A stretch of 52,034 nt of DNA from Candidatus Doudnabacteria bacterium (lineage in GTDB: Bacteria; Patescibacteriota; Doudnabacteria; UBA920): positions 1 through 52,034 of the forward strand of contig PLYC01000032.1 in the NCBI GenBank assembly GCA_003151625.1, given 5' to 3'. Positions 1 through 52,034 of the stretch are shown here, in pieces. How positions within the stretch are numbered: position 1 is the first letter of the stretch; every line of letters starts with the position of its first letter. The notes beneath the pieces are model-generated. The model did not search any database and was not told the DNA's origin. It saw only the letters and a program-made list of their open reading frames with translations. Made by a program: the position numbers and the translations under genes.

Positions 1-26
1 AATTTTGGTCAATTTTGCTCAATTCC
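1..26. repeat. Family F-like spacer repeat, cut by window edge
   Basis: The first bases repeat the word CAATTTTG/CTCAATT twice, as in the right arm of the rpe-rpiB spacer near 17450. It abuts the ybaB stop codon. Only one arm lies in the window, so the palindrome itself cannot be shown. Confidence 0.4.
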
Positions 27-305
27 CTACGACATCATATTTCCAAATTTACTCTGCAGCATTTTTTTGTGTTTCTTAAACAAGTCTTCCAGAGCGGCGC
101 GGATATGGCGGGCAATTTCACTTTTATCGCCGGCAATGTCCGGGCTAACTTCCACGCTTTTAATATTTTGGTTGCCATCCATGGTAATTTTTAGCTTATC
201 GCCGCTGGAATGCCCGCTGACCGTTTCTGTGGCCAGTACGGCCTCAAGCTGTTTGGCCTGCTTGCGCATTTCATTGACATCTTTTAACTTGTCTAACAAT
301 CCCAT
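27..305 (-). CDS. ybaB: YbaB/EbfC family nucleoid-associated protein
   Basis: This is a small DNA-binding protein of the YbaB/EbfC family, which forms dimers that bind and bridge DNA. About 92 residues is close to the usual 100-110. The N-terminal helix (residues 1-25, starting MGLLDKL) and the central strands with 'KITMDGNQNIKSVEVSP' fit the family. I chose the internal ATG at 305 because AAGGAA lies just upstream on the minus strand and the family normally starts at this Met; an upstream start at 323 would add six residues. In many bacteria ybaB lies between dnaX and recR; here dnaX is 22 kb away. Confidence 0.88.
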   Translation of the reverse strand: MGLLDKLKDVNEMRKQAKQLEAVLATETVSGHSSGDKLKITMDGNQNIKSVEVSPDIAGDKSEIARHIRAALEDLFKKHKKMLQSKFGNMMS

Positions 306-425
306 AAAAATTCCTTTTTGCAAACTCTCAAGGATGTACGCGAAAATCTACGCTCAGCATCGGCTTTTGAGTTCCTTAATTGCAAATTATCTGCCTATCG
401 TTAGTAGTATATACTAGGGAGCGAT
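306..425. other. Spacer between FNR-like gene and ybaB
   Basis: This 120-nt spacer holds no gene. It contains scattered words resembling the B family (TACGCG, CTACGC near 336-352) and a plus-strand TATACTA near 409. No convincing palindrome or terminator was seen. Confidence 0.4.
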
Positions 426-1115
426 TTAGGTAAATATTTCCAGTTTGATGTCCGCAATATTTTGACCTTTTTTGAGCAACAAGTCGCGGGCATCTTTAAC
501 CATCTCACTACTGCCGCAAATATAATAGAGGTAGTCTTTATAATATTCATAGGCTACATCCAAATAAGTCGTAACCCTCCCGGTTTCGCCGGGCCAATGC
601 AATTGCGGGCGACTGACAATCGGCGTAAAGGTAAAATTGGGGTAAAGATTGTGTAAGTGGTTGAAGCGGTCAAAATAAAAAATATCGTCTTCGGTAGCCA
701 CTCCGAACAACAAATGGGCTTTGCCCTCGTAACTACGAGCAAGCATGTCAGGAATCATAGAGCAAAAGGGGGCAATACCCACGCCGCCGGCTACAAAAAA
801 AGAATTTTTAGAAAAATTCTCAATGGAAAAAATTCCTGAAGGTCCCCGCATAAACAGTTCCTGTCCAATTTTAGCGCTGCGAAAAAAATCGGAAGCTTCT
901 CCGTTGTCCAGCAGACCAACACAAAACTTTAAAAAACGATTATGGTCAGGCACATTAATAATAGAATACGAGCGCAGAACGCTGCCAATTTTAAACTGCA
1001 TAAACTGCCCGGCCGTAAACCTGGTGCTGATCGGCTCAACCAAATCAACCGTAACTTCCAAGGTACGCATGGTCAAATGTTTAATTTCGGAAATTTTGGT
1101 TTTATACTCTTGCAT
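426..1115 (-). CDS. FAD/NAD-binding oxidoreductase, ferredoxin-NADP reductase-like
   Basis: The protein has the FNR fold: an FAD-binding beta barrel with RSYSI at residues 49-53 (flavin contact) and an NAD(P)-binding half with GGVGIAPF near residue 110 and YYICGS near residue 203. At about 229 residues it is a stand-alone reductase module with no fused ferredoxin or globin domain, so its electron partner is unknown. The start at 1115 is preferred over 1133: GGAG lies at a good distance and the ATG follows the stop codon of the upstream CAP gene by two bases, suggesting translational coupling. The specific substrate cannot be told from the sequence. Confidence 0.82.
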   Translation of the reverse strand: MQEYKTKISEIKHLTMRTLEVTVDLVEPISTRFTAGQFMQFKIGSVLRSYSIINVPDHNRFLKFCVGLLDNGEASDFFRSAKIGQELFMRGPSGIFSIENFSKNSFFVAGGVGIAPFCSMIPDMLARSYEGKAHLLFGVATEDDIFYFDRFNHLHNLYPNFTFTPIVSRPQLHWPGETGRVTTYLDVAYEYYKDYLYYICGSSEMVKDARDLLLKKGQNIADIKLEIFT

Positions 1116-1117
1116 GA

Positions 1118-1975
1118 CTATTGCTCCAAACAAGTATTGTAGGCGTTAACTTCATTGTTATACTGGGTAATCAGCCCTTTAAGGGTTGCTTCTTTTGTAT
1201 TGTAATCATTAACCTCGTTATTAAAGGAATCAACTTTTTGGTTATAGGCATCTTCTGATGCCTGATCAGTCGGAGTAGTAGATTGCAAATAGGCTTTCTG
1301 AGTATTTAAATCAATTTCTTCGGCGGCATTGCTCCCGCGCATGGCCGTTATTTGTGATTGCAAACTGGAACTCACGGTCGGACAATCGGCCGACGGCCTG
1401 CCGAATTCCTGCACAGCCAGCCACGTGGTGTGTCCTTGATAAGTCCCCTTGCCCACTGCTACGCCAATTTCTTGGTATTTGGTGTTTAAAATATTAGCGC
1501 GGTGTCCCGGGCTGTTCATCCACGCTTCGAGCAAGGTCTGGTCGTTGGTAAAATTTCCTAAAGCCAAATTTTCCCCTTCGGAAAGAAAACTGTACTGAAC
1601 TTTTTTTGCCAAATCACCCGGACCCACGCCTTGCGGGTTTACATGTTCAAAATATTGCTGGGCAAACATGTCTTGCAGTTTTAGCGCGGCGGCTTGGTCT
1701 AGCTTAGCGTTTTCCGTCAGTGGCGGCAGTTGTCCATTCTGCGCCCTGTTGATGTTAGTCCAGCTAATTACCCCTGCTTGGGTTAAATTACTGGCTTGGG
1801 GAATAATACTGCCAATAAGGGGAGTCGGGGTAGATATATCCTGCTTTATTTGGTTAACAATCGGGCTGCTGACAAGCTCGGGCAAATTTTGTCTTAATTT
1901 AGAAAGCGCAAAACGATAGTGCCACGCTAATAGAACTAAGGCCACCACCACAATCGCTGCTATTATTTTTTTCAT
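1118..1975 (-). CDS. CAP (SCP/PR-1) domain protein, membrane-anchored
   Basis: Residues 2-16 form a hydrophobic signal anchor after a KK pair, so the bulk is probably outside the membrane. A CAP domain covers about residues 75-200, with the family's EHVNPQG, GENLA and SPGHRANIL segments and conserved His/Glu positions. The C-terminal 80 residues are charged and Asn-rich with heptad-like spacing, probably a coiled coil. CAP proteins are common secreted proteins of unknown activity in Patescibacteria. The start has AAGGAA close upstream. It is followed within two bases by the reductase gene. Confidence 0.85.
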   Translation of the reverse strand: MKKIIAAIVVVALVLLAWHYRFALSKLRQNLPELVSSPIVNQIKQDISTPTPLIGSIIPQASNLTQAGVISWTNINRAQNGQLPPLTENAKLDQAAALKLQDMFAQQYFEHVNPQGVGPGDLAKKVQYSFLSEGENLALGNFTNDQTLLEAWMNSPGHRANILNTKYQEIGVAVGKGTYQGHTTWLAVQEFGRPSADCPTVSSSLQSQITAMRGSNAAEEIDLNTQKAYLQSTTPTDQASEDAYNQKVDSFNNEVNDYNTKEATLKGLITQYNNEVNAYNTCLEQ

Positions 1976-1997
1976 ACGTTCCTTTGTCCAAAAATCG

Positions 1998-2405
1998 TTA
2001 AATTTTTAAACCCTTCTTTTTAAGCCAGACAATAAGCTTACTCGGAACCTGCGTGGTTGAAAGCCGGCCCTGCCGGACCAACGCAAGGTCGTTAAATAGT
2101 CCGGAAGCTTTTATTTCTTTGAGCGTTATAAAGGGCTCGGGGAACCTTTTGATAAATTTAAAATCAACTAGCCAGGAACGCTCATCAGTATAGTCCATGC
2201 GGTTATCGGCAACCACTTCGGCCAGTCCCCGTATGGTACCTTGTCCTTGCGAGTGATATATAAGAACCTTGTCGCCTTTTTTCATTAATTTAATGGCTTT
2301 AACGGCCTGGGGATTGCGAATGCCATTCCAAACTGTTTTCTTTTCTTTTTCCAAGTCGTCTATAGAATAGGTACTAGGGTCTGTTTTTGCTAAAAAGTAA
2401 TTCAT
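1998..2405 (-). CDS. EVE domain protein
   Basis: The protein is a single EVE (PUA-like) domain of about 135 residues: MNYFLAKTDPSTYSIDDL at the N terminus, WNGIRNPQA near residue 30, and 'GDKVLIYHSQ' in the core are typical. EVE domains bind modified nucleobases in DNA or RNA. The ATG at 2405 overlaps the stop of the HD gene in an ATGA, with GAAGGAA before it, so the pair is probably translated together. An earlier start at 2420 is possible but less likely. Confidence 0.88.
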   Translation of the reverse strand: MNYFLAKTDPSTYSIDDLEKEKKTVWNGIRNPQAVKAIKLMKKGDKVLIYHSQGQGTIRGLAEVVADNRMDYTDERSWLVDFKFIKRFPEPFITLKEIKASGLFNDLALVRQGRLSTTQVPSKLIVWLKKKGLKI

Positions 2406-3058
2406 TTTTTTCCTTCCCATTCGTCGTAGAATTCCCGTAAAAAAATTTCCATAACCGCGTGCCGGTGAGCGGCAATCTTTTTGCCAGTTTTGGTATTCAT
2501 GCGGTCTTTGAGCCGCAGTAATTTTTCGTAAAAGTGATGCGTTGCCGCAGCCTCGTGACTTTTATATTGGTCAAACGTTTTGTGCACCCGAGGTTTGAGA
2601 CCGGGAATATGAGCAGAAATATGGTGAGCGCCGGCATAGACAAAATTGCGCATTATCCCAATAGCCCCCATGGCGTCTAAGCGGTCGGCGTCCTGAACAA
2701 TTTTTCCTTCCAAAGATTCCATAGTCTCCCGCACATGGCTGCCTTTATAAGAAACATGTTTAACAATATGACTAACTTTTTCTATAGTCATCACGGGTAC
2801 ATGCTGTTTCTTTAAAAGCCGCTTTGCCTCCCGCGGGCCGGCATCTAAACTGCCATTATGAAATTTCCAATCGGCAATGTCGTGCAAAAGAGCTCCAAGC
2901 TCGACAATAAACAGGTCTGCTCCTGTTTCCTTTTTTGCCAAAACTTTTGCCATCTTCCAGACTCGTTCTATATGGAACCAGTCGTGGCCTGTCCCTTCAT
3001 GTTCAAATTTACCCCGGACATGAGCGGAAATATTTTTGATGATTGCTGGTTTGTTCAT
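2402..3058 (-). CDS. HD-domain phosphohydrolase, YedJ-like
   Basis: This is an HD superfamily metal-dependent phosphohydrolase of about 218 residues. Metal-binding residues are visible as HDWFH (residues 25-29), the HD doublet at residues 59-60 in ALLHDIADWK, and the late Asp in VQDADRLDAMG near residue 128. The pattern fits the YedJ/RelA-type uncharacterised group; the substrate, probably a nucleotide or phosphate ester, is unknown. It overlaps both neighbours by four bases (ATGA), forming a tight three-gene unit with the EVE gene and the small secreted protein gene. Confidence 0.85.
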   Translation of the reverse strand: MNKPAIIKNISAHVRGKFEHEGTGHDWFHIERVWKMAKVLAKKETGADLFIVELGALLHDIADWKFHNGSLDAGPREAKRLLKKQHVPVMTIEKVSHIVKHVSYKGSHVRETMESLEGKIVQDADRLDAMGAIGIMRNFVYAGAHHISAHIPGLKPRVHKTFDQYKSHEAAATHHFYEKLLRLKDRMNTKTGKKIAAHRHAVMEIFLREFYDEWEGKK

Positions 3059-3315
3059 GGGCTGGTCGTGGCGCTATGTTGCTGAGGATGGATGGGATCG
3101 TAGATTTGGCTTTGGACAAAATATTTACCGTTTGGCAATGTGCACTGCGGCGGATAGCTTTGCATGACCGGGTACCCCGCCTGGACGCATTGGTCGTAGG
3201 TGGTAATGGAAGCTGTTGGGTCAGGCTTTTTTGCGGCAGGACGTAATAGATAGGCAACAATTACAAACAAAACAACCAGAAATAGTAAGAATGACCAATA
3301 ATTTTTTGGGTGCAT
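3055..3315 (-). CDS. Small membrane-anchored protein with YPxxC motif
   Basis: The 86-residue protein starts with a membrane segment (about residues 8-25, ending in RPAAKK) followed by a short outside domain with TYDQCVQAGYPVMQSYPPQC and PNGKYF. I recognise this Cys-containing 'C-x-AGYPVxxSYPxxC-x-PxGKxF' pattern as frequent in small Patescibacteria proteins, but no function is known to me. The two cysteines could form a disulfide. Its first 55 bases overlap the 3' end of the truncated recJ reading frame. Confidence 0.7.
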   Translation of the reverse strand: MHPKNYWSFLLFLVVLFVIVAYLLRPAAKKPDPTASITTYDQCVQAGYPVMQSYPPQCTLPNGKYFVQSQIYDPIHPQQHSATTSP

Positions 3316-3368
3316 AAGATAAATTTATAATCAAATGGTATTTCTGGGGGTTCTGCCCCGAATATTCC

Positions 3369-3466
3369 ATCCCGACCGACGAGTGCAGCCGAGGAGCGGG
3401 GGGGTCCCTTATCTTCCAGATTTAAGGGATTCCTCGACTCGGATGCTACTGCTCGGAATGACACAG
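3369..3466 (-). repeat. Family R repeat (TGTCATTCCGAG) inside recJ
   Basis: On the minus strand it begins TGTGTCATTCCGAGC, has GAGGAATCCCTTAA as inner left arm and AAGGGA as inner right arm, and ends GGTCGGGATGGAAT. A longer copy is at 17908-18034. RecJ homology ends at its edge. Confidence 0.85.
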
Positions 3467-4044
3467 TAGATTGGACTCTTTCTTTTTTCGATAAAATCCC
3501 GCAAGCCAATTTAAACGCCACACCCACCCCCGTAATTTCTCTATAGGGATAATTGTCATTCGGATTTTTAGGGTTAATAAGCGCATAAGCCTTTGGCGCC
3601 TCGCCGATTATTTCGTGGTGGTCGGTGATAATTAAATCTATATTATTTGCTGCGCAAAATTCCGCCGCGTCCACGGAATTGGTGCCGCAATCTACGGTGA
3701 TGATTATTTTCGCGCCGTCGTCGCGAATCTTTTCCAGCGCCTCGATGTTAACTCCGTAACCTTCGGTAAATCTGTCCGGAATGTATGTTGCCGCGTCCAC
3801 TCCCAAATATTTAAAGGTCTGCCCAAGCACGGCGTTAGCCGTAATCGCGTCGGCGTCATAGTCGCCGTAAATACAAATTTTTTGATTTTGTTCAATCGCT
3901 TCCCAAATTCTCCCCACCGCCTTTTCCATATCCTTAAACAAAAAAGGGCTGTGCAAATTTTCGTATTTCGGCTCCAAAAAACCCTCTATCTCATTTTTCT
4001 CCACCAACCCGCGGTTAAAAAGCAGCTGTGCGAGTAAAACATAG

Positions 4045-4115
4045 CCCCCCTCTTCCCCCTTGTCCGTCGAAACTTTAGCGAAGGCGGATGGGAGAAGGCC
4101 GGGGTGAGGGTTCAA
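4045..4115 (-). repeat. Family K palindrome with nested Q word, in frame in recJ
   Basis: On the minus strand the outer arms are CCCTCACCCCGGCCTTCTCCC-like and GGGGGAAGAGGGGGGC, as in the repeats flanking the DUF559 gene. Nested between them is CCGCCTTCGCTAAAG...ACGGACAAG, a family Q-like piece. The insert reads NPHPGLLPSAFAKVSTDKG in RecJ, between the N-terminal strand and QLLFNRG, and adds roughly 25 residues without breaking the frame. Confidence 0.7.
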
Positions 4116-4373
4116 TGATAACGAGCTGATAATATCCCCGCGGACATTTTCCGGCATCTTCGGTTTTAATTTCCAAATTTTTGCCATACTCTTTATTTCA
4201 AATATCACTCTGTATCTACCTGGCACAACAGGCCTCTTTGGTTGCCTATAAACGGACACCAACGGCTCAACGAGCCGAGGCGGATGTGCAGACTACACTC
4301 ATTCTATCAGCTCTTCGAAAATAAAAAAAGCGAGCTGATCTTACAAGCTCGATTTCAACATTCAATAAATACC

Positions 4374-4437
4374 TTTTGCATTATCGTACCAGCCTGCCCT
4401 CCGTAGCCTTGGCGAAGGAGGGTACACTAATGCAAAA
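4374..4437. repeat. Nested hairpin with family Q core downstream of gpmI
   Basis: Outer arms of 17 nt (TTTTGCATTATCGTACC and its near complement, 15 of 17) enclose an inner CCCTCC/GGAGGG stem whose loop holds the Q word GTAGCCTTGGCGA. It lies after the gpmI stop and could also end its transcript. The rest of the 4188-4449 spacer shows a second short hairpin around 4330-4352 (AGCGAGCT/AAGCTCG) and no gene. Confidence 0.65.
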
Positions 4438-4449
4438 AACAAACTAATA

Positions 4450-6069
4450 TTAATGTTTTACCGGCACCTCGTCTATTAATTCTAGCAGGCTTATGCCGGT
4501 CATTTCTGCGGGTTTTGGAATGGCAAAAAAATCTAAAATAGTCGGCGCAACATCGGAAATTACGCCGGCCGGGACGCGAGCGGACAAAAAAGAATAATCG
4601 CGGCCCATGGGTTTGGAAAATTTAAATTCATTGGCCACAAACAACAGCGGCACGGGATTGGTGGTGTGGTCTTTGTCTATGTCGCCGGTTTTGGTGTTTA
4701 TCATCTGCTCTATATTGCCGTGGTCAGCCGTAATTATTAAGGCGGCATCCGACATTAGGCACGCGTCCATAATTCTTTTTAAACACCCGTCAATAAACTC
4801 CACGGCTTCAATACCGGCCGGCAGACTGCCGGTATGTCCGACCATGTCCGTGTTGGCAAAATTGGCCACAAAAAAATTTATGTCGGTGGATGTTATATTT
4901 TCGGTTAACACATCGGTTAATTTTTCCGCGGACATTTGGGGATGATCTACGTAATTGCGAGCGTTGTTTTCCGGACTGGTAACAATAACCCTCTCCTCGC
5001 CCGGATATTTCTCGGTTTTGCGGCAATTAAAAAATGCCGTAACATGCGCGTACTTTTCACTCTCCGCAATATGAAACTGCGTTAAACCCTTGGCGGAAAT
5101 AACTTCGGCCAAATTATTTTTTAGGCTTAACGGAGCAAAGGCAACTTTAGTTGGTAATTCGGGAGAGTACTCGGTCATAGTGGCAAAATATATATTTTGC
5201 AAAGGATGCGGGCGCAATTCTTCCGGCAACTTTTCGGGCTGGACAAAAGCCTGGGACAGCTGCAGCGCCCGGTCGGACCGGAAGTTAATAAAAATCACCG
5301 CATCGTTGTCGGAAATTTTGCCTACCGGTTGGCCTTCGTCGTTTAAAATAACCGTTGGCTTTATCATTTCATCAAAAATCTGCGCCTCATAGCTGTTTTT
5401 TATGGCTTCATCGGCGGTGTGCGCCGTTTCGCCCTTACCTTCCACTAAGGCCTCATAAGTCATTAATGTTTGGCCAAAATGGCCGCCGCGATCCATGGCG
5501 TAAAAACGCCCGGTCACCGTGGCCATCTTGCCCACTCCGGCGCGGCCAATTCTTTCGTAAAGTATTTTTAAGGTTTCCGGCGCGATTTTTTGGTCGGTAT
5601 CGCGGCCGTCGGTAAACATATGAATATAAACTTTATTCTGACCCAGGTCCGCAGCCATAGAAAGCAAGGCGTACAAATGTTCGTCAAAACTATGCACGCC
5701 GCCGGGACTAATAAGCCCCATTAAATGCAAAGCGGAATGATTTTTAACGGCATGGTTAATGGCTTCCAAAAAAACAGGATTTTTAAAAAACTCCCCATTT
5801 TGGATGCTGGCGGTTATGCGTGGCAAATCCTGGCCGACAATACGGCCGGCGCCCAGGTTTAAGTGACCAACTTCGCTGTTGCCCATTTCTCCCCACGGCA
5901 AACCAACCAAAGGGCCGGAGGCCTGCAAGGTCAACGAAGGAAAATTGCTGACAATAAAATTTAAATTCGGCGTTCTGGCGCGCGCAATAGCGTTGCCGTG
6001 GCTGTCCGGCGCCACGCCAAAACCGTCGAGGATTACCAAAGCTACCTTTTTGTATGTTTTGTGTTGCAT
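4450..6069 (-). CDS. gpmI: 2,3-bisphosphoglycerate-independent phosphoglycerate mutase
   Basis: It interconverts 3- and 2-phosphoglycerate in lower glycolysis using two Mn ions. The 539-residue length is normal (510-550). The catalytic serine lies in MGNSEVGH, and metal-binding segments ILDGFG (N terminus), HMFTDGRDT, HVTAFFN and ADHGN are present. Eno follows upstream on the same strand with a 52-nt spacer built from TATAAGTC words, so the two glycolytic genes are probably cotranscribed. Confidence 0.97.
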   Translation of the reverse strand: MQHKTYKKVALVILDGFGVAPDSHGNAIARARTPNLNFIVSNFPSLTLQASGPLVGLPWGEMGNSEVGHLNLGAGRIVGQDLPRITASIQNGEFFKNPVFLEAINHAVKNHSALHLMGLISPGGVHSFDEHLYALLSMAADLGQNKVYIHMFTDGRDTDQKIAPETLKILYERIGRAGVGKMATVTGRFYAMDRGGHFGQTLMTYEALVEGKGETAHTADEAIKNSYEAQIFDEMIKPTVILNDEGQPVGKISDNDAVIFINFRSDRALQLSQAFVQPEKLPEELRPHPLQNIYFATMTEYSPELPTKVAFAPLSLKNNLAEVISAKGLTQFHIAESEKYAHVTAFFNCRKTEKYPGEERVIVTSPENNARNYVDHPQMSAEKLTDVLTENITSTDINFFVANFANTDMVGHTGSLPAGIEAVEFIDGCLKRIMDACLMSDAALIITADHGNIEQMINTKTGDIDKDHTTNPVPLLFVANEFKFSKPMGRDYSFLSARVPAGVISDVAPTILDFFAIPKPAEMTGISLLELIDEVPVKH

Positions 6070-6121
6070 TTATATATCCTATAAGTCTTATACGTCTTAT
6101 AAGTCCTATTTTAACTTTCTT
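6070..6121. repeat. TATAAGTC word repeat in the eno-gpmI spacer
   Basis: The spacer contains CCTATAAGTCTTATACG followed by TCTTATAAGTCCTAT, that is, iterated TTATAAGTC/GACTTATA words reading partly as a palindrome. It resembles the word-built spacer palindromes of the ribosomal operon but is shorter. Confidence 0.55.
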
Positions 6122-7411
6122 TTATTTGTCTAATTGATTTTCTATTTCGAGCAGGCGATTGTATTTGGCCAGTCTCTCCCCCCGCGACGGCGCGCCGGTT
6201 TTTATGTAGTCCGCATTGGTGGCTACGGCCAAATCCGCAATAAACGAATCGCACGTTTCTCCACTGCGATGAGAAATAACAATTTTGTAATTATTTTTCT
6301 GTGAAAGCTTTATGGCTTCTATTGTTTCCGTCAGCGTCCCAATTTGATTTACTTTAATTAATACCGCGTTGGCGATTTTTTGGGTAATACCCATTTGAAT
6401 TCTGGCTGGATTTGTAACAAAAATGTCGTCACCTATGAGCAAAGTTTTGTCGCCCAAATTCTGGGTTAAAAATTTCCAGCCTAAAAAGTCGTCCTGCGCA
6501 CAACCATCTTCTATTACCATAAGCGGATATTTGGCCAGCCACTTTTTGTATACTTGATAGACATTGGAAGGTGTAGCGGAAATTTTGGAAGCTTTAAATT
6601 CGTAAACTCCTTTTTTCTCGTTAAAGAATTCACTGGACGCCGCGTCTAGACCCAATGCAAAATCTGTCCCTAATTTATATTTTGCCGATTTTATTACCGT
6701 TTCCAATTGTTTAAAAGCGTCTTCGTTGGAAGAAAGTTTTGGCGCGAATCCGCCTTCATCACCGACCGATGTGGCAAAACCTTTAGACGCTAATTGTGAT
6801 TTTAAAGCATGGAAAACTTCCGCAGCCATTCTTAATTTATTGGCAAAATTTCCTAAAAGCGGAATAAGAAAAAATTCCTGTATATCCAGCCCACTGTCCG
6901 CGTGCACACCGCCGTTTATAACGTTAAAGAATGGCGTGGGCAGATGTTTTATTTCATAGCCGTATAAATTGGCCAAATATTGGTAAAGCTCCTTTTTCTG
7001 GCTTTTTGCCGCCAGCCTGGCCGCGGCTAAGGAAACCGACAGTATTGCGTTGGCGCCTAATTTTGCCTTATTGGCCGTGCCGTCCAGCTCTAACATTGTT
7101 CGGTCAATTTTTTCCTGGTCCGCGGCAGATATCCCCTTTATTGCCTTAAAAATCTTCTCATTGACGTTCTTGCAGGCCTTAAGTACCCCTTTTCCCCCAT
7201 AGCGCTTTTTATCCCCATCTCTCAACTCCAAAGCCTCATGCACGCCCGTTGAAGCCCCACTGGGCACGCTGGCCGTTGCCGAAATATCGTTTGACCACAC
7301 AGTAGTTTGCACAGTCGGGTTTCCGCGGCTATCCAGAACCTCTAAAGCTTGAACTTTGGTTATTTTTCCCGCGGAGCGGGATCCCGCTCCGCGGGACATG
7401 GCGTTATCCAT
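6122..7411 (-). CDS. eno: Enolase with palindrome-encoded insert near the N terminus
   Basis: Enolase dehydrates 2-phosphoglycerate to phosphoenolpyruvate. Family signatures are present: EVLDSRGNPTV, SGASTGVHEALELRD, GVHADSGLDIQEF, VGDEGGFAP, VIEDGCAQDD, LIGDDIFVTN and ISHRSGET. A 30-bp palindrome lies at 7367-7396, right after a Met codon, adding SRGAGSRSAG before KITKVQALEVLDSRG. Possible starts are the ATGs at 7411 and 7399; the ATGs at 7444 and 7468 lie at or before the likely transcription start given the -10 box at 7445-7450. I chose 7411 because of a weak AAGA upstream, without certainty. Confidence 0.95.
   Translation of the reverse strand: MDNAMSRGAGSRSAGKITKVQALEVLDSRGNPTVQTTVWSNDISATASVPSGASTGVHEALELRDGDKKRYGGKGVLKACKNVNEKIFKAIKGISAADQEKIDRTMLELDGTANKAKLGANAILSVSLAAARLAAKSQKKELYQYLANLYGYEIKHLPTPFFNVINGGVHADSGLDIQEFFLIPLLGNFANKLRMAAEVFHALKSQLASKGFATSVGDEGGFAPKLSSNEDAFKQLETVIKSAKYKLGTDFALGLDAASSEFFNEKKGVYEFKASKISATPSNVYQVYKKWLAKYPLMVIEDGCAQDDFLGWKFLTQNLGDKTLLIGDDIFVTNPARIQMGITQKIANAVLIKVNQIGTLTETIEAIKLSQKNNYKIVISHRSGETCDSFIADLAVATNADYIKTGAPSRGERLAKYNRLLEIENQLDK
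7367..7396. repeat. 30-bp family P palindrome in eno
   Basis: It is a perfect palindrome, half-site TCCCGCGGAGCGGGA, centred on GGGATCCC. It equals ten codons and begins directly after an ATG. Its relatives are at 36171-36200 (rplF) and 43254-43283 (rplD). Confidence 0.95.
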
Positions 7412-7444
7412 ATTTTGATGTCTTAATTCATTTTTACTACCCAT

Positions 7445-7450
7445 ATTATA
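7445..7450 (-). promoter_or_regulatory. Extended -10 box of eno
   Basis: The minus strand reads TTGTGCTATAATA, an extended -10 (TGC-TATAAT). The dnaX promoter has the same 13 bases. No clear -35 box is visible 17 nt upstream. Confidence 0.6.
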
Positions 7451-7484
7451 GCACAAAAACGCCTGCAAAACGTCTGTTAGGCTA

Positions 7485-7514
7485 TTGACCTAATAGCCTA
7501 GTTTATGATATATT
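7485..7514 (+). promoter_or_regulatory. Sigma-70 promoter of the plus-strand membrane gene
   Basis: TTGACC at 7485-7490 and TATATT at 7509-7514 are separated by 18 nt. The predicted start near 7521 leaves a leader of about 17 nt containing GGGGGAA. Confidence 0.7.
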
Positions 7515-7537
7515 TTAATGTTTGGGGGAACAATAGT

Positions 7538-7852
7538 ATGGAGACTCAAGCGTTTGAAAGAGTGGCGGCCGGTTATGCCTTCTTCTTTGTAGTCATCGCC
7601 TTTTTGGTAGTTTTCCTCAAGATCAAACCCGAGGCCGATGTCAACATAGGCGGCACCCCGGTCAATCGCCACCCGCTTTTCCGGCTTGTGATGGGAAGCA
7701 TTGCTTTCGGCGCCACTTTGGTGCAAGTATTTATGGCCGGGCACATCCGCGAACCCGGGATTATAATCTTAGCGACCCTCTCGGCAATCGCCTGCTGGTT
7801 AATCTGGTTATCCGCCTTTAGTCGTTTAATTAAAGACGAGTTGGGCGGCTAA
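7538..7852 (+). CDS. Small membrane protein, three predicted segments
   Basis: The 104-residue protein begins METQAFERV and has three hydrophobic stretches, about residues 10-30, 50-70 and 76-96, with a short polar loop (KIKPEADVNIGGTP) between the first two. I do not recognise a family. The ATG at 7538 is preferred because GGGGG lies 9 nt before it and the promoter leaves no room for the earlier ATG. It is one of only four plus-strand genes here, all membrane proteins with strong promoters; it is transcribed divergently from eno. Confidence 0.75.
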   Translation: METQAFERVAAGYAFFFVVIAFLVVFLKIKPEADVNIGGTPVNRHPLFRLVMGSIAFGATLVQVFMAGHIREPGIIILATLSAIACWLIWLSAFSRLIKDELGG

Positions 7853-7893
7853 CTGCCTCATCACGGAGACTTGAGCACGCCTGCCATCTGCCC

Positions 7894-7956
7894 AGCGCCC
7901 TTTTCTATCATCCGCCTTCCAGCGGACTTCGACAGAACTGCGGCGCTTTTCTTTTT
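7894..7956 (+). terminator. Probable terminator after the plus-strand membrane gene
   Basis: AGCGCC (7894-7899) pairs with GGCGCT (7942-7947), followed by TTTTCTTTTT. The loop contains a second small stem TCCGC/GCGGA. The long loop makes it a moderate candidate. Confidence 0.45.
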
Positions 7957-7977
7957 AAAATATATTTTTCAATACTA

Positions 7978-8697
7978 TTAACGATTGTTGAAGTTTTTCT
8001 TAAATTTTAGGCCTGCCATAAACTCGTATAAAGGTCCGGCCATCATTCCCATCCCAAAAGCCCAAAGGAACTCCTCAAAAGGCACTCCTATTAAAGTTAG
8101 TCCGCTTAAATTAGAAAGTAACCACCATCTTTGAATGACCCCGGGATAAACTTTTAAAAAAATAACGTAAGCGAAAAACATAACCGCTCCCACTAAGATC
8201 CCACTCATTAAAGAATCAAACCACAAATCCTGCCTGTAAGCTAACATTACTAAACTACAAACAGCAAAAACTAAAATATTTGCGTATACCGCATTTAAGT
8301 CCAGATATTTGATTGAAAAAACCAAAACTAACAAAGCAATCCCGAGAAGTGAAGGAATAAAGCTTACCCAATGATGCAATCTGTCGCGTCTGCTTGATAT
8401 TCTTTTGCCCCATAATTCTTCGTAAATAACACTTGCAATACCACCAATAAAAAATCCAAACAATAGATCTTCCAAAATGGGAGCAGGATAATGGAACAAA
8501 TAAATAAGTGGAAATAATGTCTGTGGGTGCCAATAATCTCTAAAATATATTATTTCAGAAAAAGGCGCTACTATTGCAAACAAAGAACTCATAATTATTA
8601 AGTGTTTACGCAAATCTTTTCTAAAAAAATACAAAAATAGCCATATTGGAAAAAATACGGCTAAGTCTATAAATAAATATGCTCCTTGATACCCCAT
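7978..8697 (-). CDS. Lycopene cyclase-domain-like multi-pass membrane protein
   Basis: The 239-residue protein has about seven hydrophobic helices. Two copies of a P-x-x-E-[DE]-x-L motif are visible, PAPILEDLLFGFF around residue 72 and GVPFEEFLWAFGMG around residue 207, which is the repeat signature of heterodimeric-type lycopene cyclases (CarR/CrtYcd). No other carotenoid gene is in the window, so cyclase activity is not supported by context; it may be a membrane protein of the same fold with another role. It stands alone between two terminator-like hairpins. Confidence 0.6.
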   Translation of the reverse strand: MGYQGAYLFIDLAVFFPIWLFLYFFRKDLRKHLIIMSSLFAIVAPFSEIIYFRDYWHPQTLFPLIYLFHYPAPILEDLLFGFFIGGIASVIYEELWGKRISSRRDRLHHWVSFIPSLLGIALLVLVFSIKYLDLNAVYANILVFAVCSLVMLAYRQDLWFDSLMSGILVGAVMFFAYVIFLKVYPGVIQRWWLLSNLSGLTLIGVPFEEFLWAFGMGMMAGPLYEFMAGLKFKKNFNNR

Positions 8698-8712
8698 CTA
8701 TATTTTGTTTCA

Positions 8713-8742
8713 GCGCCAGACGGCTCAAAAGCCGCCTGGCGC
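8713..8742 (-). terminator. Hairpin terminator downstream of the 82-residue basic protein gene
   Basis: GCGCCAG and CTGGCGC form the outer stem and CGGCT/AGCCG the inner stem around a CAAA loop. On the minus strand it lies after the stop at 8761. The U-run is weak. Confidence 0.55.
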
Positions 8743-8760
8743 AAATATTTGTAACTTTAT

Positions 8761-9009
8761 TTAATTTCTCTTTTTAGAGGATTTTTTCGGAGAGGACTTC
8801 TTTTTGTTCAAGACTTTTTTAAGCTCGCCGCTGACGTTGTCATACAAAGATTTTTTGACTTTGCTCAGGCCGTCTATAACCTTTTTGCCTTCCTGCTTAG
8901 TCAACGCGCCTTCACTCTCTAAATCGCGCACAAGGCTGGTAATCTTTTTGTGGACTAAAGAGGCTAAACCATCGCTAACACGAAAAGCTTTTTCCAATTT
9001 TGGATCCAT
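8761..9009 (-). CDS. Small basic helical protein, phasin-like
   Basis: The 82-residue protein is almost all helical and ends in a Lys/Ser-rich tail (KKKSSPKKSSKKRN). The segment GALTKQEGKKVIDGLSK resembles the hinge of the phasin-like PhaF/PhaI family of granule-associated helical proteins, and the basic tail resembles a histone-like DNA-binding tail. No granule synthesis gene is in the window, so this is a structural resemblance only. It stands alone between spacers with hairpins. Confidence 0.6.
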   Translation of the reverse strand: MDPKLEKAFRVSDGLASLVHKKITSLVRDLESEGALTKQEGKKVIDGLSKVKKSLYDNVSGELKKVLNKKKSSPKKSSKKRN

Positions 9010-9081
9010 ATAATTTATTCCTTTCTAACATACTTAATATTTGCTTTAATTATAGACGATAATTTTTAAATGTCCAGCCTT

Positions 9082-9160
9082 GCAGCGTGCCCAATTTATC
9101 CAGCCTCCGCCGAGGCTAAGGCGGACAAGTTGGGATGTAGCCGATAAATCGGCACGCTAC
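9082..9160. repeat. Composite palindrome with TGTAGCCG and a Q-like core
   Basis: Outer arms GCAGCGTGCC and GGCACGCTAC enclose CCTCCGCCGAGGCTAAGGCGG, a family Q-like core, and a smaller CCGATAAATCGG palindrome. The words TGTAGCCG recur in the composite repeat at 27814-27900. It fills most of the spacer after the ubiB-like stop. Confidence 0.7.
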
Positions 9161-9181
9161 ACATAGATCCTAACATTAAAA

Positions 9182-10885
9182 CTACGATGACTGCCTTTTA
9201 ACACGGAGAAAAAACAGCACAATTAACAACAAGCCAGCATACAGACCCCATCCCGGAATAGTAATTTTCCATTGAATGGGATGCGTGCCGCTCTGGTAAA
9301 TTAAGGCCACGGCAATAAGCAAAGCGGCAAAAAAAGTGCCGTAAGTGGAAAACCGGGAATTGGCATTAAGCAATTTTTCGTATTCAATAAGCTGGTCCGT
9401 ATTAACCTCCATTCCAAACCTCCCCCGCTCCAAATTACTGACAATTGTTGCGGTACTGTCCGGCAATTTCTTGAGCAGTTCGTCTATGGCCATGGCCGCG
9501 CTCTCTGCCCTATTCTTTATTTTGCCCGCTTTGAAACGTTCAATAACAATTTTTTCCACCAGTGGCTTTTCCCACTCTTCAATTTTTAAGCTCGGATCCA
9601 AATCATTTGCCACCGCGTCAAGGGTAATGATTGATTTACTGAATAAGGTCAAATCTACCGGCACGCTAATTCCGTTCTTTACCGCCGCTTCCATAACGTC
9701 GTAAAAAAGCCTGGTAAATTGTCCCGATTTGCCTACACTCGACCACTGTAAAACAATTTGTGTTATTTCCTTGCGCAAGCTGTTAACATTAACTAACTCT
9801 CTCACATCTTTGCCTTGAACCCTCTCGTCATAATTTTCTTCTATTTGGAGCAAAATTGCCACAATTTTTTCCACATCGCGCTGGAGCAAAGCTAAAAACG
9901 CGGCCGATGCCAATGCTGTTAATTGGATGTCCAAAAGCCCAACCATGCCGAAATCCAAAAACATTAATTTATTGCCTGGCAAAACAAAAATATTGCCCGG
10001 ATGCGGGTCGGCGTGAAAATAACCGTAATCAAAATACTGCTTAATAAAGGAATCGGCCAAACGATGCGCCACCAACTTATTGTTGAATCTTTTCTTTGAC
10101 CGGCCAGCCACAATATCCCCCAGCGATACGCCTTCCACAAACTCCAAAGTCAGCACGCTGTCGCCGGAATAATCCCAATAAACTTTCGGGCTGTAAACAT
10201 TTTTATCATCTTTAAAAAAATTGCTAAAAACTTCACCGTTGGTAGCCTCTTTGCGGTAATCAAGCTCGTTTACTGTCCAGCGCTGAAATTCTAAAACCAC
10301 ACGAACCATACCGTGATCTTTGGCTCCCGGTAAATGTTTTTCGGCTAAGTGGGCCAGCATTAACAGCACCTGAAGGTCTACTTTAATTTGCTCCTTGGCC
10401 TTAGGGCGCTGAACTTTCACGGCAACTTTTTCGCCCGTCTTTAGACGCGCGCTGTAAACCTGCCCCAAAGAAGCGGACGCAAATGGCACTGTCTGAAAAT
10501 TATCATAAAGCTCGCCTAAAGGCTTCCCTAAATTTTTTTCAATTATTTTTTTTGCGTCTTTAAAAGCAAAAGTCTTAACTTCATATTGAAGCTTTTCTAA
10601 CTCCAAAATATAAGCGGGCGGCAAAATGTCGGATCGTGTGCTGAAAATTTGCCCGAACTTTACAAATATTGGCCCCAACTTTTCTAAAGCCTGCCTAAGT
10701 TTTACCGCCAGGACTTCCTGATCCAGATCTTTTTGCTTCTGATCCAAACGCTGTGACAGCGGAATATGCTTTTTCAACCCGGCTTTGTATAATAACGCCG
10801 AAAAGCCAGCCCCAAAAAAGACCAGTAGGATATAATTAAACCGCTTTATAACTTTTAATTTTTGATAAAATCGATAAAGGAACAT
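9182..10885 (-). CDS. ABC1/UbiB (AarF) family atypical kinase
   Basis: The 567-residue protein has the UbiB family marks: KFGQIFSTRSDILP near residue 75 (KxGQ motif), the Ala-rich nucleotide loop SASLGQVYSA, the lysine of VAVKVQRP, HADPHPGN (catalytic loop) and LDFGMVG (metal-binding loop). Two hydrophobic helices at the C terminus (about 515-560) anchor it in the membrane, as in UbiB. In ubiquinone producers the family supports quinone synthesis or lipid transport; no quinone gene is seen here, so the role is open. Confidence 0.93.
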   Translation of the reverse strand: MFLYRFYQKLKVIKRFNYILLVFFGAGFSALLYKAGLKKHIPLSQRLDQKQKDLDQEVLAVKLRQALEKLGPIFVKFGQIFSTRSDILPPAYILELEKLQYEVKTFAFKDAKKIIEKNLGKPLGELYDNFQTVPFASASLGQVYSARLKTGEKVAVKVQRPKAKEQIKVDLQVLLMLAHLAEKHLPGAKDHGMVRVVLEFQRWTVNELDYRKEATNGEVFSNFFKDDKNVYSPKVYWDYSGDSVLTLEFVEGVSLGDIVAGRSKKRFNNKLVAHRLADSFIKQYFDYGYFHADPHPGNIFVLPGNKLMFLDFGMVGLLDIQLTALASAAFLALLQRDVEKIVAILLQIEENYDERVQGKDVRELVNVNSLRKEITQIVLQWSSVGKSGQFTRLFYDVMEAAVKNGISVPVDLTLFSKSIITLDAVANDLDPSLKIEEWEKPLVEKIVIERFKAGKIKNRAESAAMAIDELLKKLPDSTATIVSNLERGRFGMEVNTDQLIEYEKLLNANSRFSTYGTFFAALLIAVALIYQSGTHPIQWKITIPGWGLYAGLLLIVLFFLRVKRQSS

Positions 10886-10937
10886 TTATTTTGTTTTTCT
10901 TTTTAAACACTTTTTATTTTAACACAGACTTTTTTGT

Positions 10938-11165
10938 TTACAGATTATCTAAAAACTGGGCTTCAGTTATGTCTGCTTGTTTTAAGATAGCGTGCAGTAG
11001 CCCGCGTTTAATATCTCTGGGATGAATTGGTACTACAGCAATATTTTTTGTTTCGGGGTGGCGGAAAATGGCGTGGCGGCCGGTTTGTCTTCTTAAAACA
11101 AAACCCATCCGTTCTAAAACGCGAATGAGTTGTTTTGGTTTGACCTGCGGTATGCGATCGGCCAT
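10938..11165 (-). CDS. hicA: HicA family toxin (mRNA interferase)
   Basis: The 75-residue protein has the HicA fold: VLERMGFVLRRQTGRHAIFRHP with the conserved histidine, and VVPIHPRDIKRGLLHAILKQADI at the C terminus. HicA binds mRNA through a dsRBD-like fold and cleaves it. It starts 4 nt after the hicB stop, in antitoxin-toxin order. Length and motifs are normal, so it is probably active when free of HicB. Confidence 0.93.
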   Translation of the reverse strand: MADRIPQVKPKQLIRVLERMGFVLRRQTGRHAIFRHPETKNIAVVPIHPRDIKRGLLHAILKQADITEAQFLDNL

Positions 11166-11169
11166 ATTC

Positions 11170-11412
11170 TTACGCGGGCAACGGAATGTTTATTTTAAAA
11201 GAAAGAGGCGCCTTTGCTTCTCTTGGAATTTTATCTCCATCTTCCTGCAAAACTTCTAAATATGCCCCAATGGCATCGGTAATATTTTCTTTGGCTTCAT
11301 CTATAGTTTCGCCCTGAGTCATACATCCTGGCAATGCTGGAGCAAACGCAATAAAGCCGCCTTCTTCAGCAGCCTGAATAATTATCGTATATTGTAAGGC
11401 TTTATTGTCCAT
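11170..11412 (-). CDS. hicB: HicB family antitoxin, probably leaderless
   Basis: The 80-residue protein has the partial RNase H-like fold of HicB: YTIIIQAAEEGGFIAFAPALPGCMTQG followed by the helix EAKENITDAIGAYLE. It should neutralise the HicA encoded next to it. No ribbon-helix-helix or HTH DNA-binding tail is visible, so autoregulation is uncertain. I chose the ATG at 11412 because a TTGAAA-N17-TATAAT promoter places the transcription start at about this codon; a start at 11442 would lie upstream of the promoter's -10 box. Confidence 0.92.
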   Translation of the reverse strand: MDNKALQYTIIIQAAEEGGFIAFAPALPGCMTQGETIDEAKENITDAIGAYLEVLQEDGDKIPREAKAPLSFKINIPLPA

Positions 11413-11418
11413 AAACGC

Positions 11419-11447
11419 ATTATACCATAAACCAAGCATCATTTCAA
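11419..11447 (-). promoter_or_regulatory. Promoter of hicBA inside the pgk 3' end
   Basis: On the minus strand TTGAAA (11447-11442), 17 nt, then TGGTATAAT with TATAAT at 11424-11419. The hicB ATG begins 6 nt after the -10 box, so the mRNA should start at or next to the A of the ATG. Confidence 0.72.
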
Positions 11448-12665
11448 CGCCTCAATCCCCGGCAATTTTTTGCCGGCGAGGTATTCGAGCATGGCGCCGC
11501 CTCCGGTAGAGACGTGGTCGAAATTCTCAAATTGATGGGCTTGGCGAATCGCGTCTACCGTATCCCCTCCTCCGGCCACCACAAAAGCTTTGCCTTTACC
11601 CCGCCCGCCCATTAGCCTGGCCAATGCCATTGTGCCGGTATCAAAAGGCTTTTTTTCGAACAGACCCAAAGGCCCGCTCCAGACAATAGTCTTGGCTTCT
11701 TTAATAACTTTGGAGTATTCTAAAATAGTCTTCGGCCCAATGTCCAACATTTGCTCGTCTTTGGTTACCTTAAACGGCGCTATTGCGCGAATGGAGCTTT
11801 TGTCCAAATTCTTATTGGCGACCACAACATCCTGCGGCAGAATTAGTTTGTCTTTAAAATTTTTAAGAATTTCCCAGGCAATTTTGGTTTCTCCTTCTTC
11901 TATTTTAGAAAAACCGATTTCGTAATCTTTGATTTTAAACATTAAGTTGGATACGCCGCCGGCAACCAAAATTTTGTCTGCTTTTTTGCCCAAATTCTGC
12001 AAAGTTCCGACTTTCTCCGAAAGCTTAATCCCGCCGGCCATAACCACAAACGGATGCGCCACGCTTTTTAAAATTGAATCCAAAGATTTAATTTCCTGCT
12101 CTAGCGACAGCCCGGCATAGGAAGGCAAGTGCTTGGCCACGCCGACATTGGACGACACCGGGTGGTGGGCTTTGGAAAAATCATCATCCACATAGACGTC
12201 GGCAAACCCGGCCAGTTTTTTGGCAAACACCGGATCATCGCTAAGCTCCTCGGCAAAAAATTCCAAATTTTCCAAAAAAATTACGTCTTTATCCGGCGTC
12301 AGGCTTAACTGCTCCTGGTGCTTTTCTTCTCGGAAATCTCCTTTATAAAAAATTACGTGGTTGATTTCATAATCCGGAACTTTAAAATCCGTTTCAACAA
12401 ATTTAAAACCTAGCAACTCCGCAATTCGTTCGGCCGCCGGTTTTAAACTTAATTCAGGAACGACTTTACCTTTAGCCCGGCCTCGCTTGCCGCAAATAAT
12501 AACTTTATTGCCGTTGGCCAAAAGGAATTTGACCGTGGGCAAAAACGAACGCAACCTAAAATCATCGCAAACCTTGCCGTCCTCCCCCACCGGCGCGTCC
12601 ACACTCCCCCGCACCAACACTGTTTTGTTTTGGATTTTTGATGTCCTAAGATACTTAATAGCCAT
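11439..12665 (-). CDS. pgk: Phosphoglycerate kinase, divergent N-terminal motifs
   Basis: It makes ATP from 1,3-bisphosphoglycerate and is 408 residues, the normal length. The C-terminal nucleotide domain is clear: VWSGPLGLFE, FVVAGGGDTVDAI and STGGGAMLEYLAGKKLPGI. The N-terminal substrate domain is unusual: the common DFNVP appears as SVDAPVG, the SHLGRPKG loop as CGKRGRAKG, and NDAFGTAHR as DDDFSKAHH. SLKPAAERIAELLG is kept. This may be a lineage-specific variant. It lies just downstream of gap, as in many glycolytic operons. Confidence 0.95.
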   Translation of the reverse strand: MAIKYLRTSKIQNKTVLVRGSVDAPVGEDGKVCDDFRLRSFLPTVKFLLANGNKVIICGKRGRAKGKVVPELSLKPAAERIAELLGFKFVETDFKVPDYEINHVIFYKGDFREEKHQEQLSLTPDKDVIFLENLEFFAEELSDDPVFAKKLAGFADVYVDDDFSKAHHPVSSNVGVAKHLPSYAGLSLEQEIKSLDSILKSVAHPFVVMAGGIKLSEKVGTLQNLGKKADKILVAGGVSNLMFKIKDYEIGFSKIEEGETKIAWEILKNFKDKLILPQDVVVANKNLDKSSIRAIAPFKVTKDEQMLDIGPKTILEYSKVIKEAKTIVWSGPLGLFEKKPFDTGTMALARLMGGRGKGKAFVVAGGGDTVDAIRQAHQFENFDHVSTGGGAMLEYLAGKKLPGIEALK

Positions 12666-12742
12666 AGTTTTATTTGCTTAATCCAGCCTCTTGGGCTTGA
12701 TTAGATGACTAATTTATAAGGCAACCCTGCTACTAATTCATA

Positions 12743-13771
12743 TTATTTTTGTCCAACCATTATCGCTTCTTCCACCAACCTATGGCTATAGCCGAATTCA
12801 TTGTCATACCACGCCACAACTTTGACGAAGTTACCATCTACGACTTGGGTCAGGGCTAGGTCGACTATGGCTGAGGCCGGGTTGGCGACGATATCCGATA
12901 ACACTATCGGTTCATCGGTAACTTCCAATATTCCTTTAAAGCGGCTGGTTTTGGATGCCGCGATAAAGGCTTGATTAATTTCTTCTTTAGTTACGTTTTT
13001 CTTAAGCAACATCGTAAAATCCGATAAAGACCCAACCGGTGTTGGCACGCGGAACGAAACGCCGTCGAATTTTCCTTTTAATTCAGGGATGGCCTGGGTG
13101 GCCGAAATCGCCGCTCCTGTAGTTGTGGGAATTATATTTAAAGCGGCGGCACGCGCCCGTCTCAAATCGTTGGACTTGCCTCCCGGCGGCGGTCCATCTA
13201 CCAAATTTTGTTCGGCTGTGTAGCTGTGAATGGTGCTCATTAAAGCTTTCTCCACGCCAAAAGTTTCGTTCATAACCGCCAGCACCGGGGCAATGCAGTT
13301 GGTGGTGCAGGAAGCGTTGCTGACAATATTTTGGCCGGTATATTTGTCCTGGTTAACCCCAAGCACAATGGTCGGCGTAATGCCCTCGTCTTTGGCAGGC
13401 GCGGAAATTACAACTTTTCTGGCACCGGCCTTAAGATGCGCGCCAGCCTTTTCGCTGTCCGTAAAACGGCCGGTGCATTCTATAACCACATCCACTCCTA
13501 ATTTTCCCCACGGCAAAGCCGCGGGATCTTTTTCCGCCGACACCGGATATTTTTTCCCTTCCACAATAATGTTCGTTTCATTAAATTCCACTTTTAAATG
13601 ATACCGCCCATACACGCTGTCGTATTTTAACAAGTGCGCCAAAACCGCGGTCGATGTTAAATCGTTTATTCCCGCGACTTCGACTTCCGGATGCTCTAAA
13701 GCAACCTTAAACGCCTGCCTCCCTATCCTTCCAAATCCGTTTATGCCAAGTTTAATTTTGCCTGTAGACAT
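12743..13771 (-). CDS. gap: Glyceraldehyde-3-phosphate dehydrogenase
   Basis: It oxidises glyceraldehyde-3-phosphate to 1,3-bisphosphoglycerate with NAD. Length 342 is normal. The Rossmann motif NGFGRIGR is at residues 11-18, the catalytic cysteine is C155 in SNASCTTNC, and the C terminus has WYDNEFGYSHR. A good Shine-Dalgarno (AGGAAGGA) precedes the ATG. Pgk follows after 77 nt. A repeated 10-bp hairpin lies between it and the upstream kinase gene. Confidence 0.97.
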   Translation of the reverse strand: MSTGKIKLGINGFGRIGRQAFKVALEHPEVEVAGINDLTSTAVLAHLLKYDSVYGRYHLKVEFNETNIIVEGKKYPVSAEKDPAALPWGKLGVDVVIECTGRFTDSEKAGAHLKAGARKVVISAPAKDEGITPTIVLGVNQDKYTGQNIVSNASCTTNCIAPVLAVMNETFGVEKALMSTIHSYTAEQNLVDGPPPGGKSNDLRRARAAALNIIPTTTGAAISATQAIPELKGKFDGVSFRVPTPVGSLSDFTMLLKKNVTKEEINQAFIAASKTSRFKGILEVTDEPIVLSDIVANPASAIVDLALTQVVDGNFVKVVAWYDNEFGYSHRLVEEAIMVGQK

Positions 13772-13817
13772 TCTTTTATTCCTTCCTATAAAAAATTAAT
13801 TTAATTAAGTGTGATTA

Positions 13818-13869
13818 TTGGAAGAGGTGTCCCCTCTTCCAATTTATTTTTATGGTATAATAAATTTTT
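13818..13869. repeat. Two-copy 3' element: 10-bp hairpin plus AT-rich block
   Basis: TTGGAAGAGG pairs with CCTCTTCCAA around a TGTCC loop, followed on the plus strand by TTTATGGTATAATAAATTTT. A second copy at 31004-31055 shares the stem, loop and AT block. On the minus strand each lies just after a stop codon. Confidence 0.85.
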
Positions 13870-14885
13870 CAATCTTTTTTCTTGTCCACCATTCCCATAA
13901 CTTCCTTTTTAATTATATCGTCTGTTATTTCAATTACCTGGAATTTTTTAAGTTTAGACAGATGTTCTTCCATCTCGTGTTTCATCAAAAGTCCCACCTG
14001 AGGGCCGACTTGCTGAACCACGGAGCCGGCGTTCATTGGTCCCCAGCGAAGCGCTTCTTTGTGCGGCAGTCCGTGCGCCAAGGCCGTAATGTACGCGGTA
14101 GTAAACGCGTCACCCGCTCCGGTGGCTTCTATCCGGGGTCCGGGGTATTCTTCTATATAATAAAACCCTTCCTCTGAATAACTGTAAGCTCCCTTGCGGC
14201 CGTCAGTCAGGGCTATGGCTTTTGGTCCCAGCTTCATCAACTTTTTACATAATTCTTCGGGGTCGCGCTTGCCTTCCCCCACCCAGGACTGCGCCTCCTC
14301 CACGTTTACGGATAAAAGATCCGTCCGCTCCAAAATTAATTTATTTTTTTGCGGCCCCGCGCGAAGCTGAAAAGTTCCCGGATTAAATCCCAAGCGCGCC
14401 TTATAGCGGTCTAAATATTTTGCCAAATCTTTATAAATAGTTTCAAACCCCACGCCCATACTGGTTAAATAAATCCACGAGGAGTGAACCAGGACTGGCA
14501 GTTTATATTTTCGGTGTTCGTGGTATACAAAAATCGTGCGCTCTCCTTCGTGCGAAAGTACCATGGAAGCATTGGTCGGATGCTTATCATTCTTGATTAT
14601 AAAACGCGTGGACACGCCTTCCTTTTCCATTTTATGCACAATTTCACGGCCGCCGGTATCATGCGCCACCACGCAATAAAACGCCGTTTTTAGACCCAGG
14701 CGCGCCGAACCCACGGCATTATTGGCCGCGTTTCCCGCCACCGTGCGGTAAAATTTATCTACAGGCAACTTGTCTCCCCAATTAATAACAGCCTTTTTAA
14801 CGCCGTCAATTTCTTTTATTTCCACGTCCTTAACAATTAAAAACGTGTCTATTGTCGGGTCGCCGATTGATATAATATCAAACAT
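13869..14885 (-). CDS. PfkB/ribokinase family carbohydrate kinase
   Basis: The protein has the PfkB fold: an N-terminal substrate signature with AGNAANNAVGSARLG near residue 70 and the C-terminal signature IEATGAGDAFTTAY near residue 257, where GAGD forms the anion hole with the catalytic Asp. At 338 residues it is within family range. Sugar, nucleoside and fructose-phosphate kinases cannot be separated by eye. Its place between gap and transketolase suggests a sugar or sugar-phosphate substrate feeding this pathway. Confidence 0.88.
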   Translation of the reverse strand: MFDIISIGDPTIDTFLIVKDVEIKEIDGVKKAVINWGDKLPVDKFYRTVAGNAANNAVGSARLGLKTAFYCVVAHDTGGREIVHKMEKEGVSTRFIIKNDKHPTNASMVLSHEGERTIFVYHEHRKYKLPVLVHSSWIYLTSMGVGFETIYKDLAKYLDRYKARLGFNPGTFQLRAGPQKNKLILERTDLLSVNVEEAQSWVGEGKRDPEELCKKLMKLGPKAIALTDGRKGAYSYSEEGFYYIEEYPGPRIEATGAGDAFTTAYITALAHGLPHKEALRWGPMNAGSVVQQVGPQVGLLMKHEMEEHLSKLKKFQVIEITDDIIKKEVMGMVDKKKD

Positions 14886-14907
14886 TTTTGTTTTTTGTAA
14901 TTATTCG

Positions 14908-15885
14908 CTATTTTAATTTTCTTCCGAGCACCTTCCTCACCGCCGCAATTATTGAGTTTTTTCCCATTCCATATTTTTCAATTAACTCATTCGGCTCGCC
15001 GGATTCGCCAAAGGTGTTAGGCATACCGACCATTTCAACGGGTACGGGATAATTCATTGAAAGGACTTCACAAACCGCGCTACCACAACCGGCCTGGGTT
15101 TGATGTTCTTCCAATGTTACCACCGCCCCGCACTTTTTGGCCGCGCTGATTATGGTGGCGCTATCTATGGGTTTAATAGTATGATTGTTAACAACCATAA
15201 CCGATATTCCCTCTTTTTCTAGTTCAATCGCTGCCAATAAACCGTTATAAAGTACCGCGCCGGAAGCAATAATAACAACATCTTTACCATCGCGAAAAAT
15301 TTCCGCTTTGCCGACTTTAAAAGGAGTGTCGGTTGTGGTAATAACCGGAGTTTTGGAGCGCCCCAAACGAAAATACGCCGGCCCCTTCATTTTTCCAAGA
15401 GCAACAACAGTTTTGCGCGCTTCAATTGCGTCACAAGGAACTTCCACAATTAAATTCGGCAGTACGCGCATAATAGCTATGTCTTCCAAAGCCTGGTGGG
15501 TCGCGCCGTCCGGTCCAACTGTAACCCCGGTGTGTGCTCCGGCTACTTTAACATTAGCCTCGCTATAACAAACTGAAACACGCATTTGGTCCCAACTGCG
15601 CCCGGGGCTAAACACGGCGTACGAGGAAACAAAAGCTGTTTTGCCATAAAGCCCCAGCCCCGCGGCCACGCCCATCATATTCTGTTCGGCCACGCCGCAT
15701 TCTATAAATCGTTCCGGATATTTTTTCTGAAAATCATGTACCATGGTCGATTCCGACAAGTCAGCCGTTAAAACGACCACGTTTGGATCAACGTCGCCCA
15801 AATCCACAACGCCCTGGCCATAACCCTTGCGCGTGGGTTCCTGTTCAATATCACTCTGTCCAATTTTTGGATTTAACTTAATCAT
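14908..15885 (-). CDS. Transketolase, C-terminal subunit
   Basis: This 325-residue protein holds the pyrimidine-binding and C-terminal domains of transketolase (LTADLSEST, ERFIECGVAEQNMMGVAAGLG, the catalytic Glu region, then GATHQALEDIA). With the preceding gene it makes up a split enzyme that moves two-carbon units in the non-oxidative pentose phosphate pathway. Its start overlaps the stop of the N-terminal subunit by four bases, so both are coupled. Split transketolases are common in archaea and Patescibacteria. Confidence 0.93.
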   Translation of the reverse strand: MIKLNPKIGQSDIEQEPTRKGYGQGVVDLGDVDPNVVVLTADLSESTMVHDFQKKYPERFIECGVAEQNMMGVAAGLGLYGKTAFVSSYAVFSPGRSWDQMRVSVCYSEANVKVAGAHTGVTVGPDGATHQALEDIAIMRVLPNLIVEVPCDAIEARKTVVALGKMKGPAYFRLGRSKTPVITTTDTPFKVGKAEIFRDGKDVVIIASGAVLYNGLLAAIELEKEGISVMVVNNHTIKPIDSATIISAAKKCGAVVTLEEHQTQAGCGSAVCEVLSMNYPVPVEMVGMPNTFGESGEPNELIEKYGMGKNSIIAAVRKVLGRKLK

Positions 15886-16721
15886 ACAATTTGTTTCCTT
15901 TCCGCGTCCAGCTCCAAAAGCGCTTTAGCCGCCTGTTCCTTGTTTGGCGGCATGCCGTGCCATTTGTAATCGCCCTCCATAAAACTCACGCCCTTGCCCG
16001 GCACTGTATTGGCTAAAATCATAATTGGTTTGCCTTTCGCTTTTTTTGCGTCCGCGTAAGCTTGTAGAATTTGTTCCATATTATTGCCGTCTATTTCAAT
16101 AACGTGCCAGTTAAAAGCCTCGTACTTGGCTTTTAAATCATCCAGCGGCATTATGTCTTCCGTATTGCCGTCTATTTGAATGCGGTTTCTATCCATTACC
16201 GCTATTAAATTATCTAAGTGATTTTTCCCGGCCAGCATTACCGCTTCCCAAGTTTGGCCTTCCTGCTGTTCGCCGTCGGAGACTACCAGATAAATATAAT
16301 TAGGTTTGTTGTCCATTTTTAAACCCAAGGCCATGCCCACAGCCTGGCTGGAGCCTTGCGACAAAGGGCCGCTTGATGTTTCAATCCCGGGCAATTCCAA
16401 ATTATGCGGATGCCCGTGCAGGCGCGTTCCCAATTTTCTTAAAGTCAAAAGTTCCTCTTTGGGAAAATATCCGGCCTCGCCCATTGCGGCATACAAAACC
16501 GGACAAATATGTCCGCACGACAGAATTAATCGGTCTCGCCCTTCCCATTGCGGGTCTTTAGGATTATTTTCCATCACATTAAAATAAAGCGCGGCAAAAA
16601 TATCCGCCATATCCAGAGGCCCCGCGGAATGTCCGCTGCCGGCCGCAAGCAACATATTAATAATGTCCTGCCTTATGTCGTTGGCTTTGAGCCGTAAGTC
16701 CTTAATCGATAGTTTTTCCAT
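15882..16721 (-). CDS. Transketolase, N-terminal (TPP-binding) subunit
   Basis: The 279-residue subunit carries the diphosphate-binding half of transketolase: GHSAGPLDMADIFAALY near residue 30, HGHPHN and LSQGSSQAVGMALG, and the metal/TPP motif SDGEQQEGQTWEA near residue 148 that ends in NRIQIDG. The second Asn of the classical GDG-x-N motif is represented by DRNRIQ. It is translated just after rpe on the same transcript, placing the pentose phosphate enzymes together. Confidence 0.93.
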   Translation of the reverse strand: MEKLSIKDLRLKANDIRQDIINMLLAAGSGHSAGPLDMADIFAALYFNVMENNPKDPQWEGRDRLILSCGHICPVLYAAMGEAGYFPKEELLTLRKLGTRLHGHPHNLELPGIETSSGPLSQGSSQAVGMALGLKMDNKPNYIYLVVSDGEQQEGQTWEAVMLAGKNHLDNLIAVMDRNRIQIDGNTEDIMPLDDLKAKYEAFNWHVIEIDGNNMEQILQAYADAKKAKGKPIMILANTVPGKGVSFMEGDYKWHGMPPNKEQAAKALLELDAERKQIV

Positions 16722-16731
16722 AATAAATTTC

Positions 16732-17382
16732 TTAATTTCTATTTATTTCTTCTTCTAACTTTTCCCACGCTTCCCCCATATTCGGCGCTTTGGTGATGCT
16801 GGAGCCTAAAATCAGCAAATCCGCTCCGCTTTGGCTGATTTTTTTGACATTACTCATATTTATGCCGCCATCAACCTCTATTATAGCATTTGGTAAAAGT
16901 CTTCTCAATTCCGCCACACGTTCATAGGTATTTTCCAAAAATGGCGTTCCCTGAAAGCCGGGATTTACGCTCATTAGCTGGAAATGATTAACTTGTTTAG
17001 CCAACGATAAAACTGCATCCACCGGGGTTTCGTTCTTTAAGCACACCGCAGGTTCCATACCGGAATTTTTTATGGCGCTAATTGACGCGAGCAAATCGCC
17101 AATATTTTTAAATGCTTCAAAATGTATAATGATGGTTTGGAACCCGCATATTTGATAATCCAAAAACTCGGTTGGCTCTTTTATCATTAAATGCGCTTCC
17201 CAGTGAAAAGCCGGATTAAGCACATCGATTTCCGATGCCGGAAGAATTTTATTCGGCACAAAAATTCCGTCTCCAAAGTCAACCTGAATACGCTCCACGC
17301 CCGGCAGTTTGGTTTCCTGGTGATAAGTATTTAAGAAACCCTCTTTGGTGGTTTCTAGTATGGATGGGACGAGTTGGGACAT
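16732..17382 (-). CDS. rpe: Ribulose-phosphate 3-epimerase
   Basis: It interconverts ribulose 5-phosphate and xylulose 5-phosphate. The 216-residue TIM barrel shows VPSILE at the N terminus, the metal-binding QVDFGDGIFVPN (the usual DxMDGxFVPN is changed to DFGDG), AHLMI, MSVNPGFQG and EVDGGIN, and the phosphate site ILGSSI. The ATG at 17382 gives MSQLVPSIL, the typical start. It is part of the rpiB-rpe-tkt run. Confidence 0.94.
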   Translation of the reverse strand: MSQLVPSILETTKEGFLNTYHQETKLPGVERIQVDFGDGIFVPNKILPASEIDVLNPAFHWEAHLMIKEPTEFLDYQICGFQTIIIHFEAFKNIGDLLASISAIKNSGMEPAVCLKNETPVDAVLSLAKQVNHFQLMSVNPGFQGTPFLENTYERVAELRRLLPNAIIEVDGGINMSNVKKISQSGADLLILGSSITKAPNMGEAWEKLEEEINRN

Positions 17383-17448
17383 AAAGAAATTGAACAAAAT
17401 TAAATAAAATTTAAATAATTGACATAATTGTACTGCAGAAAATTTTGC
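17383..17448. repeat. Family F-like spacer repeat between rpiB and rpe
   Basis: The left part has AATTGAACAAAATTAAATAAAATT and the right part AATTTTGCTCAATTTTGCTC, so the arms are iterated, partly complementary AT words. The right part continues into the 3' end of rpiB, where the C terminus KIDMIEQN is encoded by these words. Confidence 0.65.
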
Positions 17449-17895
17449 TCAATTTTGCTCAATCATGTCAATTTTGTCAATTCGTCTCTGGTGCCTTCCG
17501 CCGTCAAACCCGGTTTCTATCCAAAGATCTATGGCACGCTCCACCTGTTCGGGAGTTAAAAATTTTGCTCCCAAAGAAAGCACGTTGGCGTTATTGTGCT
17601 GGCGCGACAAGACAATAATATCCTCGTGTCCGCCGTAATACAGCGCCGCCCTAATACCTTTGACTTTGTTGGCCACTATGGCCTCGCCCTGTCCGCTCAT
17701 ACCAATAACAATTCCCATGCTTCCGGGGTTCTGGCCGACTTTTACCGCGCAGGGATAAATAAAATCCGGGTAGTCGTCGTCCGGATCCACCTTAAAAGGC
17801 CCACAGTCTTCTATTTGCTGATCGGTTTTTTTTAAATGGTCTATTACCTGTTTCTTTAACTCAAACCCGGCGTGGTCCGATGCGATATATATCAT
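17449..17895 (-). CDS. rpiB: Ribose-5-phosphate isomerase B
   Basis: It interconverts ribose 5-phosphate and ribulose 5-phosphate. The 148-residue protein shows ASDHAGFELK (residues 5-14), GMSGQGEAIVANKVKGIRAAL and RQHNNANVLSLGAKF. In the active site the E. coli-type Cys is absent and GQGE occupies the position of the Mycobacterium-type catalytic Glu (GNGEQ). The C terminus is encoded by a repeat arm. It stands at the head of the rpiB-rpe-tkt group. Confidence 0.94.
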   Translation of the reverse strand: MIYIASDHAGFELKKQVIDHLKKTDQQIEDCGPFKVDPDDDYPDFIYPCAVKVGQNPGSMGIVIGMSGQGEAIVANKVKGIRAALYYGGHEDIIVLSRQHNNANVLSLGAKFLTPEQVERAIDLWIETGFDGGRHQRRIDKIDMIEQN

Positions 17896-17907
17896 AAGTT
17901 CTCATCA

Positions 17908-18034
17908 TTGTGTCATTCCGAGCCAGTAGCAGCCGAGTCGAGGAATCCCTTAACGATTGATAATCCATTAGTCTTCAATGGTTAAGGGATCCCTCCACTC
18001 CCTCAGATGCATTCGGTCGGTCGGGATGACACAA
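17908..18034. repeat. Family R long palindrome between tpiA and rpiB
   Basis: The 127-bp element has outer ends TTGTGTCAT and ATGACACAA, an inner left arm GAGGAATCCCTTAAC and right arm GTTAAGGGATCCCTCC. It fills the spacer between the two genes. The recJ copy at 3369-3466 and a worn copy near 47789-47875 are related. Confidence 0.85.
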
Positions 18035-18036
18035 GG

Positions 18037-18720
18037 TTATAAATTGATTATTTTATTAAAATCGGTTGCATTTAAACTCGCTCCGCCGACCAATAAGCCG
18101 CCGACATTCTGCTGTTCTAAAAATTCCTTGGCGTTGGCCGCGTTGGCAGAGCCCCCGTATAAAACTATGGGCACACCGTATTTGGTTTTTATAAAAATAG
18201 ATATTTTTTCCACGTGCTCCGAGGTGGCGTTCTTGCCGGTTCCAATAGCCCACACGGGTTCGTAGGCGACGATAACTTTTGACTTATCTACCCCTGCAAG
18301 GTCCACATCCAGTTGGCTCTTTAAAATATCCGTAACTTCCAAATCATCGTGTTCAACCGTGGTGCCGAAACCAATGCAAATTACCGGGATAATATTCTGC
18401 GCCAAAAGCGCTTTAGCCTTGGCGTTTACCATTTCGTCCGTATCCCCTACCGCGCGCCTTTCGCTGTGCCCAATTATGCAATATTTAATCTTTAAATCTT
18501 TCAATTGCAATGCCGAAACCTGCCCGGTAAACGCGCCCTTCTCCTGCCAAAAACAATCTTGAGCCCCGATATTTGGATATTGGATATTAGATAGATATAT
18601 GGTTGGTGGACAAAGCACAACCTTATTTTTAGCCTTAACCGATATCGAAGCCGCCAACGCCTGCGCGTCTTTAAGCGTGCTTGGATTTAGTTTCCAGTTG
18701 GCGATGATTAGTTTTTTCAT
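18037..18720 (-). CDS. tpiA: Triosephosphate isomerase, short form
   Basis: It interconverts dihydroxyacetone phosphate and glyceraldehyde 3-phosphate. Catalytic residues are visible: N8 and K10 (ANWKLN), H85 in IIGHSERR and E154 in AYEPVWAIGTGK, with LYGGSANAAN and GLLVGGASL at the phosphate site. At 227 residues it is about 25 shorter than typical bacterial enzymes, with shortened helices between H85 and E154. Its ATG overlaps the GxxExxY stop (TAATG). Confidence 0.95.
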   Translation of the reverse strand: MKKLIIANWKLNPSTLKDAQALAASISVKAKNKVVLCPPTIYLSNIQYPNIGAQDCFWQEKGAFTGQVSALQLKDLKIKYCIIGHSERRAVGDTDEMVNAKAKALLAQNIIPVICIGFGTTVEHDDLEVTDILKSQLDVDLAGVDKSKVIVAYEPVWAIGTGKNATSEHVEKISIFIKTKYGVPIVLYGGSANAANAKEFLEQQNVGGLLVGGASLNATDFNKIINL

Positions 18721-19151
18721 TATTTATTCCGATCTACAGATTCTTGAGATTTTACAGATACCTGCAGATGATTAATATTTAAAATTCGTTGGGGTTTTAA
18801 ATATTTAGCTCTAAAATTTACCAATATTCCCAGCTTTAAATTAGTTTGTTGCAAATACCTTTGTACTTGCTCAAAATCTTCCCTTTGCAAAAACGGCTTA
18901 GCTTTAAACTCCAAAACAATCAAATCCCAAACAATAAAATCTGGCCTATCAAGGATGTCCCCTACACTTTGTTCTCTTAAGTATGGAATTAATTTAAGTT
19001 TAAACCTTTCTTCAGCTTTATCGCAATAGTGCTTTTCTTTGGCGAATCTTCCAAGTTCATTATGAGTAGCAAAAAGAATTCCCCTTAATTTATAGGTTTC
19101 GTCACCATATAAAAATTCGTCTTGATTAATCATAAAATTATGTTTCAACAT
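18720..19151 (-). CDS. GxxExxY family PD-(D/E)XK nuclease-like protein
   Basis: The 143-residue protein fits the GxxExxY family: YKLRGILFATHNELGRFAKEKHYCDKAEERF (the motif region), a nuclease-like core PDFIVWDLIVLEFKAK with the D...ExK pattern, and QVQRYLQQTNLKLGILVNF with RILN near the end. Family function is unknown. The gene is enclosed by inverted repeats of word family H: the last 15 codons lie in one arm (18723-18768) and the start codon touches the other (19150-19195). The start may be 19151 or 19133; neither has a Shine-Dalgarno. The cassette fills exactly the gap between galT and tpiA. Confidence 0.85.
   Translation of the reverse strand: MLKHNFMINQDEFLYGDETYKLRGILFATHNELGRFAKEKHYCDKAEERFKLKLIPYLREQSVGDILDRPDFIVWDLIVLEFKAKPFLQREDFEQVQRYLQQTNLKLGILVNFRAKYLKPQRILNINHLQVSVKSQESVDRNK
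18723..18768. repeat. Family H inverted repeat, left arm
   Basis: It starts TTTATTCCGATCTACAGATT and continues with GAGATTTTACAGATAC and TGCAGATG. The arm at 19150-19195 is its reverse complement with about 39 of 45 matching positions by eye. Confidence 0.85.
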
Positions 19152-19195
19152 CTGAAGTTATCTGTAATATCTGCTAATCTGTATATCGGAATAAT
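19150..19195. repeat. Family H inverted repeat, right arm
   Basis: It contains the iterated words ATCTGAAGTT, ATCTGTAAT, ATCTGCTA, ATCTGTATATCGG and ends at the first base of the galT stop codon. It is complementary to 18723-18768. Confidence 0.85.
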
Positions 19196-20205
19196 TACTC
19201 CTCTCCCTTTAAAAACTTCGTACTCACCTCCGGCGGAATCGGGTTTACCGGAATTCCCGTGGCGTATTCGAAGCCGGCCCAAATGGTAATGCGCGGGAAA
19301 ATGGTCAGGTGCCAGTGGAAAGCTTTTTCCTCGTGAGCCGCGTGCTTGTTATGTTCGGACGGCATGTTGTGGATGTAAAAGTTCAAAGGCGGGTCAGAAA
19401 GTTTGGTGTAGAGTTGTCCGAGCGTGACTTTTAAAACGAATGACAAATGTTTTATTTCCTCTTCTGTCATATCCTCAAACCTTGCCCCGTGCCGCTTGGG
19501 CAATATCCAAGTTTCAAACGGACTGCGGCTGGCATAAGCGGAGATAACCACAAAATGCTCGCTTTCGTGCACCACGCGGTCTTTGACCAAAAGCTCTTCT
19601 TTAATGATATCACAATAAATGCAGGCGTTGTTATTTTGGTAGTAATGGTAACATCCCAAAATTTCATCGTGGATGTGCGGCGGCACTATGGGCGTGGCAA
19701 GCAACTGATAATGAGGATGAATAATGCTCGCTCCGGCGTCGCGGCCGTGATTATGAAAAATTTGGATGTAGGCCAATTCCGGATTGGCGGATAATGTTTT
19801 TATCCTTTCGATAAAAGTTTTTATCGTGAGCTCAACAATTGCAATCGATTGCAAAGCCACAGGCTCGTTATGCTTACGAGTGATTATGATTTCATGGTCG
19901 CCGTCACCGCTGTGCGAAACATAAAACTCCTTATGCCGGTAAACCGCTGTGTGCTCCAGCGAAGAAAACTTGTTGGGAATTATCCGAATTTCGTAATCTT
20001 TGCCTTTTGTCGGCAAACCATCCGCGCCCACTCTTAAAATTTCCGGATTTAAACGCTCATTCCCCGGACAAAAAACGCACTTGGCATCCACCTCCGGAAC
20101 GCCGAACATAACACTATAAGTCTTATACTGGTCCGGCCTCTTCCCCCTAGTCGGAGCGATGAGAACCCAGTTTTTTGTTATTGGATTTTGTCGGAATTCG
20201 GACAA
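19195..20205 (-). CDS. galT: Galactose-1-phosphate uridylyltransferase
   Basis: A HIT-superfamily nucleotidyltransferase of 336 residues. The zinc-binding CVFCPGN and the second CIYCDI, HNHGRDAGASIIHPHYQLLATP with the catalytic HPH, and the C-terminal HWHLTIFPR with the paired histidines are all present. It exchanges UMP between UDP-glucose and galactose 1-phosphate; related enzymes of this family act on other sugar phosphates, so the substrate is not certain. No galK or galE is in the window. Confidence 0.92.
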   Translation of the reverse strand: MSEFRQNPITKNWVLIAPTRGKRPDQYKTYSVMFGVPEVDAKCVFCPGNERLNPEILRVGADGLPTKGKDYEIRIIPNKFSSLEHTAVYRHKEFYVSHSGDGDHEIIITRKHNEPVALQSIAIVELTIKTFIERIKTLSANPELAYIQIFHNHGRDAGASIIHPHYQLLATPIVPPHIHDEILGCYHYYQNNNACIYCDIIKEELLVKDRVVHESEHFVVISAYASRSPFETWILPKRHGARFEDMTEEEIKHLSFVLKVTLGQLYTKLSDPPLNFYIHNMPSEHNKHAAHEEKAFHWHLTIFPRITIWAGFEYATGIPVNPIPPEVSTKFLKGEE

Positions 20206-20214
20206 TTTTTTTTA

Positions 20215-20243
20215 TTGACAAACTATTAATTTTATGTTATATT
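20215..20243 (+). promoter_or_regulatory. Sigma-70 promoter of the 49-residue membrane peptide gene
   Basis: TTGACA at 20215-20220, a 17-nt spacer, and TATATT at 20238-20243. The leader of about 35 nt ends with AAGGAGGGG five bases before the ATG. Confidence 0.78.
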
Positions 20244-20284
20244 TATATGTTTCTATGTATAAGACCTCATAAGGAGGGGTTAGT

Positions 20285-20434
20285 ATGGAAACGACGTCAG
20301 CCGTATTGGTGATCCTTGCAGCCGCCTGGCTGCTCTGGATATTGGTGACCGATTGGTTATCAAGCGGCCTAGCGGCGTTGGCAATTTTTATCACAGCCGT
20401 GATAAAGAGCCTCCGCCAGAAACAGGGGCCTTAG
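20285..20434 (+). CDS. 49-residue membrane peptide
   Basis: A short reading frame starting METTSAVLVILAAAWLLWIL, with one clear membrane helix (about 5-22), a second weaker hydrophobic stretch (about 26-42) and a basic end KSLRQKQGP. Its consensus promoter and AAGGAGGGG Shine-Dalgarno make it a believable gene despite its size. I do not recognise a family. It lies on the plus strand between galT and ruvX, and its stop is 8 bases from the ruvX stop; GGCC repeats around the joint could form a weak shared terminator. Confidence 0.72.
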   Translation: METTSAVLVILAAAWLLWILVTDWLSSGLAALAIFITAVIKSLRQKQGP

Positions 20435-20441
20435 CGCAAGC

Positions 20442-20882
20442 TTATGGCCCTTTCAATTTGGCTAAATAATTTTGCAAAAGTATTTGTGCGGCTAAACTGT
20501 CAACGTATTTGCTTTTATCCGGTGATGTTTTGCCCACCTTTTTATTATTTTTAGTGGGCAATCCGCCGAAGCCTTGGCGAAGGTGGACCGCCATTTGCGA
20601 AGATAACCGCTCATCCATAATTTCCACCGGTAATCCTGTCTGACTTTCAACTTTAATCTTAAATCTTTCAACTTCTTCGGTCTTCTTTGTCCTCCCCCCG
20701 TCCATATTCAGCGGCCAGCCGAGCACGATTTTTGAAATTGAATGATTTAAAATTAAAAGATTTAAAGATTGCCAAAACTCCTTAGGAGACAAGATATCCA
20801 ACTCCCTTGCTAACGTAAAACTTTCATCGCTTATTGCCAATCCGATCCTCTTCTCGCCATAATCGATTCCGAGTATTTTCAT
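20442..20882 (-). CDS. ruvX: Pre-16S rRNA nuclease / Holliday junction resolvase-like RuvX (YqgF), with repeat-encoded insert
   Basis: The RNase H-fold protein shows GIDYGEKRIGLAISD (residues 4-18), ILGWPLNMDG and MDERLSSQMA, then DSLAAQILLQNYL at the C terminus, the standard YqgF order. Between the DERLSS helix and the last helix it has HLRQGFGGLPTKNNKKVGK, where most homologues are shorter; LRQGFGG is encoded by a family Q palindrome (20562-20588) next to a TTGCCCAC/GTGGGCAA stem. The frame is intact. Its start overlaps the DUF559 stop (ATGA). Confidence 0.92.
   Translation of the reverse strand: MKILGIDYGEKRIGLAISDESFTLARELDILSPKEFWQSLNLLILNHSISKIVLGWPLNMDGGRTKKTEEVERFKIKVESQTGLPVEIMDERLSSQMAVHLRQGFGGLPTKNNKKVGKTSPDKSKYVDSLAAQILLQNYLAKLKGP
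20530..20588. repeat. Family Q palindrome and nested stem inside ruvX
   Basis: TTGCCCAC (20530-20537) pairs with GTGGGCAA (20554-20561) and is followed by CCGCCGAAGCCTTGGCGAAGG, the Q core also found at 4397-4422. Together they add about ten residues to RuvX. Confidence 0.7.
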
Positions 20883-21277
20883 AATGCGTCCTGCAGTCTC
20901 CCCTCTCCCGCTTGCGGGGGAGGGTTAGGGTGGGGGCTGATAATAGCTAGCCTAATTGTTTCCAAAGCCCCTTCTAAATTATTATCTAATTCATTATTCC
21001 AAAATCTTAGCACCTTGTATTTGTTAGCAACCAAATAATCTTCTTTCAGCTTGTCTTGTTCTGATATTGACTTGCCGCTGTGCTGGCTTCCATCCAGCTC
21101 TATGGCCAATCTTTTATTCTTGCAACAAAAATCCACAATATATTTTTCACCAAAAGGTACCTGACGCCTAAATTGTTCGTCACACATTCTGTGATTTCTT
21201 AAATACTGCCATAATTTTGCTTCCCAGGGATTTTTGCTTTTTCTTTGTTCCCTTGCTAGTTTAATTAGTGTGCTCAT
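20879..21277 (-). CDS. DUF559 protein, Vsr-like PD-(D/E)XK endonuclease fold
   Basis: The 132-residue protein starts with the DUF559 pattern: ARELRK-like helix, NPWEAKLWQYLRNHRMCDEQFRRQVPFGEKYIVDFCC, then KRLAIELDGSQH (the D...ExD nuclease core) and YKVLRFWNNEL. The family resembles very-short-patch-repair endonucleases; activity is unproven. Its last 17 or so residues (HPNPPPQAGEG) are read from a family K palindrome. An inverted copy of the same palindrome lies before its start, so the whole looks like a cassette between degP and ruvX. Confidence 0.88.
   Translation of the reverse strand: MSTLIKLAREQRKSKNPWEAKLWQYLRNHRMCDEQFRRQVPFGEKYIVDFCCKNKRLAIELDGSQHSGKSISEQDKLKEDYLVANKYKVLRFWNNELDNNLEGALETIRLAIISPHPNPPPQAGEGRLQDAL
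20888..20943. repeat. Family K palindrome at the DUF559 3' end
   Basis: It reads CCCCTCTCCCGCTTGCGGG then GGAGGGTTAGGGTGGGGGC, so it is itself a hairpin. It encodes the C terminus of the DUF559 protein. The copy at 21283-21331 is in opposite orientation. Confidence 0.8.
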
Positions 21278-21282
21278 AATTC

Positions 21283-21331
21283 CCCCTCCCTAGCCCTCCC
21301 CCCTCAGCTGCATTCGGGGAGAGGGAAGGGA
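21283..21331. repeat. Family K palindrome at the DUF559 5' end
   Basis: On the minus strand it reads CCCTTCCCTCTCCCCGAATGC then GGGGGGAGGGCTAGGGAGGGGG, matching the other copy in inverted orientation. It fills the space between the degP stop and the DUF559 start. Confidence 0.8.
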
Positions 21332-21341
21332 ACAGAAATGC

Positions 21342-22613
21342 TTATTTTGTTTCCCCCAGCGTTACCTTAACATCGTTCTCCTGCCCTTTATGGTAAACCT
21401 TTAAGGTTACAACATCATTCGGGCTATAATTAGACAACAGCGATGACAGTGTATGATTCTGGTCCACTTTTGTCCCGTTAACTTCCAAAATAATATCGTT
21501 CTCGACTAAACCCGCTTTGTCCGCCGGACTGCCGGGCAAAACCGCAAAGTCGGTAACGTTCTGGCCACGCACTATAAGAGCGCCATAATCGCGCGGCAAT
21601 TTTTGCTGGCTGGCAATATCCGCGGTTAAAATAATATAACGAACACCCAAAAACGCGCTGGTAATTTTTCCGTTCTTCTGATAACTGGCTACGGCCTTGG
21701 CAACCTCATTGGATGGAATGGCAAAACCCACCAGCTGACCCTGCTGGTCTATGGCGGTATTTATCCCCACAACCTGTCCGGCAATATTCAGCAAAGGTCC
21801 GCCGCTGTTGCCCGGATTAATAGCCGCGTCGGTTTGAATTACACCGGACAAATTTTCACTGCCAGTGTCACTCCCGGCGGTTATGCTCCGGCCAATACCA
21901 GAAACAATCCCGCTGGTCACGGTATTTTGATATTGCCCCAAGGAATTTCCAATGGCAATAACATGCTGGCCGACCTGGAGCTGTGAAGAATCGGACAATT
22001 TAAGAAATGGCGCGTTCTGAATAGTAATTTTTACCAGCGCTAAATCGTTGGTTGGATCCTGCGCCAAAACTTTAGCGTCATACTTTTTACCATCGGATGT
22101 TATAACCGTGTAACTGGCTGTGGTATCCGATACCACATGCTTATTGGTTAAAATTAAACCATCGGCCGAAATAAAAAATCCGCTCCCGGCGCCAACTTCC
22201 TGAATGTTGGGCGTGGCAGGAGTTTGCTGCTCGGACTGGCCGTCGCTGTTAAAAAAATTAAAAAACGGATCCTGGCTAAAAGGATCCATCCCATAGCCCG
22301 GAATTTTATTTAAATCCTGAGAAATAATAATGGAAACCACGGCCGGACTGGCCTGTTTTACCACATCCACCGTGGAAGAGTCTTCGTTAAAGGTAACTTT
22401 CTGGTTTAAGCCGGCGCTGAAAGATTCCCCCAGTAATTTTTTCCCCGCCGAGGAACGCAAAAAATACAGACCGCCCAAAGCTCCGCCTATTCCGCCAAAA
22501 ACCAGGCTGCAGATAATCGCTAAAATTACTACCTTAAAGCTGATACTTTTTAAGCTGGTTGGTTTTGCCGGCTCTGGTACCAAAATAGACTGATCGTTTT
22601 CTTGTATTTCCAT
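21342..22613 (-). CDS. DegP/HtrA-type trypsin-like serine protease with PDZ domain
   Basis: Residues 29-50 form a membrane segment (KVVILAIICSLVFGGIGGAL), so the protease domain lies outside. The catalytic triad is visible: His in LTNKHVVSD, Asp in PTNDLALVKI and Ser in NPGNSGGPLLN. One PDZ domain follows (LPGSPADKAGLVENDIILEVNG). Such envelope proteases degrade or sense damaged proteins. The start at 22613 is taken because the upstream frame would begin before the promoter; no Shine-Dalgarno is evident. The stop is followed by the DUF559 cassette. Confidence 0.95.
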   Translation of the reverse strand: MEIQENDQSILVPEPAKPTSLKSISFKVVILAIICSLVFGGIGGALGGLYFLRSSAGKKLLGESFSAGLNQKVTFNEDSSTVDVVKQASPAVVSIIISQDLNKIPGYGMDPFSQDPFFNFFNSDGQSEQQTPATPNIQEVGAGSGFFISADGLILTNKHVVSDTTASYTVITSDGKKYDAKVLAQDPTNDLALVKITIQNAPFLKLSDSSQLQVGQHVIAIGNSLGQYQNTVTSGIVSGIGRSITAGSDTGSENLSGVIQTDAAINPGNSGGPLLNIAGQVVGINTAIDQQGQLVGFAIPSNEVAKAVASYQKNGKITSAFLGVRYIILTADIASQQKLPRDYGALIVRGQNVTDFAVLPGSPADKAGLVENDIILEVNGTKVDQNHTLSSLLSNYSPNDVVTLKVYHKGQENDVKVTLGETK

Positions 22614-22667
22614 ATTGGTTAATATTAACAATATTCCCATCAAGAAAGATGGATATTTTATACTAAC

Positions 22668-22695
22668 ATTATAACATAAAATCGGCTTTATCCAA
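22668..22695 (-). promoter_or_regulatory. Probable degP promoter overlapping a hairpin
   Basis: On the minus strand TTGGAT (22695-22690), 16 nt, then TGTTATAAT with TATAAT at 22673-22668. The -35 box lies in the loop of a CGGCTTT/AAAGCCG stem (22684-22702) that may end the dnaX transcript. Confidence 0.5.
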
Positions 22696-22713
22696 AAAGC
22701 CGGAACAAATAAT

Positions 22714-22770
22714 GAGATGGGCACCATCTCAACAATGTAGATAAAGCCCAAAGACGATGCCCATCTCTCA
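22714..22770. repeat. GAGATGGGC inverted repeat between dnaX and degP
   Basis: GAGATGGGC and GCCCATCTC, both perfect 9-mers, are separated by about 37 nt that include a repeated ATCTC. It lies directly after the dnaX stop and may form part of its 3' end. Function unknown. Confidence 0.5.
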
Positions 22771-22779
22771 CTTTTACAA

Positions 22780-24312
22780 TTAATCTATCAATTCTCCGCC
22801 AAAAACCTTTAGCGCTTCGCTTAAAGCGAGAGATGTGTCAACCTGGGGTTTTTCGTCTTTAAAAACCTGAGCGCTGACGGTCATTTTTTTACCGGCAACT
22901 TCCTCGAAAGTCGCGCAAATCAAACTAAAATTTTTGGGATGCTCCAAATTTTGTTTGTTGAACAAAAATTTTACGCCCAAAATTATTTTATACCCCAATA
23001 CGTCCAAAAGTTCCCCGTTTCTTAACAGGCTGCCTAACGGACTGTTAATCGCCTTGATTTTTTCTATAACTTTTGGCCAAACAATCCGCACTTCCGGCAG
23101 AGTCATGGCTTCGCCGGCTTCCTCAATGACTATCGATTCCTGGATTTGCGGTTGGGGTTTTTGTGTTACAGGTTCCGGTACAAGGTCGCCGGCCACAAAC
23201 GTCTGTGGTTTGACAGTTGGCGCCGAGGATAAGGAGCCTTTTTTTATGGCTGCCTCCAAAGCGGCTAACAGCATTGGGATTTCCGGAGCCGGAGAGCTGG
23301 ATAAGTCTTTATAAGATTTTAAAAACAACCGAATAATATAAATTGAATCGTTCAATAAAAGTTTGTCGGCCAATTCTTTAACTTTGGCTTTGTGATTTTC
23401 CGCCAGATTAAAAACCTGGGCGCCGTTGGTCACCTTAAATACCAAAACTTTACGCAAATATTCCAAAAAGTCGCGGTTTAAAATTGTGTAATCTGTCCCC
23501 TTTTCGGCCAAGCCGGTAAAAAAATCCGGCAGCTTATTGGCCTTACCCAAAACAATTAACTCCAATAAATTTTCGCAAACCGCGATGTCCGTTATGCCCA
23601 AAAGCGCTTCGGTTTCTTCCAAATTTGGGCTTTCCCCGAGAGTCATAACTTTATCCAGCAAAGACAAAGCATCACGGGCGCTTCCGTCGGCATTTTGCGC
23701 GATTAACCCCAGAACTTCCGCGGTAATTTTAAAATTTTCGGCAGCACAAATTTTTTCCAGCAGTGGCAACAGGTCGGCCGGGGAGTAAGCTTTAAAATCA
23801 AACCGCTGGGTGCGGGAAATAATTGTCGGTGGAACCTTATTTATTTCCGTTGTGGCCAAAATAAAAATCGCGTGCTTCGGCGGCTCTTCCAAAGTTTTAA
23901 GCAGGGCGTTAAACGCGCCTTTGCTAAGCATGTGGACTTCATCGATAATAAAAACTTTATACTTGCCGGAAGTGGGACTGAATTTTACATGCTCAATTAA
24001 TTCCCGGATGTTTTCAACGCCGGTATTGGAAGCCGCGTCTATTTCCGCCAAATCCAGAAATTGTCCGTTTTCTATTTGTTTACAAACCCCGCACTTACCG
24101 CAGGCATCGCCGTCTTTGGGATTTAAACAGTTAACGGCCTTGGCTAAAATTCGCGCTACCGATGTTTTGCCGACTCCCCTACTACCGGTAAATAAATAAG
24201 CATGAGCAAAACCCCCGCTTTTTACCTGGCTTTTGAGCGTCTGAACTATTGGTTTTTGACTCAAGACATCGGCAAAAGTCTGGGGTCGATATTTTCTATA
24301 TAAAACAGCCAT
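22780..24312 (-). CDS. dnaX: DNA polymerase III subunit gamma/tau
   Basis: The clamp-loader ATPase has YRKYRPQTFADV at residues 5-16, Walker A GSRGVGKTS near 45, the zinc-binding CLNPKDGDACGKCGVCKQ, Walker B FIIDEVHML, sensor 1 ILATTEINK and the SRTQRFDF arginine-finger segment. Domain III and a short C-terminal part follow to 510 residues, so it is closer to a gamma than to a long tau form. It has a -10 box (24333-24338) with a leader of only about 13 nt and no Shine-Dalgarno. Confidence 0.97.
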   Translation of the reverse strand: MAVLYRKYRPQTFADVLSQKPIVQTLKSQVKSGGFAHAYLFTGSRGVGKTSVARILAKAVNCLNPKDGDACGKCGVCKQIENGQFLDLAEIDAASNTGVENIRELIEHVKFSPTSGKYKVFIIDEVHMLSKGAFNALLKTLEEPPKHAIFILATTEINKVPPTIISRTQRFDFKAYSPADLLPLLEKICAAENFKITAEVLGLIAQNADGSARDALSLLDKVMTLGESPNLEETEALLGITDIAVCENLLELIVLGKANKLPDFFTGLAEKGTDYTILNRDFLEYLRKVLVFKVTNGAQVFNLAENHKAKVKELADKLLLNDSIYIIRLFLKSYKDLSSSPAPEIPMLLAALEAAIKKGSLSSAPTVKPQTFVAGDLVPEPVTQKPQPQIQESIVIEEAGEAMTLPEVRIVWPKVIEKIKAINSPLGSLLRNGELLDVLGYKIILGVKFLFNKQNLEHPKNFSLICATFEEVAGKKMTVSAQVFKDEKPQVDTSLALSEALKVFGGELID

Positions 24313-24332
24313 AATTGATGTTTTGCTTATCT

Positions 24333-24338
24333 ATTATA
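24333..24338 (-). promoter_or_regulatory. Extended -10 box of dnaX
   Basis: The minus strand reads TTGTGCTATAATA, the same 13 bases as before eno. The dnaX ATG follows 20 nt later. No good -35 box is seen. Confidence 0.6.
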
Positions 24339-24373
24339 GCACAAGAAAAATAAAAAAATCGACTTTAAAATTA

Positions 24374-24402
24374 TTGACAAATAAGCCGGTTTTATATATA
24401 GT
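24374..24402 (+). promoter_or_regulatory. Sigma-70 promoter of the CDP-alcohol phosphatidyltransferase gene
   Basis: TTGACA at 24374-24379, a 17-nt spacer and TATAGT at 24397-24402. A Shine-Dalgarno AGGGAGGG follows, four bases before the ATG at 24431. Confidence 0.75.
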
Positions 24403-24430
24403 AAAAAATCAACCCTAAAGGGAGGGCCTG

Positions 24431-25135
24431 ATGGAAACGCTCAAACAAATGGCCAACGAAGTCCTAAATGGTCTTTGTGTGGTCCTTGAAGCCGTCGAAA
24501 AGCCTATGAAGAGGGCATACCTCGCCAGTGACAGGCCTTTCGCAGCCGCTTTGTTTTTCTTCTTCCCCTCTCTAAAAAAAAGAAGGGGGACGACACATTA
24601 TCAAGAGATAATTACGCTACCAAACGTAATATCGCTTACCAGGATTCCGCTTGGAATCCTCGTCCGAGTTTACCGCAATCACCCACTAGCCGGCGCGCCA
24701 GGAATTCTGTTCATCCTGGCGATGCTAAGCGACCACCTCGACGGAACGTTGGCCCGCATTCTTGGGCCATCCTATTGGGGCGCGATCCTCGACGCGCTAT
24801 GCGATAAGTTTTTCTTTTTCGGATGCGCCTGGGCGTTTTCGGAAAGGGTTGATCGCAAAGCGCTGATAGCCCTCCTCATCATCGAAGGCTTCATCACACT
24901 GGCACAGCTGACGGCCATCGCCATTTCGCTTGCCAAGAAAGAGCTCCTAACCGAAGATGACGTAAAGTCCAACATTTACGGGAAATGGAAATTTTTCCTG
25001 GAGTGTTTAGCCTTTACTGCGTCCTATCTGGCGGCCGGTCCCGCGCCTTTAGTCCTGATGTGGATTGCCGCGGTCTGCGCGGCTCTAAGTATCTGGAAAA
25101 AAGCCGTCGAGATGCTGATGAAAGGCATTGAATGA
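24431..25135 (+). CDS. CDP-alcohol phosphatidyltransferase family membrane protein
   Basis: The family transfers a phosphatidyl group from CDP-diacylglycerol to an alcohol in phospholipid synthesis. The motif is visible around residues 98-122: SDHLDGTLARILG, then G-AIL-D-ALC-D with the four Asp residues. Between AR and the next Gly there are seven residues rather than the usual eight. A typical TLPNVISLTRIPLG precedes it. An N-terminal region of about 60 residues with a hydrophobic stretch is extra. Head group (glycerol phosphate, serine or inositol phosphate) cannot be told. A strong terminator follows. Confidence 0.88.
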   Translation: METLKQMANEVLNGLCVVLEAVEKPMKRAYLASDRPFAAALFFFFPSLKKRRGTTHYQEIITLPNVISLTRIPLGILVRVYRNHPLAGAPGILFILAMLSDHLDGTLARILGPSYWGAILDALCDKFFFFGCAWAFSERVDRKALIALLIIEGFITLAQLTAIAISLAKKELLTEDDVKSNIYGKWKFFLECLAFTASYLAAGPAPLVLMWIAAVCAALSIWKKAVEMLMKGIE

Positions 25136-25152
25136 GCAATAAACCCTAGCAG

Positions 25153-25207
25153 CCAAGAGCCACGCTCGCCCTCGCAGGAGGACAGCGCGGCGCTTGGTTG
25201 TTTTTTT
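25153..25207 (+). terminator. Rho-independent terminator of the phosphatidyltransferase gene
   Basis: CCAAGAGCCACGCT pairs with AGCGCGGCGCTTGG (12 of 14), followed by TTG and seven Ts. Confidence 0.85.
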
Positions 25208-25244
25208 ACAAAATAAAAACCCAAGCAAATCTTAAATCTTAAAT

Positions 25245-25901
25245 CTATTTTTTAAATACAAATATTTTATACCCAATAAAATTCCAAATAAGAGAGACGG
25301 CTGTTGCCGCGACTAAGGCCAAATTCTTGTTAAGGTCGGCATTAGCGGTTAGGTGCACTAAGACCGAAAATTTAGAAGCAATTAAATAATTAATGGCAAA
25401 ACCTATGAGACTGACAACAAAAAAAGCTAAAACCGGATTCTTGCTGGCAACGGCCGCCGAGAGTTTAAAACCAAACCACAAAGCCAGTTCAACCGCTATA
25501 AAAATAATCAACAAAATTACATAGTAATAATATGGCGCCAAAAATTTGGACCCCAAATATACAAAAGCCAGCGTAGCAACCCCAAAGACTCCAACCACTA
25601 CCAGGCGCCAAAAATTCTGCAGCAACTCGGCACTTTGCTGGCCAAACGCCCAGTTCCTATTCCAATAATAACTTTGGAGAGTCGCGAACAAAAAACCTAC
25701 TCCACTGCTTAAGCCAAGGCCATTGCCCTGCACCACGCCAAAATACTTAGACACCAAATTAGCCAGCACAAAACTCAAACCGGTATTTAAAAACCCAATC
25801 GCCACAAACCGGCACAATTGCAAAATCACAGGATAGCGTTGTAACAATCCTGTGATTTTTTGGCTTAAATTTTCCTGTGCTAAATTCTGAGTTGAATCCA
25901 T
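25245..25901 (-). CDS. GtrA family membrane protein, two half-repeats
   Basis: The protein has eight predicted membrane helices in two sets of four. The first half begins LQLCRFVAIGFLNTGLSFVLANLV and ends with YYWNRNWAFG; the second repeats this as LAFFVVSLIGFAINYLIA and LIWNFIGYKIFVFKK, each with the W/Y-N-[FR] ending of GtrA. GtrA-like proteins are thought to move lipid-linked sugars or assist cell-surface polysaccharide synthesis. Duplicated GtrA domains in one chain are less usual than single ones. It stands alone. Confidence 0.88.
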   Translation of the reverse strand: MDSTQNLAQENLSQKITGLLQRYPVILQLCRFVAIGFLNTGLSFVLANLVSKYFGVVQGNGLGLSSGVGFLFATLQSYYWNRNWAFGQQSAELLQNFWRLVVVGVFGVATLAFVYLGSKFLAPYYYYVILLIIFIAVELALWFGFKLSAAVASKNPVLAFFVVSLIGFAINYLIASKFSVLVHLTANADLNKNLALVAATAVSLIWNFIGYKIFVFKK

Positions 25902-26062
25902 TAATTTATATTATCTGATTTTTCTATCCGTGTAATCTGTTCCGCTATCCGCGCCTGGCCGCCATGCCGTGGTTTAAAATTGAGGGGGTTTCGGTGAGAA
26001 ATTAAACTTTCAATTCTAACCAAATTTTAACTTATTGGCTAAGGCGGGCGGGTATCTGTGAT
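25902..26062. other. Spacer with half-arm ATCTG/ATCCG words
   Basis: The part next to the gtrA start reads ATTATCTGATTTTTC, TATCCGTGTAATCTG and TTCCGCTATCCGCG, iterated words like one arm of a spacer palindrome. A poor second arm may lie at 26040-26058 (GGCGGGCGGGTATCTGTG). No gene is seen. Confidence 0.45.
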
Positions 26063-26683
26063 CTATAATTCCTCATCTTCATCTAAAATTACCTTGGCTC
26101 CGGAGGAGGTTTCGCCCATTTCTACGTCTGTATGGCTTACCCCGGCGCCTTTTTTAATAACATTTTCCACCGCCGCCCAATCGGTTTCCTGTCCCTGAGG
26201 AACCACAATGGTAACCTCGTCGCCAGCTTCGGCTTTAAAGTAAGTTAAACTGGCCAATAAAACTTTGTACGGTTTGCCTTCGGCCAAAACTTTAAAGTCA
26301 CCCTTTTCGTCCACCAACAAAAACCCAAGCATTTTTTTGCGTTCAATGGGTCCGATTTGTTTGTAAATAAATGAGCCATCGTCGGCAATGGTAAGTTTAA
26401 GTACGTCCCCTTCCACCAACTTGGATTTGGAAGCGTAGTTGGCCGGAACCGGATATTGTTTTTTGTCGGGGCCAATCATATTTTGTCCGTCAAAAACGCC
26501 TTCAATAACTTTGCCGCCTTCGGACATGGTAAAAGTCTGAGCCTTTTCGGAAAGCGCTGTCAGATTTTGTTTGGTAGCCGGACCGCCCATCATTTCTTTA
26601 AGTATCTGCTTGGCGGCCTGAATATTTTTTTCGGCCGCGTCTATCATTTGGGCGACCATGGCTAAATTAGAGATTTTGTCCAT
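26063..26683 (-). CDS. Conserved protein of unknown function with OB-like core
   Basis: The 206-residue soluble protein has an N-terminal helical hairpin (residues 1-45, MDKISNLAMVAQMIDAAEKN), a beta-rich middle (VIEGVFDGQNMIGPDKKQYPVPANYASKSKLVEGDVLKLTI) and an acidic tail ending ILDEDEEL. I believe near-identical 'YPVPANYASKSKLVEGD' segments occur in many Patescibacteria, which would make it a lineage core protein, but I know no function. The pattern of a short helical part plus a small barrel suggests nucleic-acid or protein binding. It is followed by hairpins rather than a partner gene. Confidence 0.78.
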   Translation of the reverse strand: MDKISNLAMVAQMIDAAEKNIQAAKQILKEMMGGPATKQNLTALSEKAQTFTMSEGGKVIEGVFDGQNMIGPDKKQYPVPANYASKSKLVEGDVLKLTIADDGSFIYKQIGPIERKKMLGFLLVDEKGDFKVLAEGKPYKVLLASLTYFKAEAGDEVTIVVPQGQETDWAAVENVIKKGAGVSHTDVEMGETSSGAKVILDEDEEL

Positions 26684-26734
26684 AAATTTTTGTTTTCTAA
26701 AATCAAAGAGGCGTTAAATGGTTGATTTTTACCC

Positions 26735-26794
26735 AATTAAATAATTTACTCAACAAGTAAATTAAAAATCTTTCCTTCAGATTTTTATTTAACG
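26735..26794. terminator. Two adjacent hairpins, one terminator-like
   Basis: AATTTACT-CAAC-AAGTAAATT is followed by AAAAATCT-TTCCTTC-AGATTTTT. On the minus strand the second ends AGATTTTTAATTT and lies downstream of the 147-residue protein gene. The rest of the 26684-26902 spacer shows no gene. Confidence 0.5.
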
Positions 26795-26902
26795 GGGTGA
26801 ATTTTTGTTTCTCAAGACCTTTTCTATGTGGATATTATATCAGGAAATTAAAAAACAGGCAAGCTAACCCCTGCTGTGTATAAATTTAACCATATTTTAG
26901 GG

Positions 26903-27346
26903 CTATTTCTGCATTTGAGGTATCAACCCTGCTTTTTCCGGAAACGAAGAAAGATACTCACAGAAGTCCGGGTACTTTAAACATAACTGCTGAATGTTGG
27001 CGTCGGGTTTGGCCGCGTCCTGTAAAAAAGCGTTCGAAAGATTCATGTCTTTGGTAAAAATCGTGGAGGCGTAATCGCGAATTTCCGCTTCGTAGACTTT
27101 TGTATCGGAAGCGCGGTAGCCAAAATGCAAAGCCTGTTTAAGCGTTGTAACTTCCTCAAAATCTTTTTCTATGTTTGTTAAAAGTTCCAGAGTTTGGTCT
27201 TCCGACTTAAGCATGTTCATTCTGGAAACCACGCGATGCGAAATTTCCGCGGCGCGCGGCAAAGACGTCCGCCTACTGCGAATAGCCTCCGCCAAAAACA
27301 GCGCGACTAAATTATTAAAATTTTGAGTTGATGCTTCCGCTGGCAT
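26903..27346 (-). CDS. Hypothetical helical protein
   Basis: The 147-residue protein is predicted mostly helical, without signal or membrane segment. It has a Cys pair in QLCLKYPDFCEYL near the end and a run of charged helices (LELLTNIEKDFEEVTTLKQ). I recognise no family. It lies between two spacers with hairpins and has no obvious partner. Confidence 0.6.
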   Translation of the reverse strand: MPAEASTQNFNNLVALFLAEAIRSRRTSLPRAAEISHRVVSRMNMLKSEDQTLELLTNIEKDFEEVTTLKQALHFGYRASDTKVYEAEIRDYASTIFTKDMNLSNAFLQDAAKPDANIQQLCLKYPDFCEYLSSFPEKAGLIPQMQK

Positions 27347-27513
27347 AAAATAAAGGTTTCTCGGAGTTTAAGCTCTCGAGGTATTAGTGCAATGAACTGC
27401 CTGCATTTCGCAGTCCGCCTAAGGCGGACGAAGTATTGAACCTGTATTAAGACTCCTTGGGCTCGGAAATGATATGCTGCATATCATTTCTCTCGCTCTA
27501 CGTCGCTAATAAA
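27347..27513. repeat. Spacer with palindromes GTCCGCC-TAA-GGCGGAC and an 11-bp hairpin
   Basis: GTCCGCCTAAGGCGGAC (27414-27430) is a perfect short palindrome of the Q/Q-like type. GAAATGATATG-CTG-CATATCATTTC (27465-27489) is a perfect 11-bp stem with a 3-nt loop and no T-run. No gene is seen. Confidence 0.7.
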
Positions 27514-27720
27514 TTACTTATGATGTCCGCCCCCGCCACCTTTACTGCCTTCAGCTCCAAAAAGATGAGCGATAGTATTAGGAACTTCTCTAAACACCCC
27601 AAAACCGCTGCTGTCTATCAAATCATACATCCCTTCAGTAAAATCCTTCACTACTTCCTTTTTATGTCCGCCGGATGTTTTACCTTTTTTTGGGGCAGGC
27701 GCGGATCCATGTTCTGCCAT
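27514..27720 (-). CDS. Small Gly/Lys-rich protein of unknown function
   Basis: The 68-residue protein starts MAEHGSAPAPKKGKTSGGHKKE and ends GSKGGGGGHHK, with a more ordered middle (FTEGMYDLIDSSGFGVFREVPNTIAHLFG). A TATAAT lies about 14 nt before the ATG, leaving a leader of some 7 nt. The frame is short and partly low-complexity, but the middle looks like real protein. No family recognised. Confidence 0.6.
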   Translation of the reverse strand: MAEHGSAPAPKKGKTSGGHKKEVVKDFTEGMYDLIDSSGFGVFREVPNTIAHLFGAEGSKGGGGGHHK

Positions 27721-27813
27721 AAATTTATTTCTTAATTATAGTAATATTTTAGCTCCAAAAACGATTAAAAGCAAGGTAGAAAAATATAGGTCTCGAAGGG
27801 CATCTGTTTAAAA

Positions 27814-27900
27814 TGTAGCCGCTCGATTCATCGAACCTTGAGCCTGATAAACCCGCCTTGCCGGCGGGGCAGGTCAGGCAACTACATTTTAACGGCTACA
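27814..27900. repeat. Composite palindrome with TGTAGCCG arms
   Basis: Outer arms TGTAGCCG and CGGCTACA enclose a CGATTCATCG palindrome and CCCGCC-TTG-CCGGCGGGG. It shares TGTAGCCG and the nested layout with 9082-9160 and lies just after the stop of the VirD4-like ATPase gene. Confidence 0.7.
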
Positions 27901-27907
27901 AGCTATT

Positions 27908-30466
27908 TTACAACCCTCTTTCCACATCCGGCAAGCCTTCCGCCATATTTTCCGCCACTTGCCCGGATTCCAAAATTTCCTCTTCCACTTCCGCCCTGGC
28001 TCTCCCATATTTAAGCCGGGAAAGCTGGCGAATGGCTTTGGCCTGCTCTTCGTTGCCGTTTCTAAGCAGAGGATATGTGGCCATATTAAACGGCTTACTG
28101 GCCGTGCCATCAACCATCAATTTTAAATAAGCGTTGTAACGGTCAATATTTACCAAATCAAACTCGTTAAAGGTAGGCTTAAACTCCTTGGCCATAATTT
28201 CGGAGTCTTCCGCGCCAATACGGAAACAAACCATTGTGCCGGCGTTGCCGAATACCGCGTCGCGCAAATCTTTACTGCCGGCTCCCTGGGCGCCGGCCGC
28301 GGTTTCGAGTTGCCCCAAATATTGGTGCGCGATTATTAAATTTAAGTGGTATTTTCTGGCCTCAGATAAAATAGATGAAAAGGCGTCGGTAATAAAATTT
28401 TGGAACTCGTCCACGTACAAATAAAAATCCGGGCGGTCGTCTTCTCTGGTATCGGCGCGGGACAGCGCGGCCATTTGCAATTTACTTACAATGATGAGCC
28501 CCAACAGTTTGGCGTTAATTTCCCCCACCTTGCCTTTGGCCAAATTTATAAGCAAAATTTTGCGCTCGTCCATTACTTTGCGGAAATTAAAAGCCGATTT
28601 CGGCTGGCCGACAATATTTCGCATCATGGCATTTTCCACAAATCGCCCGACTTTGGAAATTAAATAGCCCAACATTTCGCTTTTGTGAAAGTCCGATGTT
28701 TTGGCCATTTCCTTTTCCCAGAACAATTTCACCACCGGGTCTTTTAATTTGCTGACTTTGTATTTTTGGAACTCGGTGTCCGTAAATATCCTGGGAATGT
28801 CCGTAATTGTTCCCGGATGTTCCTCGTCGGCCATTAAAGTCAGCATGGCGTTTCTCATGTTGTGTTCGAACATCGGGCCTAGCATAGCCGGATCGGTGAC
28901 TAATTTGTAAAAAATCTGGATCATTTCCTGGACCGCGAAATCTTTTTGCTCCTCCCCATCCACTTCCAGCATATTCAAACCCAGCGGCCGTTCCATGTCA
29001 AAAGGTTCAAATAAAATTACGTCCTCGGCGCGCTCTTTAGGAATGTGCGGCAGAATATCTTCTATAAAATCGCCGTGCGGGTCGACAATGCACAAGCCTT
29101 CGCCGTTTTTTATATCCTGTACCGACATATACTTCATAATTTCGGTTTTACCCGAACCGGTACGGCCGATAACGTACATATGGCGGCGCCTGTCGTCGCG
29201 CTGCATAAAAACTTTGCTTTCCTGACCGCGGTAAATATTGCGCCCGAGCAAAATGCCTTCCTTGGGCAAATTTACCGGCGGCGGCGCTTTTTTGGAAATT
29301 AGCCATTTGATGTTAGGCGTTTCAATATACGGCGTGGGCAAATGCCACAAACTGGACAGCTCCTCGGTATTTAAAATACTTTTTGGGCCATTGTCGCGAA
29401 AAACTCTAAAGATGTAATCTTTTAAAATGTCATTTTTGTCGCGCTTGGTCGCGTGCAGGCCGTTAAACGGCGGCATGTTGTATTGCAAAAAAGAAGACAG
29501 CAAATTCCGCATATGTGAAGAGGCGTTCCCGGGAATAACGGAAGATGTAATTAGGCGGATATTAACTTTATAACCCGGACGGCTGGCTTTTTCTTCCAGC
29601 TTTTTGACAATTTCCTGCTGCATTGGCGTTAGCTGAATTGGCGAACCGTAGCCCGACAAGTCCTTATGCGCGTGGGAAGGCTGTTGGCTGTTGTTTCCTC
29701 GGCCAACTCCTGCAAGTCCGCTGCCCACGCCGCGCGCAAAGCCGATGAGCAGCCGGTACAAATGTCCTTTTTCCACCAATTCCGGATTTTTTCCCTGCTG
29801 AATTTCCAAAGCCATATGCCTGGGGCGGCTTTGCCAAAGCGTGCCCGCGGGACTAATTATATATTGGATAACCGCGCCCTCGTTTTCCGCAAGCTTGCTC
29901 ATGGCGTTGGTGAGCGAATTAAGCGGATCTGTCTCCGTTGTTTTGTAAGTCCGAAGCGGATAAACGTACTGCTTATTTAAAGCCAGTTCTTCCACCTCAA
30001 CCTTGCCTTCTTTTTGGAACGGATTATAACCGGGAACCTGTTCAATATACGCGTGGGGATACTGCGCCTGAATTTGTTTTTCCACCAGTTGCTGTAAATG
30101 CTTTGGGCAGTTAACATAAAAAGATATTTTTTTGTCCGTGCAGGCAATTTCAAAACTGTAATAATCTTTTCCCTGCAACCAGCCTTTGCTTTCACCGCTT
30201 TCCGAAAGCGTGGTAAATAATTGTTCGGCAATGCCGATTAATAATTTCTTTTCTTCTTCGGATTTTGGCCTTTGGTCGTCTTTGTCCACCGACCCCTCTT
30301 TGGGCATTAAAATTTCCAAAAATACCCAGTCCTGGATCCTGGGCACCACGTGCTTGGTATGATATATGTGCCTCTTATAATAATAAAAAAAGACAGCCAC
30401 AAAAAGGACTATCAATCCAAATAAAACCAGCACCGCAATATCAATTGTGCTTAACTCCAGAGGCAT
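27908..30466 (-). CDS. VirD4/HerA-type membrane-anchored ATPase (type IV secretion-like DNA-binding domain)
   Basis: The 852-residue protein has an N-terminal membrane helix (residues 7-28), a mixed region, and a FtsK/HerA-like ATPase: Walker A VIGRTGSGKTEIMKY near residue 437, LCIVDPHGDF, then Walker B FYLYVDEFQNF near residue 668 and LIIAHQYLGQL. The last 80 residues end in an acidic helix. Such ATPases drive DNA or protein movement; in Patescibacteria they are widespread and may serve DNA uptake or a pilus-like system. No other secretion gene is in the window. Confidence 0.88.
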   Translation of the reverse strand: MPLELSTIDIAVLVLFGLIVLFVAVFFYYYKRHIYHTKHVVPRIQDWVFLEILMPKEGSVDKDDQRPKSEEEKKLLIGIAEQLFTTLSESGESKGWLQGKDYYSFEIACTDKKISFYVNCPKHLQQLVEKQIQAQYPHAYIEQVPGYNPFQKEGKVEVEELALNKQYVYPLRTYKTTETDPLNSLTNAMSKLAENEGAVIQYIISPAGTLWQSRPRHMALEIQQGKNPELVEKGHLYRLLIGFARGVGSGLAGVGRGNNSQQPSHAHKDLSGYGSPIQLTPMQQEIVKKLEEKASRPGYKVNIRLITSSVIPGNASSHMRNLLSSFLQYNMPPFNGLHATKRDKNDILKDYIFRVFRDNGPKSILNTEELSSLWHLPTPYIETPNIKWLISKKAPPPVNLPKEGILLGRNIYRGQESKVFMQRDDRRRHMYVIGRTGSGKTEIMKYMSVQDIKNGEGLCIVDPHGDFIEDILPHIPKERAEDVILFEPFDMERPLGLNMLEVDGEEQKDFAVQEMIQIFYKLVTDPAMLGPMFEHNMRNAMLTLMADEEHPGTITDIPRIFTDTEFQKYKVSKLKDPVVKLFWEKEMAKTSDFHKSEMLGYLISKVGRFVENAMMRNIVGQPKSAFNFRKVMDERKILLINLAKGKVGEINAKLLGLIIVSKLQMAALSRADTREDDRPDFYLYVDEFQNFITDAFSSILSEARKYHLNLIIAHQYLGQLETAAGAQGAGSKDLRDAVFGNAGTMVCFRIGAEDSEIMAKEFKPTFNEFDLVNIDRYNAYLKLMVDGTASKPFNMATYPLLRNGNEEQAKAIRQLSRLKYGRARAEVEEEILESGQVAENMAEGLPDVERGL

Positions 30467-30499
30467 TTATTTTTGTTTTAACTTAAAAGTTAGCTCACT

Positions 30500-30919
30500 C
30501 TATTTTTTTGGATCTAAATCAGCAGGTTTTGGATTAGCCAATCTTTCATTTAGATTATTCATAAACGCATTCAAATCCGTCAGTGACTCTCCAGACTTAG
30601 CTATAAATTGACCTTCCTGTACTAAATCTAGTAAATTAGATAAATTTTCAGCAGGTTGATTACTATCAGCCTCTAATCCTGCTTTCGGAACATCAATTTT
30701 AACTGATGACAAATCTGTGGGAATATTAGTTTCGACCACTAAGGCAGCACTTCTAGTTATAGGCGGTAGCTCTATGTTTTTTTTAGTAATTTCTGCAGAT
30801 CCTGCAATTTCCGCTGTAGAACTAGCAGCTTGCGCTTCAACAAGCTGTCTAGATAATTCAGCCCGTTGATCAGGACTTAAATCATTAACATTAAATTTGG
30901 GTAATTCAACCTTTTGCAT
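30500..30919 (-). CDS. Hypothetical acidic protein upstream of the VirD4-like ATPase
   Basis: The 139-residue protein is hydrophilic and low in aromatic residues (MQKVELPKFNVNDLSPDQRAE at the start), without signal or membrane segment, and probably partly disordered. It lies 33 nt upstream of the ATPase gene on the same strand and has its own promoter, so it may be the first gene of that transcript. No family recognised. Confidence 0.65.
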   Translation of the reverse strand: MQKVELPKFNVNDLSPDQRAELSRQLVEAQAASSTAEIAGSAEITKKNIELPPITRSAALVVETNIPTDLSSVKIDVPKAGLEADSNQPAENLSNLLDLVQEGQFIAKSGESLTDLNAFMNNLNERLANPKPADLDPKK

Positions 30920-30955
30920 ATAAATACTTATATATTATATCATATTTAACTCAAT

Positions 30956-30984
30956 ATTGTACGCCTTTTCAACCATTTTGTCAA
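30956..30984 (-). promoter_or_regulatory. Promoter of the acidic protein-ATPase unit
   Basis: On the minus strand TTGACA (30984-30979), 17 nt, TACAAT (30961-30956). A second TATAAT at 30939-30934 lies closer to the ATG but has no -35 box. Confidence 0.7.
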
Positions 30985-31003
30985 AGCCCCTATAAAGACC
31001 CCT

Positions 31004-31055
31004 TTGGAAGAGGTGTCCCCTCTTCCAGTTAAAATTTATGGTATAATAAATTTTT
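31004..31055. repeat. Two-copy 3' element, second copy
   Basis: It has the same TTGGAAGAGG stem with TGTCC loop and the TTTATGGTATAATAAATTTTT block as 13818-13869. It lies directly after the stop of the zincin gene. Confidence 0.85.
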
Positions 31056-31056
31056 T

Positions 31057-31422
31057 TTAAACTTTGTTTTCTTTGGTCCATTTTTCTTCCAAGCGCCTAA
31101 TTCCGGCTTCATCAAAGCCAAAATGATGGCCGATTTCGTGCCAAACTACACGGCGAACGAGCGCGGGAATTTTATCTTCCGATCCCGCAAATCGTTCGAT
31201 AGTCCCCTTCCAAATAGTTATTTTATCCGGCAACACCATCCCCATACCGTAACTTGAACCTCGATTTAGCTGGGACACGCCATGATACAGCCCAAACAAG
31301 GAATTATTCGGACTATCCCCTTCTTCCATCGTAATCTCCACATTATCCAATTTCGCCCGAATTTTTTCTGGAAGCGCTTCTACAGCATCGTTAATTAAAT
31401 TTTCAAATTGTTCATTTAACAT
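31057..31422 (-). CDS. Zincin-like metallopeptidase family protein
   Basis: The 121-residue protein carries the metal site HEIGHHFGFDE (HExxH plus a following His/Asp/Glu) near residue 99, and the N-terminal helix FENLINDAVEALPEKI and strand VEITMEE typical of the small 'metallopeptidase family' (DUF1025-type) zincins. Substrate unknown; related proteins are often linked with translation or toxin-like cleavage. The ATG at 31422 has GGA seven bases upstream. Confidence 0.88.
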   Translation of the reverse strand: MLNEQFENLINDAVEALPEKIRAKLDNVEITMEEGDSPNNSLFGLYHGVSQLNRGSSYGMGMVLPDKITIWKGTIERFAGSEDKIPALVRRVVWHEIGHHFGFDEAGIRRLEEKWTKENKV

Positions 31423-31490
31423 TACAAATTCCAAATCATTAAAAATAAAATCACAAAATTTAGCGACCGCATTTTTTTGTGATTGATGAA

Positions 31491-32087
31491 TTACAATTTT
31501 AATTCCATTTTTTTCTTAAAATCTTCAAAGTTTTCATAGAGCTCTGCGTTAAAACCAAATCCCCTTGCAGAATCAACTGCCGATTGCACGTTATCTAACA
31601 TCAAAATTTCATTTTTGGGAATTTCCGATAAACTTTTATAAGTTTCAACCCAATATTCAATTTGTGGCTTTAAGTACCCGGAATAGCAGGATGAGAATAC
31701 TCCGTCCAAAAAATCTTTTAAACCCACTACGTTCCATAAGTATTCCGTACGATATTTCTCGTTATTGGTGGCTAAATAACACTTAATTCCCTTTTCCCGA
31801 AGGACGATGATGTAACTTTTCATCTCCTGGTCAACTTCCGCCTCCCCTTCAAACCAAAAATCCATAAGCTCTTTTACTGTCCCTTTGTACCCCCAAGACT
31901 GTATTTTCCCTTCTAGGATCTGCTTTAAGTCCGCTTTTCCCTTTTCAATTTCCAAAAATTCGGTTTTAAAAAATTGGGTAACCAGATCTTCGTCCAAGCC
32001 CATCCCCAAATCTTTAAGCCTTTGCGAGAAATACTTTTCCCGCTTAATAATCGGCCCATCACAGTCAAATAAAATTACTTTGATCAT
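31491..32087 (-). CDS. HAD-superfamily hydrolase
   Basis: The 198-residue protein has HAD motif I LFDCDGPI (residues 6-13), motif II YLATNNE, a lysine in GYLKPQIEY and motif IV ILMLDNVQSAVDSARGFG. The helical cap inserted after motif I marks it as subfamily I, sugar-phosphatase-like. In motif IV the usual DD pair is DN. The start overlaps the Nudix stop (ATGA), so the two hydrolases are coupled. Confidence 0.9.
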   Translation of the reverse strand: MIKVILFDCDGPIIKREKYFSQRLKDLGMGLDEDLVTQFFKTEFLEIEKGKADLKQILEGKIQSWGYKGTVKELMDFWFEGEAEVDQEMKSYIIVLREKGIKCYLATNNEKYRTEYLWNVVGLKDFLDGVFSSCYSGYLKPQIEYWVETYKSLSEIPKNEILMLDNVQSAVDSARGFGFNAELYENFEDFKKKMELKL

Positions 32088-32611
32088 AACAATTTTAAAT
32101 AATCTAAAGCCAAATAACCTGTTGCGACATCAATCAAAACGCAGGATTTAAGGTACTTACGCAATTGTTCAAAACTTACCAAAACCGGTTCAATAAATTC
32201 GTGCTCGTCTAGGGTAGGATTAGAAATTCTTTTACATTTTAGGGCTATAAAATTGTACCTTATCGCTGAATCGTAAGGACCTTTTATAGCCTTACCCAAT
32301 AAGTGTAACTGCCCAGCAGCATATCCTGTTTCTTCCAGTAGTTCGCGCCTAGCGGCGGAATTTGGGCTTTCAAACGAATCTATGCCTCCGCCCGCTAAAT
32401 CAAATACGACCTTTTGAGGACCGGGTCTAAACTGTCTAATAAGTAGAACCTTGTTATTTTCGGTAACAGCAAACACGCTTACTAACCTATTGCCTTTAAT
32501 GATATCAAAATTAGCAAGCTTACCATTAGGCAATTTAAAAGTTACCTTACTCATTTTCCTGTATTCAGTATGATAAGGAATTTCTTTGATTTGTTTCCAC
32601 TTTTTTACCAT
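32084..32611 (-). CDS. Nudix hydrolase, ADP-ribose pyrophosphatase-like
   Basis: The Nudix box GGIDSFESPNSAARRELLEE with following TG is complete, including the catalytic RE...EE. The preceding VLLIRQFRPGP and later YDSAIRYNF segments resemble the ADP-sugar pyrophosphatase branch. The ATG at 32611 is preferred over 32635, because the earlier codons fall inside the 32624-32651 hairpin that probably ends the secY transcript. Coupled to the HAD gene. Confidence 0.9.
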   Translation of the reverse strand: MVKKWKQIKEIPYHTEYRKMSKVTFKLPNGKLANFDIIKGNRLVSVFAVTENNKVLLIRQFRPGPQKVVFDLAGGGIDSFESPNSAARRELLEETGYAAGQLHLLGKAIKGPYDSAIRYNFIALKCKRISNPTLDEHEFIEPVLVSFEQLRKYLKSCVLIDVATGYLALDYLKLL

Positions 32612-32623
32612 TGGAATAAATTT

Positions 32624-32651
32624 AAAACCTGCCAATATTATGGCAGGTTTT
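32624..32651 (-). terminator. Terminator of the ribosomal protein-secY operon
   Basis: AAAACCTGCC and GGCAGGTTTT form a perfect 10-bp stem around an AATATTAT loop. On the minus strand it follows the secY stop by about 100 nt and ends in TTTTAAATTT. It is near-symmetrical, so it could act both ways. Confidence 0.75.
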
Positions 32652-32751
32652 TGTGGAAATGGGAATTGCTTTAATTAACCTCTCTGTCTCGGCTGCACTC
32701 GACATCTCTCCATAAATTGGAGAGAGTAATAAAGAGCTCGCTGCGCTCGCG
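32652..32751. repeat. Spacer after secY with CTCTCC hairpin
   Basis: ATCTCTCCATAAATTGGAGAGAG forms a hairpin preceded by TCTCGGCTGCACTCGAC and followed by GAGCTCGCTGCGCTCGCG, palindromic words of the kind seen in the R and K families. No gene. Confidence 0.55.
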
Positions 32752-34032
32752 CTAAAATCCCTCGTAATCATGCATGGTCAACTGGGCTTCGATTTTCTTG
32801 ATGACTTCAATGACAACAGATACGACAATCAACAAAGATGTACCGCCGAAGGTCAAAGAAGTTGTGCCGGTGTAATGCTGGAGTAAGAAAGGCAAAATGG
32901 CAATTACGGCCAAAAAGAACGCGCCAGCCAGAGTAATTCGATTTAAAACCATACTTAGGAAGTCCGCGGTTTGCGCGCCCGGACGAAGCCCGGGAACAAA
33001 GCCGCCGTTTTTTTGGACGTTTTCGGCAATTTCTTCCGGATTAAAAACCACAGCCGTGTAAAAATAAGTAAACGCCATAATCAGCAGGAAATAAGTTACA
33101 CCATAAAATAAGCCCTGGGAATTAAACAACGCGATAGTTTTTGTAGCCAAGTTGGCGACAACTGCGGATTTAGCGTTAATAAAGAATTGGGAAATCATTG
33201 CCGGAAAAAGCATTACCGAAATGGCAAAAATAATCGGAATGACACCGGCTTGGTTAAGCCTTAAAGGCAAGTGTGTATTAACTCCGCCAAAAAGCTTGTT
33301 GCCGCGTACGCGTTTAGCGTAAGCAATCGGAATATTCCTTTGCGCTTCCGTTACCAAAACCACGCCGGCAATAACTATTGCTATCATGGCCGCAAAGGCT
33401 AAAACCGTGGGCAATTTGCTGGAATCGTACCAGCTCGACAAAAAACTAAAATTAGAAGGAATCCTGGCCACAATCCCGGCAAAAATTATTAACGATACCC
33501 CATTACCAACATCAAATTCGGAAATTATTTCACCAATCCACATCATTAGCATAGTGCCGGTAGTAATGGACATTAAAGTCAAAAACCACTGAAAAGGAGT
33601 AAATGTACCGAGTACGCTAGCGCCGCCCTGGCTTAATAGCAGGCGGATTGTGCCAAAACCCTGCAAAGGAGCCAGCACAATGGTCATATAACGAGTATAC
33701 TGGTTGATTTGCGCGCGTCCCGCTTCCCCACCTTCTTTGGACATTTCGGCCAAAGATGGAATTACAATAGTCAAAAGTTGCATTATAATAGTGGCGGTAA
33801 TGTAAGGGCCAACGCCCAACATGGCAATGGAAAAATTAGTAAGGCCGCCGCCGGAAAAAATATCCAAAAGATTCAAAAACTGGCTTTGCTGGAAAAAGCT
33901 CTTAAGACCCGAGGCATTAATTCCGGCAATTGGAATATGCGCCAAAACTCTGGTCAACAACAAAAGACACAACACGATTAAAATCTTGTTGCGTAAGTCT
34001 TTGGTTTTCCAGATAAGGGATAATTTGTTCAT
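32752..34032 (-). CDS. secY: Protein translocase subunit SecY
   Basis: The central pore of the Sec translocon, with ten predicted membrane helices over about 426 residues. Segments typical of SecY are LRNKILIVLCLLLLTRVLAHIP, the plug region, GVGPYITATIIMQLL and FNPEEIAENVQKNGGFVPGLRPG. The ATG at 34032 (MNKLSLIWKTKDLRNK) is the usual start. It is the last gene of the operon; adk, map and infA, which often follow in other bacteria, are absent. Confidence 0.97.
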   Translation of the reverse strand: MNKLSLIWKTKDLRNKILIVLCLLLLTRVLAHIPIAGINASGLKSFFQQSQFLNLLDIFSGGGLTNFSIAMLGVGPYITATIIMQLLTIVIPSLAEMSKEGGEAGRAQINQYTRYMTIVLAPLQGFGTIRLLLSQGGASVLGTFTPFQWFLTLMSITTGTMLMMWIGEIISEFDVGNGVSLIIFAGIVARIPSNFSFLSSWYDSSKLPTVLAFAAMIAIVIAGVVLVTEAQRNIPIAYAKRVRGNKLFGGVNTHLPLRLNQAGVIPIIFAISVMLFPAMISQFFINAKSAVVANLATKTIALFNSQGLFYGVTYFLLIMAFTYFYTAVVFNPEEIAENVQKNGGFVPGLRPGAQTADFLSMVLNRITLAGAFFLAVIAILPFLLQHYTGTTSLTFGGTSLLIVVSVVIEVIKKIEAQLTMHDYEGF

Positions 34033-34134
34033 ATTTAGTAGAGGCGAATACAAACGCGAATTAATTTGTGCGAAGGTAAACGCGAATTCGCGACTGTTTC
34101 GCGCTTGCTGTCTTCGCGTCTGCTTTCGCTTCTA
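34033..34134. repeat. Spacer palindrome, family B, rplO-secY
   Basis: Left arm words GCGAATACAAACGCGAATT and GCGAAGGTAAACGCGAATTC; right arm TTCGCGCTTGC, CTTCGCGTCTGC and TTTCGCTTCTA. The arms are complementary (GCGAA against TTCGC). Confidence 0.88.
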
Positions 34135-34569
34135 TTATAAAACCTTACCACCCGCTTTTTCAACCGCTTCTTTAACCGATTTTGAAACCGGGAGTTTGAT
34201 GGTCAATTTCTTTTTTATTTCTCCGCCTAAAATTTTTACTTTCTTAGTCATTATATCAACAATCTTTTTGTCTTTCAAAGATTTTAAATCCACAGTCGCG
34301 CCGTCGGCAAAAACGCCAAGCAAAGTTAGGGAAACGGGAGTTGGCTTGCTGTTTAACGATGTAAATCCTCTGCTCTTTGGCAATTGGCGAACTAAAGGCT
34401 GTCGGCCGCCTTCAAAATTAGCGGGCATTTTGCTGTGTCCGGTACGCTTGGTTTGTCCCTTGTTTCCACGGGTAGAGTAAGTCCCTTTGCCGCTTCCAAG
34501 ACCGCGTCCAACAACCTTGCGCCTATGGGTGGATTTGGGATTCTTTTTTAGTTCGTGTAGTTTGATCAT
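34135..34569 (-). CDS. rplO: 50S ribosomal protein L15
   Basis: About 144 residues. The N terminus MIKLHELKKNP followed by the Gly/Arg-rich loop GRGLGSGKGTYSTRGNKGQ, and GGRQPLVRQLPKSRGF, are diagnostic. It follows rpsE directly; the rpmD (L30) gene that normally lies between them is absent, with only an 81-nt palindrome in its place. Confidence 0.97.
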   Translation of the reverse strand: MIKLHELKKNPKSTHRRKVVGRGLGSGKGTYSTRGNKGQTKRTGHSKMPANFEGGRQPLVRQLPKSRGFTSLNSKPTPVSLTLLGVFADGATVDLKSLKDKKIVDIMTKKVKILGGEIKKKLTIKLPVSKSVKEAVEKAGGKVL

Positions 34570-34650
34570 AGGATTCACTAATTAGCACTAATCATGAAAC
34601 GAATGGACACAAATTCGTGTTAATTCGTCTGCAGTATTCGTGTTTATTTG
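34570..34650. repeat. Spacer palindrome, family A, rpsE-rplO
   Basis: Right arm ATTCGTGTTAATTCG, TCTGCAGTATTCGTG, TTTATTTGT; left arm CACTAATTAGCACTAAT with ACGAAT and ACAAATT as the complement. It replaces the position of rpmD. Confidence 0.88.
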
Positions 34651-35154
34651 TTACTTACGCATTTTCCACAATTCTTCCTTACTCTTCATTTTCGAGAATG
34701 CAGAGAAAACGGCTTTAACATTATTAACTTTATTATTGGAACCAAGCATTTTGGAAACGACATTTTTTACACCGGCCAATTCCATAACGCTTCTAACCGC
34801 TCCACCGGCAATAACACCGGTACCGGGTTTAGCCGGCTTGAGCATGAGACTGCTCGATTTATACTTTACGGTAAGGCCGTGCGGAATCGTTTCATTAACC
34901 AATGGCAGGGTAATTAAATTCTTCTTGGCGGCATTAACGGCCTTGTTGACGCTCTCAGCAACATCGGCTCCCTTTTTTAAACCCATTCCCACTTTGCCTT
35001 TGTGGTTACCAATAACAACAAGTGCGCGAAAACGCATTCTTTTTCCGCCGGCAACAACGCGGGTGACCCTTTTAACTTCCACAACTTTTTGGTCAAACTC
35101 ACTGCGCTCTCTATCGCCGCCGTCCCTATTTGATTGTCTTCGTCTTTTTTCCAT
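34651..35154 (-). CDS. rpsE: 30S ribosomal protein S5
   Basis: Length 167 residues. The double-stranded RNA-binding N domain (FDQKVVEVKRVTRVVAGGKRMRF) and the loop GNHKGKVGMGLKKG identify S5, which helps accuracy of decoding. The start lacks a Shine-Dalgarno; a family A arm lies directly before it. Confidence 0.97.
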   Translation of the reverse strand: MEKRRRQSNRDGGDRERSEFDQKVVEVKRVTRVVAGGKRMRFRALVVIGNHKGKVGMGLKKGADVAESVNKAVNAAKKNLITLPLVNETIPHGLTVKYKSSSLMLKPAKPGTGVIAGGAVRSVMELAGVKNVVSKMLGSNNKVNNVKAVFSAFSKMKSKEELWKMRK

Positions 35155-35235
35155 GTTAGTAAACTAATTTCACTAATTGAGAAACGAATGGACACAAATT
35201 CGTGTTAATTCGTCTGCAGTATTCGTGTTAATTTG
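35155..35235. repeat. Spacer palindrome, family A, rplR-rpsE
   Basis: Almost the same right arm as 34570-34650 (ATTCGTGTTAATTCGTCTGC, then AGTATTCGTG). Left arm CTAATTTCACTAATTGAG, AAACGAATGGACAC. Confidence 0.88.
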
Positions 35236-35589
35236 TTAGAATTCAAGTCCGCCTTCTCTCGCGCCTTCTGCCAAGGCCTCAATTCTGCCGTGGTAGGCAA
35301 AACCTCCGCGGTCAAACTTTACCGTCTTAATATTTTTAGCGGTCGCTTTAGTAGCAACTAATTTGCCGACTTCTTTGGCGATTTCACTTTTCTTGCCTTT
35401 AGATTTTATCTCAAGGCTGGAAGCGGAAGCCAAAGTTTTACCGGCGTTGTCGTCTATTAACTGGGCGTAAATGTGCTGGTTAGCCTTAAAAACCGAAAGT
35501 CTGGGGCGTTCTAACGATCCCGAAATCCTGCTCCTTACGCGTCTGTGGCGGATAGCTCTCTTTATTCTTTTTTGTGCGTTGCTGTTCAT
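35236..35589 (-). CDS. rplR: 50S ribosomal protein L18
   Basis: The 117-residue protein binds 5S r[40 protein letters not shown] and the C-terminal [26 protein letters not shown] are typical. The ATG at 35589 is preferred over an alternative GTG at 35598. Confidence 0.96.
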
Positions 35590-35675
35590 ATTGGTCACTA
35601 ATTAACACTAATTATGAGACGAATGTGCACGAATTCTATTTGTGTTAATTCGTCTGCATTATTCGTGTTTATTTG
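35590..35675. repeat. Spacer palindrome, family A, rplF-rplR
   Basis: Left arm CACTAATTAACACTAATT, GAGACGAATGTGCACGAATT; right arm TGTGTTAATTCG, TCTGCATTATTCGTG, TTTATTTGTTA. Confidence 0.88.
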
Positions 35676-36257
35676 TTATTTACCGCCGCCCACTACTTTA
35701 ACAACCTTACCGGCTTTTCTCAATACCACTTCATCAGAATATTTAATGCCTTTGCCTTTATACGGTTCGGGTTTTTTTAATTCCCTGATTTCGGCGGCAA
35801 ACTGTCCTACTTTTTGTTTGTCGGAGCCAAAAATACTTATGGTATTTTTATCTACCGCAACGGTCAGCTCTTTTGGGACATCCACTATAATCGGATGGGA
35901 AAAACCTAAATTTAAAGTCAATTTTCCCGGGGTTGCCGCAACTTTAAAACCCACGCCTACAACTTCCAGCTTTTTTTCATAACCTTTAGTAACGCCTTCC
36001 ACTAAATTCTGAATTAAAGCTCGAAACAAACCCCAAAGGGCTTTCTCGTGCTTGTTGTCTTTGCTTTTAACGTCTACTAAAATCTCTTTCTCATTTACGG
36101 TAACAATAACTTTAGGATGCAAAGGTAAAACCAAAGTACCCTTAGGGCCGGTAACGGTCAAAATTAAATCTCCGGCGGAGCCGGATCCGGCTCCGCCGGA
36201 TTTTACGGCATTAACGCCGGAAGGAAGTATTACTGGTTTTTTTCCGATTCTGCTCAT
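35676..36257 (-). CDS. rplF: 50S ribosomal protein L6 with palindrome-encoded insert
   Basis: Two L6 domains are clear: MSRIGKKPVILPSGVNAV at the start, TVTGPKGTLVLPLHP, and the C-terminal PEPYKGKGIKYSDEVVLRKAGK. Between the first strand and TVTGPKG the family normally has a short turn; here ten residues SGGAGSGSAG are added, read from a 30-bp palindrome at 36171-36200. At 193 residues it is about ten longer than usual. The insert lies in a hairpin turn and should be tolerated. Confidence 0.97.
   Translation of the reverse strand: MSRIGKKPVILPSGVNAVKSGGAGSGSAGDLILTVTGPKGTLVLPLHPKVIVTVNEKEILVDVKSKDNKHEKALWGLFRALIQNLVEGVTKGYEKKLEVVGVGFKVAATPGKLTLNLGFSHPIIVDVPKELTVAVDKNTISIFGSDKQKVGQFAAEIRELKKPEPYKGKGIKYSDEVVLRKAGKVVKVVGGGK
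36171..36200. repeat. 30-bp family P palindrome in rplF
   Basis: A perfect palindrome with half-site TCCGGCGGAGCCGGA, centred on GGATCC, inserted in frame as ten codons. Confidence 0.95.
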
Positions 36258-36344
36258 ATAATTAAACTAATTTTTACTAATTGAGAAACGAATGGACACA
36301 AATTTGTGTTAATTTGTCTGCGGTATTCGTGTTTATTTGTTAAA
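36258..36344. repeat. Spacer palindrome, family A, rpsH-rplF
   Basis: Left arm CTAATTTTTACTAATTGAG, AAACGAATGGACAC; right arm TTTGTGTTAATTTG, TCTGCGGTATTCGTG, TTTATTTGTTA. Confidence 0.88.
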
Positions 36345-36740
36345 TTACCATACCTGGCACACTACTTCTCCGCCAAGTTTTAACTTCCTGGCTTCTTTAT
36401 CTGTCATTAGGCCTTTGGAGGTAGAAACCACTGTCACACCATAACCGCTATTTGTCCGGGGAAGCTTATCGGCCGGAAGGTAAATGCGCTGTCCCGGCTT
36501 GCTGACTCTTTTTATTCCGCCAATAACCGGTTCCGTGCCCGAATACTTTAATTTAATTTGTAACATCTTGTGGTTATCACCCGAAATTAACTCCTGGCTC
36601 CCGGCAACAAAGCCTGCTTTAACCAAAACTTCAGTAAGGCGCGCTTTAAATTTGGAATATGGTAAAACCAACTCGGCCTTTTGGGCTAAGCTTGCGTTAC
36701 GGATACGAGTTAACATGTCGGCGATAGGATCGGTGTACAT
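36345..36740 (-). CDS. rpsH: 30S ribosomal protein S8
   Basis: Length 131 residues. DPIADMLTRIRNA at the N terminus, RVSKPGQRIYLPADKLPR, and VVSTSKGLMTDKEARKLKLGGEVVCQVW at the C terminus identify S8, an early 16S rRNA binder and often the operon's autoregulator. No Shine-Dalgarno is seen before the ATG. Confidence 0.97.
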   Translation of the reverse strand: MYTDPIADMLTRIRNASLAQKAELVLPYSKFKARLTEVLVKAGFVAGSQELISGDNHKMLQIKLKYSGTEPVIGGIKRVSKPGQRIYLPADKLPRTNSGYGVTVVSTSKGLMTDKEARKLKLGGEVVCQVW

Positions 36741-36838
36741 AATATTATAGATGCGAAGTTAAACGCTAATTAATTCAGGCGAAGTTAAACGCGAATTCGC
36801 GACTGTTCGCGTTGCGGTCTTCGCGTCTGCTTTCGCTT
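36741..36838. repeat. Spacer palindrome, family B, rpsN-rpsH
   Basis: Left arm TAGATGCGAAGTTAAACGC and GGCGAAGTTAAACGCGAATT; right arm TTCGCGTTGCGGTC, TTCGCGTCTGC, TTTCGCTTCTA. The ends TAGA and TCTA pair. Confidence 0.9.
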
Positions 36839-37033
36839 CTACCAAGAAGCTTTTACTATTCCGGGAATTTCCCCTTTGCTTGCTAATTCTCTAAAACAAA
36901 TCCTGCATATATCAAAATCTCTCATGTAAGCCGCTTTGCGGCCGCACTTCCAACAGCGCCGAATCAACCGTGAGGAAAATTTAGGATTCTTTCTGCTTCT
37001 CTTAGCTTTTGCAATTTGTGCTTGTGTGGCCAT
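36839..37033 (-). CDS. rpsN: 30S ribosomal protein S14, zinc-binding type
   Basis: The 64-residue protein has the zinc ribbon CWKCGR...CRICF, two CxxC pairs, which marks the short type Z form, and ends [11 protein letters not shown]. It is translated from an AATTTATG start context. Confidence 0.96.
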
Positions 37034-37136
37034 AAATTAATTGAACAAAATTGACCAGAATTAATTAAAATTAAATAAAATTTATTGCAACTGCTTCCCA
37101 ATTTTACTTAATTTCGTCAATTTTACTTAATTTTAC
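37034..37136. repeat. Spacer palindrome, family F, rplE-rpsN
   Basis: Left arm GAATTAATTAAAATTAAATA; right arm AATTTTACTTAATTTCG, TCAATTTTACTTAATTTTAC. The words AAGTAAAATT and AATTTTACTT are complementary. Confidence 0.85.
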
Positions 37137-37679
37137 TTAATTCTTTTTGAATGGGAACCCCATTTGTGTTAATAATTCTCTGGCGGAGGCATCTTTTCTG
37201 GCATTGGTGACAACTGACACTTCCAGACCAAAGACATTCTCCAAACTTTCCGTGGAAATTTCCGGAAAAACCAGCTGTTCCTTAAGCCCCAAATGATAAT
37301 TTCCTCTGCCATCAAAACCATCCGGTGAAATGCCCTGAAAATCTCTAACGCGCGGCAAAGCCACATTCACAAGTTTATCTAAAAAGCTGTACATTCTAAA
37401 GCCTCTAAGAGTACAAACAACTCCAACAACCTGGTTTTCTCTGACTTTAAAACCGGCAATCGATTTCCTTGCCTTGGCTTTTACCGGAGCCTGTCCGGTA
37501 ATTTTTTTAACGTCTTCGACAATCTGGTCTATCTTTTTCTTGTCTTCCTTAAATTTGCCGACGCCAACGTTAACCACGACTTTTAAAACTTTTGGCACCT
37601 GCATCACATTCTTAAAAGCAAACTTCTCTTTTAAAGCCGGGGCAATTTTCTTATTATATTGTTCTTGTAATCTTTCCAT
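37137..37679 (-). CDS. rplE: 50S ribosomal protein L5
   Basis: Length 180 residues. NVMQVPKVLKVVVNVGVGKF, TGQAPVKAKARKSIAGFKVREN, and DFQGISPDGFDGRGNYHLGLKEQ identify L5, which holds 5S rRNA and contacts the P-site tRNA. Normal length. Confidence 0.97.
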   Translation of the reverse strand: MERLQEQYNKKIAPALKEKFAFKNVMQVPKVLKVVVNVGVGKFKEDKKKIDQIVEDVKKITGQAPVKAKARKSIAGFKVRENQVVGVVCTLRGFRMYSFLDKLVNVALPRVRDFQGISPDGFDGRGNYHLGLKEQLVFPEISTESLENVFGLEVSVVTNARKDASARELLTQMGFPFKKN

Positions 37680-37763
37680 AATGGGGAACGAATTTACACT
37701 AATTTAGAACGAATGGACACAAATCCGTGTTAATTCGTTTGCAGTATTCGTGTTAATTAGTTT
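37680..37763. repeat. Spacer palindrome, family A, rplX-rplE
   Basis: Left arm GAACGAATTTACACTAATTT, AGAACGAATGGACACAAAT; right arm CCGTGTTAATTCG, TTTGCAGTATTCGTG, TTAATTAGTT. Confidence 0.88.
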
Positions 37764-38081
37764 TTAAATTGCTTTACCGCTGTCTTTTCCGATTCTTTGC
37801 TTATTACCGTTTTCTAAAAATGTAAACGCGACTCTGGTGGGGTTTCCTGAATTGGGATCTACCAGCATAACTTTAGAAGAGGACAAGGAGGCAAAAAAGG
37901 TAACTTTCTTTCCCGATTCTCCTGCTTTTTTGGAGCGCTCAAATCTGGTGCGAGAATTAACGCCTTCAACAACCAATTTCCCGATTTTCGGAAAAACCTT
38001 TATAACCTTACCGGTCTTCCCCTTGTCCTTGCCGGACAAAAGCTTTACCGTATCTCCTGTTTTTATTCTGAGTTTATTCAT
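37764..38081 (-). CDS. rplX: 50S ribosomal protein L24
   Basis: The 105-residue protein shows the KOW motif IKTGDTVKLLSGKDKGKTGKV and VVEGVNSRTRF, with SKVMLVDPNSGNPTRV later. The ATG at 38081 gives the usual MNKLRIKTGD; the earlier in-frame start at 38090 adds three residues. Confidence 0.96.
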   Translation of the reverse strand: MNKLRIKTGDTVKLLSGKDKGKTGKVIKVFPKIGKLVVEGVNSRTRFERSKKAGESGKKVTFFASLSSSKVMLVDPNSGNPTRVAFTFLENGNKQRIGKDSGKAI

Positions 38082-38185
38082 ATAAATCAACTAATTTTCA
38101 CAAATTGTTTACGAATTTTCACTAATATACGGATTCGTGATTTTGCGTTAATTCGTCTGCAGTATTCGTGTCCATTCGTTTGCCG
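38082..38185. repeat. Spacer palindrome, family A, rplN-rplX
   Basis: Left arm AACTAATTTTCACAAATTG, TTTACGAATTTTCACTAATA; right arm GATTCGTGATTTTGCG, TTAATTCGTCTGCAGTATTC, GTGTCCATTCG. Confidence 0.85.
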
Positions 38186-38578
38186 TTAGATTACTTCTGG
38201 TGCAAGGGATACTATTTTCTTAAAACCATCTTCGTAATGTCCTTTGGCCTTTTCGCGGATTTCTCTCGGGATAGGTCCGAATATGCGGGTTCCCTTGGGC
38301 TCGCCGGATTCTTTGTCTACCAAAACCCCGGCGTTTTCGTCAAAGCGAATGTACGAACCGTCTTTGCGGCGGATTTCCTTGCGCAAACGCACAATAACCG
38401 CGTGAACCTTATCACCTTTTTTGTAGTTGGCATTAGGGGTCACCTGTCTAATAGAACCGGACACAATATCGCCAATCCTGGCAAAACGGTTGCTGTTCTT
38501 GCCGTTAACACTAAAAAGGTTAACGACTTTAGCGCCGGTGTTGTCGGCTATTTTAATGTAGGATCGTACTTGGAGCAT
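38186..38578 (-). CDS. rplN: 50S ribosomal protein L14
   Basis: Length 130 residues, slightly longer than the common 122. MLQVRSYIKIADNTGAK, KKGDKVHAVIVRLRKEIRRKDGSYIRFDENAGVLVD and GTRIFGPIPRE identify L14. The extra residues are at the C terminus (GHYEDGFKKIVSLAPEVI). Confidence 0.97.
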   Translation of the reverse strand: MLQVRSYIKIADNTGAKVVNLFSVNGKNSNRFARIGDIVSGSIRQVTPNANYKKGDKVHAVIVRLRKEIRRKDGSYIRFDENAGVLVDKESGEPKGTRIFGPIPREIREKAKGHYEDGFKKIVSLAPEVI

Positions 38579-38692
38579 ATAAATTTCTTATTCCGCTGAA
38601 TGGTCGCTGATACTTACGCTGATATGTCGCTGAGCTTAAAAATTTCAGATTCAGCGTTTTTTCAGCGTCCCTATCGGCGTCCGTTCAGCAAT
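38579..38692. repeat. Spacer palindrome, family D, rpsQ-rplN
   Basis: Left arm CCGCTGAATGGTCGCTGATA, CGCTGATATGTCGCTGAG; right arm TTCAGCGTTTTTTCAGCG, CGGCGTCCGTTCAGCA. The arms are complementary words. Confidence 0.88.
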
Positions 38693-38944
38693 CTATATTT
38701 TACTAATAACTTTAAACTTTTTCTCTTTGGACATCGGCCTAACAGACTCAATCACAACCTTATCCCCGACTTTGTACTCGTTATTCTCATCGTGAGCTTT
38801 GTACTTGTTGGAAATGGTGTAAGCTTTTTTATATTTAAGATGGCGTTTTCTGACGTTAACCTTAACAACAACGGTCTTCATCATTTTATCGGAGACCACA
38901 ATTCCTGTCAGCTGTTGTTTTTTTGGGGTGTTATCTTGTGTCAT
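38693..38944 (-). CDS. rpsQ: 30S ribosomal protein S17
   Basis: The 83-residue OB-fold protein shows LTGIVVSDKMMKTVVVKVNV and DKVVIESVRPMSKEKKFKV, typical of S17. It starts with an AATTTATG context and follows rpmC after only ten bases, the one spacer in the operon with no palindrome. Confidence 0.96.
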   Translation of the reverse strand: MTQDNTPKKQQLTGIVVSDKMMKTVVVKVNVRKRHLKYKKAYTISNKYKAHDENNEYKVGDKVVIESVRPMSKEKKFKVISKI

Positions 38945-38954
38945 AAATTAAAAG

Positions 38955-39146
38955 TTATTTAACCGCTTTCTTGTGCAAAAGGAACATAATTCTTGCGATG
39001 TCTTTTTTAACAATGCCTAACTCTTTGTTGTTTTTCAACTGGTTCAGCTTGATCTTTACGGACAAATCATGCGCTTTAAGGCGCAGCTCCGTTAAAAGCT
39101 GCTTTACTTCCGCTTCCGGCTTGATTGTAATTTCTTTGTACTTCAT
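38955..39146 (-). CDS. rpmC: 50S ribosomal protein L29
   Basis: The 63-residue helical hairpin has MKYKEITIKPEAEVKQLLTE and the second helix KKDIARIMFLLHKK, the L29 pattern (KNIARIxT). Context between rplP and rpsQ supports it. Confidence 0.93.
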   Translation of the reverse strand: MKYKEITIKPEAEVKQLLTELRLKAHDLSVKIKLNQLKNNKELGIVKKDIARIMFLLHKKAVK

Positions 39147-39225
39147 AAATTAGCTTTTAGCTGATAGCATTTAGCTTTTAGCCAACCAGTATTGCCTGGC
39201 TAAGTGCTAAATGCTAATCGCTTGA
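39147..39225. repeat. Spacer palindrome, family E, rplP-rpmC
   Basis: Left arm TTAGCTTTTAGCTGATAGC, ATTTAGCTTTTAGCCA; right arm TGGCTAAGTGCTAAATGC, TAATCGCTTGATTA. Confidence 0.88.
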
Positions 39226-39642
39226 TTATCCCTGATGGTCCTTTACTAAGAACCTGCTTTTTACCGGTAACTTGTAACTGGCCAGTCTCATGGCTTCCTG
39301 CGCCTGTTCTTTGGTAACTCCGTCCATTTCAAATAATATTTTGCCCTTTTTAACTACACATACAAAGTGGTCAACCGCGCCTTTACCGCCACCCATCGGG
39401 CTTTCGTTTCCGTGCAGAGTAACCGGCTTGTCGGCGAATACGCGAATCCAAATTTTGCCGCCGCGCTGAACGTACCTGGTCATGGCGCGCCTGGCCGCTT
39501 CTATTTGCCGTGCTGTAACCCAAGAGCTTTCCATGGCTTTTAAGGCAAACTGCCCAAAAGCAATTTCCGCTCCGGCCGTAGCCTGTCCTTTGGTCGTTCC
39601 GCGATGGTGCTTGCGGTGTTTAAGTTTTTTAGGGATGAACAT
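39226..39642 (-). CDS. rplP: 50S ribosomal protein L16
   Basis: Length 138 residues from the ATG at 39642 ([15 protein letters not shown]); the longer frame would start inside the family F repeat. [51 protein letters not shown] are diagnostic of L16. Confidence 0.96.
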
Positions 39643-39748
39643 GGTGGTATTAAGTAAAATTAAGTAAAATTTATAATTAAATAAGATTTGATTGCAACCG
39701 CATTCCAATTTTATTTAATTTTACTTAATTATGGTCAATTTTAATTAA
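39643..39748. repeat. Spacer palindrome, family F, rpsC-rplP
   Basis: Left arm ATTAAGTAAAATTAAGTAA, AATTTATAATTAAATAAG; right arm CAATTTTATTTAATTTTAC, TTAATTATGGTCAATTTT. The arms match over about 25 positions. Confidence 0.88.
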
Positions 39749-40435
39749 TTACTTTGCTTTTTCTTCCACTACTACCGGCTTTTTACCGCCGGACTGTTTT
39801 TCCTCGAATACATCTCCTTTATAAATCCAAACCTTTATTCCAACTGTACCGTATGTGGTAAAAGCCGTGGAGCGGGCAAAATCTATGTCAGCACGAAGGG
39901 TATGTAATGGAATCTTTCCCGATGATAAGTGCTCTGTGCGCGCGATATCGGCTCCGTTTAAACGGCCGCCGATTGCCACCTTTGCTCCTTTAGCTCCGGC
40001 ATTCATAATCTGTTCGAGCGATTGTTTCATTAATCTGCGGAAGGCCACGCGTTTTTCCAGCTGTTCGGCAATACCGTTGGCCAAAACTTGAGCCTGCAGA
40101 TTCATATCGCGAATTTCTTCTATGTTTATCTTCAGCTCCTGTTTTATGCTCAATTTCTGCTTTACTTTCTTTTTTAACTCTTCAATACCGGCTCCGCCTT
40201 TACCTATAATTAATCCCGGCTTGGTGGTCTTAATAATTACCGTAATAGTTCCATCGTTAAGTCGTTCAATGTCAATTCTAACCAACCCCGCTTTTTTTAA
40301 ATGCAGTTCCAGGTATTCGCGAATTCTGACATCTTCCTTAAGCTGTTTGGCAAAATGGCCTTTTGAAAACCATCTGGACTTCCAGCCTTCGGTAATGTTC
40401 ATTCTAAACGATGTCGGGTTTATCTTATGTCCCAT
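39749..40435 (-). CDS. rpsC: 30S ribosomal protein S3
   Basis: The 228-residue protein starts MGHKINPTSFRMNI, carries the KH motif GLIIGKGGAGIEELK and the C-terminal domain with GAKVAIGGRLNGADIARTE and TYGTVGIKVWIYKG. It forms part of the mRNA entry site. Confidence 0.97.
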   Translation of the reverse strand: MGHKINPTSFRMNITEGWKSRWFSKGHFAKQLKEDVRIREYLELHLKKAGLVRIDIERLNDGTITVIIKTTKPGLIIGKGGAGIEELKKKVKQKLSIKQELKINIEEIRDMNLQAQVLANGIAEQLEKRVAFRRLMKQSLEQIMNAGAKGAKVAIGGRLNGADIARTEHLSSGKIPLHTLRADIDFARSTAFTTYGTVGIKVWIYKGDVFEEKQSGGKKPVVVEEKAK

Positions 40436-40531
40436 GTTATTAGATGCGAAGTTAAACGCTAATTAATTCAAGCGAAGTTAAACGCGAATTCGCAACTGTT
40501 CGTGTTGCAGTCTTCGCGTAAGTTTTCGCTT
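40436..40531. repeat. Spacer palindrome, family B, rplV-rpsC
   Basis: Left arm TAGATGCGAAGTTAAACGC and AAGCGAAGTTAAACGCGAAT; right arm TTCGTGTTGCAGTC, TTCGCGTAAG, TTTTCGCTTCTA. It is the closest relative of 36741-36838. Confidence 0.9.
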
Positions 40532-41113
40532 CTACTCTCCGGTCTTACGATTAAAAAGTCTTCTCTTATTCGCGGCTTTGCTCATTTTTAACTGTTCGTC
40601 CGTTCTAAAGACTTGAGTCTTTTTGGCTTCTTCCTTAACCGGCTTTTCGTGAACCGCTTTCTGCTGGTCAACATTTTCAACTTTGTGCTCTTCGGATTTA
40701 ACCTTATTCAGGAAACCGGCCTTTGCTTTACTTGCTTTTCCTTTTTTACGCTCTTCCAGAACAATGTTAATGTGGCTCATTTTGCGCTTGATTTCAAAAG
40801 CACTGCCGCGGGCGCGGGGAAAGTAACGTTTCATTACTTTACCCATATCCGCGGTAATGCTCTTTATATAAAGATGCTGGGGGTCTAAAGAAAAATTATT
40901 TTTAGCGTTGGCAATGGCCGATTGAATCAGTTTGATTAACATCGGAGCCGCTTTTTTGTTGGCGTGCTGAAGCTGAACCATTGCATCCAAGGCATTCATA
41001 TTCTTTACCAAATTGGTAACCAAGCGCATTTTTCTCGGAGCAATATGAAGATCGCGGGCATGGGCGCTCACTAATTTGGCAGATTCTGTTTTATTGGCTA
41101 ATGCTTTTGGCAT
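40532..41113 (-). CDS. rplV: 50S ribosomal protein L22 with long C-terminal tail
   Basis: The L22 core (LHIAPRKMRLVTNLVKN, KAAPMLIKLIQSAIANAKNN, YFPRARGSAFEIKRKMSHINIVLEE) ends near residue 125. A charged Lys/Glu-rich tail of about 70 residues follows, ending RRLFNRKTGE. Typical L22 is 110-120 residues. The tail could reach the tunnel exit region or be disordered; the frame is intact and ends cleanly. Confidence 0.96.
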   Translation of the reverse strand: MPKALANKTESAKLVSAHARDLHIAPRKMRLVTNLVKNMNALDAMVQLQHANKKAAPMLIKLIQSAIANAKNNFSLDPQHLYIKSITADMGKVMKRYFPRARGSAFEIKRKMSHINIVLEERKKGKASKAKAGFLNKVKSEEHKVENVDQQKAVHEKPVKEEAKKTQVFRTDEQLKMSKAANKRRLFNRKTGE

Positions 41114-41262
41114 AAATTCTTTAAATCCAAAATTCTAATATCGAAATACGAAACAATATCTAAATAATAAATTCTAATGTTTTAAACCTTGGAAATCCTA
41201 GTTTTGAATTTTGAAATTTGAAATTCAGATTTGTTTCGAATTTCGAAATTCGTGTTTCGAAT
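41114..41262. repeat. Spacer palindrome, family G, rpsS-rplV
   Basis: Left arm ATTCTAATATCGAAATACG, AAACAATATCTAAATAATA; right arm TTTGAATTTTGAAATTTG, TTTCGAATTTCGAAATTCG, TGTTTCGAATTT. At 149 nt it is the longest of the plain palindromes. Confidence 0.85.
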
Positions 41263-41595
41263 TTACTTTTTCTCCGGCTCTTTTGCCGCGGCCATCTTGG
41301 CTTTTTCGGCTTCGGCTTTGGCCATTTCCTGCTCTTTGGCCATCTTTCCGCCGTGTCTGGTAAACTTGCGTGTTAAAGAAAATTCACCAAGTTTATGCCC
41401 AACCATATTTTCCGTTACAAATACTGGGATATGTGTTCTGCCATTATGCACCAAAAAAGTAAAACCCACAAATTCGGGAGCTATGGTGCAGGCGCGCGAC
41501 CAAGTTTTAATCTGGGTCTTGCCAGCTTTACCGGCGAGTACTTTTTTAAGCACTCTCGGGTCTACGTATGGTCCTTTTTTAGATGATCGTGACAT
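41263..41595 (-). CDS. rpsS: 30S ribosomal protein S19
   Basis: The 110-residue protein starts [19 protein letters not shown] and has [28 protein letters not shown] with [13 protein letters not shown]. The C terminus carries a Lys/Ala/Glu-rich helical tail ([15 protein letters not shown]). The ATG at 41595 is preferred over the extended frame. Confidence 0.96.
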
Positions 41596-41687
41596 ATATG
41601 GTTGAAAGCGTTTAGCTTTTAGCAATTAGCGTTTAGCCATTCAGAGTTGCCTGGCTAAGTGCTAATTGCTAACGGCTATTTGCTAAT
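41596..41687. repeat. Spacer palindrome, family E, rplB-rpsS
   Basis: Left arm GTTTAGCTTTTAGCAATTAG, CGTTTAGCCA; right arm TGGCTAAGTGCTAATTGC, TAACGGCTATTTGCTAAT. The inner TTAGCAATTAGC block pairs perfectly. Confidence 0.9.
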
Positions 41688-42524
41688 TTATTTACTTCTG
41701 CGTTTTATAATAAAATTATTGCTGTACTTCTTCTTTAGCCTGGTCTTAACACCCAAAGCATGTTTCCCCCACGGGGTCTTGGGATATTTCATGCCAATCG
41801 GGTTGTGGCCTTCGCCTCCGCCGTGCGGGTGGTCTACCGGGTTCATAACTTTTCCGCGGACAGTCGGACGCCAACCCATATGGCGCATTCTTCCGGCTTT
41901 GCCGATTCTGACATTCATCCAGTCCTGGTTTGCCAGCTGGCCAATGGTTGCCAAACAGGTTTCGCGGACTTTGCGAATTTCACCGCTCGGCATTTTAAGC
42001 AAAGAGTAACCGGCTTCAACTGTCTGGAGTAAGGCATAATTACCAGCTGATCGGGCAATTTTACCGCCCTGGCCTGGAATGAGTTCTATATCGTGGACAA
42101 AGGAGCCAACCGGAATATTTTTAAGCTGTAAACGATTGCCGGGTAAAATTTCGGCGTTCTCTCCATACATAACTTTGTCGCCTACTTTTAACCCTTGGGG
42201 GGTTAAAATAAAACGCTTGCTCCCGTCTTTATAGGACAACAGGGAAATAAAAGCCGTGCGGGTCGGATCGTATTCAACAGTTAGGACTTTTGCCGGAATG
42301 TCTTTTTTATCCGCCCTGGAAAAATCCACAATTCTTGATTTGCGGATTGCTCCGCCGCCCTGATGGCGTACTGTAATTTTGCCGCTGTTATTGCGGCCCG
42401 CGGGTTTTGCTTTGCTCACGATTAAACCCTTTGGAGTCTTATGCTTTTTATTCAATACCGAATAATCGGTCACACTGTGGATGCGCCGTCCTGCCGATGT
42501 TGGTTTGTATAGTTTTACCGCCAT
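41688..42524 (-). CDS. rplB: 50S ribosomal protein L2
   Basis: The 278-residue protein of the peptidyl transferase centre, with [31 protein letters not shown], and the C-terminal [27 protein letters not shown] including the essential histidine of DHPHGGGEG. Normal length. Confidence 0.98.
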
Positions 42525-42602
42525 AATATAAGTTAATAAGCTGGTAAGCCAGTCAGCCAGTAAGCTTATTGGCTTATGGGCCTACTTGCTTATCCACTTT
42601 TG
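42525..42602. repeat. Spacer palindrome, family C, rplW-rplB
   Basis: Left arm ATAAGTTAATAAGCTGGTAAG; right arm GCTTATTGGCTTATGGGCC, TACTTGCTTATC. The words ATAAG/CTTAT are set three to four bases apart in both arms. Confidence 0.88.
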
Positions 42603-42974
42603 TTAAATTGTCTCTGTCATTCCTTCTATCTTATCTCCCTTTTTCAAAGTTACAATCGCTTTTTTAAATCCGGATGTCGTTCCCTTAGTCCGGCCAAAAC
42701 TTCTTGCTTTCCCCCGATTATTAACAACATTTACCTGGACAACTTTAACTTTATAGGCCGCTTCTACGGCTTTTTTCACCTCAACTTTATTGGCCCCTTT
42801 AGCAACCACAAAAACGTACTTATTCATTTGAACTAAATGGCCGGCTTTTTCGGAAATTCTGGGCTGAATTAAAATGGTCGGGATTTTTAAATCCGGTACA
42901 CTTCCAGCAGTAGCGGCATCTTGTTTGTATGCTACTTGGGAATCGTCTTCGGGTTTTTTGCTAAAAATGGCCAT
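42603..42974 (-). CDS. rplW: 50S ribosomal protein L23
   Basis: The 123-residue protein docks translocation factors at the tunnel exit. The L23 core reads PRISEKAGHLVQMNKYVFVVAKGANKVEVKKAVEAAYKVKVVQVN with FGRTKGTTSGFKKAIVTL. It has an N-terminal extension of about 28 residues (FSKKPEDDSQVAYKQDAA). Confidence 0.95.
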   Translation of the reverse strand: MAIFSKKPEDDSQVAYKQDAATAGSVPDLKIPTILIQPRISEKAGHLVQMNKYVFVVAKGANKVEVKKAVEAAYKVKVVQVNVVNNRGKARSFGRTKGTTSGFKKAIVTLKKGDKIEGMTETI

Positions 42975-43049
42975 GGTATAAGTTAATAAGTTGATAAGCT
43001 AGTCAGCGGATAAGCTTATTGGCTTATCTGCTTATTCGCTTATTTACTC
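42975..43049. repeat. Spacer palindrome, family C, rplD-rplW
   Basis: Left arm ATAAGTTAATAAG, TTGATAAGC and GGATAAGC; right arm CTTATTGGCTTATC, TGCTTATTCGCTTATTT. ATAAG words line up with CTTAT words at equal spacing. Confidence 0.9.
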
Positions 43050-43733
43050 TTACTTGCTCTTTACTTTTAAATAAGTTTTTTCTATTACCGGCAGACTGTC
43101 TTTTAAAACTAAGACGCTGTTGGCGGTAATAACGTCTACCAAGTTCAGGCTGTTTGCCAATACTGTGTTGATAGCTTTCAGATTTTTTGTACTGCGAACC
43201 AGTTTGTCATCTTTTTTCGGAATTATCAGCATCAGCTTCTTGCCTAAATCTTTTCCGCCGGAGGCGGATCCGCCTTCGGCGGAAAACTTTAATCTGAAAT
43301 CGGCAAAAAATTTAACAAATTCTTTAGTCTTGGGATTTTCTAAAGCAATCTGATCTATAACTATAAACTTGCTGTCTTTAACTTTATCGGAAAGGGACAT
43401 AAACAGCGCCTGGGTCTTGGCCTTTTTATTTATCTTTAATTCCCAGTTGCGGGTTGAGCGGGGACCAAAAGTAATACCGCCATGGCGCCAAATCGGGCTT
43501 CTGGTACTACCTGCGCGGGCCCGGCCGGTGCCTTTTTGCTTCCAGGGTTTCTTGCCGCCGCCGCTTACTTCGCCGCGGGTTTTAGTATGGCCTGTGCCGC
43601 TGCGGGCGTTTGACTGCTGGATGCGTACAGCCTCGGCCAAAAGATGGTTGTTGGGTTTAACCTCAAAAATTTTTGAGTTTAGCTCAATGTCGCCAATGGC
43701 CTCACCTTTTTGGTTGTATACTGGAGTTTTCAT
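43050..43733 (-). CDS. rplD: 50S ribosomal protein L4 with palindrome-encoded insert
   Basis: L4 lines the exit tunnel. NARSGTGHTKTRGEVSGGGKKPWKQKGTGRARAGSTRSPIWRHGGITFGP is typical of the tunnel loop. In the globular domain, SAEGGSASGG is inserted between the strand FADFRLKF and KDLGKKLMLIIP, read from a 30-bp palindrome at 43254-43283. Length 227. In E. coli L4 also controls its own operon; a terminator hairpin between rpsJ and rplC makes similar control conceivable. Confidence 0.97.
   Translation of the reverse strand: MKTPVYNQKGEAIGDIELNSKIFEVKPNNHLLAEAVRIQQSNARSGTGHTKTRGEVSGGGKKPWKQKGTGRARAGSTRSPIWRHGGITFGPRSTRNWELKINKKAKTQALFMSLSDKVKDSKFIVIDQIALENPKTKEFVKFFADFRLKFSAEGGSASGGKDLGKKLMLIIPKKDDKLVRSTKNLKAINTVLANSLNLVDVITANSVLVLKDSLPVIEKTYLKVKSK
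43254..43283. repeat. 30-bp family P palindrome in rplD
   Basis: Half-site TCCGCCGGAGGCGGA, centred on GGATCC; the other half has one change (T for C), which keeps a G-T pair. Ten codons in frame. Confidence 0.95.
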
Positions 43734-43845
43734 ACTTTATCCGCTGATTAATCGCTGATAGGTACGCCGATATGTCGCTGAGCTGATAACTACGCTCTCA
43801 GCGTCTTATCAGCGTTGGTGTTAAATTCAGCGTCCATTCAGCGGT
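43734..43845. repeat. Spacer palindrome, family D, rplC-rplD
   Basis: Left arm CCGCTGATTAATCGCTGATA, TCGCTGAGCTGATA; right arm CTCAGCGTCTTATCAGCG, TTCAGCGTCCATTCAGCGG. Confidence 0.9.
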
Positions 43846-44511
43846 CTATTTCTTCTTCTTTTCTTCCTTAACAACTTCCACCTTTACCAACTGATTTACT
43901 TTACCGGTGGAAATTATTTTAACTAAGGCTGTAGGATGTCCCGGAACGGCGCCTTTTACTGTAAGCAAATTTCTTTTTACGTCTACTTCAATTACCTGCA
44001 AATTCTTTACGGTAACGCCGCTGTTGCCCATGTGTCCTGCCATTCTCATACCTTTTCTGACGTGCTGGGGGAAACGTTGTCCGATAGAACCAACGCTTCT
44101 TGGCTTGTTATGGCCGTGAGTCATCGGAAACCCGTGAAAACCGTGGCGCTTCATAGCGCCGGCAAAACCGCGACCCTTGCTTGTGCCCTGGATATTAATC
44201 ATTTCGCCGGGTTTGAAGCCGGAAATATCAATTTTTTGGCCTCTTTTGTAGCTTTCGGCATCTTCTACGCGGAATTCCGACAAAACGGCAAAAGCACCCA
44301 AATCCTTTAAGTGGCCTTGCAAAGATTTAGATACTTTGGTCTTTTTGTCTATGCCAACCTGAACCGCTCCATATTTGTCTTTGCCTTCTTTGGTCTTAAC
44401 CTGGGTAACGGTCATTGGGACGGCTGAAATAACAGTCACGGGAATTACTTCGCCGGTGGCTTCGTCAAAATACTGGGTCATATTAAGTTTTCTACCAACC
44501 AAAAAGTTCAT
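43846..44511 (-). CDS. rplC: 50S ribosomal protein L3
   Basis: The 221-residue protein shows GRKLNMTQYFDEATGEVIPVT, GTSKGRGFAGAMKRHGFHG, and GSIGQRFPQHVRKGMRMAGHMGN around the peptidyl transferase loop. It ends with a Lys/Glu tail VKEEKKKK. It is preceded by a terminator-bearing spacer. Confidence 0.97.
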   Translation of the reverse strand: MNFLVGRKLNMTQYFDEATGEVIPVTVISAVPMTVTQVKTKEGKDKYGAVQVGIDKKTKVSKSLQGHLKDLGAFAVLSEFRVEDAESYKRGQKIDISGFKPGEMINIQGTSKGRGFAGAMKRHGFHGFPMTHGHNKPRSVGSIGQRFPQHVRKGMRMAGHMGNSGVTVKNLQVIEVDVKRNLLTVKGAVPGHPTALVKIISTGKVNQLVKVEVVKEEKKKK

Positions 44512-44771
44512 TTGTTATAGAAGCGAGGTTGTCGCGAAATTCTACGCGAGGATAAACGCGAATTAGCTTTATAAATAAAAAAGTGCGGGATTCACCCGCA
44601 CAAATAAAGACAATGGATTATCTTCAATCGTATGAGTAAATCGTTTTCCCAGGTGTTGAGCTCGTTTGCTTTGGCAGATGAGAACTAATCTACAAAATAA
44701 TATTTTATTGCTTCGCGTCTCTTTCGCGATGCTGTCTTCGCGTCTTATTCGCTTCTACTAATTAGCTTCTA
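44512..44771. repeat. Split family B palindrome between rpsJ and rplC
   Basis: The left arm (44512-44559) has TAGAAGCGAGG, CGCGAAATTCTACGCGAGG, AAACGCGAATT; the right arm (44708-44770) has CTTCGCGTCTC, TTTCGCGATGC, CTTCGCGTC, ATTCGCTTCTA. TAGAAGCGA and TCGCTTCTA pair. About 148 nt with a terminator sit between the arms, where other B copies have only a short loop. Confidence 0.82.
44577..44601 (-). terminator. Rho-independent terminator between rpsJ and rplC
   Basis: GTGCGGG (44583-44589) and CCCGCAC (44595-44601) pair around a 5-nt loop. On the minus strand the stem is followed by six Ts and ATTT. It lies between two genes of the operon, so read-through or controlled attenuation is needed for rplC onward. 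Confidence 0.85.
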
Positions 44772-45095
44772 CTAACTCATCTTTATTTCCACATCTACAC
44801 CGGCCGGTAAGTTTAAATTGGTAAGTGAGTCTATGGTTTTGGGAGTGGCGTTTAAAATATCGATGAGTCTTTTGTGCACGCGCATTTCAAACTGTTCGCG
44901 ACTGTCTTTGTGTACAAAAGTGGAGCGCAATACAGTATATTTGGTCTTTTCAGTTGGAAGAGGAATTGGCCCGGAAATAGTAGCCCCCGTCCTTTTGGCA
45001 GTGTCTACAATTTGCTTGGCACTTTGATCAATAAGCTTATGGTCATAAGCTTTTATCTTTATGCGAATCTTTGGGGCTGAAACATCCTTATCCAT
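44772..45095 (-). CDS. rpsJ: 30S ribosomal protein S10
   Basis: The 107-residue protein shows [46 protein letters not shown] and [22 protein letters not shown]. It is the first gene of the operon and has its own promoter. An added N-terminal MDKDVSAPK is a few residues longer than usual. Confidence 0.97.
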
Positions 45096-45181
45096 TTTTA
45101 AAGACCTTGTATTTAGCTCTAAAGCTTATATTAATTGATATAAAATAGGGTCTACTGAAATGTTCAGTAACCACTTGCAAT

Positions 45182-45210
45182 AGTTTATAGTAAGTTCCAA
45201 TATTTGTCAA
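45182..45210 (-). promoter_or_regulatory. Promoter of the ribosomal protein operon
   Basis: On the minus strand TTGACA at 45210-45205 and TAAACT 17 nt later (45187-45182), or TATAAA with a 15-nt spacer. Its -35 box is only 15 nt from the divergent -35 box at 45226. Confidence 0.65.
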
Positions 45211-45225
45211 TAGAAATAGGGGGTA

Positions 45226-45254
45226 TTGACAAAAAGAGTAAAAAGTGATATAAT
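45226..45254 (+). promoter_or_regulatory. Perfect consensus sigma-70 promoter of the 67-residue membrane protein gene
   Basis: TTGACA at 45226-45231, exactly 17 nt, TATAAT at 45249-45254. Confidence 0.88.
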
Positions 45255-45261
45255 ATAAGTC

Positions 45262-45375
45262 AAATTATGAGGAGACCATTTTTAGGAAGCACCTACTTCC
45301 AAAGATTTTATGCGCTTTTAAAAGTACCTAAAATCTTTGTAAGTTAAGATACAATAAGATACAAAAGGAGACATG
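45262..45375 (+). promoter_or_regulatory. Structured 5' leader with two hairpins and a possible 26-codon upstream frame
   Basis: Hairpin one is GGAAG-CACCTA-CTTCC near 45284. Hairpin two pairs AAAGATTTTA with TAAAATCTTT (45301-45338), with CTTTTAAAAG inside. The word AAGATACAA follows twice. An ATG at 45267 opens a 26-codon frame ending at 45347, almost at the transcription start. This could be a regulatory leader; function is inferred only. Confidence 0.55.
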
Positions 45376-45579
45376 ATGCAAAACGAGGATAGTTTCGACA
45401 AATTCACAAAGCAGTGGGTTCAAGACAACAAAGACGCTTGGAACAGCGCCATCAAATGGGGCCTTGCCATAACGTTGGCCATCTGTATGTTCGCAATGTT
45501 CGCACTAGCGGACAATCGAAAGATCGCTGCTCAGGGGTCAATATCAAAACGCTGCCCCTGCGTTACCCTTTCGAAATAA
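45376..45579 (+). CDS. 67-residue single-pass membrane protein
   Basis: It starts MQNEDSFDKFTKQWVQDNKDAWNSAIKWG, a polar amphipathic segment, followed by one membrane helix (about residues 29-46, LAITLAICMFAMFALA) and a short tail with two cysteines (RCPC). The ATG at 45376 is five bases after GGAGAC; the adjacent ATG at 45373 would be too near. It is driven by a perfect promoter and a structured leader and followed by a good terminator, so it is very probably expressed. No family recognised. Confidence 0.75.
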   Translation: MQNEDSFDKFTKQWVQDNKDAWNSAIKWGLAITLAICMFAMFALADNRKIAAQGSISKRCPCVTLSK

Positions 45580-45656
45580 CTCCACGCCGACGGCGCGACG
45601 CCACAGCACTATTCGGTGCATGGCGAGCCGGCAACATCAACGCTTCCTAAAACACT

Positions 45657-45688
45657 TCGGGACAAGCATCTCGCCGCTTGTCCCCTTT
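45657..45688 (+). terminator. Terminator of the 67-residue membrane protein gene
   Basis: GGGACAAGC pairs with GCTTGTCCC around ATCTCGCC, followed by CTTTCTC. Confidence 0.8.
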
Positions 45689-45964
45689 CTCAAGCCGGTC
45701 AGCTTATGGCCGATTTAAGAAAGAAAATGCCAGCTGTTACATCGGGTGCGCAACAACTAGCGTACTAGTACGTTAATACGTCACGGGTTCATCATTAGGC
45801 TAATCAAAAACTCCCATCACCCTTCCCTAACCACTCCCGTCACCCTTCAACGGGCTCAGAGTGACCCTGAATTACATTGAATGAGTCAAAGGAGGGAAAA
45901 AGAGAGGCGGGGCGTTTTTGTTGAACTTATCCGCTTGTTAAATTTTTTCAAAATAATTAAGTAG
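45689..45964. other. Spacer with a TCACCC palindromic repeat
   Basis: GTCACCCTTCAACGGGC followed by TCAGAGTGACCC (near 45838-45871) is a hairpin of a common intergenic type, preceded by two imperfect CCCATCACCC/CCCTAACC words. Short palindromes GTACTAGTAC and ACGTTAATACGT lie near 45761-45781. No gene. Confidence 0.55.
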
Positions 45965-46276
45965 TTAAGCATGAACTGCTTTAAATTTCTTAAACTCTTT
46001 CTCCAGGTTACTAAAGCGGTTTTTGAGCTTTAGTAAATCGCTTGCAAAAACGCTATCATCTTCTTTGGTACGTTTAGAAAGAGCGGACAAATCTTTCTTA
46101 AAACTGGCAATTTCCATTTGAATAAAGTTGAGCTTTATTTCCTGTTCAGCAAAACCATCTTTTACACCCTTTGCGGCTTTACCAAACTGCTCATTAACTT
46201 TGCCAAATTGTTCGCCAAGAAACTCAATCAACTCTTTGTAATGATTATCAAAATATTCTCTGGTAAGTTCAGACAT
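45965..46276 (-). CDS. Small coiled-coil protein
   Basis: The 103-residue protein is helical with heptads (FGEQFGKVNEQFGKAAKGVKDGF, then LLKLKNRFSNLEKEFKKFK). An imperfect internal repeat, EQFGKVNEQFGKAAKG, is visible. No signal or membrane segment and no known domain. It follows tuf after a strong terminator. Confidence 0.65.
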   Translation of the reverse strand: MSELTREYFDNHYKELIEFLGEQFGKVNEQFGKAAKGVKDGFAEQEIKLNFIQMEIASFKKDLSALSKRTKEDDSVFASDLLKLKNRFSNLEKEFKKFKAVHA

Positions 46277-46380
46277 ATTAGCAATCTTTAAAAATTCAGG
46301 TCTTTTAAGTATAAACCCTAAAATATTTTTGTCAAAAGCCCAACTTATTTAAGCAAACTTACTCAAGAGCTGAAATATCC

Positions 46381-46422
46381 ACAACACAAAACTCTGCCGA
46401 TATTGGCAGAGTTTTGTGTTGT
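46381..46422 (-). terminator. Perfect 18-bp hairpin, terminator of tuf
   Basis: ACAACACAAAACTCTGCC and its exact complement around a GATATT loop. The arms read AAAACTCTGCC and GGCAGAGTTTT, so it can end transcripts in either direction. It lies about 80 nt after the tuf stop. Family C-like CTTAT words follow at 46430-46462. Confidence 0.85.
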
Positions 46423-46501
46423 ACTGATTCGCTTATAAACTTACAAGCTTATCAGCTTATTTTATAATCTTTGTAACTACAAGGCTCACGTTGACGGTCG
46501 T

Positions 46502-47689
46502 CTATTTTATTATTTTCGTGACTACGCCGGCTCCTACCGTATGTCCGCCTTCTCTAATGGCGAATTTGCCTTTTTCTTCCAAGGCTACCGGGGTAATAAG
46601 TTTAATTACCAATTTTACGGTGTCGCCGGGCATAACCATTTCCTGGCCTTCAGGAAGAGTTACGTCTCCGGTCACATCGGTTGTGCGAATATAGAATTGC
46701 GGCTTATAACCCTTAAAGAACGGGGTGTGGCGTCCGCCTTCTTCTTTAGTAAGCACGTAAATTTCGCTTTCAAATTCGGTGTGAGGAGTAATAGAACCTG
46801 GTTTGCACAAAACTTGCCCGCGTTCCACTTCTTCTTTCTTGGTGCCGCGGAGCAAAATTCCGGCATTATCCCCTGCCATACCGCTGTCCAACTGTTTGTT
46901 GAACATTTCAATACCGGTGACCACGGTTTTTTGAGTAGGCTTTAAACCGACAATTTCGATTTCTTCGTTAATCTTAATTTGTCCGCGTTCAATTCTACCA
47001 GTGACCACGGTTCCGCGTCCTTCAATGCTAAAGATGTCTTCTATAGGCATTAAGAACGGTTTGTCTGTTTCGCGCTTTGGATCGGGGATGTAAGTGTCCA
47101 AAACGTCAAGCAATTTCTTAATGGAACCAGCGCCCATTTCCGATTCGTCCCCTTCCAAGGCTTTTAAGGCGCTTCCGCGGATAATTGGGGTATCTTTTCC
47201 CGGGAATTCATATTTGGTCAAAAGATCGCGAATTTCTTCTTCAACTAAATCCAAAAGCTCCGCGTCCTGGACCATATCGCACTTGTTCATATAAACCACA
47301 ATGTACGGTACGCCTACCTGCTTGGCGAGCAAAATATGTTCGCGGGTCTGCGGCATTGGGCCGTCGGCTGCGCTGACTACCAAAATTGCGCCGTCCATTT
47401 GAGCGGCACCGGTAATCATGTTTTTAATGTAGTCGGCGTGTCCAGGACAGTCTACGTGGGCGTAGTGCCTTTTGGCTGTTTCGTATTCAACGTGCGCGGT
47501 GTTAATGGTAATACCGCGGGCTTTTTCTTCGGGGGCGTTGTCGATGCTGTCATAAGCACGGGCCTTGGCGCCGCCGGTTTTGCTCAAGACGGTAGTAATA
47601 GCCGCGGTCAATGTGGTTTTTCCGTGGTCGACGTGACCGATGGTTCCTACGTTGACGTGCGTCTTGCTACGGTCAAATTTCTCTGCCAT
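46502..47689 (-). CDS. tuf: Elongation factor Tu
   Basis: EF-Tu brings aminoacyl-tRNA to the ribosome. GTPase motifs are complete: GHVDHGKT (residues 18-25), [12 protein letters not shown] and GSAL. Length 395 from the ATG at 47689 is normal. It is separated from fusA by a five-gene block and from rpsJ by other genes, unlike the usual str order, and has its own distant promoter at 48009-48037. Confidence 0.98.
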
Positions 47690-47693
47690 TGTG

Positions 47694-47786
47694 TTTGCCT
47701 TTCTTTGTAGCATTTAGCATTTAGCCTTTAGCATTTAGCCAAACTGTATGGCTAACCGCTAATTGCTATTCACTAATTGCTAATAT
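47694..47786. repeat. Family E palindrome in the tuf leader
   Basis: Left arm TTTAGCATTTAGCCTTTAGC, ATTTAGCCA; right arm GGCTAACCGCTAATTGC, TATTCACTAATTGCTAAT. Lies directly before the tuf start. Confidence 0.88.
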
Positions 47787-48008
47787 TGCCCGAGATTCCC
47801 TAAGCGCTAAAGCGTATCGATCCGCCACAGCGCCAAAGGGATCTCTTTTTTTACGCCGAGATGACGTTATCCAGAGCAATAAATTAATTATTTAACCCGC
47901 CTAAACTTTGCCCAATACTGCCGAATTATTGCGATGGCCAACATAAGTTTAACCATTTTACAAAACTCAAAATATCATCGCAAAGTTTTGGTGGGTGAAC
48001 TACAACTT
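47787..48008. other. Rest of the tuf leader with a worn family R repeat
   Basis: CCCGAGATTCCCT and AAGGGATCTC (about 47789-47855) form a stem, followed by CGAGATGACG, which resembles family R. The remaining leader to the promoter contains no gene; hairpin TTTTGCGATG-like words near 47930 and 47980 (AACTTTGCGATG and CATCGCAATAATT) could pair. Confidence 0.5.
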
Positions 48009-48037
48009 ATTTTAAAGATATTTGCCGATTCTGTCAA
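48009..48037 (-). promoter_or_regulatory. Promoter of tuf
   Basis: On the minus strand TTGACA (48037-48032), 17 nt, TAAAAT (48014-48009). It would give a leader of about 310 nt. Confidence 0.75.
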
Positions 48038-48041
48038 CTCC

Positions 48042-48743
48042 CTATTTAACAAACTCAAATCCATTTCTTAAAACATCCAGCTTGTTCCAAATATCGGTTC
48101 GGTCGAACTCTGTTCTTGGCGGGGAATAATTTTCGGCATTGGTCCAGCGCGCGGTTTCGTCTAACTCATAACAAAGGTTGCCGTAAAATGCCCTGTTGTA
48201 GTGCGTTTCGCTAAAATTCCCGGCACCGGCGTCGGTATTAACCGCGGTGACAAAAACAACACCATTGCCTTGCACAGCGTCTGTAGTATGGCCGCCGGCT
48301 AAATCCAGGGCGGAAAATGTTCCGCAATCGCCAATGGTTGTTTTATTTTTTAAGACCGATACGGCAACACCGGCAGATCCTAAATTAGTATTTAAATACG
48401 GCTGGCCGTTTAACACAAAGCACATATCCGGCATAAGCCCATAAGGCACACAAGCGGAAAAATTTACGCCTTTGGTATTATTAGCTTTTACTTTTGCGCC
48501 GGTAAATAATGTAAAATTGTTTAAATATAAAATCTTAAAATGTTCGGCGGCGTTGTTGTAAACTTCCAAAGATACAGACGGGGTTGTTGGCGTTACCGGT
48601 TTTGCCGGGGTCGAGGTCGCCGTAGCCGGCGTGGTTGTTCCCTGTTGATTTTGTGCGGGTTGAACAGGTTGAACAGCAGGCTGCTGTTTGGAACACGCAG
48701 CGGCTAAAAATAAAATTGTTGCGATGATAAAATATTTTTTCAT
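48042..48743 (-). CDS. Lipoprotein of unknown function
   Basis: A lipoprotein signal peptide is clear: MKKYFIIATILFLAAACSK with the lipobox LAAAC (Cys 17). A Pro/Thr/Gln-rich linker follows to about residue 57, then a globular domain of about 175 residues with four Cys (FSACVPYG, DMCFVLNG, GDCGTF, NLCYELDE). No family recognised. The start codon lies one base after the hicA stop, so it is cotranscribed with the toxin pair. Confidence 0.8.
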   Translation of the reverse strand: MKKYFIIATILFLAAACSKQQPAVQPVQPAQNQQGTTTPATATSTPAKPVTPTTPSVSLEVYNNAAEHFKILYLNNFTLFTGAKVKANNTKGVNFSACVPYGLMPDMCFVLNGQPYLNTNLGSAGVAVSVLKNKTTIGDCGTFSALDLAGGHTTDAVQGNGVVFVTAVNTDAGAGNFSETHYNRAFYGNLCYELDETARWTNAENYSPPRTEFDRTDIWNKLDVLRNGFEFVK

Positions 48744-48744
48744 G

Positions 48745-48969
48745 TTATTTAAACTTTAAAAAATCCTCTTCGCTAACTTGAGCCAAATCTAAAATTCCCC
48801 GAAAAGTGCCTCGGGATAATTCCTTATGTAAAGGCACAATAGTTGCAATTGTTTGGTTAAAGAGGGTTTTTCGCAACTTAACATGGCTACCTTTTTGGGA
48901 AACCTCAACAAAATCAAACTGCCTGCACAATATTTTAATTACTTGTTTGCCCGAAAAAATTTTAGCCAT
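48745..48969 (-). CDS. hicA: HicA family toxin, second pair
   Basis: The 74-residue protein shows IFSGKQVIKILCRQFDFVEVSQKGSHVKLRK with the catalytic His of GSHVK, and TIVPLHKELSRGTFRGILDLAQVSEEDFL. The ATG at 48969 overlaps the hicB reading frame by eight bases. It lies between fusA and tuf. Confidence 0.92.
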   Translation of the reverse strand: MAKIFSGKQVIKILCRQFDFVEVSQKGSHVKLRKTLFNQTIATIVPLHKELSRGTFRGILDLAQVSEEDFLKFK

Positions 48970-49180
48970 TTGCCACTTCAAGAGTTGTAATTAAAGCGGG
49001 GTTTTTGACGGAATATTTTTTTGCCTTTGGCGTATCTTCTAAATATAATTCAACAGCTTCTCTTAAATTATCCTGTGCGGATTCTACAGTTTTGCCCTGA
49101 CTAACCACCCCAAGCTCAACGCACCTGGCAACAAACCACTTCCCCTCTTTATTAATAATTGTTGTAAATTTGTAAATCAT
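48962..49180 (-). CDS. hicB: HicB family antitoxin, second pair, probably leaderless
   Basis: The 72-residue protein shows FTTIINKEGKWFVARCVELGVVSQGKTVESAQDNLREAVELYLED, the HicB fold. It lacks a DNA-binding tail. A TATAAT lies exactly 6 nt before the ATG, as in the first hicBA pair, so the message probably starts at the ATG. Confidence 0.92.
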   Translation of the reverse strand: MIYKFTTIINKEGKWFVARCVELGVVSQGKTVESAQDNLREAVELYLEDTPKAKKYSVKNPALITTLEVANG

Positions 49181-49186
49181 AAATTT

Positions 49187-49192
49187 ATTATA
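49187..49192 (-). promoter_or_regulatory. -10 box of the second hicBA pair
   Basis: TATAAT followed by AAATTT and ATG on the minus strand. A -35 box is not clear. Confidence 0.55.
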
Positions 49193-49201
49193 CTCTTTTT
49201 A

Positions 49202-49561
49202 TTATAAATCATCAATTTCCATTTTTGGCCCTTCAAAGTCAAAACTCGGGTCTATGACTTCGGCGCGCAAATCTACGCCAACGCGCTCTTCATGGATACG
49301 CGGCCGGTCTACGACTTTTGGACCTTTGGTCGCAGGACTCGGAGCTGAATACATGGGCAAATCTTCCTGGAGCTGGGCTTGGGTAATAATTTTGTTTATA
49401 CCTTCCACATCTTCTATTTGCCTTTTGAGTTTACCGAGCAAAAGCGTTTGGTAATCTTCTATATTCATTATTACTAGCTTCGCCTCCCCTGTCTCGTCAA
49501 TAACAAAAAACTTGCCTCCATCGGCTTTTGCCAGATTGATTATATCCTGTAGGTTTGCCAT
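49202..49561 (-). CDS. Phd/YefM-like N-terminal domain protein of unknown function
   Basis: Residues 1-45 (LQDIINLAKADGGKFFVIDETGEAKLVIMNIEDYQTLL) resemble the Phd/YefM antitoxin fold, where GEAKLVIMNIEDY matches the usual 'PVAVLxxxxxY' strand. The C-terminal half is Pro-rich and acidic, probably disordered. I recall similar proteins in Patescibacteria without a toxin partner; no toxin gene is next to it, though hicBA follows. Three bases separate it from the upstream gene. Confidence 0.65.
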   Translation of the reverse strand: MANLQDIINLAKADGGKFFVIDETGEAKLVIMNIEDYQTLLLGKLKRQIEDVEGINKIITQAQLQEDLPMYSAPSPATKGPKVVDRPRIHEERVGVDLRAEVIDPSFDFEGPKMEIDDL

Positions 49562-49564
49562 AAA

Positions 49565-49930
49565 TTATTTTTCGTTATTTAATCTTTTTTTAATTTCTTC
49601 CTGCACGGCAACCAAAGCCTGTTTATCTGTAATTAAACTTAATCTATGATTCATCCAAGTGGTATTATTCTGCTTTCTGACCTTCTTCAATTCCTGAATT
49701 TGAGCTGCCGATATCCCAGTGATACTCTTAATTTGACCTTTGGCTCTTTCTAAAACCAACAACAAGTCGGCCATAGTTGTACGCTCGGGGTCGCTTAATC
49801 TTTGATAAAATTCCGCTTGCTGGCCGTGAATTACATCCCATCTATTTTCAGGGGTAATGGGAGTAAAACCGATATCAATTTCCTGTTCGCTTGATAACTC
49901 TCCGCGCATAAAAAAACTCTTTAATTTCAT
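49565..49930 (-). CDS. Hypothetical helical protein
   Basis: The 121-residue protein is soluble and helical (MKLKSFFMRGELSSEQEI, LLLVLERAKGQIKSI, QIQELKKVRKQNN). No family recognised. It follows the fusA terminator and starts the small-gene block that ends with the lipoprotein. The start could also be the ATG at 49963, which overlaps the terminator tail. Confidence 0.62.
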   Translation of the reverse strand: MKLKSFFMRGELSSEQEIDIGFTPITPENRWDVIHGQQAEFYQRLSDPERTTMADLLLVLERAKGQIKSITGISAAQIQELKKVRKQNNTTWMNHRLSLITDKQALVAVQEEIKKRLNNEK

Positions 49931-49957
49931 AGTCAGTCTACCCCAAAAATTATCAAA

Positions 49958-49984
49958 AAACAAGGGCGGCTCAGAGAGCCGCCC
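49958..49984 (-). terminator. Terminator of fusA
   Basis: GGGCGGCTC-AGA-GAGCCGCCC is a perfect 9-bp stem with 3-nt loop. On the minus strand it is followed by TTGTTTTTTG. Confidence 0.9.
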
Positions 49985-50017
49985 CTACATCTTTTGATGT
50001 TCCGATGTTTCCATCAG

Positions 50018-50063
50018 CGTTTATTTTGCGTTGCAGTCTTCGCGTCTATTTTCGCTTCTACAA
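50018..50063. repeat. Family B half-arm after fusA
   Basis: It reads GCGTTGCAGTC, TTCGCGTCTA, TTTTCGCTTCTA, the same as the right arm of the B copies, and abuts the fusA stop. The left arm is missing, perhaps replaced by the terminator. Confidence 0.75.
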
Positions 50064-52034
50064 TTACATTCCTTTACGAACATTAATACCCGCTCTGCTC
50101 TCTATAATCCCCGCCGCAACGTTCTTCGGCACTTCGGCGTAGTGGTCAAATTCCATTGTATAGCTTGCTTGTCCCTGCGTCATAGAACGCAAAGCCGTGG
50201 CATAACCAAACATTTCGGACAGCGGAACCATGGCGTCAATAACTTTAAGATGCAAGCGGTCGGTCATTTCGTTAATTTGCGCGCGCTTACTGTTCAAGTC
50301 TCCAATTACATCGCCCATGTTGGTTTCCGGAGTTATAACTTCCACTTTCATTACCGGTTCCAGAATAATCGGGTCGGCGTGCTTAACCGCATCCTGCAAA
50401 GCTTTTGAACCCGCGATTTTGAACGCCATTTCCGAAGAGTCTACTTCGTGGTAGGAACCGTCAAAAGCAGCGGCACGGAAGTCCACCAGAGGGTAGCCCG
50501 CGATGACACCGTTAGCCGCGGACTCCTGAATACCTTTATCGATTGGTTTAATGTATTCTTTTGGAATAGCGCCGCCGACTATTTCGTCCAAAAATTCGTA
50601 ACCTTTGCCGCGTTCCATAGGTTCAACGCGCAAATATACGTGTCCATACTGTCCGCGACCGCCGGTTTGGCGGATGTATTTGCTTTCGGCTTCGGCAATC
50701 TTTTTGATGGTCTCTTTATAAGCGACTTCCGGTTTGCCCACGTTGGCTTCCACTTTGAATTCTCTTTTCATACGATCCACGATAATCTCAAGGTGAAGTT
50801 CACCCATACCGCCAATAATGGTCTGCTGGGTTTCTTCGTTCGTGGAAAGTTTAAAGGTTGGATCTTCTTCGGCCAATTTGGAAAGGGCAATACCCATTTT
50901 TTCCTGGTCAGCCTTAGTCTTTGGCTCAATGGACATATGAATAACCGGGTCGGCAAATTTAATTCGTTCGAGCTGTATTGGTTTATCCACGTCGCAAAGA
51001 GTGTCCCCGGTAAAGGTGTCTTTGGGTCCTACCAAAGCGCAAATGTCGCCGGCGAAAACTTCCTTAACTTCTTCGCGGTCGTCGGCTTTCATTCGCACAA
51101 TACGGCCAACGCGTTCTTTGTTGCCGGTACGCGCATTAAGCACATAGCTTCCGGCATCCAGGTGTCCGGCGTATACGCGGAAAAAGCAAAGTCTTCCTAC
51201 AAACGGGTCAGTAGCAATTTTAAACGCCAAAGCCGTAAACGGTTCTTCATCGGTCGGCTGTCTTTCTATGTCGGCTCCGGTTTTTAAGTCGTGCCCTTTT
51301 ACTACTCCCCTGTCGGCAGGAGAAGGCAAAAAGTTGGTTACGGCGTCCAGAATTGTTTGCACAATAATTCCGCGTCCGTCGCCGCCCAAAACCGGAAAGA
51401 ATGCTCCGCCCTGCACGGCTTTACGAATGGCGGTTAAAAATTCTTTTTCTGTTAATTCCTGGCCGGCTAAATATTTTTCCATTATAGCGTCATCGCTCTC
51501 CACAACTTTTTCCAAAAGCTTATGGCGCCACTCTTTGGCTTTTTCCAGCATGTCGGCTGGAACTTCACCGACAACAAATTCTTTGTCCGTAAAATCTTTA
51601 TAGGTGTAGGACTTCATGTTAATTAAGTCCACTACGCCGTTAATGTCTTTTTCAAAACCAATTGGCAACTGGATAGGAAAAGCGTTTGGCGATAATCTTT
51701 TGTGGATAGAGTCCAGAGACTTATAAAAGTCACCGCCGGTTTGGTTGATTTTGTTAATAAAGCACATGCGAGGCACGTGGTACTTGTCGGCTTGCCTCCA
51801 TACAGTTTCACTTTGCGGTTCAACACCCATTTTTCCGTCAAAAACGACAACCGCACCGTCGAGCACGCGCAAAGAACGCTCCACTTCCACGGTAAAATCC
51901 ACGTGGCCGGGAGTGTCAATAATGTTAATTTTGTATTTAGTGTCGTCGGCCAGCTTAATAAAGCGGGGTTGCCAATAACATGTTACGGCCGCGGCGGTAA
52001 TGGTAATTCCGCGCTCGCGCTCCTGCTCCATCCA
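50064..52034 (-). CDS. fusA: Elongation factor G, N-terminal part outside the window
   Basis: EF-G moves tRNA and mRNA through the ribosome. The part seen (about 656 residues) starts [12 protein letters not shown] just before switch I, then [32 protein letters not shown], and domains II-V with [10 protein letters not shown]-like [18 protein letters not shown] and [20 protein letters not shown]. The first 40 or so residues with the P-loop lie beyond position 52034. In the usual order rpsL and rpsG would lie further upstream. Confidence 0.97.

Follow-up and report, generated by a model that had tools for sequence, protein, structure and literature searches.

The short stretch between galT and tpiA in the analysed window (52,034 nucleotides, contig C7 of a 1.5-Mb Patescibacteria genome) is, taken as a whole, best explained as a compact autonomous mobile element, that is, a palindrome of word arrays with a GxxExxY nuclease gene at its centre; we consider this explanation likely. 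The finding is real and general. The palindromes found in related genomes and within essential protein genes suggest a selfish element of a class not yet described, which its own nuclease probably mobilizes.

Patescibacteria as the phylum is taken from the sequence-only reading and agrees with the relatives found. The gene order on the minus strand is galT, the GxxExxY gene and tpiA. The gene in the palindrome loop (18720–19151, minus strand) encodes a PD-(D/E)XK nuclease of 143 aa, assigned by matches to PF13366 and TIGR04256, invariant alignment columns and a structure model. Its upstream neighbor is galT (19195–20205, minus strand; PF01087/PF02744) and its downstream neighbor is tpiA (18037–18720, minus strand; PF00121, E-value 3.8e-66). 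Repeat search and arm alignment delimited the upstream (5’) arm at 19144–19197 (minus strand), with inward-reading ACAGAT words and an outer end formed by the galT stop codon, and the downstream (3’) arm at 18721–18775 (minus strand), with ATCTGT words and an outer end that abuts the tpiA start. The element fills the gap between the two neighbors to the base: the galT stop TAA (19195–19197) touches the upstream arm, and the stop codon of the nuclease gene overlaps the tpiA ATG (TAATG), so that the last ~14 nuclease codons are written in the downstream arm. The outer ends are exact, in line with the sequence-only reading.

The same reading had reported inverted repeats of ATCTGT words around the gene, and these were confirmed. 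The arms, 54–55 nt long, form an imperfect inverted repeat: when one is aligned to the inverted other, 44 of 55 positions agree, 10 differ and one is a gap. The arm score of 32 exceeded all 5000 dinucleotide shuffles (12.3 ± 2.2, maximum 24), and of the 1289 windows with this geometry in the 52 kb none but the present site reached it. The earlier count of 39 matches in 45 positions holds only with a one-base gap, since the two stretches it had compared match ungapped at just 23 of 46 positions.

The nuclease matched PF13366 with E-value 1.6e-14 (54.7 bits, cut-off 22) and TIGR04256 (GxxExxY) with E-value 4.9e-13 (49.5 bits, curated cut-off 35). PDDEXK_3 is the sole Pfam match of the element’s protein, and the nuclease gene is the only gene of the element. 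The catalytic residues of the PD-(D/E)XK and QxxxY motifs are intact (E39, D71, E81, K83, Q95, Y99); in an alignment of 65 proteins E39, D71 and K83 are invariant, and E81, Q95 and Y99 are conserved in at least 90% of sequences. The structure model (pLDDT 90) has a fold resembling RecB, lambda exonuclease and Cas4. The best Foldseek matches were LHK-exo and lambda exonuclease (7.5e-4), the Cas4-like SSO0001 and MGME1, with modest TM-scores (0.4–0.5). The dN/dS values of 0.06–0.12 in pairs with measurable dS, including copies embedded in other genes, indicate purifying selection, although they are rough because dS is near saturation. PADLOC yielded no match to the window protein. The family GxxExxY (TIGR04256) is widespread, frequently multicopy and without an assigned role. 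In the open-licence full-text literature no description of GxxExxY as mobile was found, and the papers using the name are silent on mobility; as this search covered open-licence papers only, its outcome is no proof of novelty.

PF13366 genes were found in 60 of 380 genomes of the phylum and are multicopy (2–11) in most genomes of the family to which the window belongs. We located 120 GxxExxY elements in Patescibacteria, of which 115 had full flanks and were tested for arms with a score of at least 18. Inverted arms were present in 86% of these 115 genes and were undetectable in the remaining ~14%. In the controls the same cut-off was passed by 1.1% of shifted windows, 6.6% of pairs of left and right arms taken from different elements, and 6.1% of arms compared in direct orientation. 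Of 72 further loci, mostly from Bacteroidota, with Cyanobacteria, Calditrichota and others, 71% had arms, compared to 3.8% of shifted windows. Hence the expectation that GxxExxY genes are generally flanked by inverted word repeats was borne out. Outside Patescibacteria we relied on the shifted-window control because the two others were high there (direct orientation, 49%; mismatched arms, 34%), partly owing to a common terminus and to flanks that can contain whole palindromes. Many elements outside Patescibacteria have one fixed terminus, TGTCTGAAC...GTTCAGACA, and then NGATT words; their total length is 464–788 nt. Three loci from that set (L267, L298, L342) carry a complete palindrome on each side of the GxxExxY gene, resembling a composite of two empty elements.

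The words vary from element to element (ACTAAT, ACAGAT, ACGAAA, ACGGAT, GCGGAT, GCTGAT, CCGAAT and others). In 94 of 99 armed elements they conform to one pattern, CNRAW, oriented inward at either end, with a spacing of mostly 8–10 nt. The density of CNRAW in the arms is 7.7 per 100 nt, against 0.84 on the opposite strand and 2.6 in shuffled arms. Two words are identical with probability 0.42 if taken from opposite arms of one element and 0.085 if taken from different elements. Word similarity between elements increases with the identity of their nucleases, from 0.07 to 0.44. Strict conservation of base pairs in the arms was considered and rejected: from arm to arm the match of the N in CNRAW is loose. 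The main constraint on the arms seems to be word identity and not pairing, given that the N agrees with its arm partner in just 59% of cases, a figure that the alignment biases upward, and with non-partner words from that element in 46%.

Comparison of loci shows the arms and the gene to be one mobile unit. A near-identical copy of the window element was found in the congener G304, where the nuclease is 83% identical, the arms are nearly identical and the flanks are unrelated; that copy adjoins a TraG-like P-loop gene. Pairs of related elements at unrelated loci of one genome are L001 and L003 (own genome) and L097 and L098 (G153). The galT–tpiA junction was compared across 22 genomes of the family. 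It is bare (1–2 nt) in G210, G097 and G380, and it contains a GxxExxY element in the window genome (G000), G288 and G280, with two different word types among the three. Palindromes without a gene occupy it in G201 and G346 (assigned by eye). Other genes were found at the same junction: a GIY-YIG gene in G112, a gene read as GIY-YIG in G170, a PF05635 gene in G296 and a broken DUF559 gene in G304.

No general target duplication accompanies the Patescibacteria elements (z = −0.5), and outside this phylum a weak signal comes from two loci (L332, L279); target duplication was therefore rejected as a general trait. At these two Bacteroidota-type loci the flanks contain long imperfect direct repeats of 10–18 nt that look like a duplicated stop/start junction. 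The plasmid and phage collections yielded 8 and 2 records, respectively, too few for pairs with a vacant site.

GxxExxY elements also occur in frame within conserved proteins, with the reading frame kept open. The domain is inserted in the same loop of RecG in three genomes (G210, G288, G355) and in the same loop of LepA in three others (G070, G159, G126). RecG was confirmed by NCBIfam, and LepA, as well as KsgA and ArgS below, were named from motifs. The inserts comprise about 140–160 aa, of which ~115 belong to the nuclease domain and the rest to short linkers coded by the arms, e.g. QTNADSKQTNAD or RKSASSPRQSA. The LepA site is vacant in eleven relatives of the LepA cases (e.g. RMEW-KG-YILNL), and relatives of the RecG cases have a short loop at the place of insertion. 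Together with the bare galT–tpiA junctions, these loci provide the empty sites in close relatives that the sequence-only reading had proposed to look for. In the window’s own genome, empty word palindromes lie in frame within KsgA and ArgS. At least eight relatives have a short KsgA loop at this place; the loop contains other word palindromes in G246, G220 and G201, a palindrome of DUF559 type in G304 and one of GIY type in G151. The RecG gene of G355 (L018) has, besides its GxxExxY insert, a second in-frame insert-like stretch coding PQTNADFTRTNADM. At five loci (L050, L051, L055, L071, L009) GxxExxY is fused to the end or start of another protein; the partners were read as PurN-like, RuvX-like, pilin-like and, in one case, unnamed. 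Such fusions apparently go back to elements that adjoin a gene without closing its reading frame.

Comparison between genomes shows that palindromes lacking the gene occur as well. The end TTCCGATNTACAGATT, characteristic of the window element (family H in the sequence-only reading), marks complete gene-less palindromes of 90–115 nt in the congeners G288 (two), G210, G246 and G304 (four). The order of words in them is the same up to the center, which in the full element is occupied by the gene. No such palindromes were found elsewhere in the own genome in the 388 kb aligned, and when the whole genome was searched by pattern, a lone additional match came up that was not palindromic; this corrects the earlier reading, the empty members of the family having been found in the congeners. 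At a junction of leuS-like and Sua5-like genes (names by reading), G288 carries an empty family-H palindrome and G210 a full GxxExxY element with CGGAA words.

Other elements of the own genome do have empty counterparts in the window. Comparison of arms assigned two palindromes, one with CGCTGA words at 38579–38693 and one at 43734–43846, to the full element L002 located elsewhere in the genome. The ribosomal spacers between 34579 and 38186 repeat the words ATTCGT/ATTAGT of the full elements L001 and L003, first in an empty-palindrome spacer at 34579–34660 and then in empty palindromes at 35168–35260, 35580–35690, 36258–36345, 37680–37764 and 38091–38186. The prediction that the words around GxxExxY genes would recur as empty palindromes accordingly came true in the own genome for L001, L002 and L003 and in congeners for the ATCTGT family. 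Not every ribosomal-spacer palindrome belongs to this kind: those of the TAGC type resemble the arms of a second gene family, PF05635.

Palindromes of inward-reading CNRAW words were counted in nine genomes by scans that replaced a stringent grammar-blind palindrome scan, since the latter mixed several palindrome families. Five GxxExxY-positive genomes contained 31 such palindromes in 789 kb, some of them AT-rich (outward control, 2), and four GxxExxY-free relatives contained none in 400 kb. At a uniform rate this split has a chance of ~3e-6, a value that ignores kinship and comes from a small sample of nine related genomes. The proposed tie between empty palindromes and the presence of GxxExxY is in line with these counts.

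Palindromes of other styles were observed alongside. TAGC-word palindromes lie in the window’s ribosomal spacers at 39147–39226, 41600–41690 and 47714–47790, and the style of their words matches the arms around PF05635 genes (23S IVP four-helix bundle; L174–L203), which are present in 17 of 22 genomes of the family in up to 10 copies, 68% of them with inverted word arms. Two genes upstream of the nuclease, a DUF559 (PF04480) nuclease gene (20879–21277, minus strand) is situated in a G/C-rich inverted repeat with arms at 20916–20936 and 21282–21302; inverted flanks accompany 46% of DUF559 genes in related genomes and are often terminator-like CTCCTCCTT hairpins. Downstream of tpiA, at 17891–18051, there is a palindrome of the GTCATTCCGAG...GGGATCCC style, and some GIY-YIG genes (L215, L228) have similar palindromes, with GTCATTCC, at their flanks. 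Palindromes of AATTTTACTTA words at 37034–37144 and 39640–39749, also in ribosomal spacers, follow neither the CNRAW nor the TAGC grammar.

Taken together, comparison shows that full and empty forms alike are inserted at junctions of a stop with a start codon or, with the frame preserved, in protein loops. The nuclease probably mobilizes its own element and the empty copies. Its recognition signal would be the CNRAW words that face inward from the ends of its element, probably in a palindrome that has folded into a hairpin or cruciform as the DNA replicates, and it would cut there. Synthesis and repair by the cell would then complete the pasting or copying of the element at another place. A palindrome may often be present at the new site beforehand, and such a palindrome may itself be favored as a target. 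Empty palindromes would be non-autonomous copies served in trans that arose through loss of the central gene. The cross-arm match of words in arms that have otherwise drifted suggests either arm-to-arm copying or a common recognizing protein; copying from arm to arm in the folded form would explain why a private word is common to both arms of one element. The sequence-only reading had cast GxxExxY as the mover of the empty palindromes: it was right about the unit and the empty forms, and the part it gave to the enzyme is plausible.

An unlikely variant of this mechanism would have the nuclease cut the vacant junction, or a palindrome there, and not its own ends. Recombinational repair would then copy the element in, much as with a free-standing homing endonuclease gene, and the role of the arms would be confined to making the insert tolerable to transcription and translation. 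The absence of target duplication and the repeated occupation of the same places, namely the site upstream of tpiA and the single RecG and LepA loops, with three genomes for each, would fit this variant. However, such recurrent sites may reflect vertical inheritance, related elements stand at unrelated loci, the empty copies have exactly the same ends, and a pure homing gene would not be expected to show the word grammar or the match of words between arms. The elements do share with inteins and homing endonuclease genes a nuclease domain in frame in conserved proteins (RecG, LepA), and differ from both by word palindromes, empty copies and related copies at unrelated sites; unlike inteins, the inserts, being the nuclease and short linkers, leave no room for a splicing (Hint) domain. 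Slightly less probable still is that the nuclease is a passenger retained for another use, e.g. defence, and that the palindromes are moved by a host or unrelated transposase or by error-prone hairpin replication. By fold the protein is a generic RecB/Cas4-like nuclease, and small PF05635, DUF559 and GIY-YIG genes also stand in palindromes of the same genomes, so the type of gene in the loop varies. Against this, the word grammar tracks the gene family across phyla, words diverge in correlation with the nucleases, CNRAW palindromes are absent from the sampled GxxExxY-free relatives, and the window protein lacks a PADLOC match.

We regard it as very improbable that the palindrome is a signal for transcript processing, with a protein acting on RNA as in 23S rRNA intervening sequences. 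Those with an S23p gene do have the same anatomy, an inverted-repeat element of 400–500 nt whose loop contains a small gene, and the Coxiella arm has repeats of a GACAGAT heptamer upstream of the gene (PMC4990558). The gene of the present elements encodes a nuclease and not the S23p four-helix bundle, and it is located between or within protein genes and not in rRNA. No 16S or 23S motifs were found beside any GxxExxY gene, and an rRNA context was rejected for these elements. Moreover, the RecG and LepA inserts keep an open frame, so that nothing needs removal, and the loose match of the N between arms does not favor an RNA-level role. Weak inverted repeats do arise from AT-rich spacers, but a chance repeat or an ordinary intergenic one, such as a terminator-like hairpin beside an ordinary nuclease gene, has a negligible probability; it is ruled out by the controls with shuffled sequences and shifted windows, by empty copies that are exact and by insertions that keep the frame.

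The mobile element preferred here has partial parallels among known systems. REPINs are short extragenic palindromes dispersed in a genome together with RAYT (TnpAREP) transposases (PMC3116915, PMC8266576). As in that system, the same palindromic sequence stands beside the gene of the presumed mobilizing enzyme, its gene-less copies match the sequence beside the gene, and sequence copies diversify together with the enzyme. Unlike in REPIN/RAYT, the enzyme is PD-(D/E)XK by profile and model and not an HUH Y1 transposase, its gene is multicopy and lies within the palindrome, the arms are arrays of degenerate words, and insertion in frame into genes occurs. Insertion sequences and MITEs likewise have terminal inverted repeats, one gene and gene-less derivatives with the same ends; GxxExxY elements differ in having neither a DDE nor an HUH transposase and no general target duplication, and in Patescibacteria their arms are private word arrays with a common grammar instead of a fixed sequence. 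IS1272 performs inverted-repeat-replacing transposition, targeting palindromes without target duplication (PMC5678879). The occurrence of different palindromes at one junction in different species, again without target duplication, resembles this mode, whereas IS1272 is far larger and has its own transposase, and replacement of palindrome by palindrome would be our inference in the present case. Rickettsia palindromic elements (RPE), ~150 bp long, reside in frame in unrelated protein genes, and a review mentions no gene-bearing partner for them (PMC10969869). Compared by description, the in-frame palindromes in RecG, LepA, KsgA and ArgS are similar, while the window copy is intergenic, and GxxExxY palindromes differ from RPE by their word structure and by a full form that bears a nuclease.

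A bolder reading, whose chances we consider even, is that GxxExxY elements constitute a new superfamily of DNA transposons, in which a nuclease similar to Cas4 and lambda exonuclease would act on hairpin-folded word-array palindromes, moving itself and empty copies without target duplication and with possible in-frame landing in essential proteins. The same life style would also have been taken up by four-helix bundle, DUF559 and GIY-YIG genes, which would hint at the kind of gene-bearing partner that palindromes of the Rickettsia type may have or may have had. If the proposed role of the nuclease is true, GxxExxY would be the enzyme of a class of mobile elements present in at least Patescibacteria, Bacteroidota, Calditrichota and Cyanobacteria, a candidate mobilizing enzyme would be at hand for palindromic repeats that invade protein genes in frame, and some of the spacer sequence of these small genomes would be accounted for. 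The CNRAW word code, private to each element and common to both of its arms, makes the question of recognition directly testable.

Follow-up and report, generated by a model that had tools for sequence, protein, structure and literature searches.

The BoxC/PIT/TM_ECO repeat of E. coli and other proteobacteria has been described as an intrastrand triplex repeat, composed of a C-rich 9-nt arm, a short loop, a G-rich arm, a second loop of 3 nt (TTA or CCG type) and a second G-rich arm, and occurring as singles and as inverted pairs (PMC4666352). Strains with high and low TM content have been contrasted, with 29 motifs in strain 55989 and 1 in IHE3034, and TM sites were reported to have no mobility activities in their vicinity (PMC4666352). 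The repeat is present in hundreds of genomes, is tied to genome instability and has gone unexplained in E. coli for decades, and no gene had previously been linked to its spread. In the REP/REPIN system with its RAYT (TnpA-REP) genes, a single-domain enzyme gene lies between inverted palindromes of its own kind, gene-less copies occur as singlets and inverted doublets, enzyme and palindrome diverge together, and the gene copy number is low. RAYTs are HUH tyrosine enzymes that use GTAG-tagged hairpins (PMC8266576). Two further comparisons are offered by the EDxHD homing endonucleases such as I-Bth0305I, together with Vsr, and by the Rickettsia palindromic elements, which are palindromic repeats in frame within essential genes.

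In this study, we describe a DUF559 nuclease gene enclosed by inverted G-rich hairpins in a 52,034-nt stretch of Candidatus Doudnabacteria DNA (the window). The locus follows the REP/RAYT plan in all the respects listed above; however, the enzyme is predicted to be PD-(D/E)XK/Vsr-like and not an HUH tyrosine transposase, and the terminus carries a putative third strand instead of GTAG, no constant GTAG (or CGTC) tag having been found at the hairpin foot in the DUF559 flanks inspected by eye. The layout of its ends is that of BoxC/PIT/TM, but while the published work knows no nearby mobility gene, here each DUF559 gene has its own variant of the repeat, stems containing AT follow the same triplex rule, and copies in the genome of the window lie in frame inside genes. 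Unlike the EDxHD homing endonucleases, DUF559 has no intron or intein host and is bounded by inverted PIT units, and unlike the Rickettsia elements, the same element also exists in a nuclease-bearing version. The repeat is thus already known, and the DUF559 partner and the covariation of arm and tail are apparently undescribed as far as the literature searched: no paper linking DUF559 with BoxC/PIT/TM repeats was found there, most subscription journals were outside its scope, and an earlier report is possible.

The DUF559 cassette between degP and ruvX

The open reading frame between degP and ruvX (Table 1) matches the PF04480 profile with an E value of 8.4e-32 and 109.7 bits against a curated cut-off of 20.6. 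Its stop codon shares 4 nt with the ruvX start (ATGA, 20879-20882), and the gap from the stop side of degP (21342) to the ruvX start (20882) is occupied by the DUF559 gene and two inverted G-rich hairpins, both with G-rich tails directed inward, into the gene. The downstream hairpin, CCCTCTCCC-GCTTGC-GGGGGAGGG, spans 20901-20924 and is followed by TTA and GGGTGGGGG up to 20936. The original prediction from this DNA, that a palindrome (K) encodes the DUF559 C terminus, is borne out by its translation as ...PHPNPPPQAGEG..., and the inverted K copy predicted before the DUF559 start was found with bounds of 21282-21325 (formerly 21283-21331), so that the coordinates also agree with the claim that the gene and two K copies fill the degP-ruvX interval.

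Table 1. Positions of the DUF559 cassette, its neighbours and a further repeat copy in the window
Feature	Position	Strand	Remarks
DUF559 (PF04480) single-domain nuclease gene, 132 aa	20879..21277	-	profile match and fold
ruvX, right-hand neighbour of the insertion	20442..20882	-	
degP-like protease gene, left-hand neighbour of the insertion	21342..22751	-	
Downstream PIT/TM-type unit, tail into gene	20900..20936	+	Y1 CCCCTCTCCC 20900-20909, loop1 GCTTGC, R1 GGGGGAGGG 20916-20924, loop2 TTA, R2 GGGTGGGGG 20928-20936
Upstream inverted PIT/TM-type unit, tail into gene	21282..21325	-	Y1 21316-21325, loop1 ~12 nt, R1 21294-21302, loop2 TAG 21291-21293, R2 21282-21290 (read on minus strand)
AGACTGCAG-type outer border	20891..20899	-	AACTGC-like sequence also seen beyond the hairpin in many related cassettes
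Gene-less degenerate in-frame copy in recJ	~4044..4112	-	K arms plus tail AACCCTCACCCC; loop1 contains a further, nested palindrome

The hairpin arms of the upstream and downstream copies match at 90% over 21 nt. G-rich hairpins with a stem of at least 9 in the entire 52-kb window are exactly the two DUF559 flanks, against 0-1 (mean 0.15) in 20 dinucleotide shuffles. The plain DNA hairpin stability of the two units is only mildly above that of shuffles (z ~ -1.5), thus structure energy by itself is weak and uninformative evidence, and an Rfam search of the region gave no family reaching its curated cut-off.

Terminal units and the putative third strand

Each cassette end is laid out as a C-rich arm (Y1), loop1, a G-rich arm (R1), loop2 and a G-rich tail (R2). 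Loop2 measures 3 nt in most ends and otherwise ~12 or 18-19 nt, often with a hairpin nested inside. R2 is the mirror image of R1, in which G stays G and A becomes A or T. The mean mirror agreement of tails with their own arms was 0.921, versus 0.775 +/- 0.007 when tails were dealt to other ends, and the own tail fitted better than that of the other end of the same cassette in 79 ends and worse in 8. Held-out inner positions also obey the rule (A to T in 34/37, G to G in 36/45 and T to A in 16/23), and the covariation of tail and hairpin holds across divergent stems, including those containing AT. An intrastrand purine triplex would be expected to show such a pattern, although the evidence consists of sequence covariation only and folding has not been shown. 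If true, this would be an instance of selection acting on a DNA triplex structure, as the third strand changes in step with the hairpin.

Both window units fit the PIT/TM consensus CCCTCNCCC N3-6 GGGNGAGGG N3 GGGNGAGGG with 1-2 mismatches, the upstream one with a longer loop1, and the gene-less copies in the same genome fit it or nearly so. Judged from these motif comparisons, the K repeat is not a bare palindrome; it is a hairpin plus a putative third strand, and is the BoxC/PIT/TM repeat already known.

Association of DUF559 genes with G-rich hairpins

The class of the window, Doudnabacteria, comprised 49 genomes, 35 of them with DUF559, and gave 78 full-length genes with both flanks available. 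A G-rich hairpin was present within 200 nt upstream of 65/78 genes, downstream of 66/78, on both sides of 56/78 and on either side of 75/78, against 14 of 750 control windows (1.9%) from the same loci. In an independent set of 80 loci from ~20 phyla, retrieved by protein only, 78 could be scored; the hairpin was found upstream in 70/78, downstream in 69/78, on both sides in 63/78 and on either side in 76/78, with 27/1176 (2.3%) in control windows. The association of DUF559 with the hairpins is general across bacteria and near universal, not local.

The original prediction would have been refuted by K hairpins being equally common in genomes without DUF559, and they were not. The exact K hairpin was found in 24/35 Doudnabacteria genomes with DUF559 and 0/14 without (p 1e-5), and among 274 gammaproteobacterial genomes in 48/60 with the gene and 41/214 without (odds ratio 17, p 5e-18), phylogeny being ignored in both tests. 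Exceptions are 19 DUF559-negative gammaproteobacterial genomes with at least 5 K copies, one of them with 56 copies and no background. DUF559 was not found in three gammaproteobacteria with 36-56 K hairpins (G102, G100, G137), which might reflect a lost gene, an assembly gap or another partner.

Several divergent DUF559 copies occur per genome in Doudnabacteria, and palindrome distance tracks protein distance (Mantel r 0.33, 0/2000 permutations). Within a cassette, the two ends are more alike than ends from different cassettes, and genomes with an exact K stem at a DUF559 flank carry more dispersed K copies (p 0.007). Two DUF559 cassettes (L083, L089), from two genomes of the same family, apparently have tRNA genes on either side.

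Predicted fold and active site of the nuclease

The AF2 model of the window protein (pLDDT 84) matched 3hrl, of the same family, with Z 14.3, the homing endonuclease domain of I-Bth0305I (3r3p) with Z 11.3 and Vsr (1cw0) with Z 9.5. The invariant residues E19, D49, D62 and H66 reproduce the catalytic pattern of the EDxHD enzymes and Vsr and are consistent with the active site of Vsr type that has been described in a DUF559 protein of Caulobacter (PMC12907096). On this model the fold of DUF559 is PD-(D/E)XK, similar to that of Vsr and homing endonucleases; cleavage has not been shown. Weak matches of the DUF559 alignment profile to unrelated PDB chains (E at least 0.02) were dismissed.

Copies within the genome of the window

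The 1.50-Mb genome contains two additional DUF559 genes with K-like flanks, one with units on both sides (L012) and the other with an intact unit upstream and a degenerate one downstream (L011). It also contains a gene-less doublet, the two units of which are separated by ~20-25 nt (L002), and 7 further perfect K hairpins CCCTCTCCC-N-GGGAGAGGG, each with a AACCCTCACCCC-type tail. All 7, as well as the degenerate recJ copy, are in frame within genes. A third, gene-less K copy inserted in frame in recJ had been predicted; this copy is real, if degenerate and with a palindrome nested in loop1, and the copies had been undercounted, given the 7 perfect hairpins and two DUF559 genes. The host genes include PurH, CarB, Ddl, DusB and PurL, as we name them from recognition of their sequences. 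In the PurH, CarB, Ddl and DusB orthologues the host loops are variable and several relatives have palindromes of their own there, so the exact length of the insertion could not be fixed. In the PurH loop (L253, L255, L257, L258) palindromes lie in frame at the same position in several species, with K-like hairpins sharing a single codon position in four members of the genus, and in the CarB loop (L246, L251, L243, L247) those at the same position in several species come from more than one repeat family.

Insertion sites

In alignable cassettes from unrelated contexts, similarity ends at the outer hairpin edges (L012/L082, L020/L031, L025/L067, L030/L031, L038/L085); in the pair L039/L097 it runs ~10 nt past the hairpin edge, through the AACTGC border. 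There is good support for mobility of the cassette as one piece. Most members of the family have a degP-ruvX junction that is empty or almost empty, as the original prediction had anticipated for relatives. The junction holds DUF559 cassettes with differing palindromes in G000 and G041, a presumed GIY-YIG-like gene with TGTCATCCCGGA inverted repeats in G036 (L130) and a presumed GxxExxY-like gene with other, CCGAATTA-type repeats in G037 (L134), the last two genes being named by sequence recognition. No consistent target-site duplication was found: the relatives at degP-ruvX are too divergent, and the TM doublet between fepB and entC of E. coli has at most a 3-nt TAA repeat. Gene-less repeats were recorded at L138-L141.

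ycjD and the TM repeats of E. coli

The DUF559 gene of E. coli K-12 is ycjD, located between sapF and fabI, with TM units on its 3' side and a different hairpin on its 5' side; motif no. 9 of MG1655 in Table 1 of PMC4666352 is apparently the copy beside it, judging by sequence and map position. The gene is present in 3365/5426 complete E. coli genomes. The number of TM copies in an E. coli genome varies from 1 to 30. ycjD is present in 55989 and absent from IHE3034, the only two strains for which TM count and ycjD status were joined. The O157:H7 record examined lacks ycjD, and sampled O157:H7 genomes have ~13 TM copies, so either the copies can persist after the gene is lost, or the tie between the two is weaker than proposed. 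A clean empty site was not found in ycjD-minus E. coli, because an efflux operon replaces the sapF-fabI interval. Between E. coli genomes, the fepB-entC TM doublet is cleanly present or absent as a block of 186 nt, and extra imperfect inverted repeats (TAATGACAAATTCGACAAAGCGCA / TATTGATGGATTCGCATAAGCGCA) lie outside its TM units (L260 661-848). In the Klebsiella plasmid pVA126-339, a degenerate, unannotated DUF559 relic is followed by two inverted TM units (L233 1490-1900).

Proposed mechanism and alternative explanations

The locus is best read as a mobile cassette that resembles REP/RAYT in plan but has an unrelated nuclease, of the PD-(D/E)XK type. While the association, the covariation and the variety of contexts are observed, recognition, cleavage and movement are inferred, and we consider it likely that this is a small mobile cassette in which a DUF559 nuclease, bounded by inverted BoxC/PIT/TM termini, recognises or cuts the folded terminus and moves gene-less copies in trans. 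The terminal hairpin with its third strand would fold back as an intrastrand triplex, and the nuclease might recognise its own folded terminus in single-stranded DNA, for example at a replication fork, and might cut either that terminus or the target. Since strand rejoining is not within the capacity of a PD-(D/E)XK enzyme, the insertion would putatively be completed by repair or replication in the host. PIT/TM copies without a gene, which are dispersed singly and in pairs in DUF559-bearing genomes, may be moved in trans, as REPs are by RAYTs. That the nuclease itself does the moving is an inference, no transposition or cleavage having been observed. Caution is also required by the lack of a consistent target-site duplication, by the K hairpins in 41/214 DUF559-negative gammaproteobacteria, by O157:H7, by co-occurrence figures uncorrected for phylogeny, and by the mismatch-repair interpretation in Caulobacter (PMC12907096).

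The last of these belongs to a rival explanation, in which DUF559 acts in mismatch repair like Vsr and is carried as a passenger useful to the cell, and some unrelated activity moves PIT/TM. In Caulobacter, the DUF559 protein VsrA has been proposed to repair T:G mismatches and has a link to SOS induction (PMC12907096), and Vsr is a structural neighbour of the window protein. Repair, however, predicts neither inverted PIT units on both sides of 63/78 genes from ~20 phyla, nor several divergent DUF559 copies per genome, nor the covariation of palindrome and protein, and we regard this account as quite improbable. Somewhat more room, though still as an unlikely explanation, has to be left for a free-standing homing endonuclease that cuts the empty allele, the cassette being recopied by homologous repair and the hairpins being accessory and spread by slippage during replication or by repair in the host. 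I-Bth0305I (Z 11.3) and Vsr (Z 9.5) are among the closest folds after its own family, and sites are reoccupied, both at degP-ruvX, with different DUF559 cassettes in G000 and G041, and at the PurH position with its K-like hairpins in four genus members; yet homing alone leaves unexplained the dozens of gene-less copies at unrelated sites and the cassettes with unrelated flanks. PIT/TM units might also be permissive or unstable sites that catch many small genes and have no special tie to DUF559, and some junctions do accept many inserts, since relatives have a GIY-YIG gene or a GxxExxY gene at degP-ruvX. These genes come with different repeats of their own, and the tie between DUF559 and PIT is ~97% against a background of ~2%, which leaves this explanation strongly disfavoured and barely tenable.

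Returning to the mobile nuclease cassette, our results suggest that DUF559 is the missing partner that spreads the BoxC/PIT/TM repeat. Whether DUF559 and PIT/TM form a separate, bacteria-wide class of mobile elements is a wider claim, which to us stands about evenly balanced; in such a class a PD-(D/E)XK nuclease would mobilise triplex-forming termini, elements with the gene would be autonomous and those with the repeat only non-autonomous, and the BoxC/PIT of E. coli and many other bacteria would be explained. With ycjD as the partner, the question of how the repeat spreads becomes directly testable, and a large family of unknown function gains a functional lead. The GIY-YIG and GxxExxY genes at the same junction, with palindromes of their own, hint that the pairing of a nuclease with a palindrome may be a widespread and overlooked mode of life for selfish DNA in bacteria.

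Other palindromic repeats in the window

A GxxExxY-like nuclease gene at 18720-19151 of the window, between triosephosphate isomerase and galT-like genes, is another candidate nuclease cassette, for which no profile scan was made. DUF559 had been assigned to a different nuclease fold family from GxxExxY, which is doubtful, since both nucleases are assigned to the PD-(D/E)XK superfamily. In RuvX, the in-frame segment VHLRQGFGG (20558-20593) is apparently coded by a different palindromic repeat family, and RuvX is shorter in relatives.
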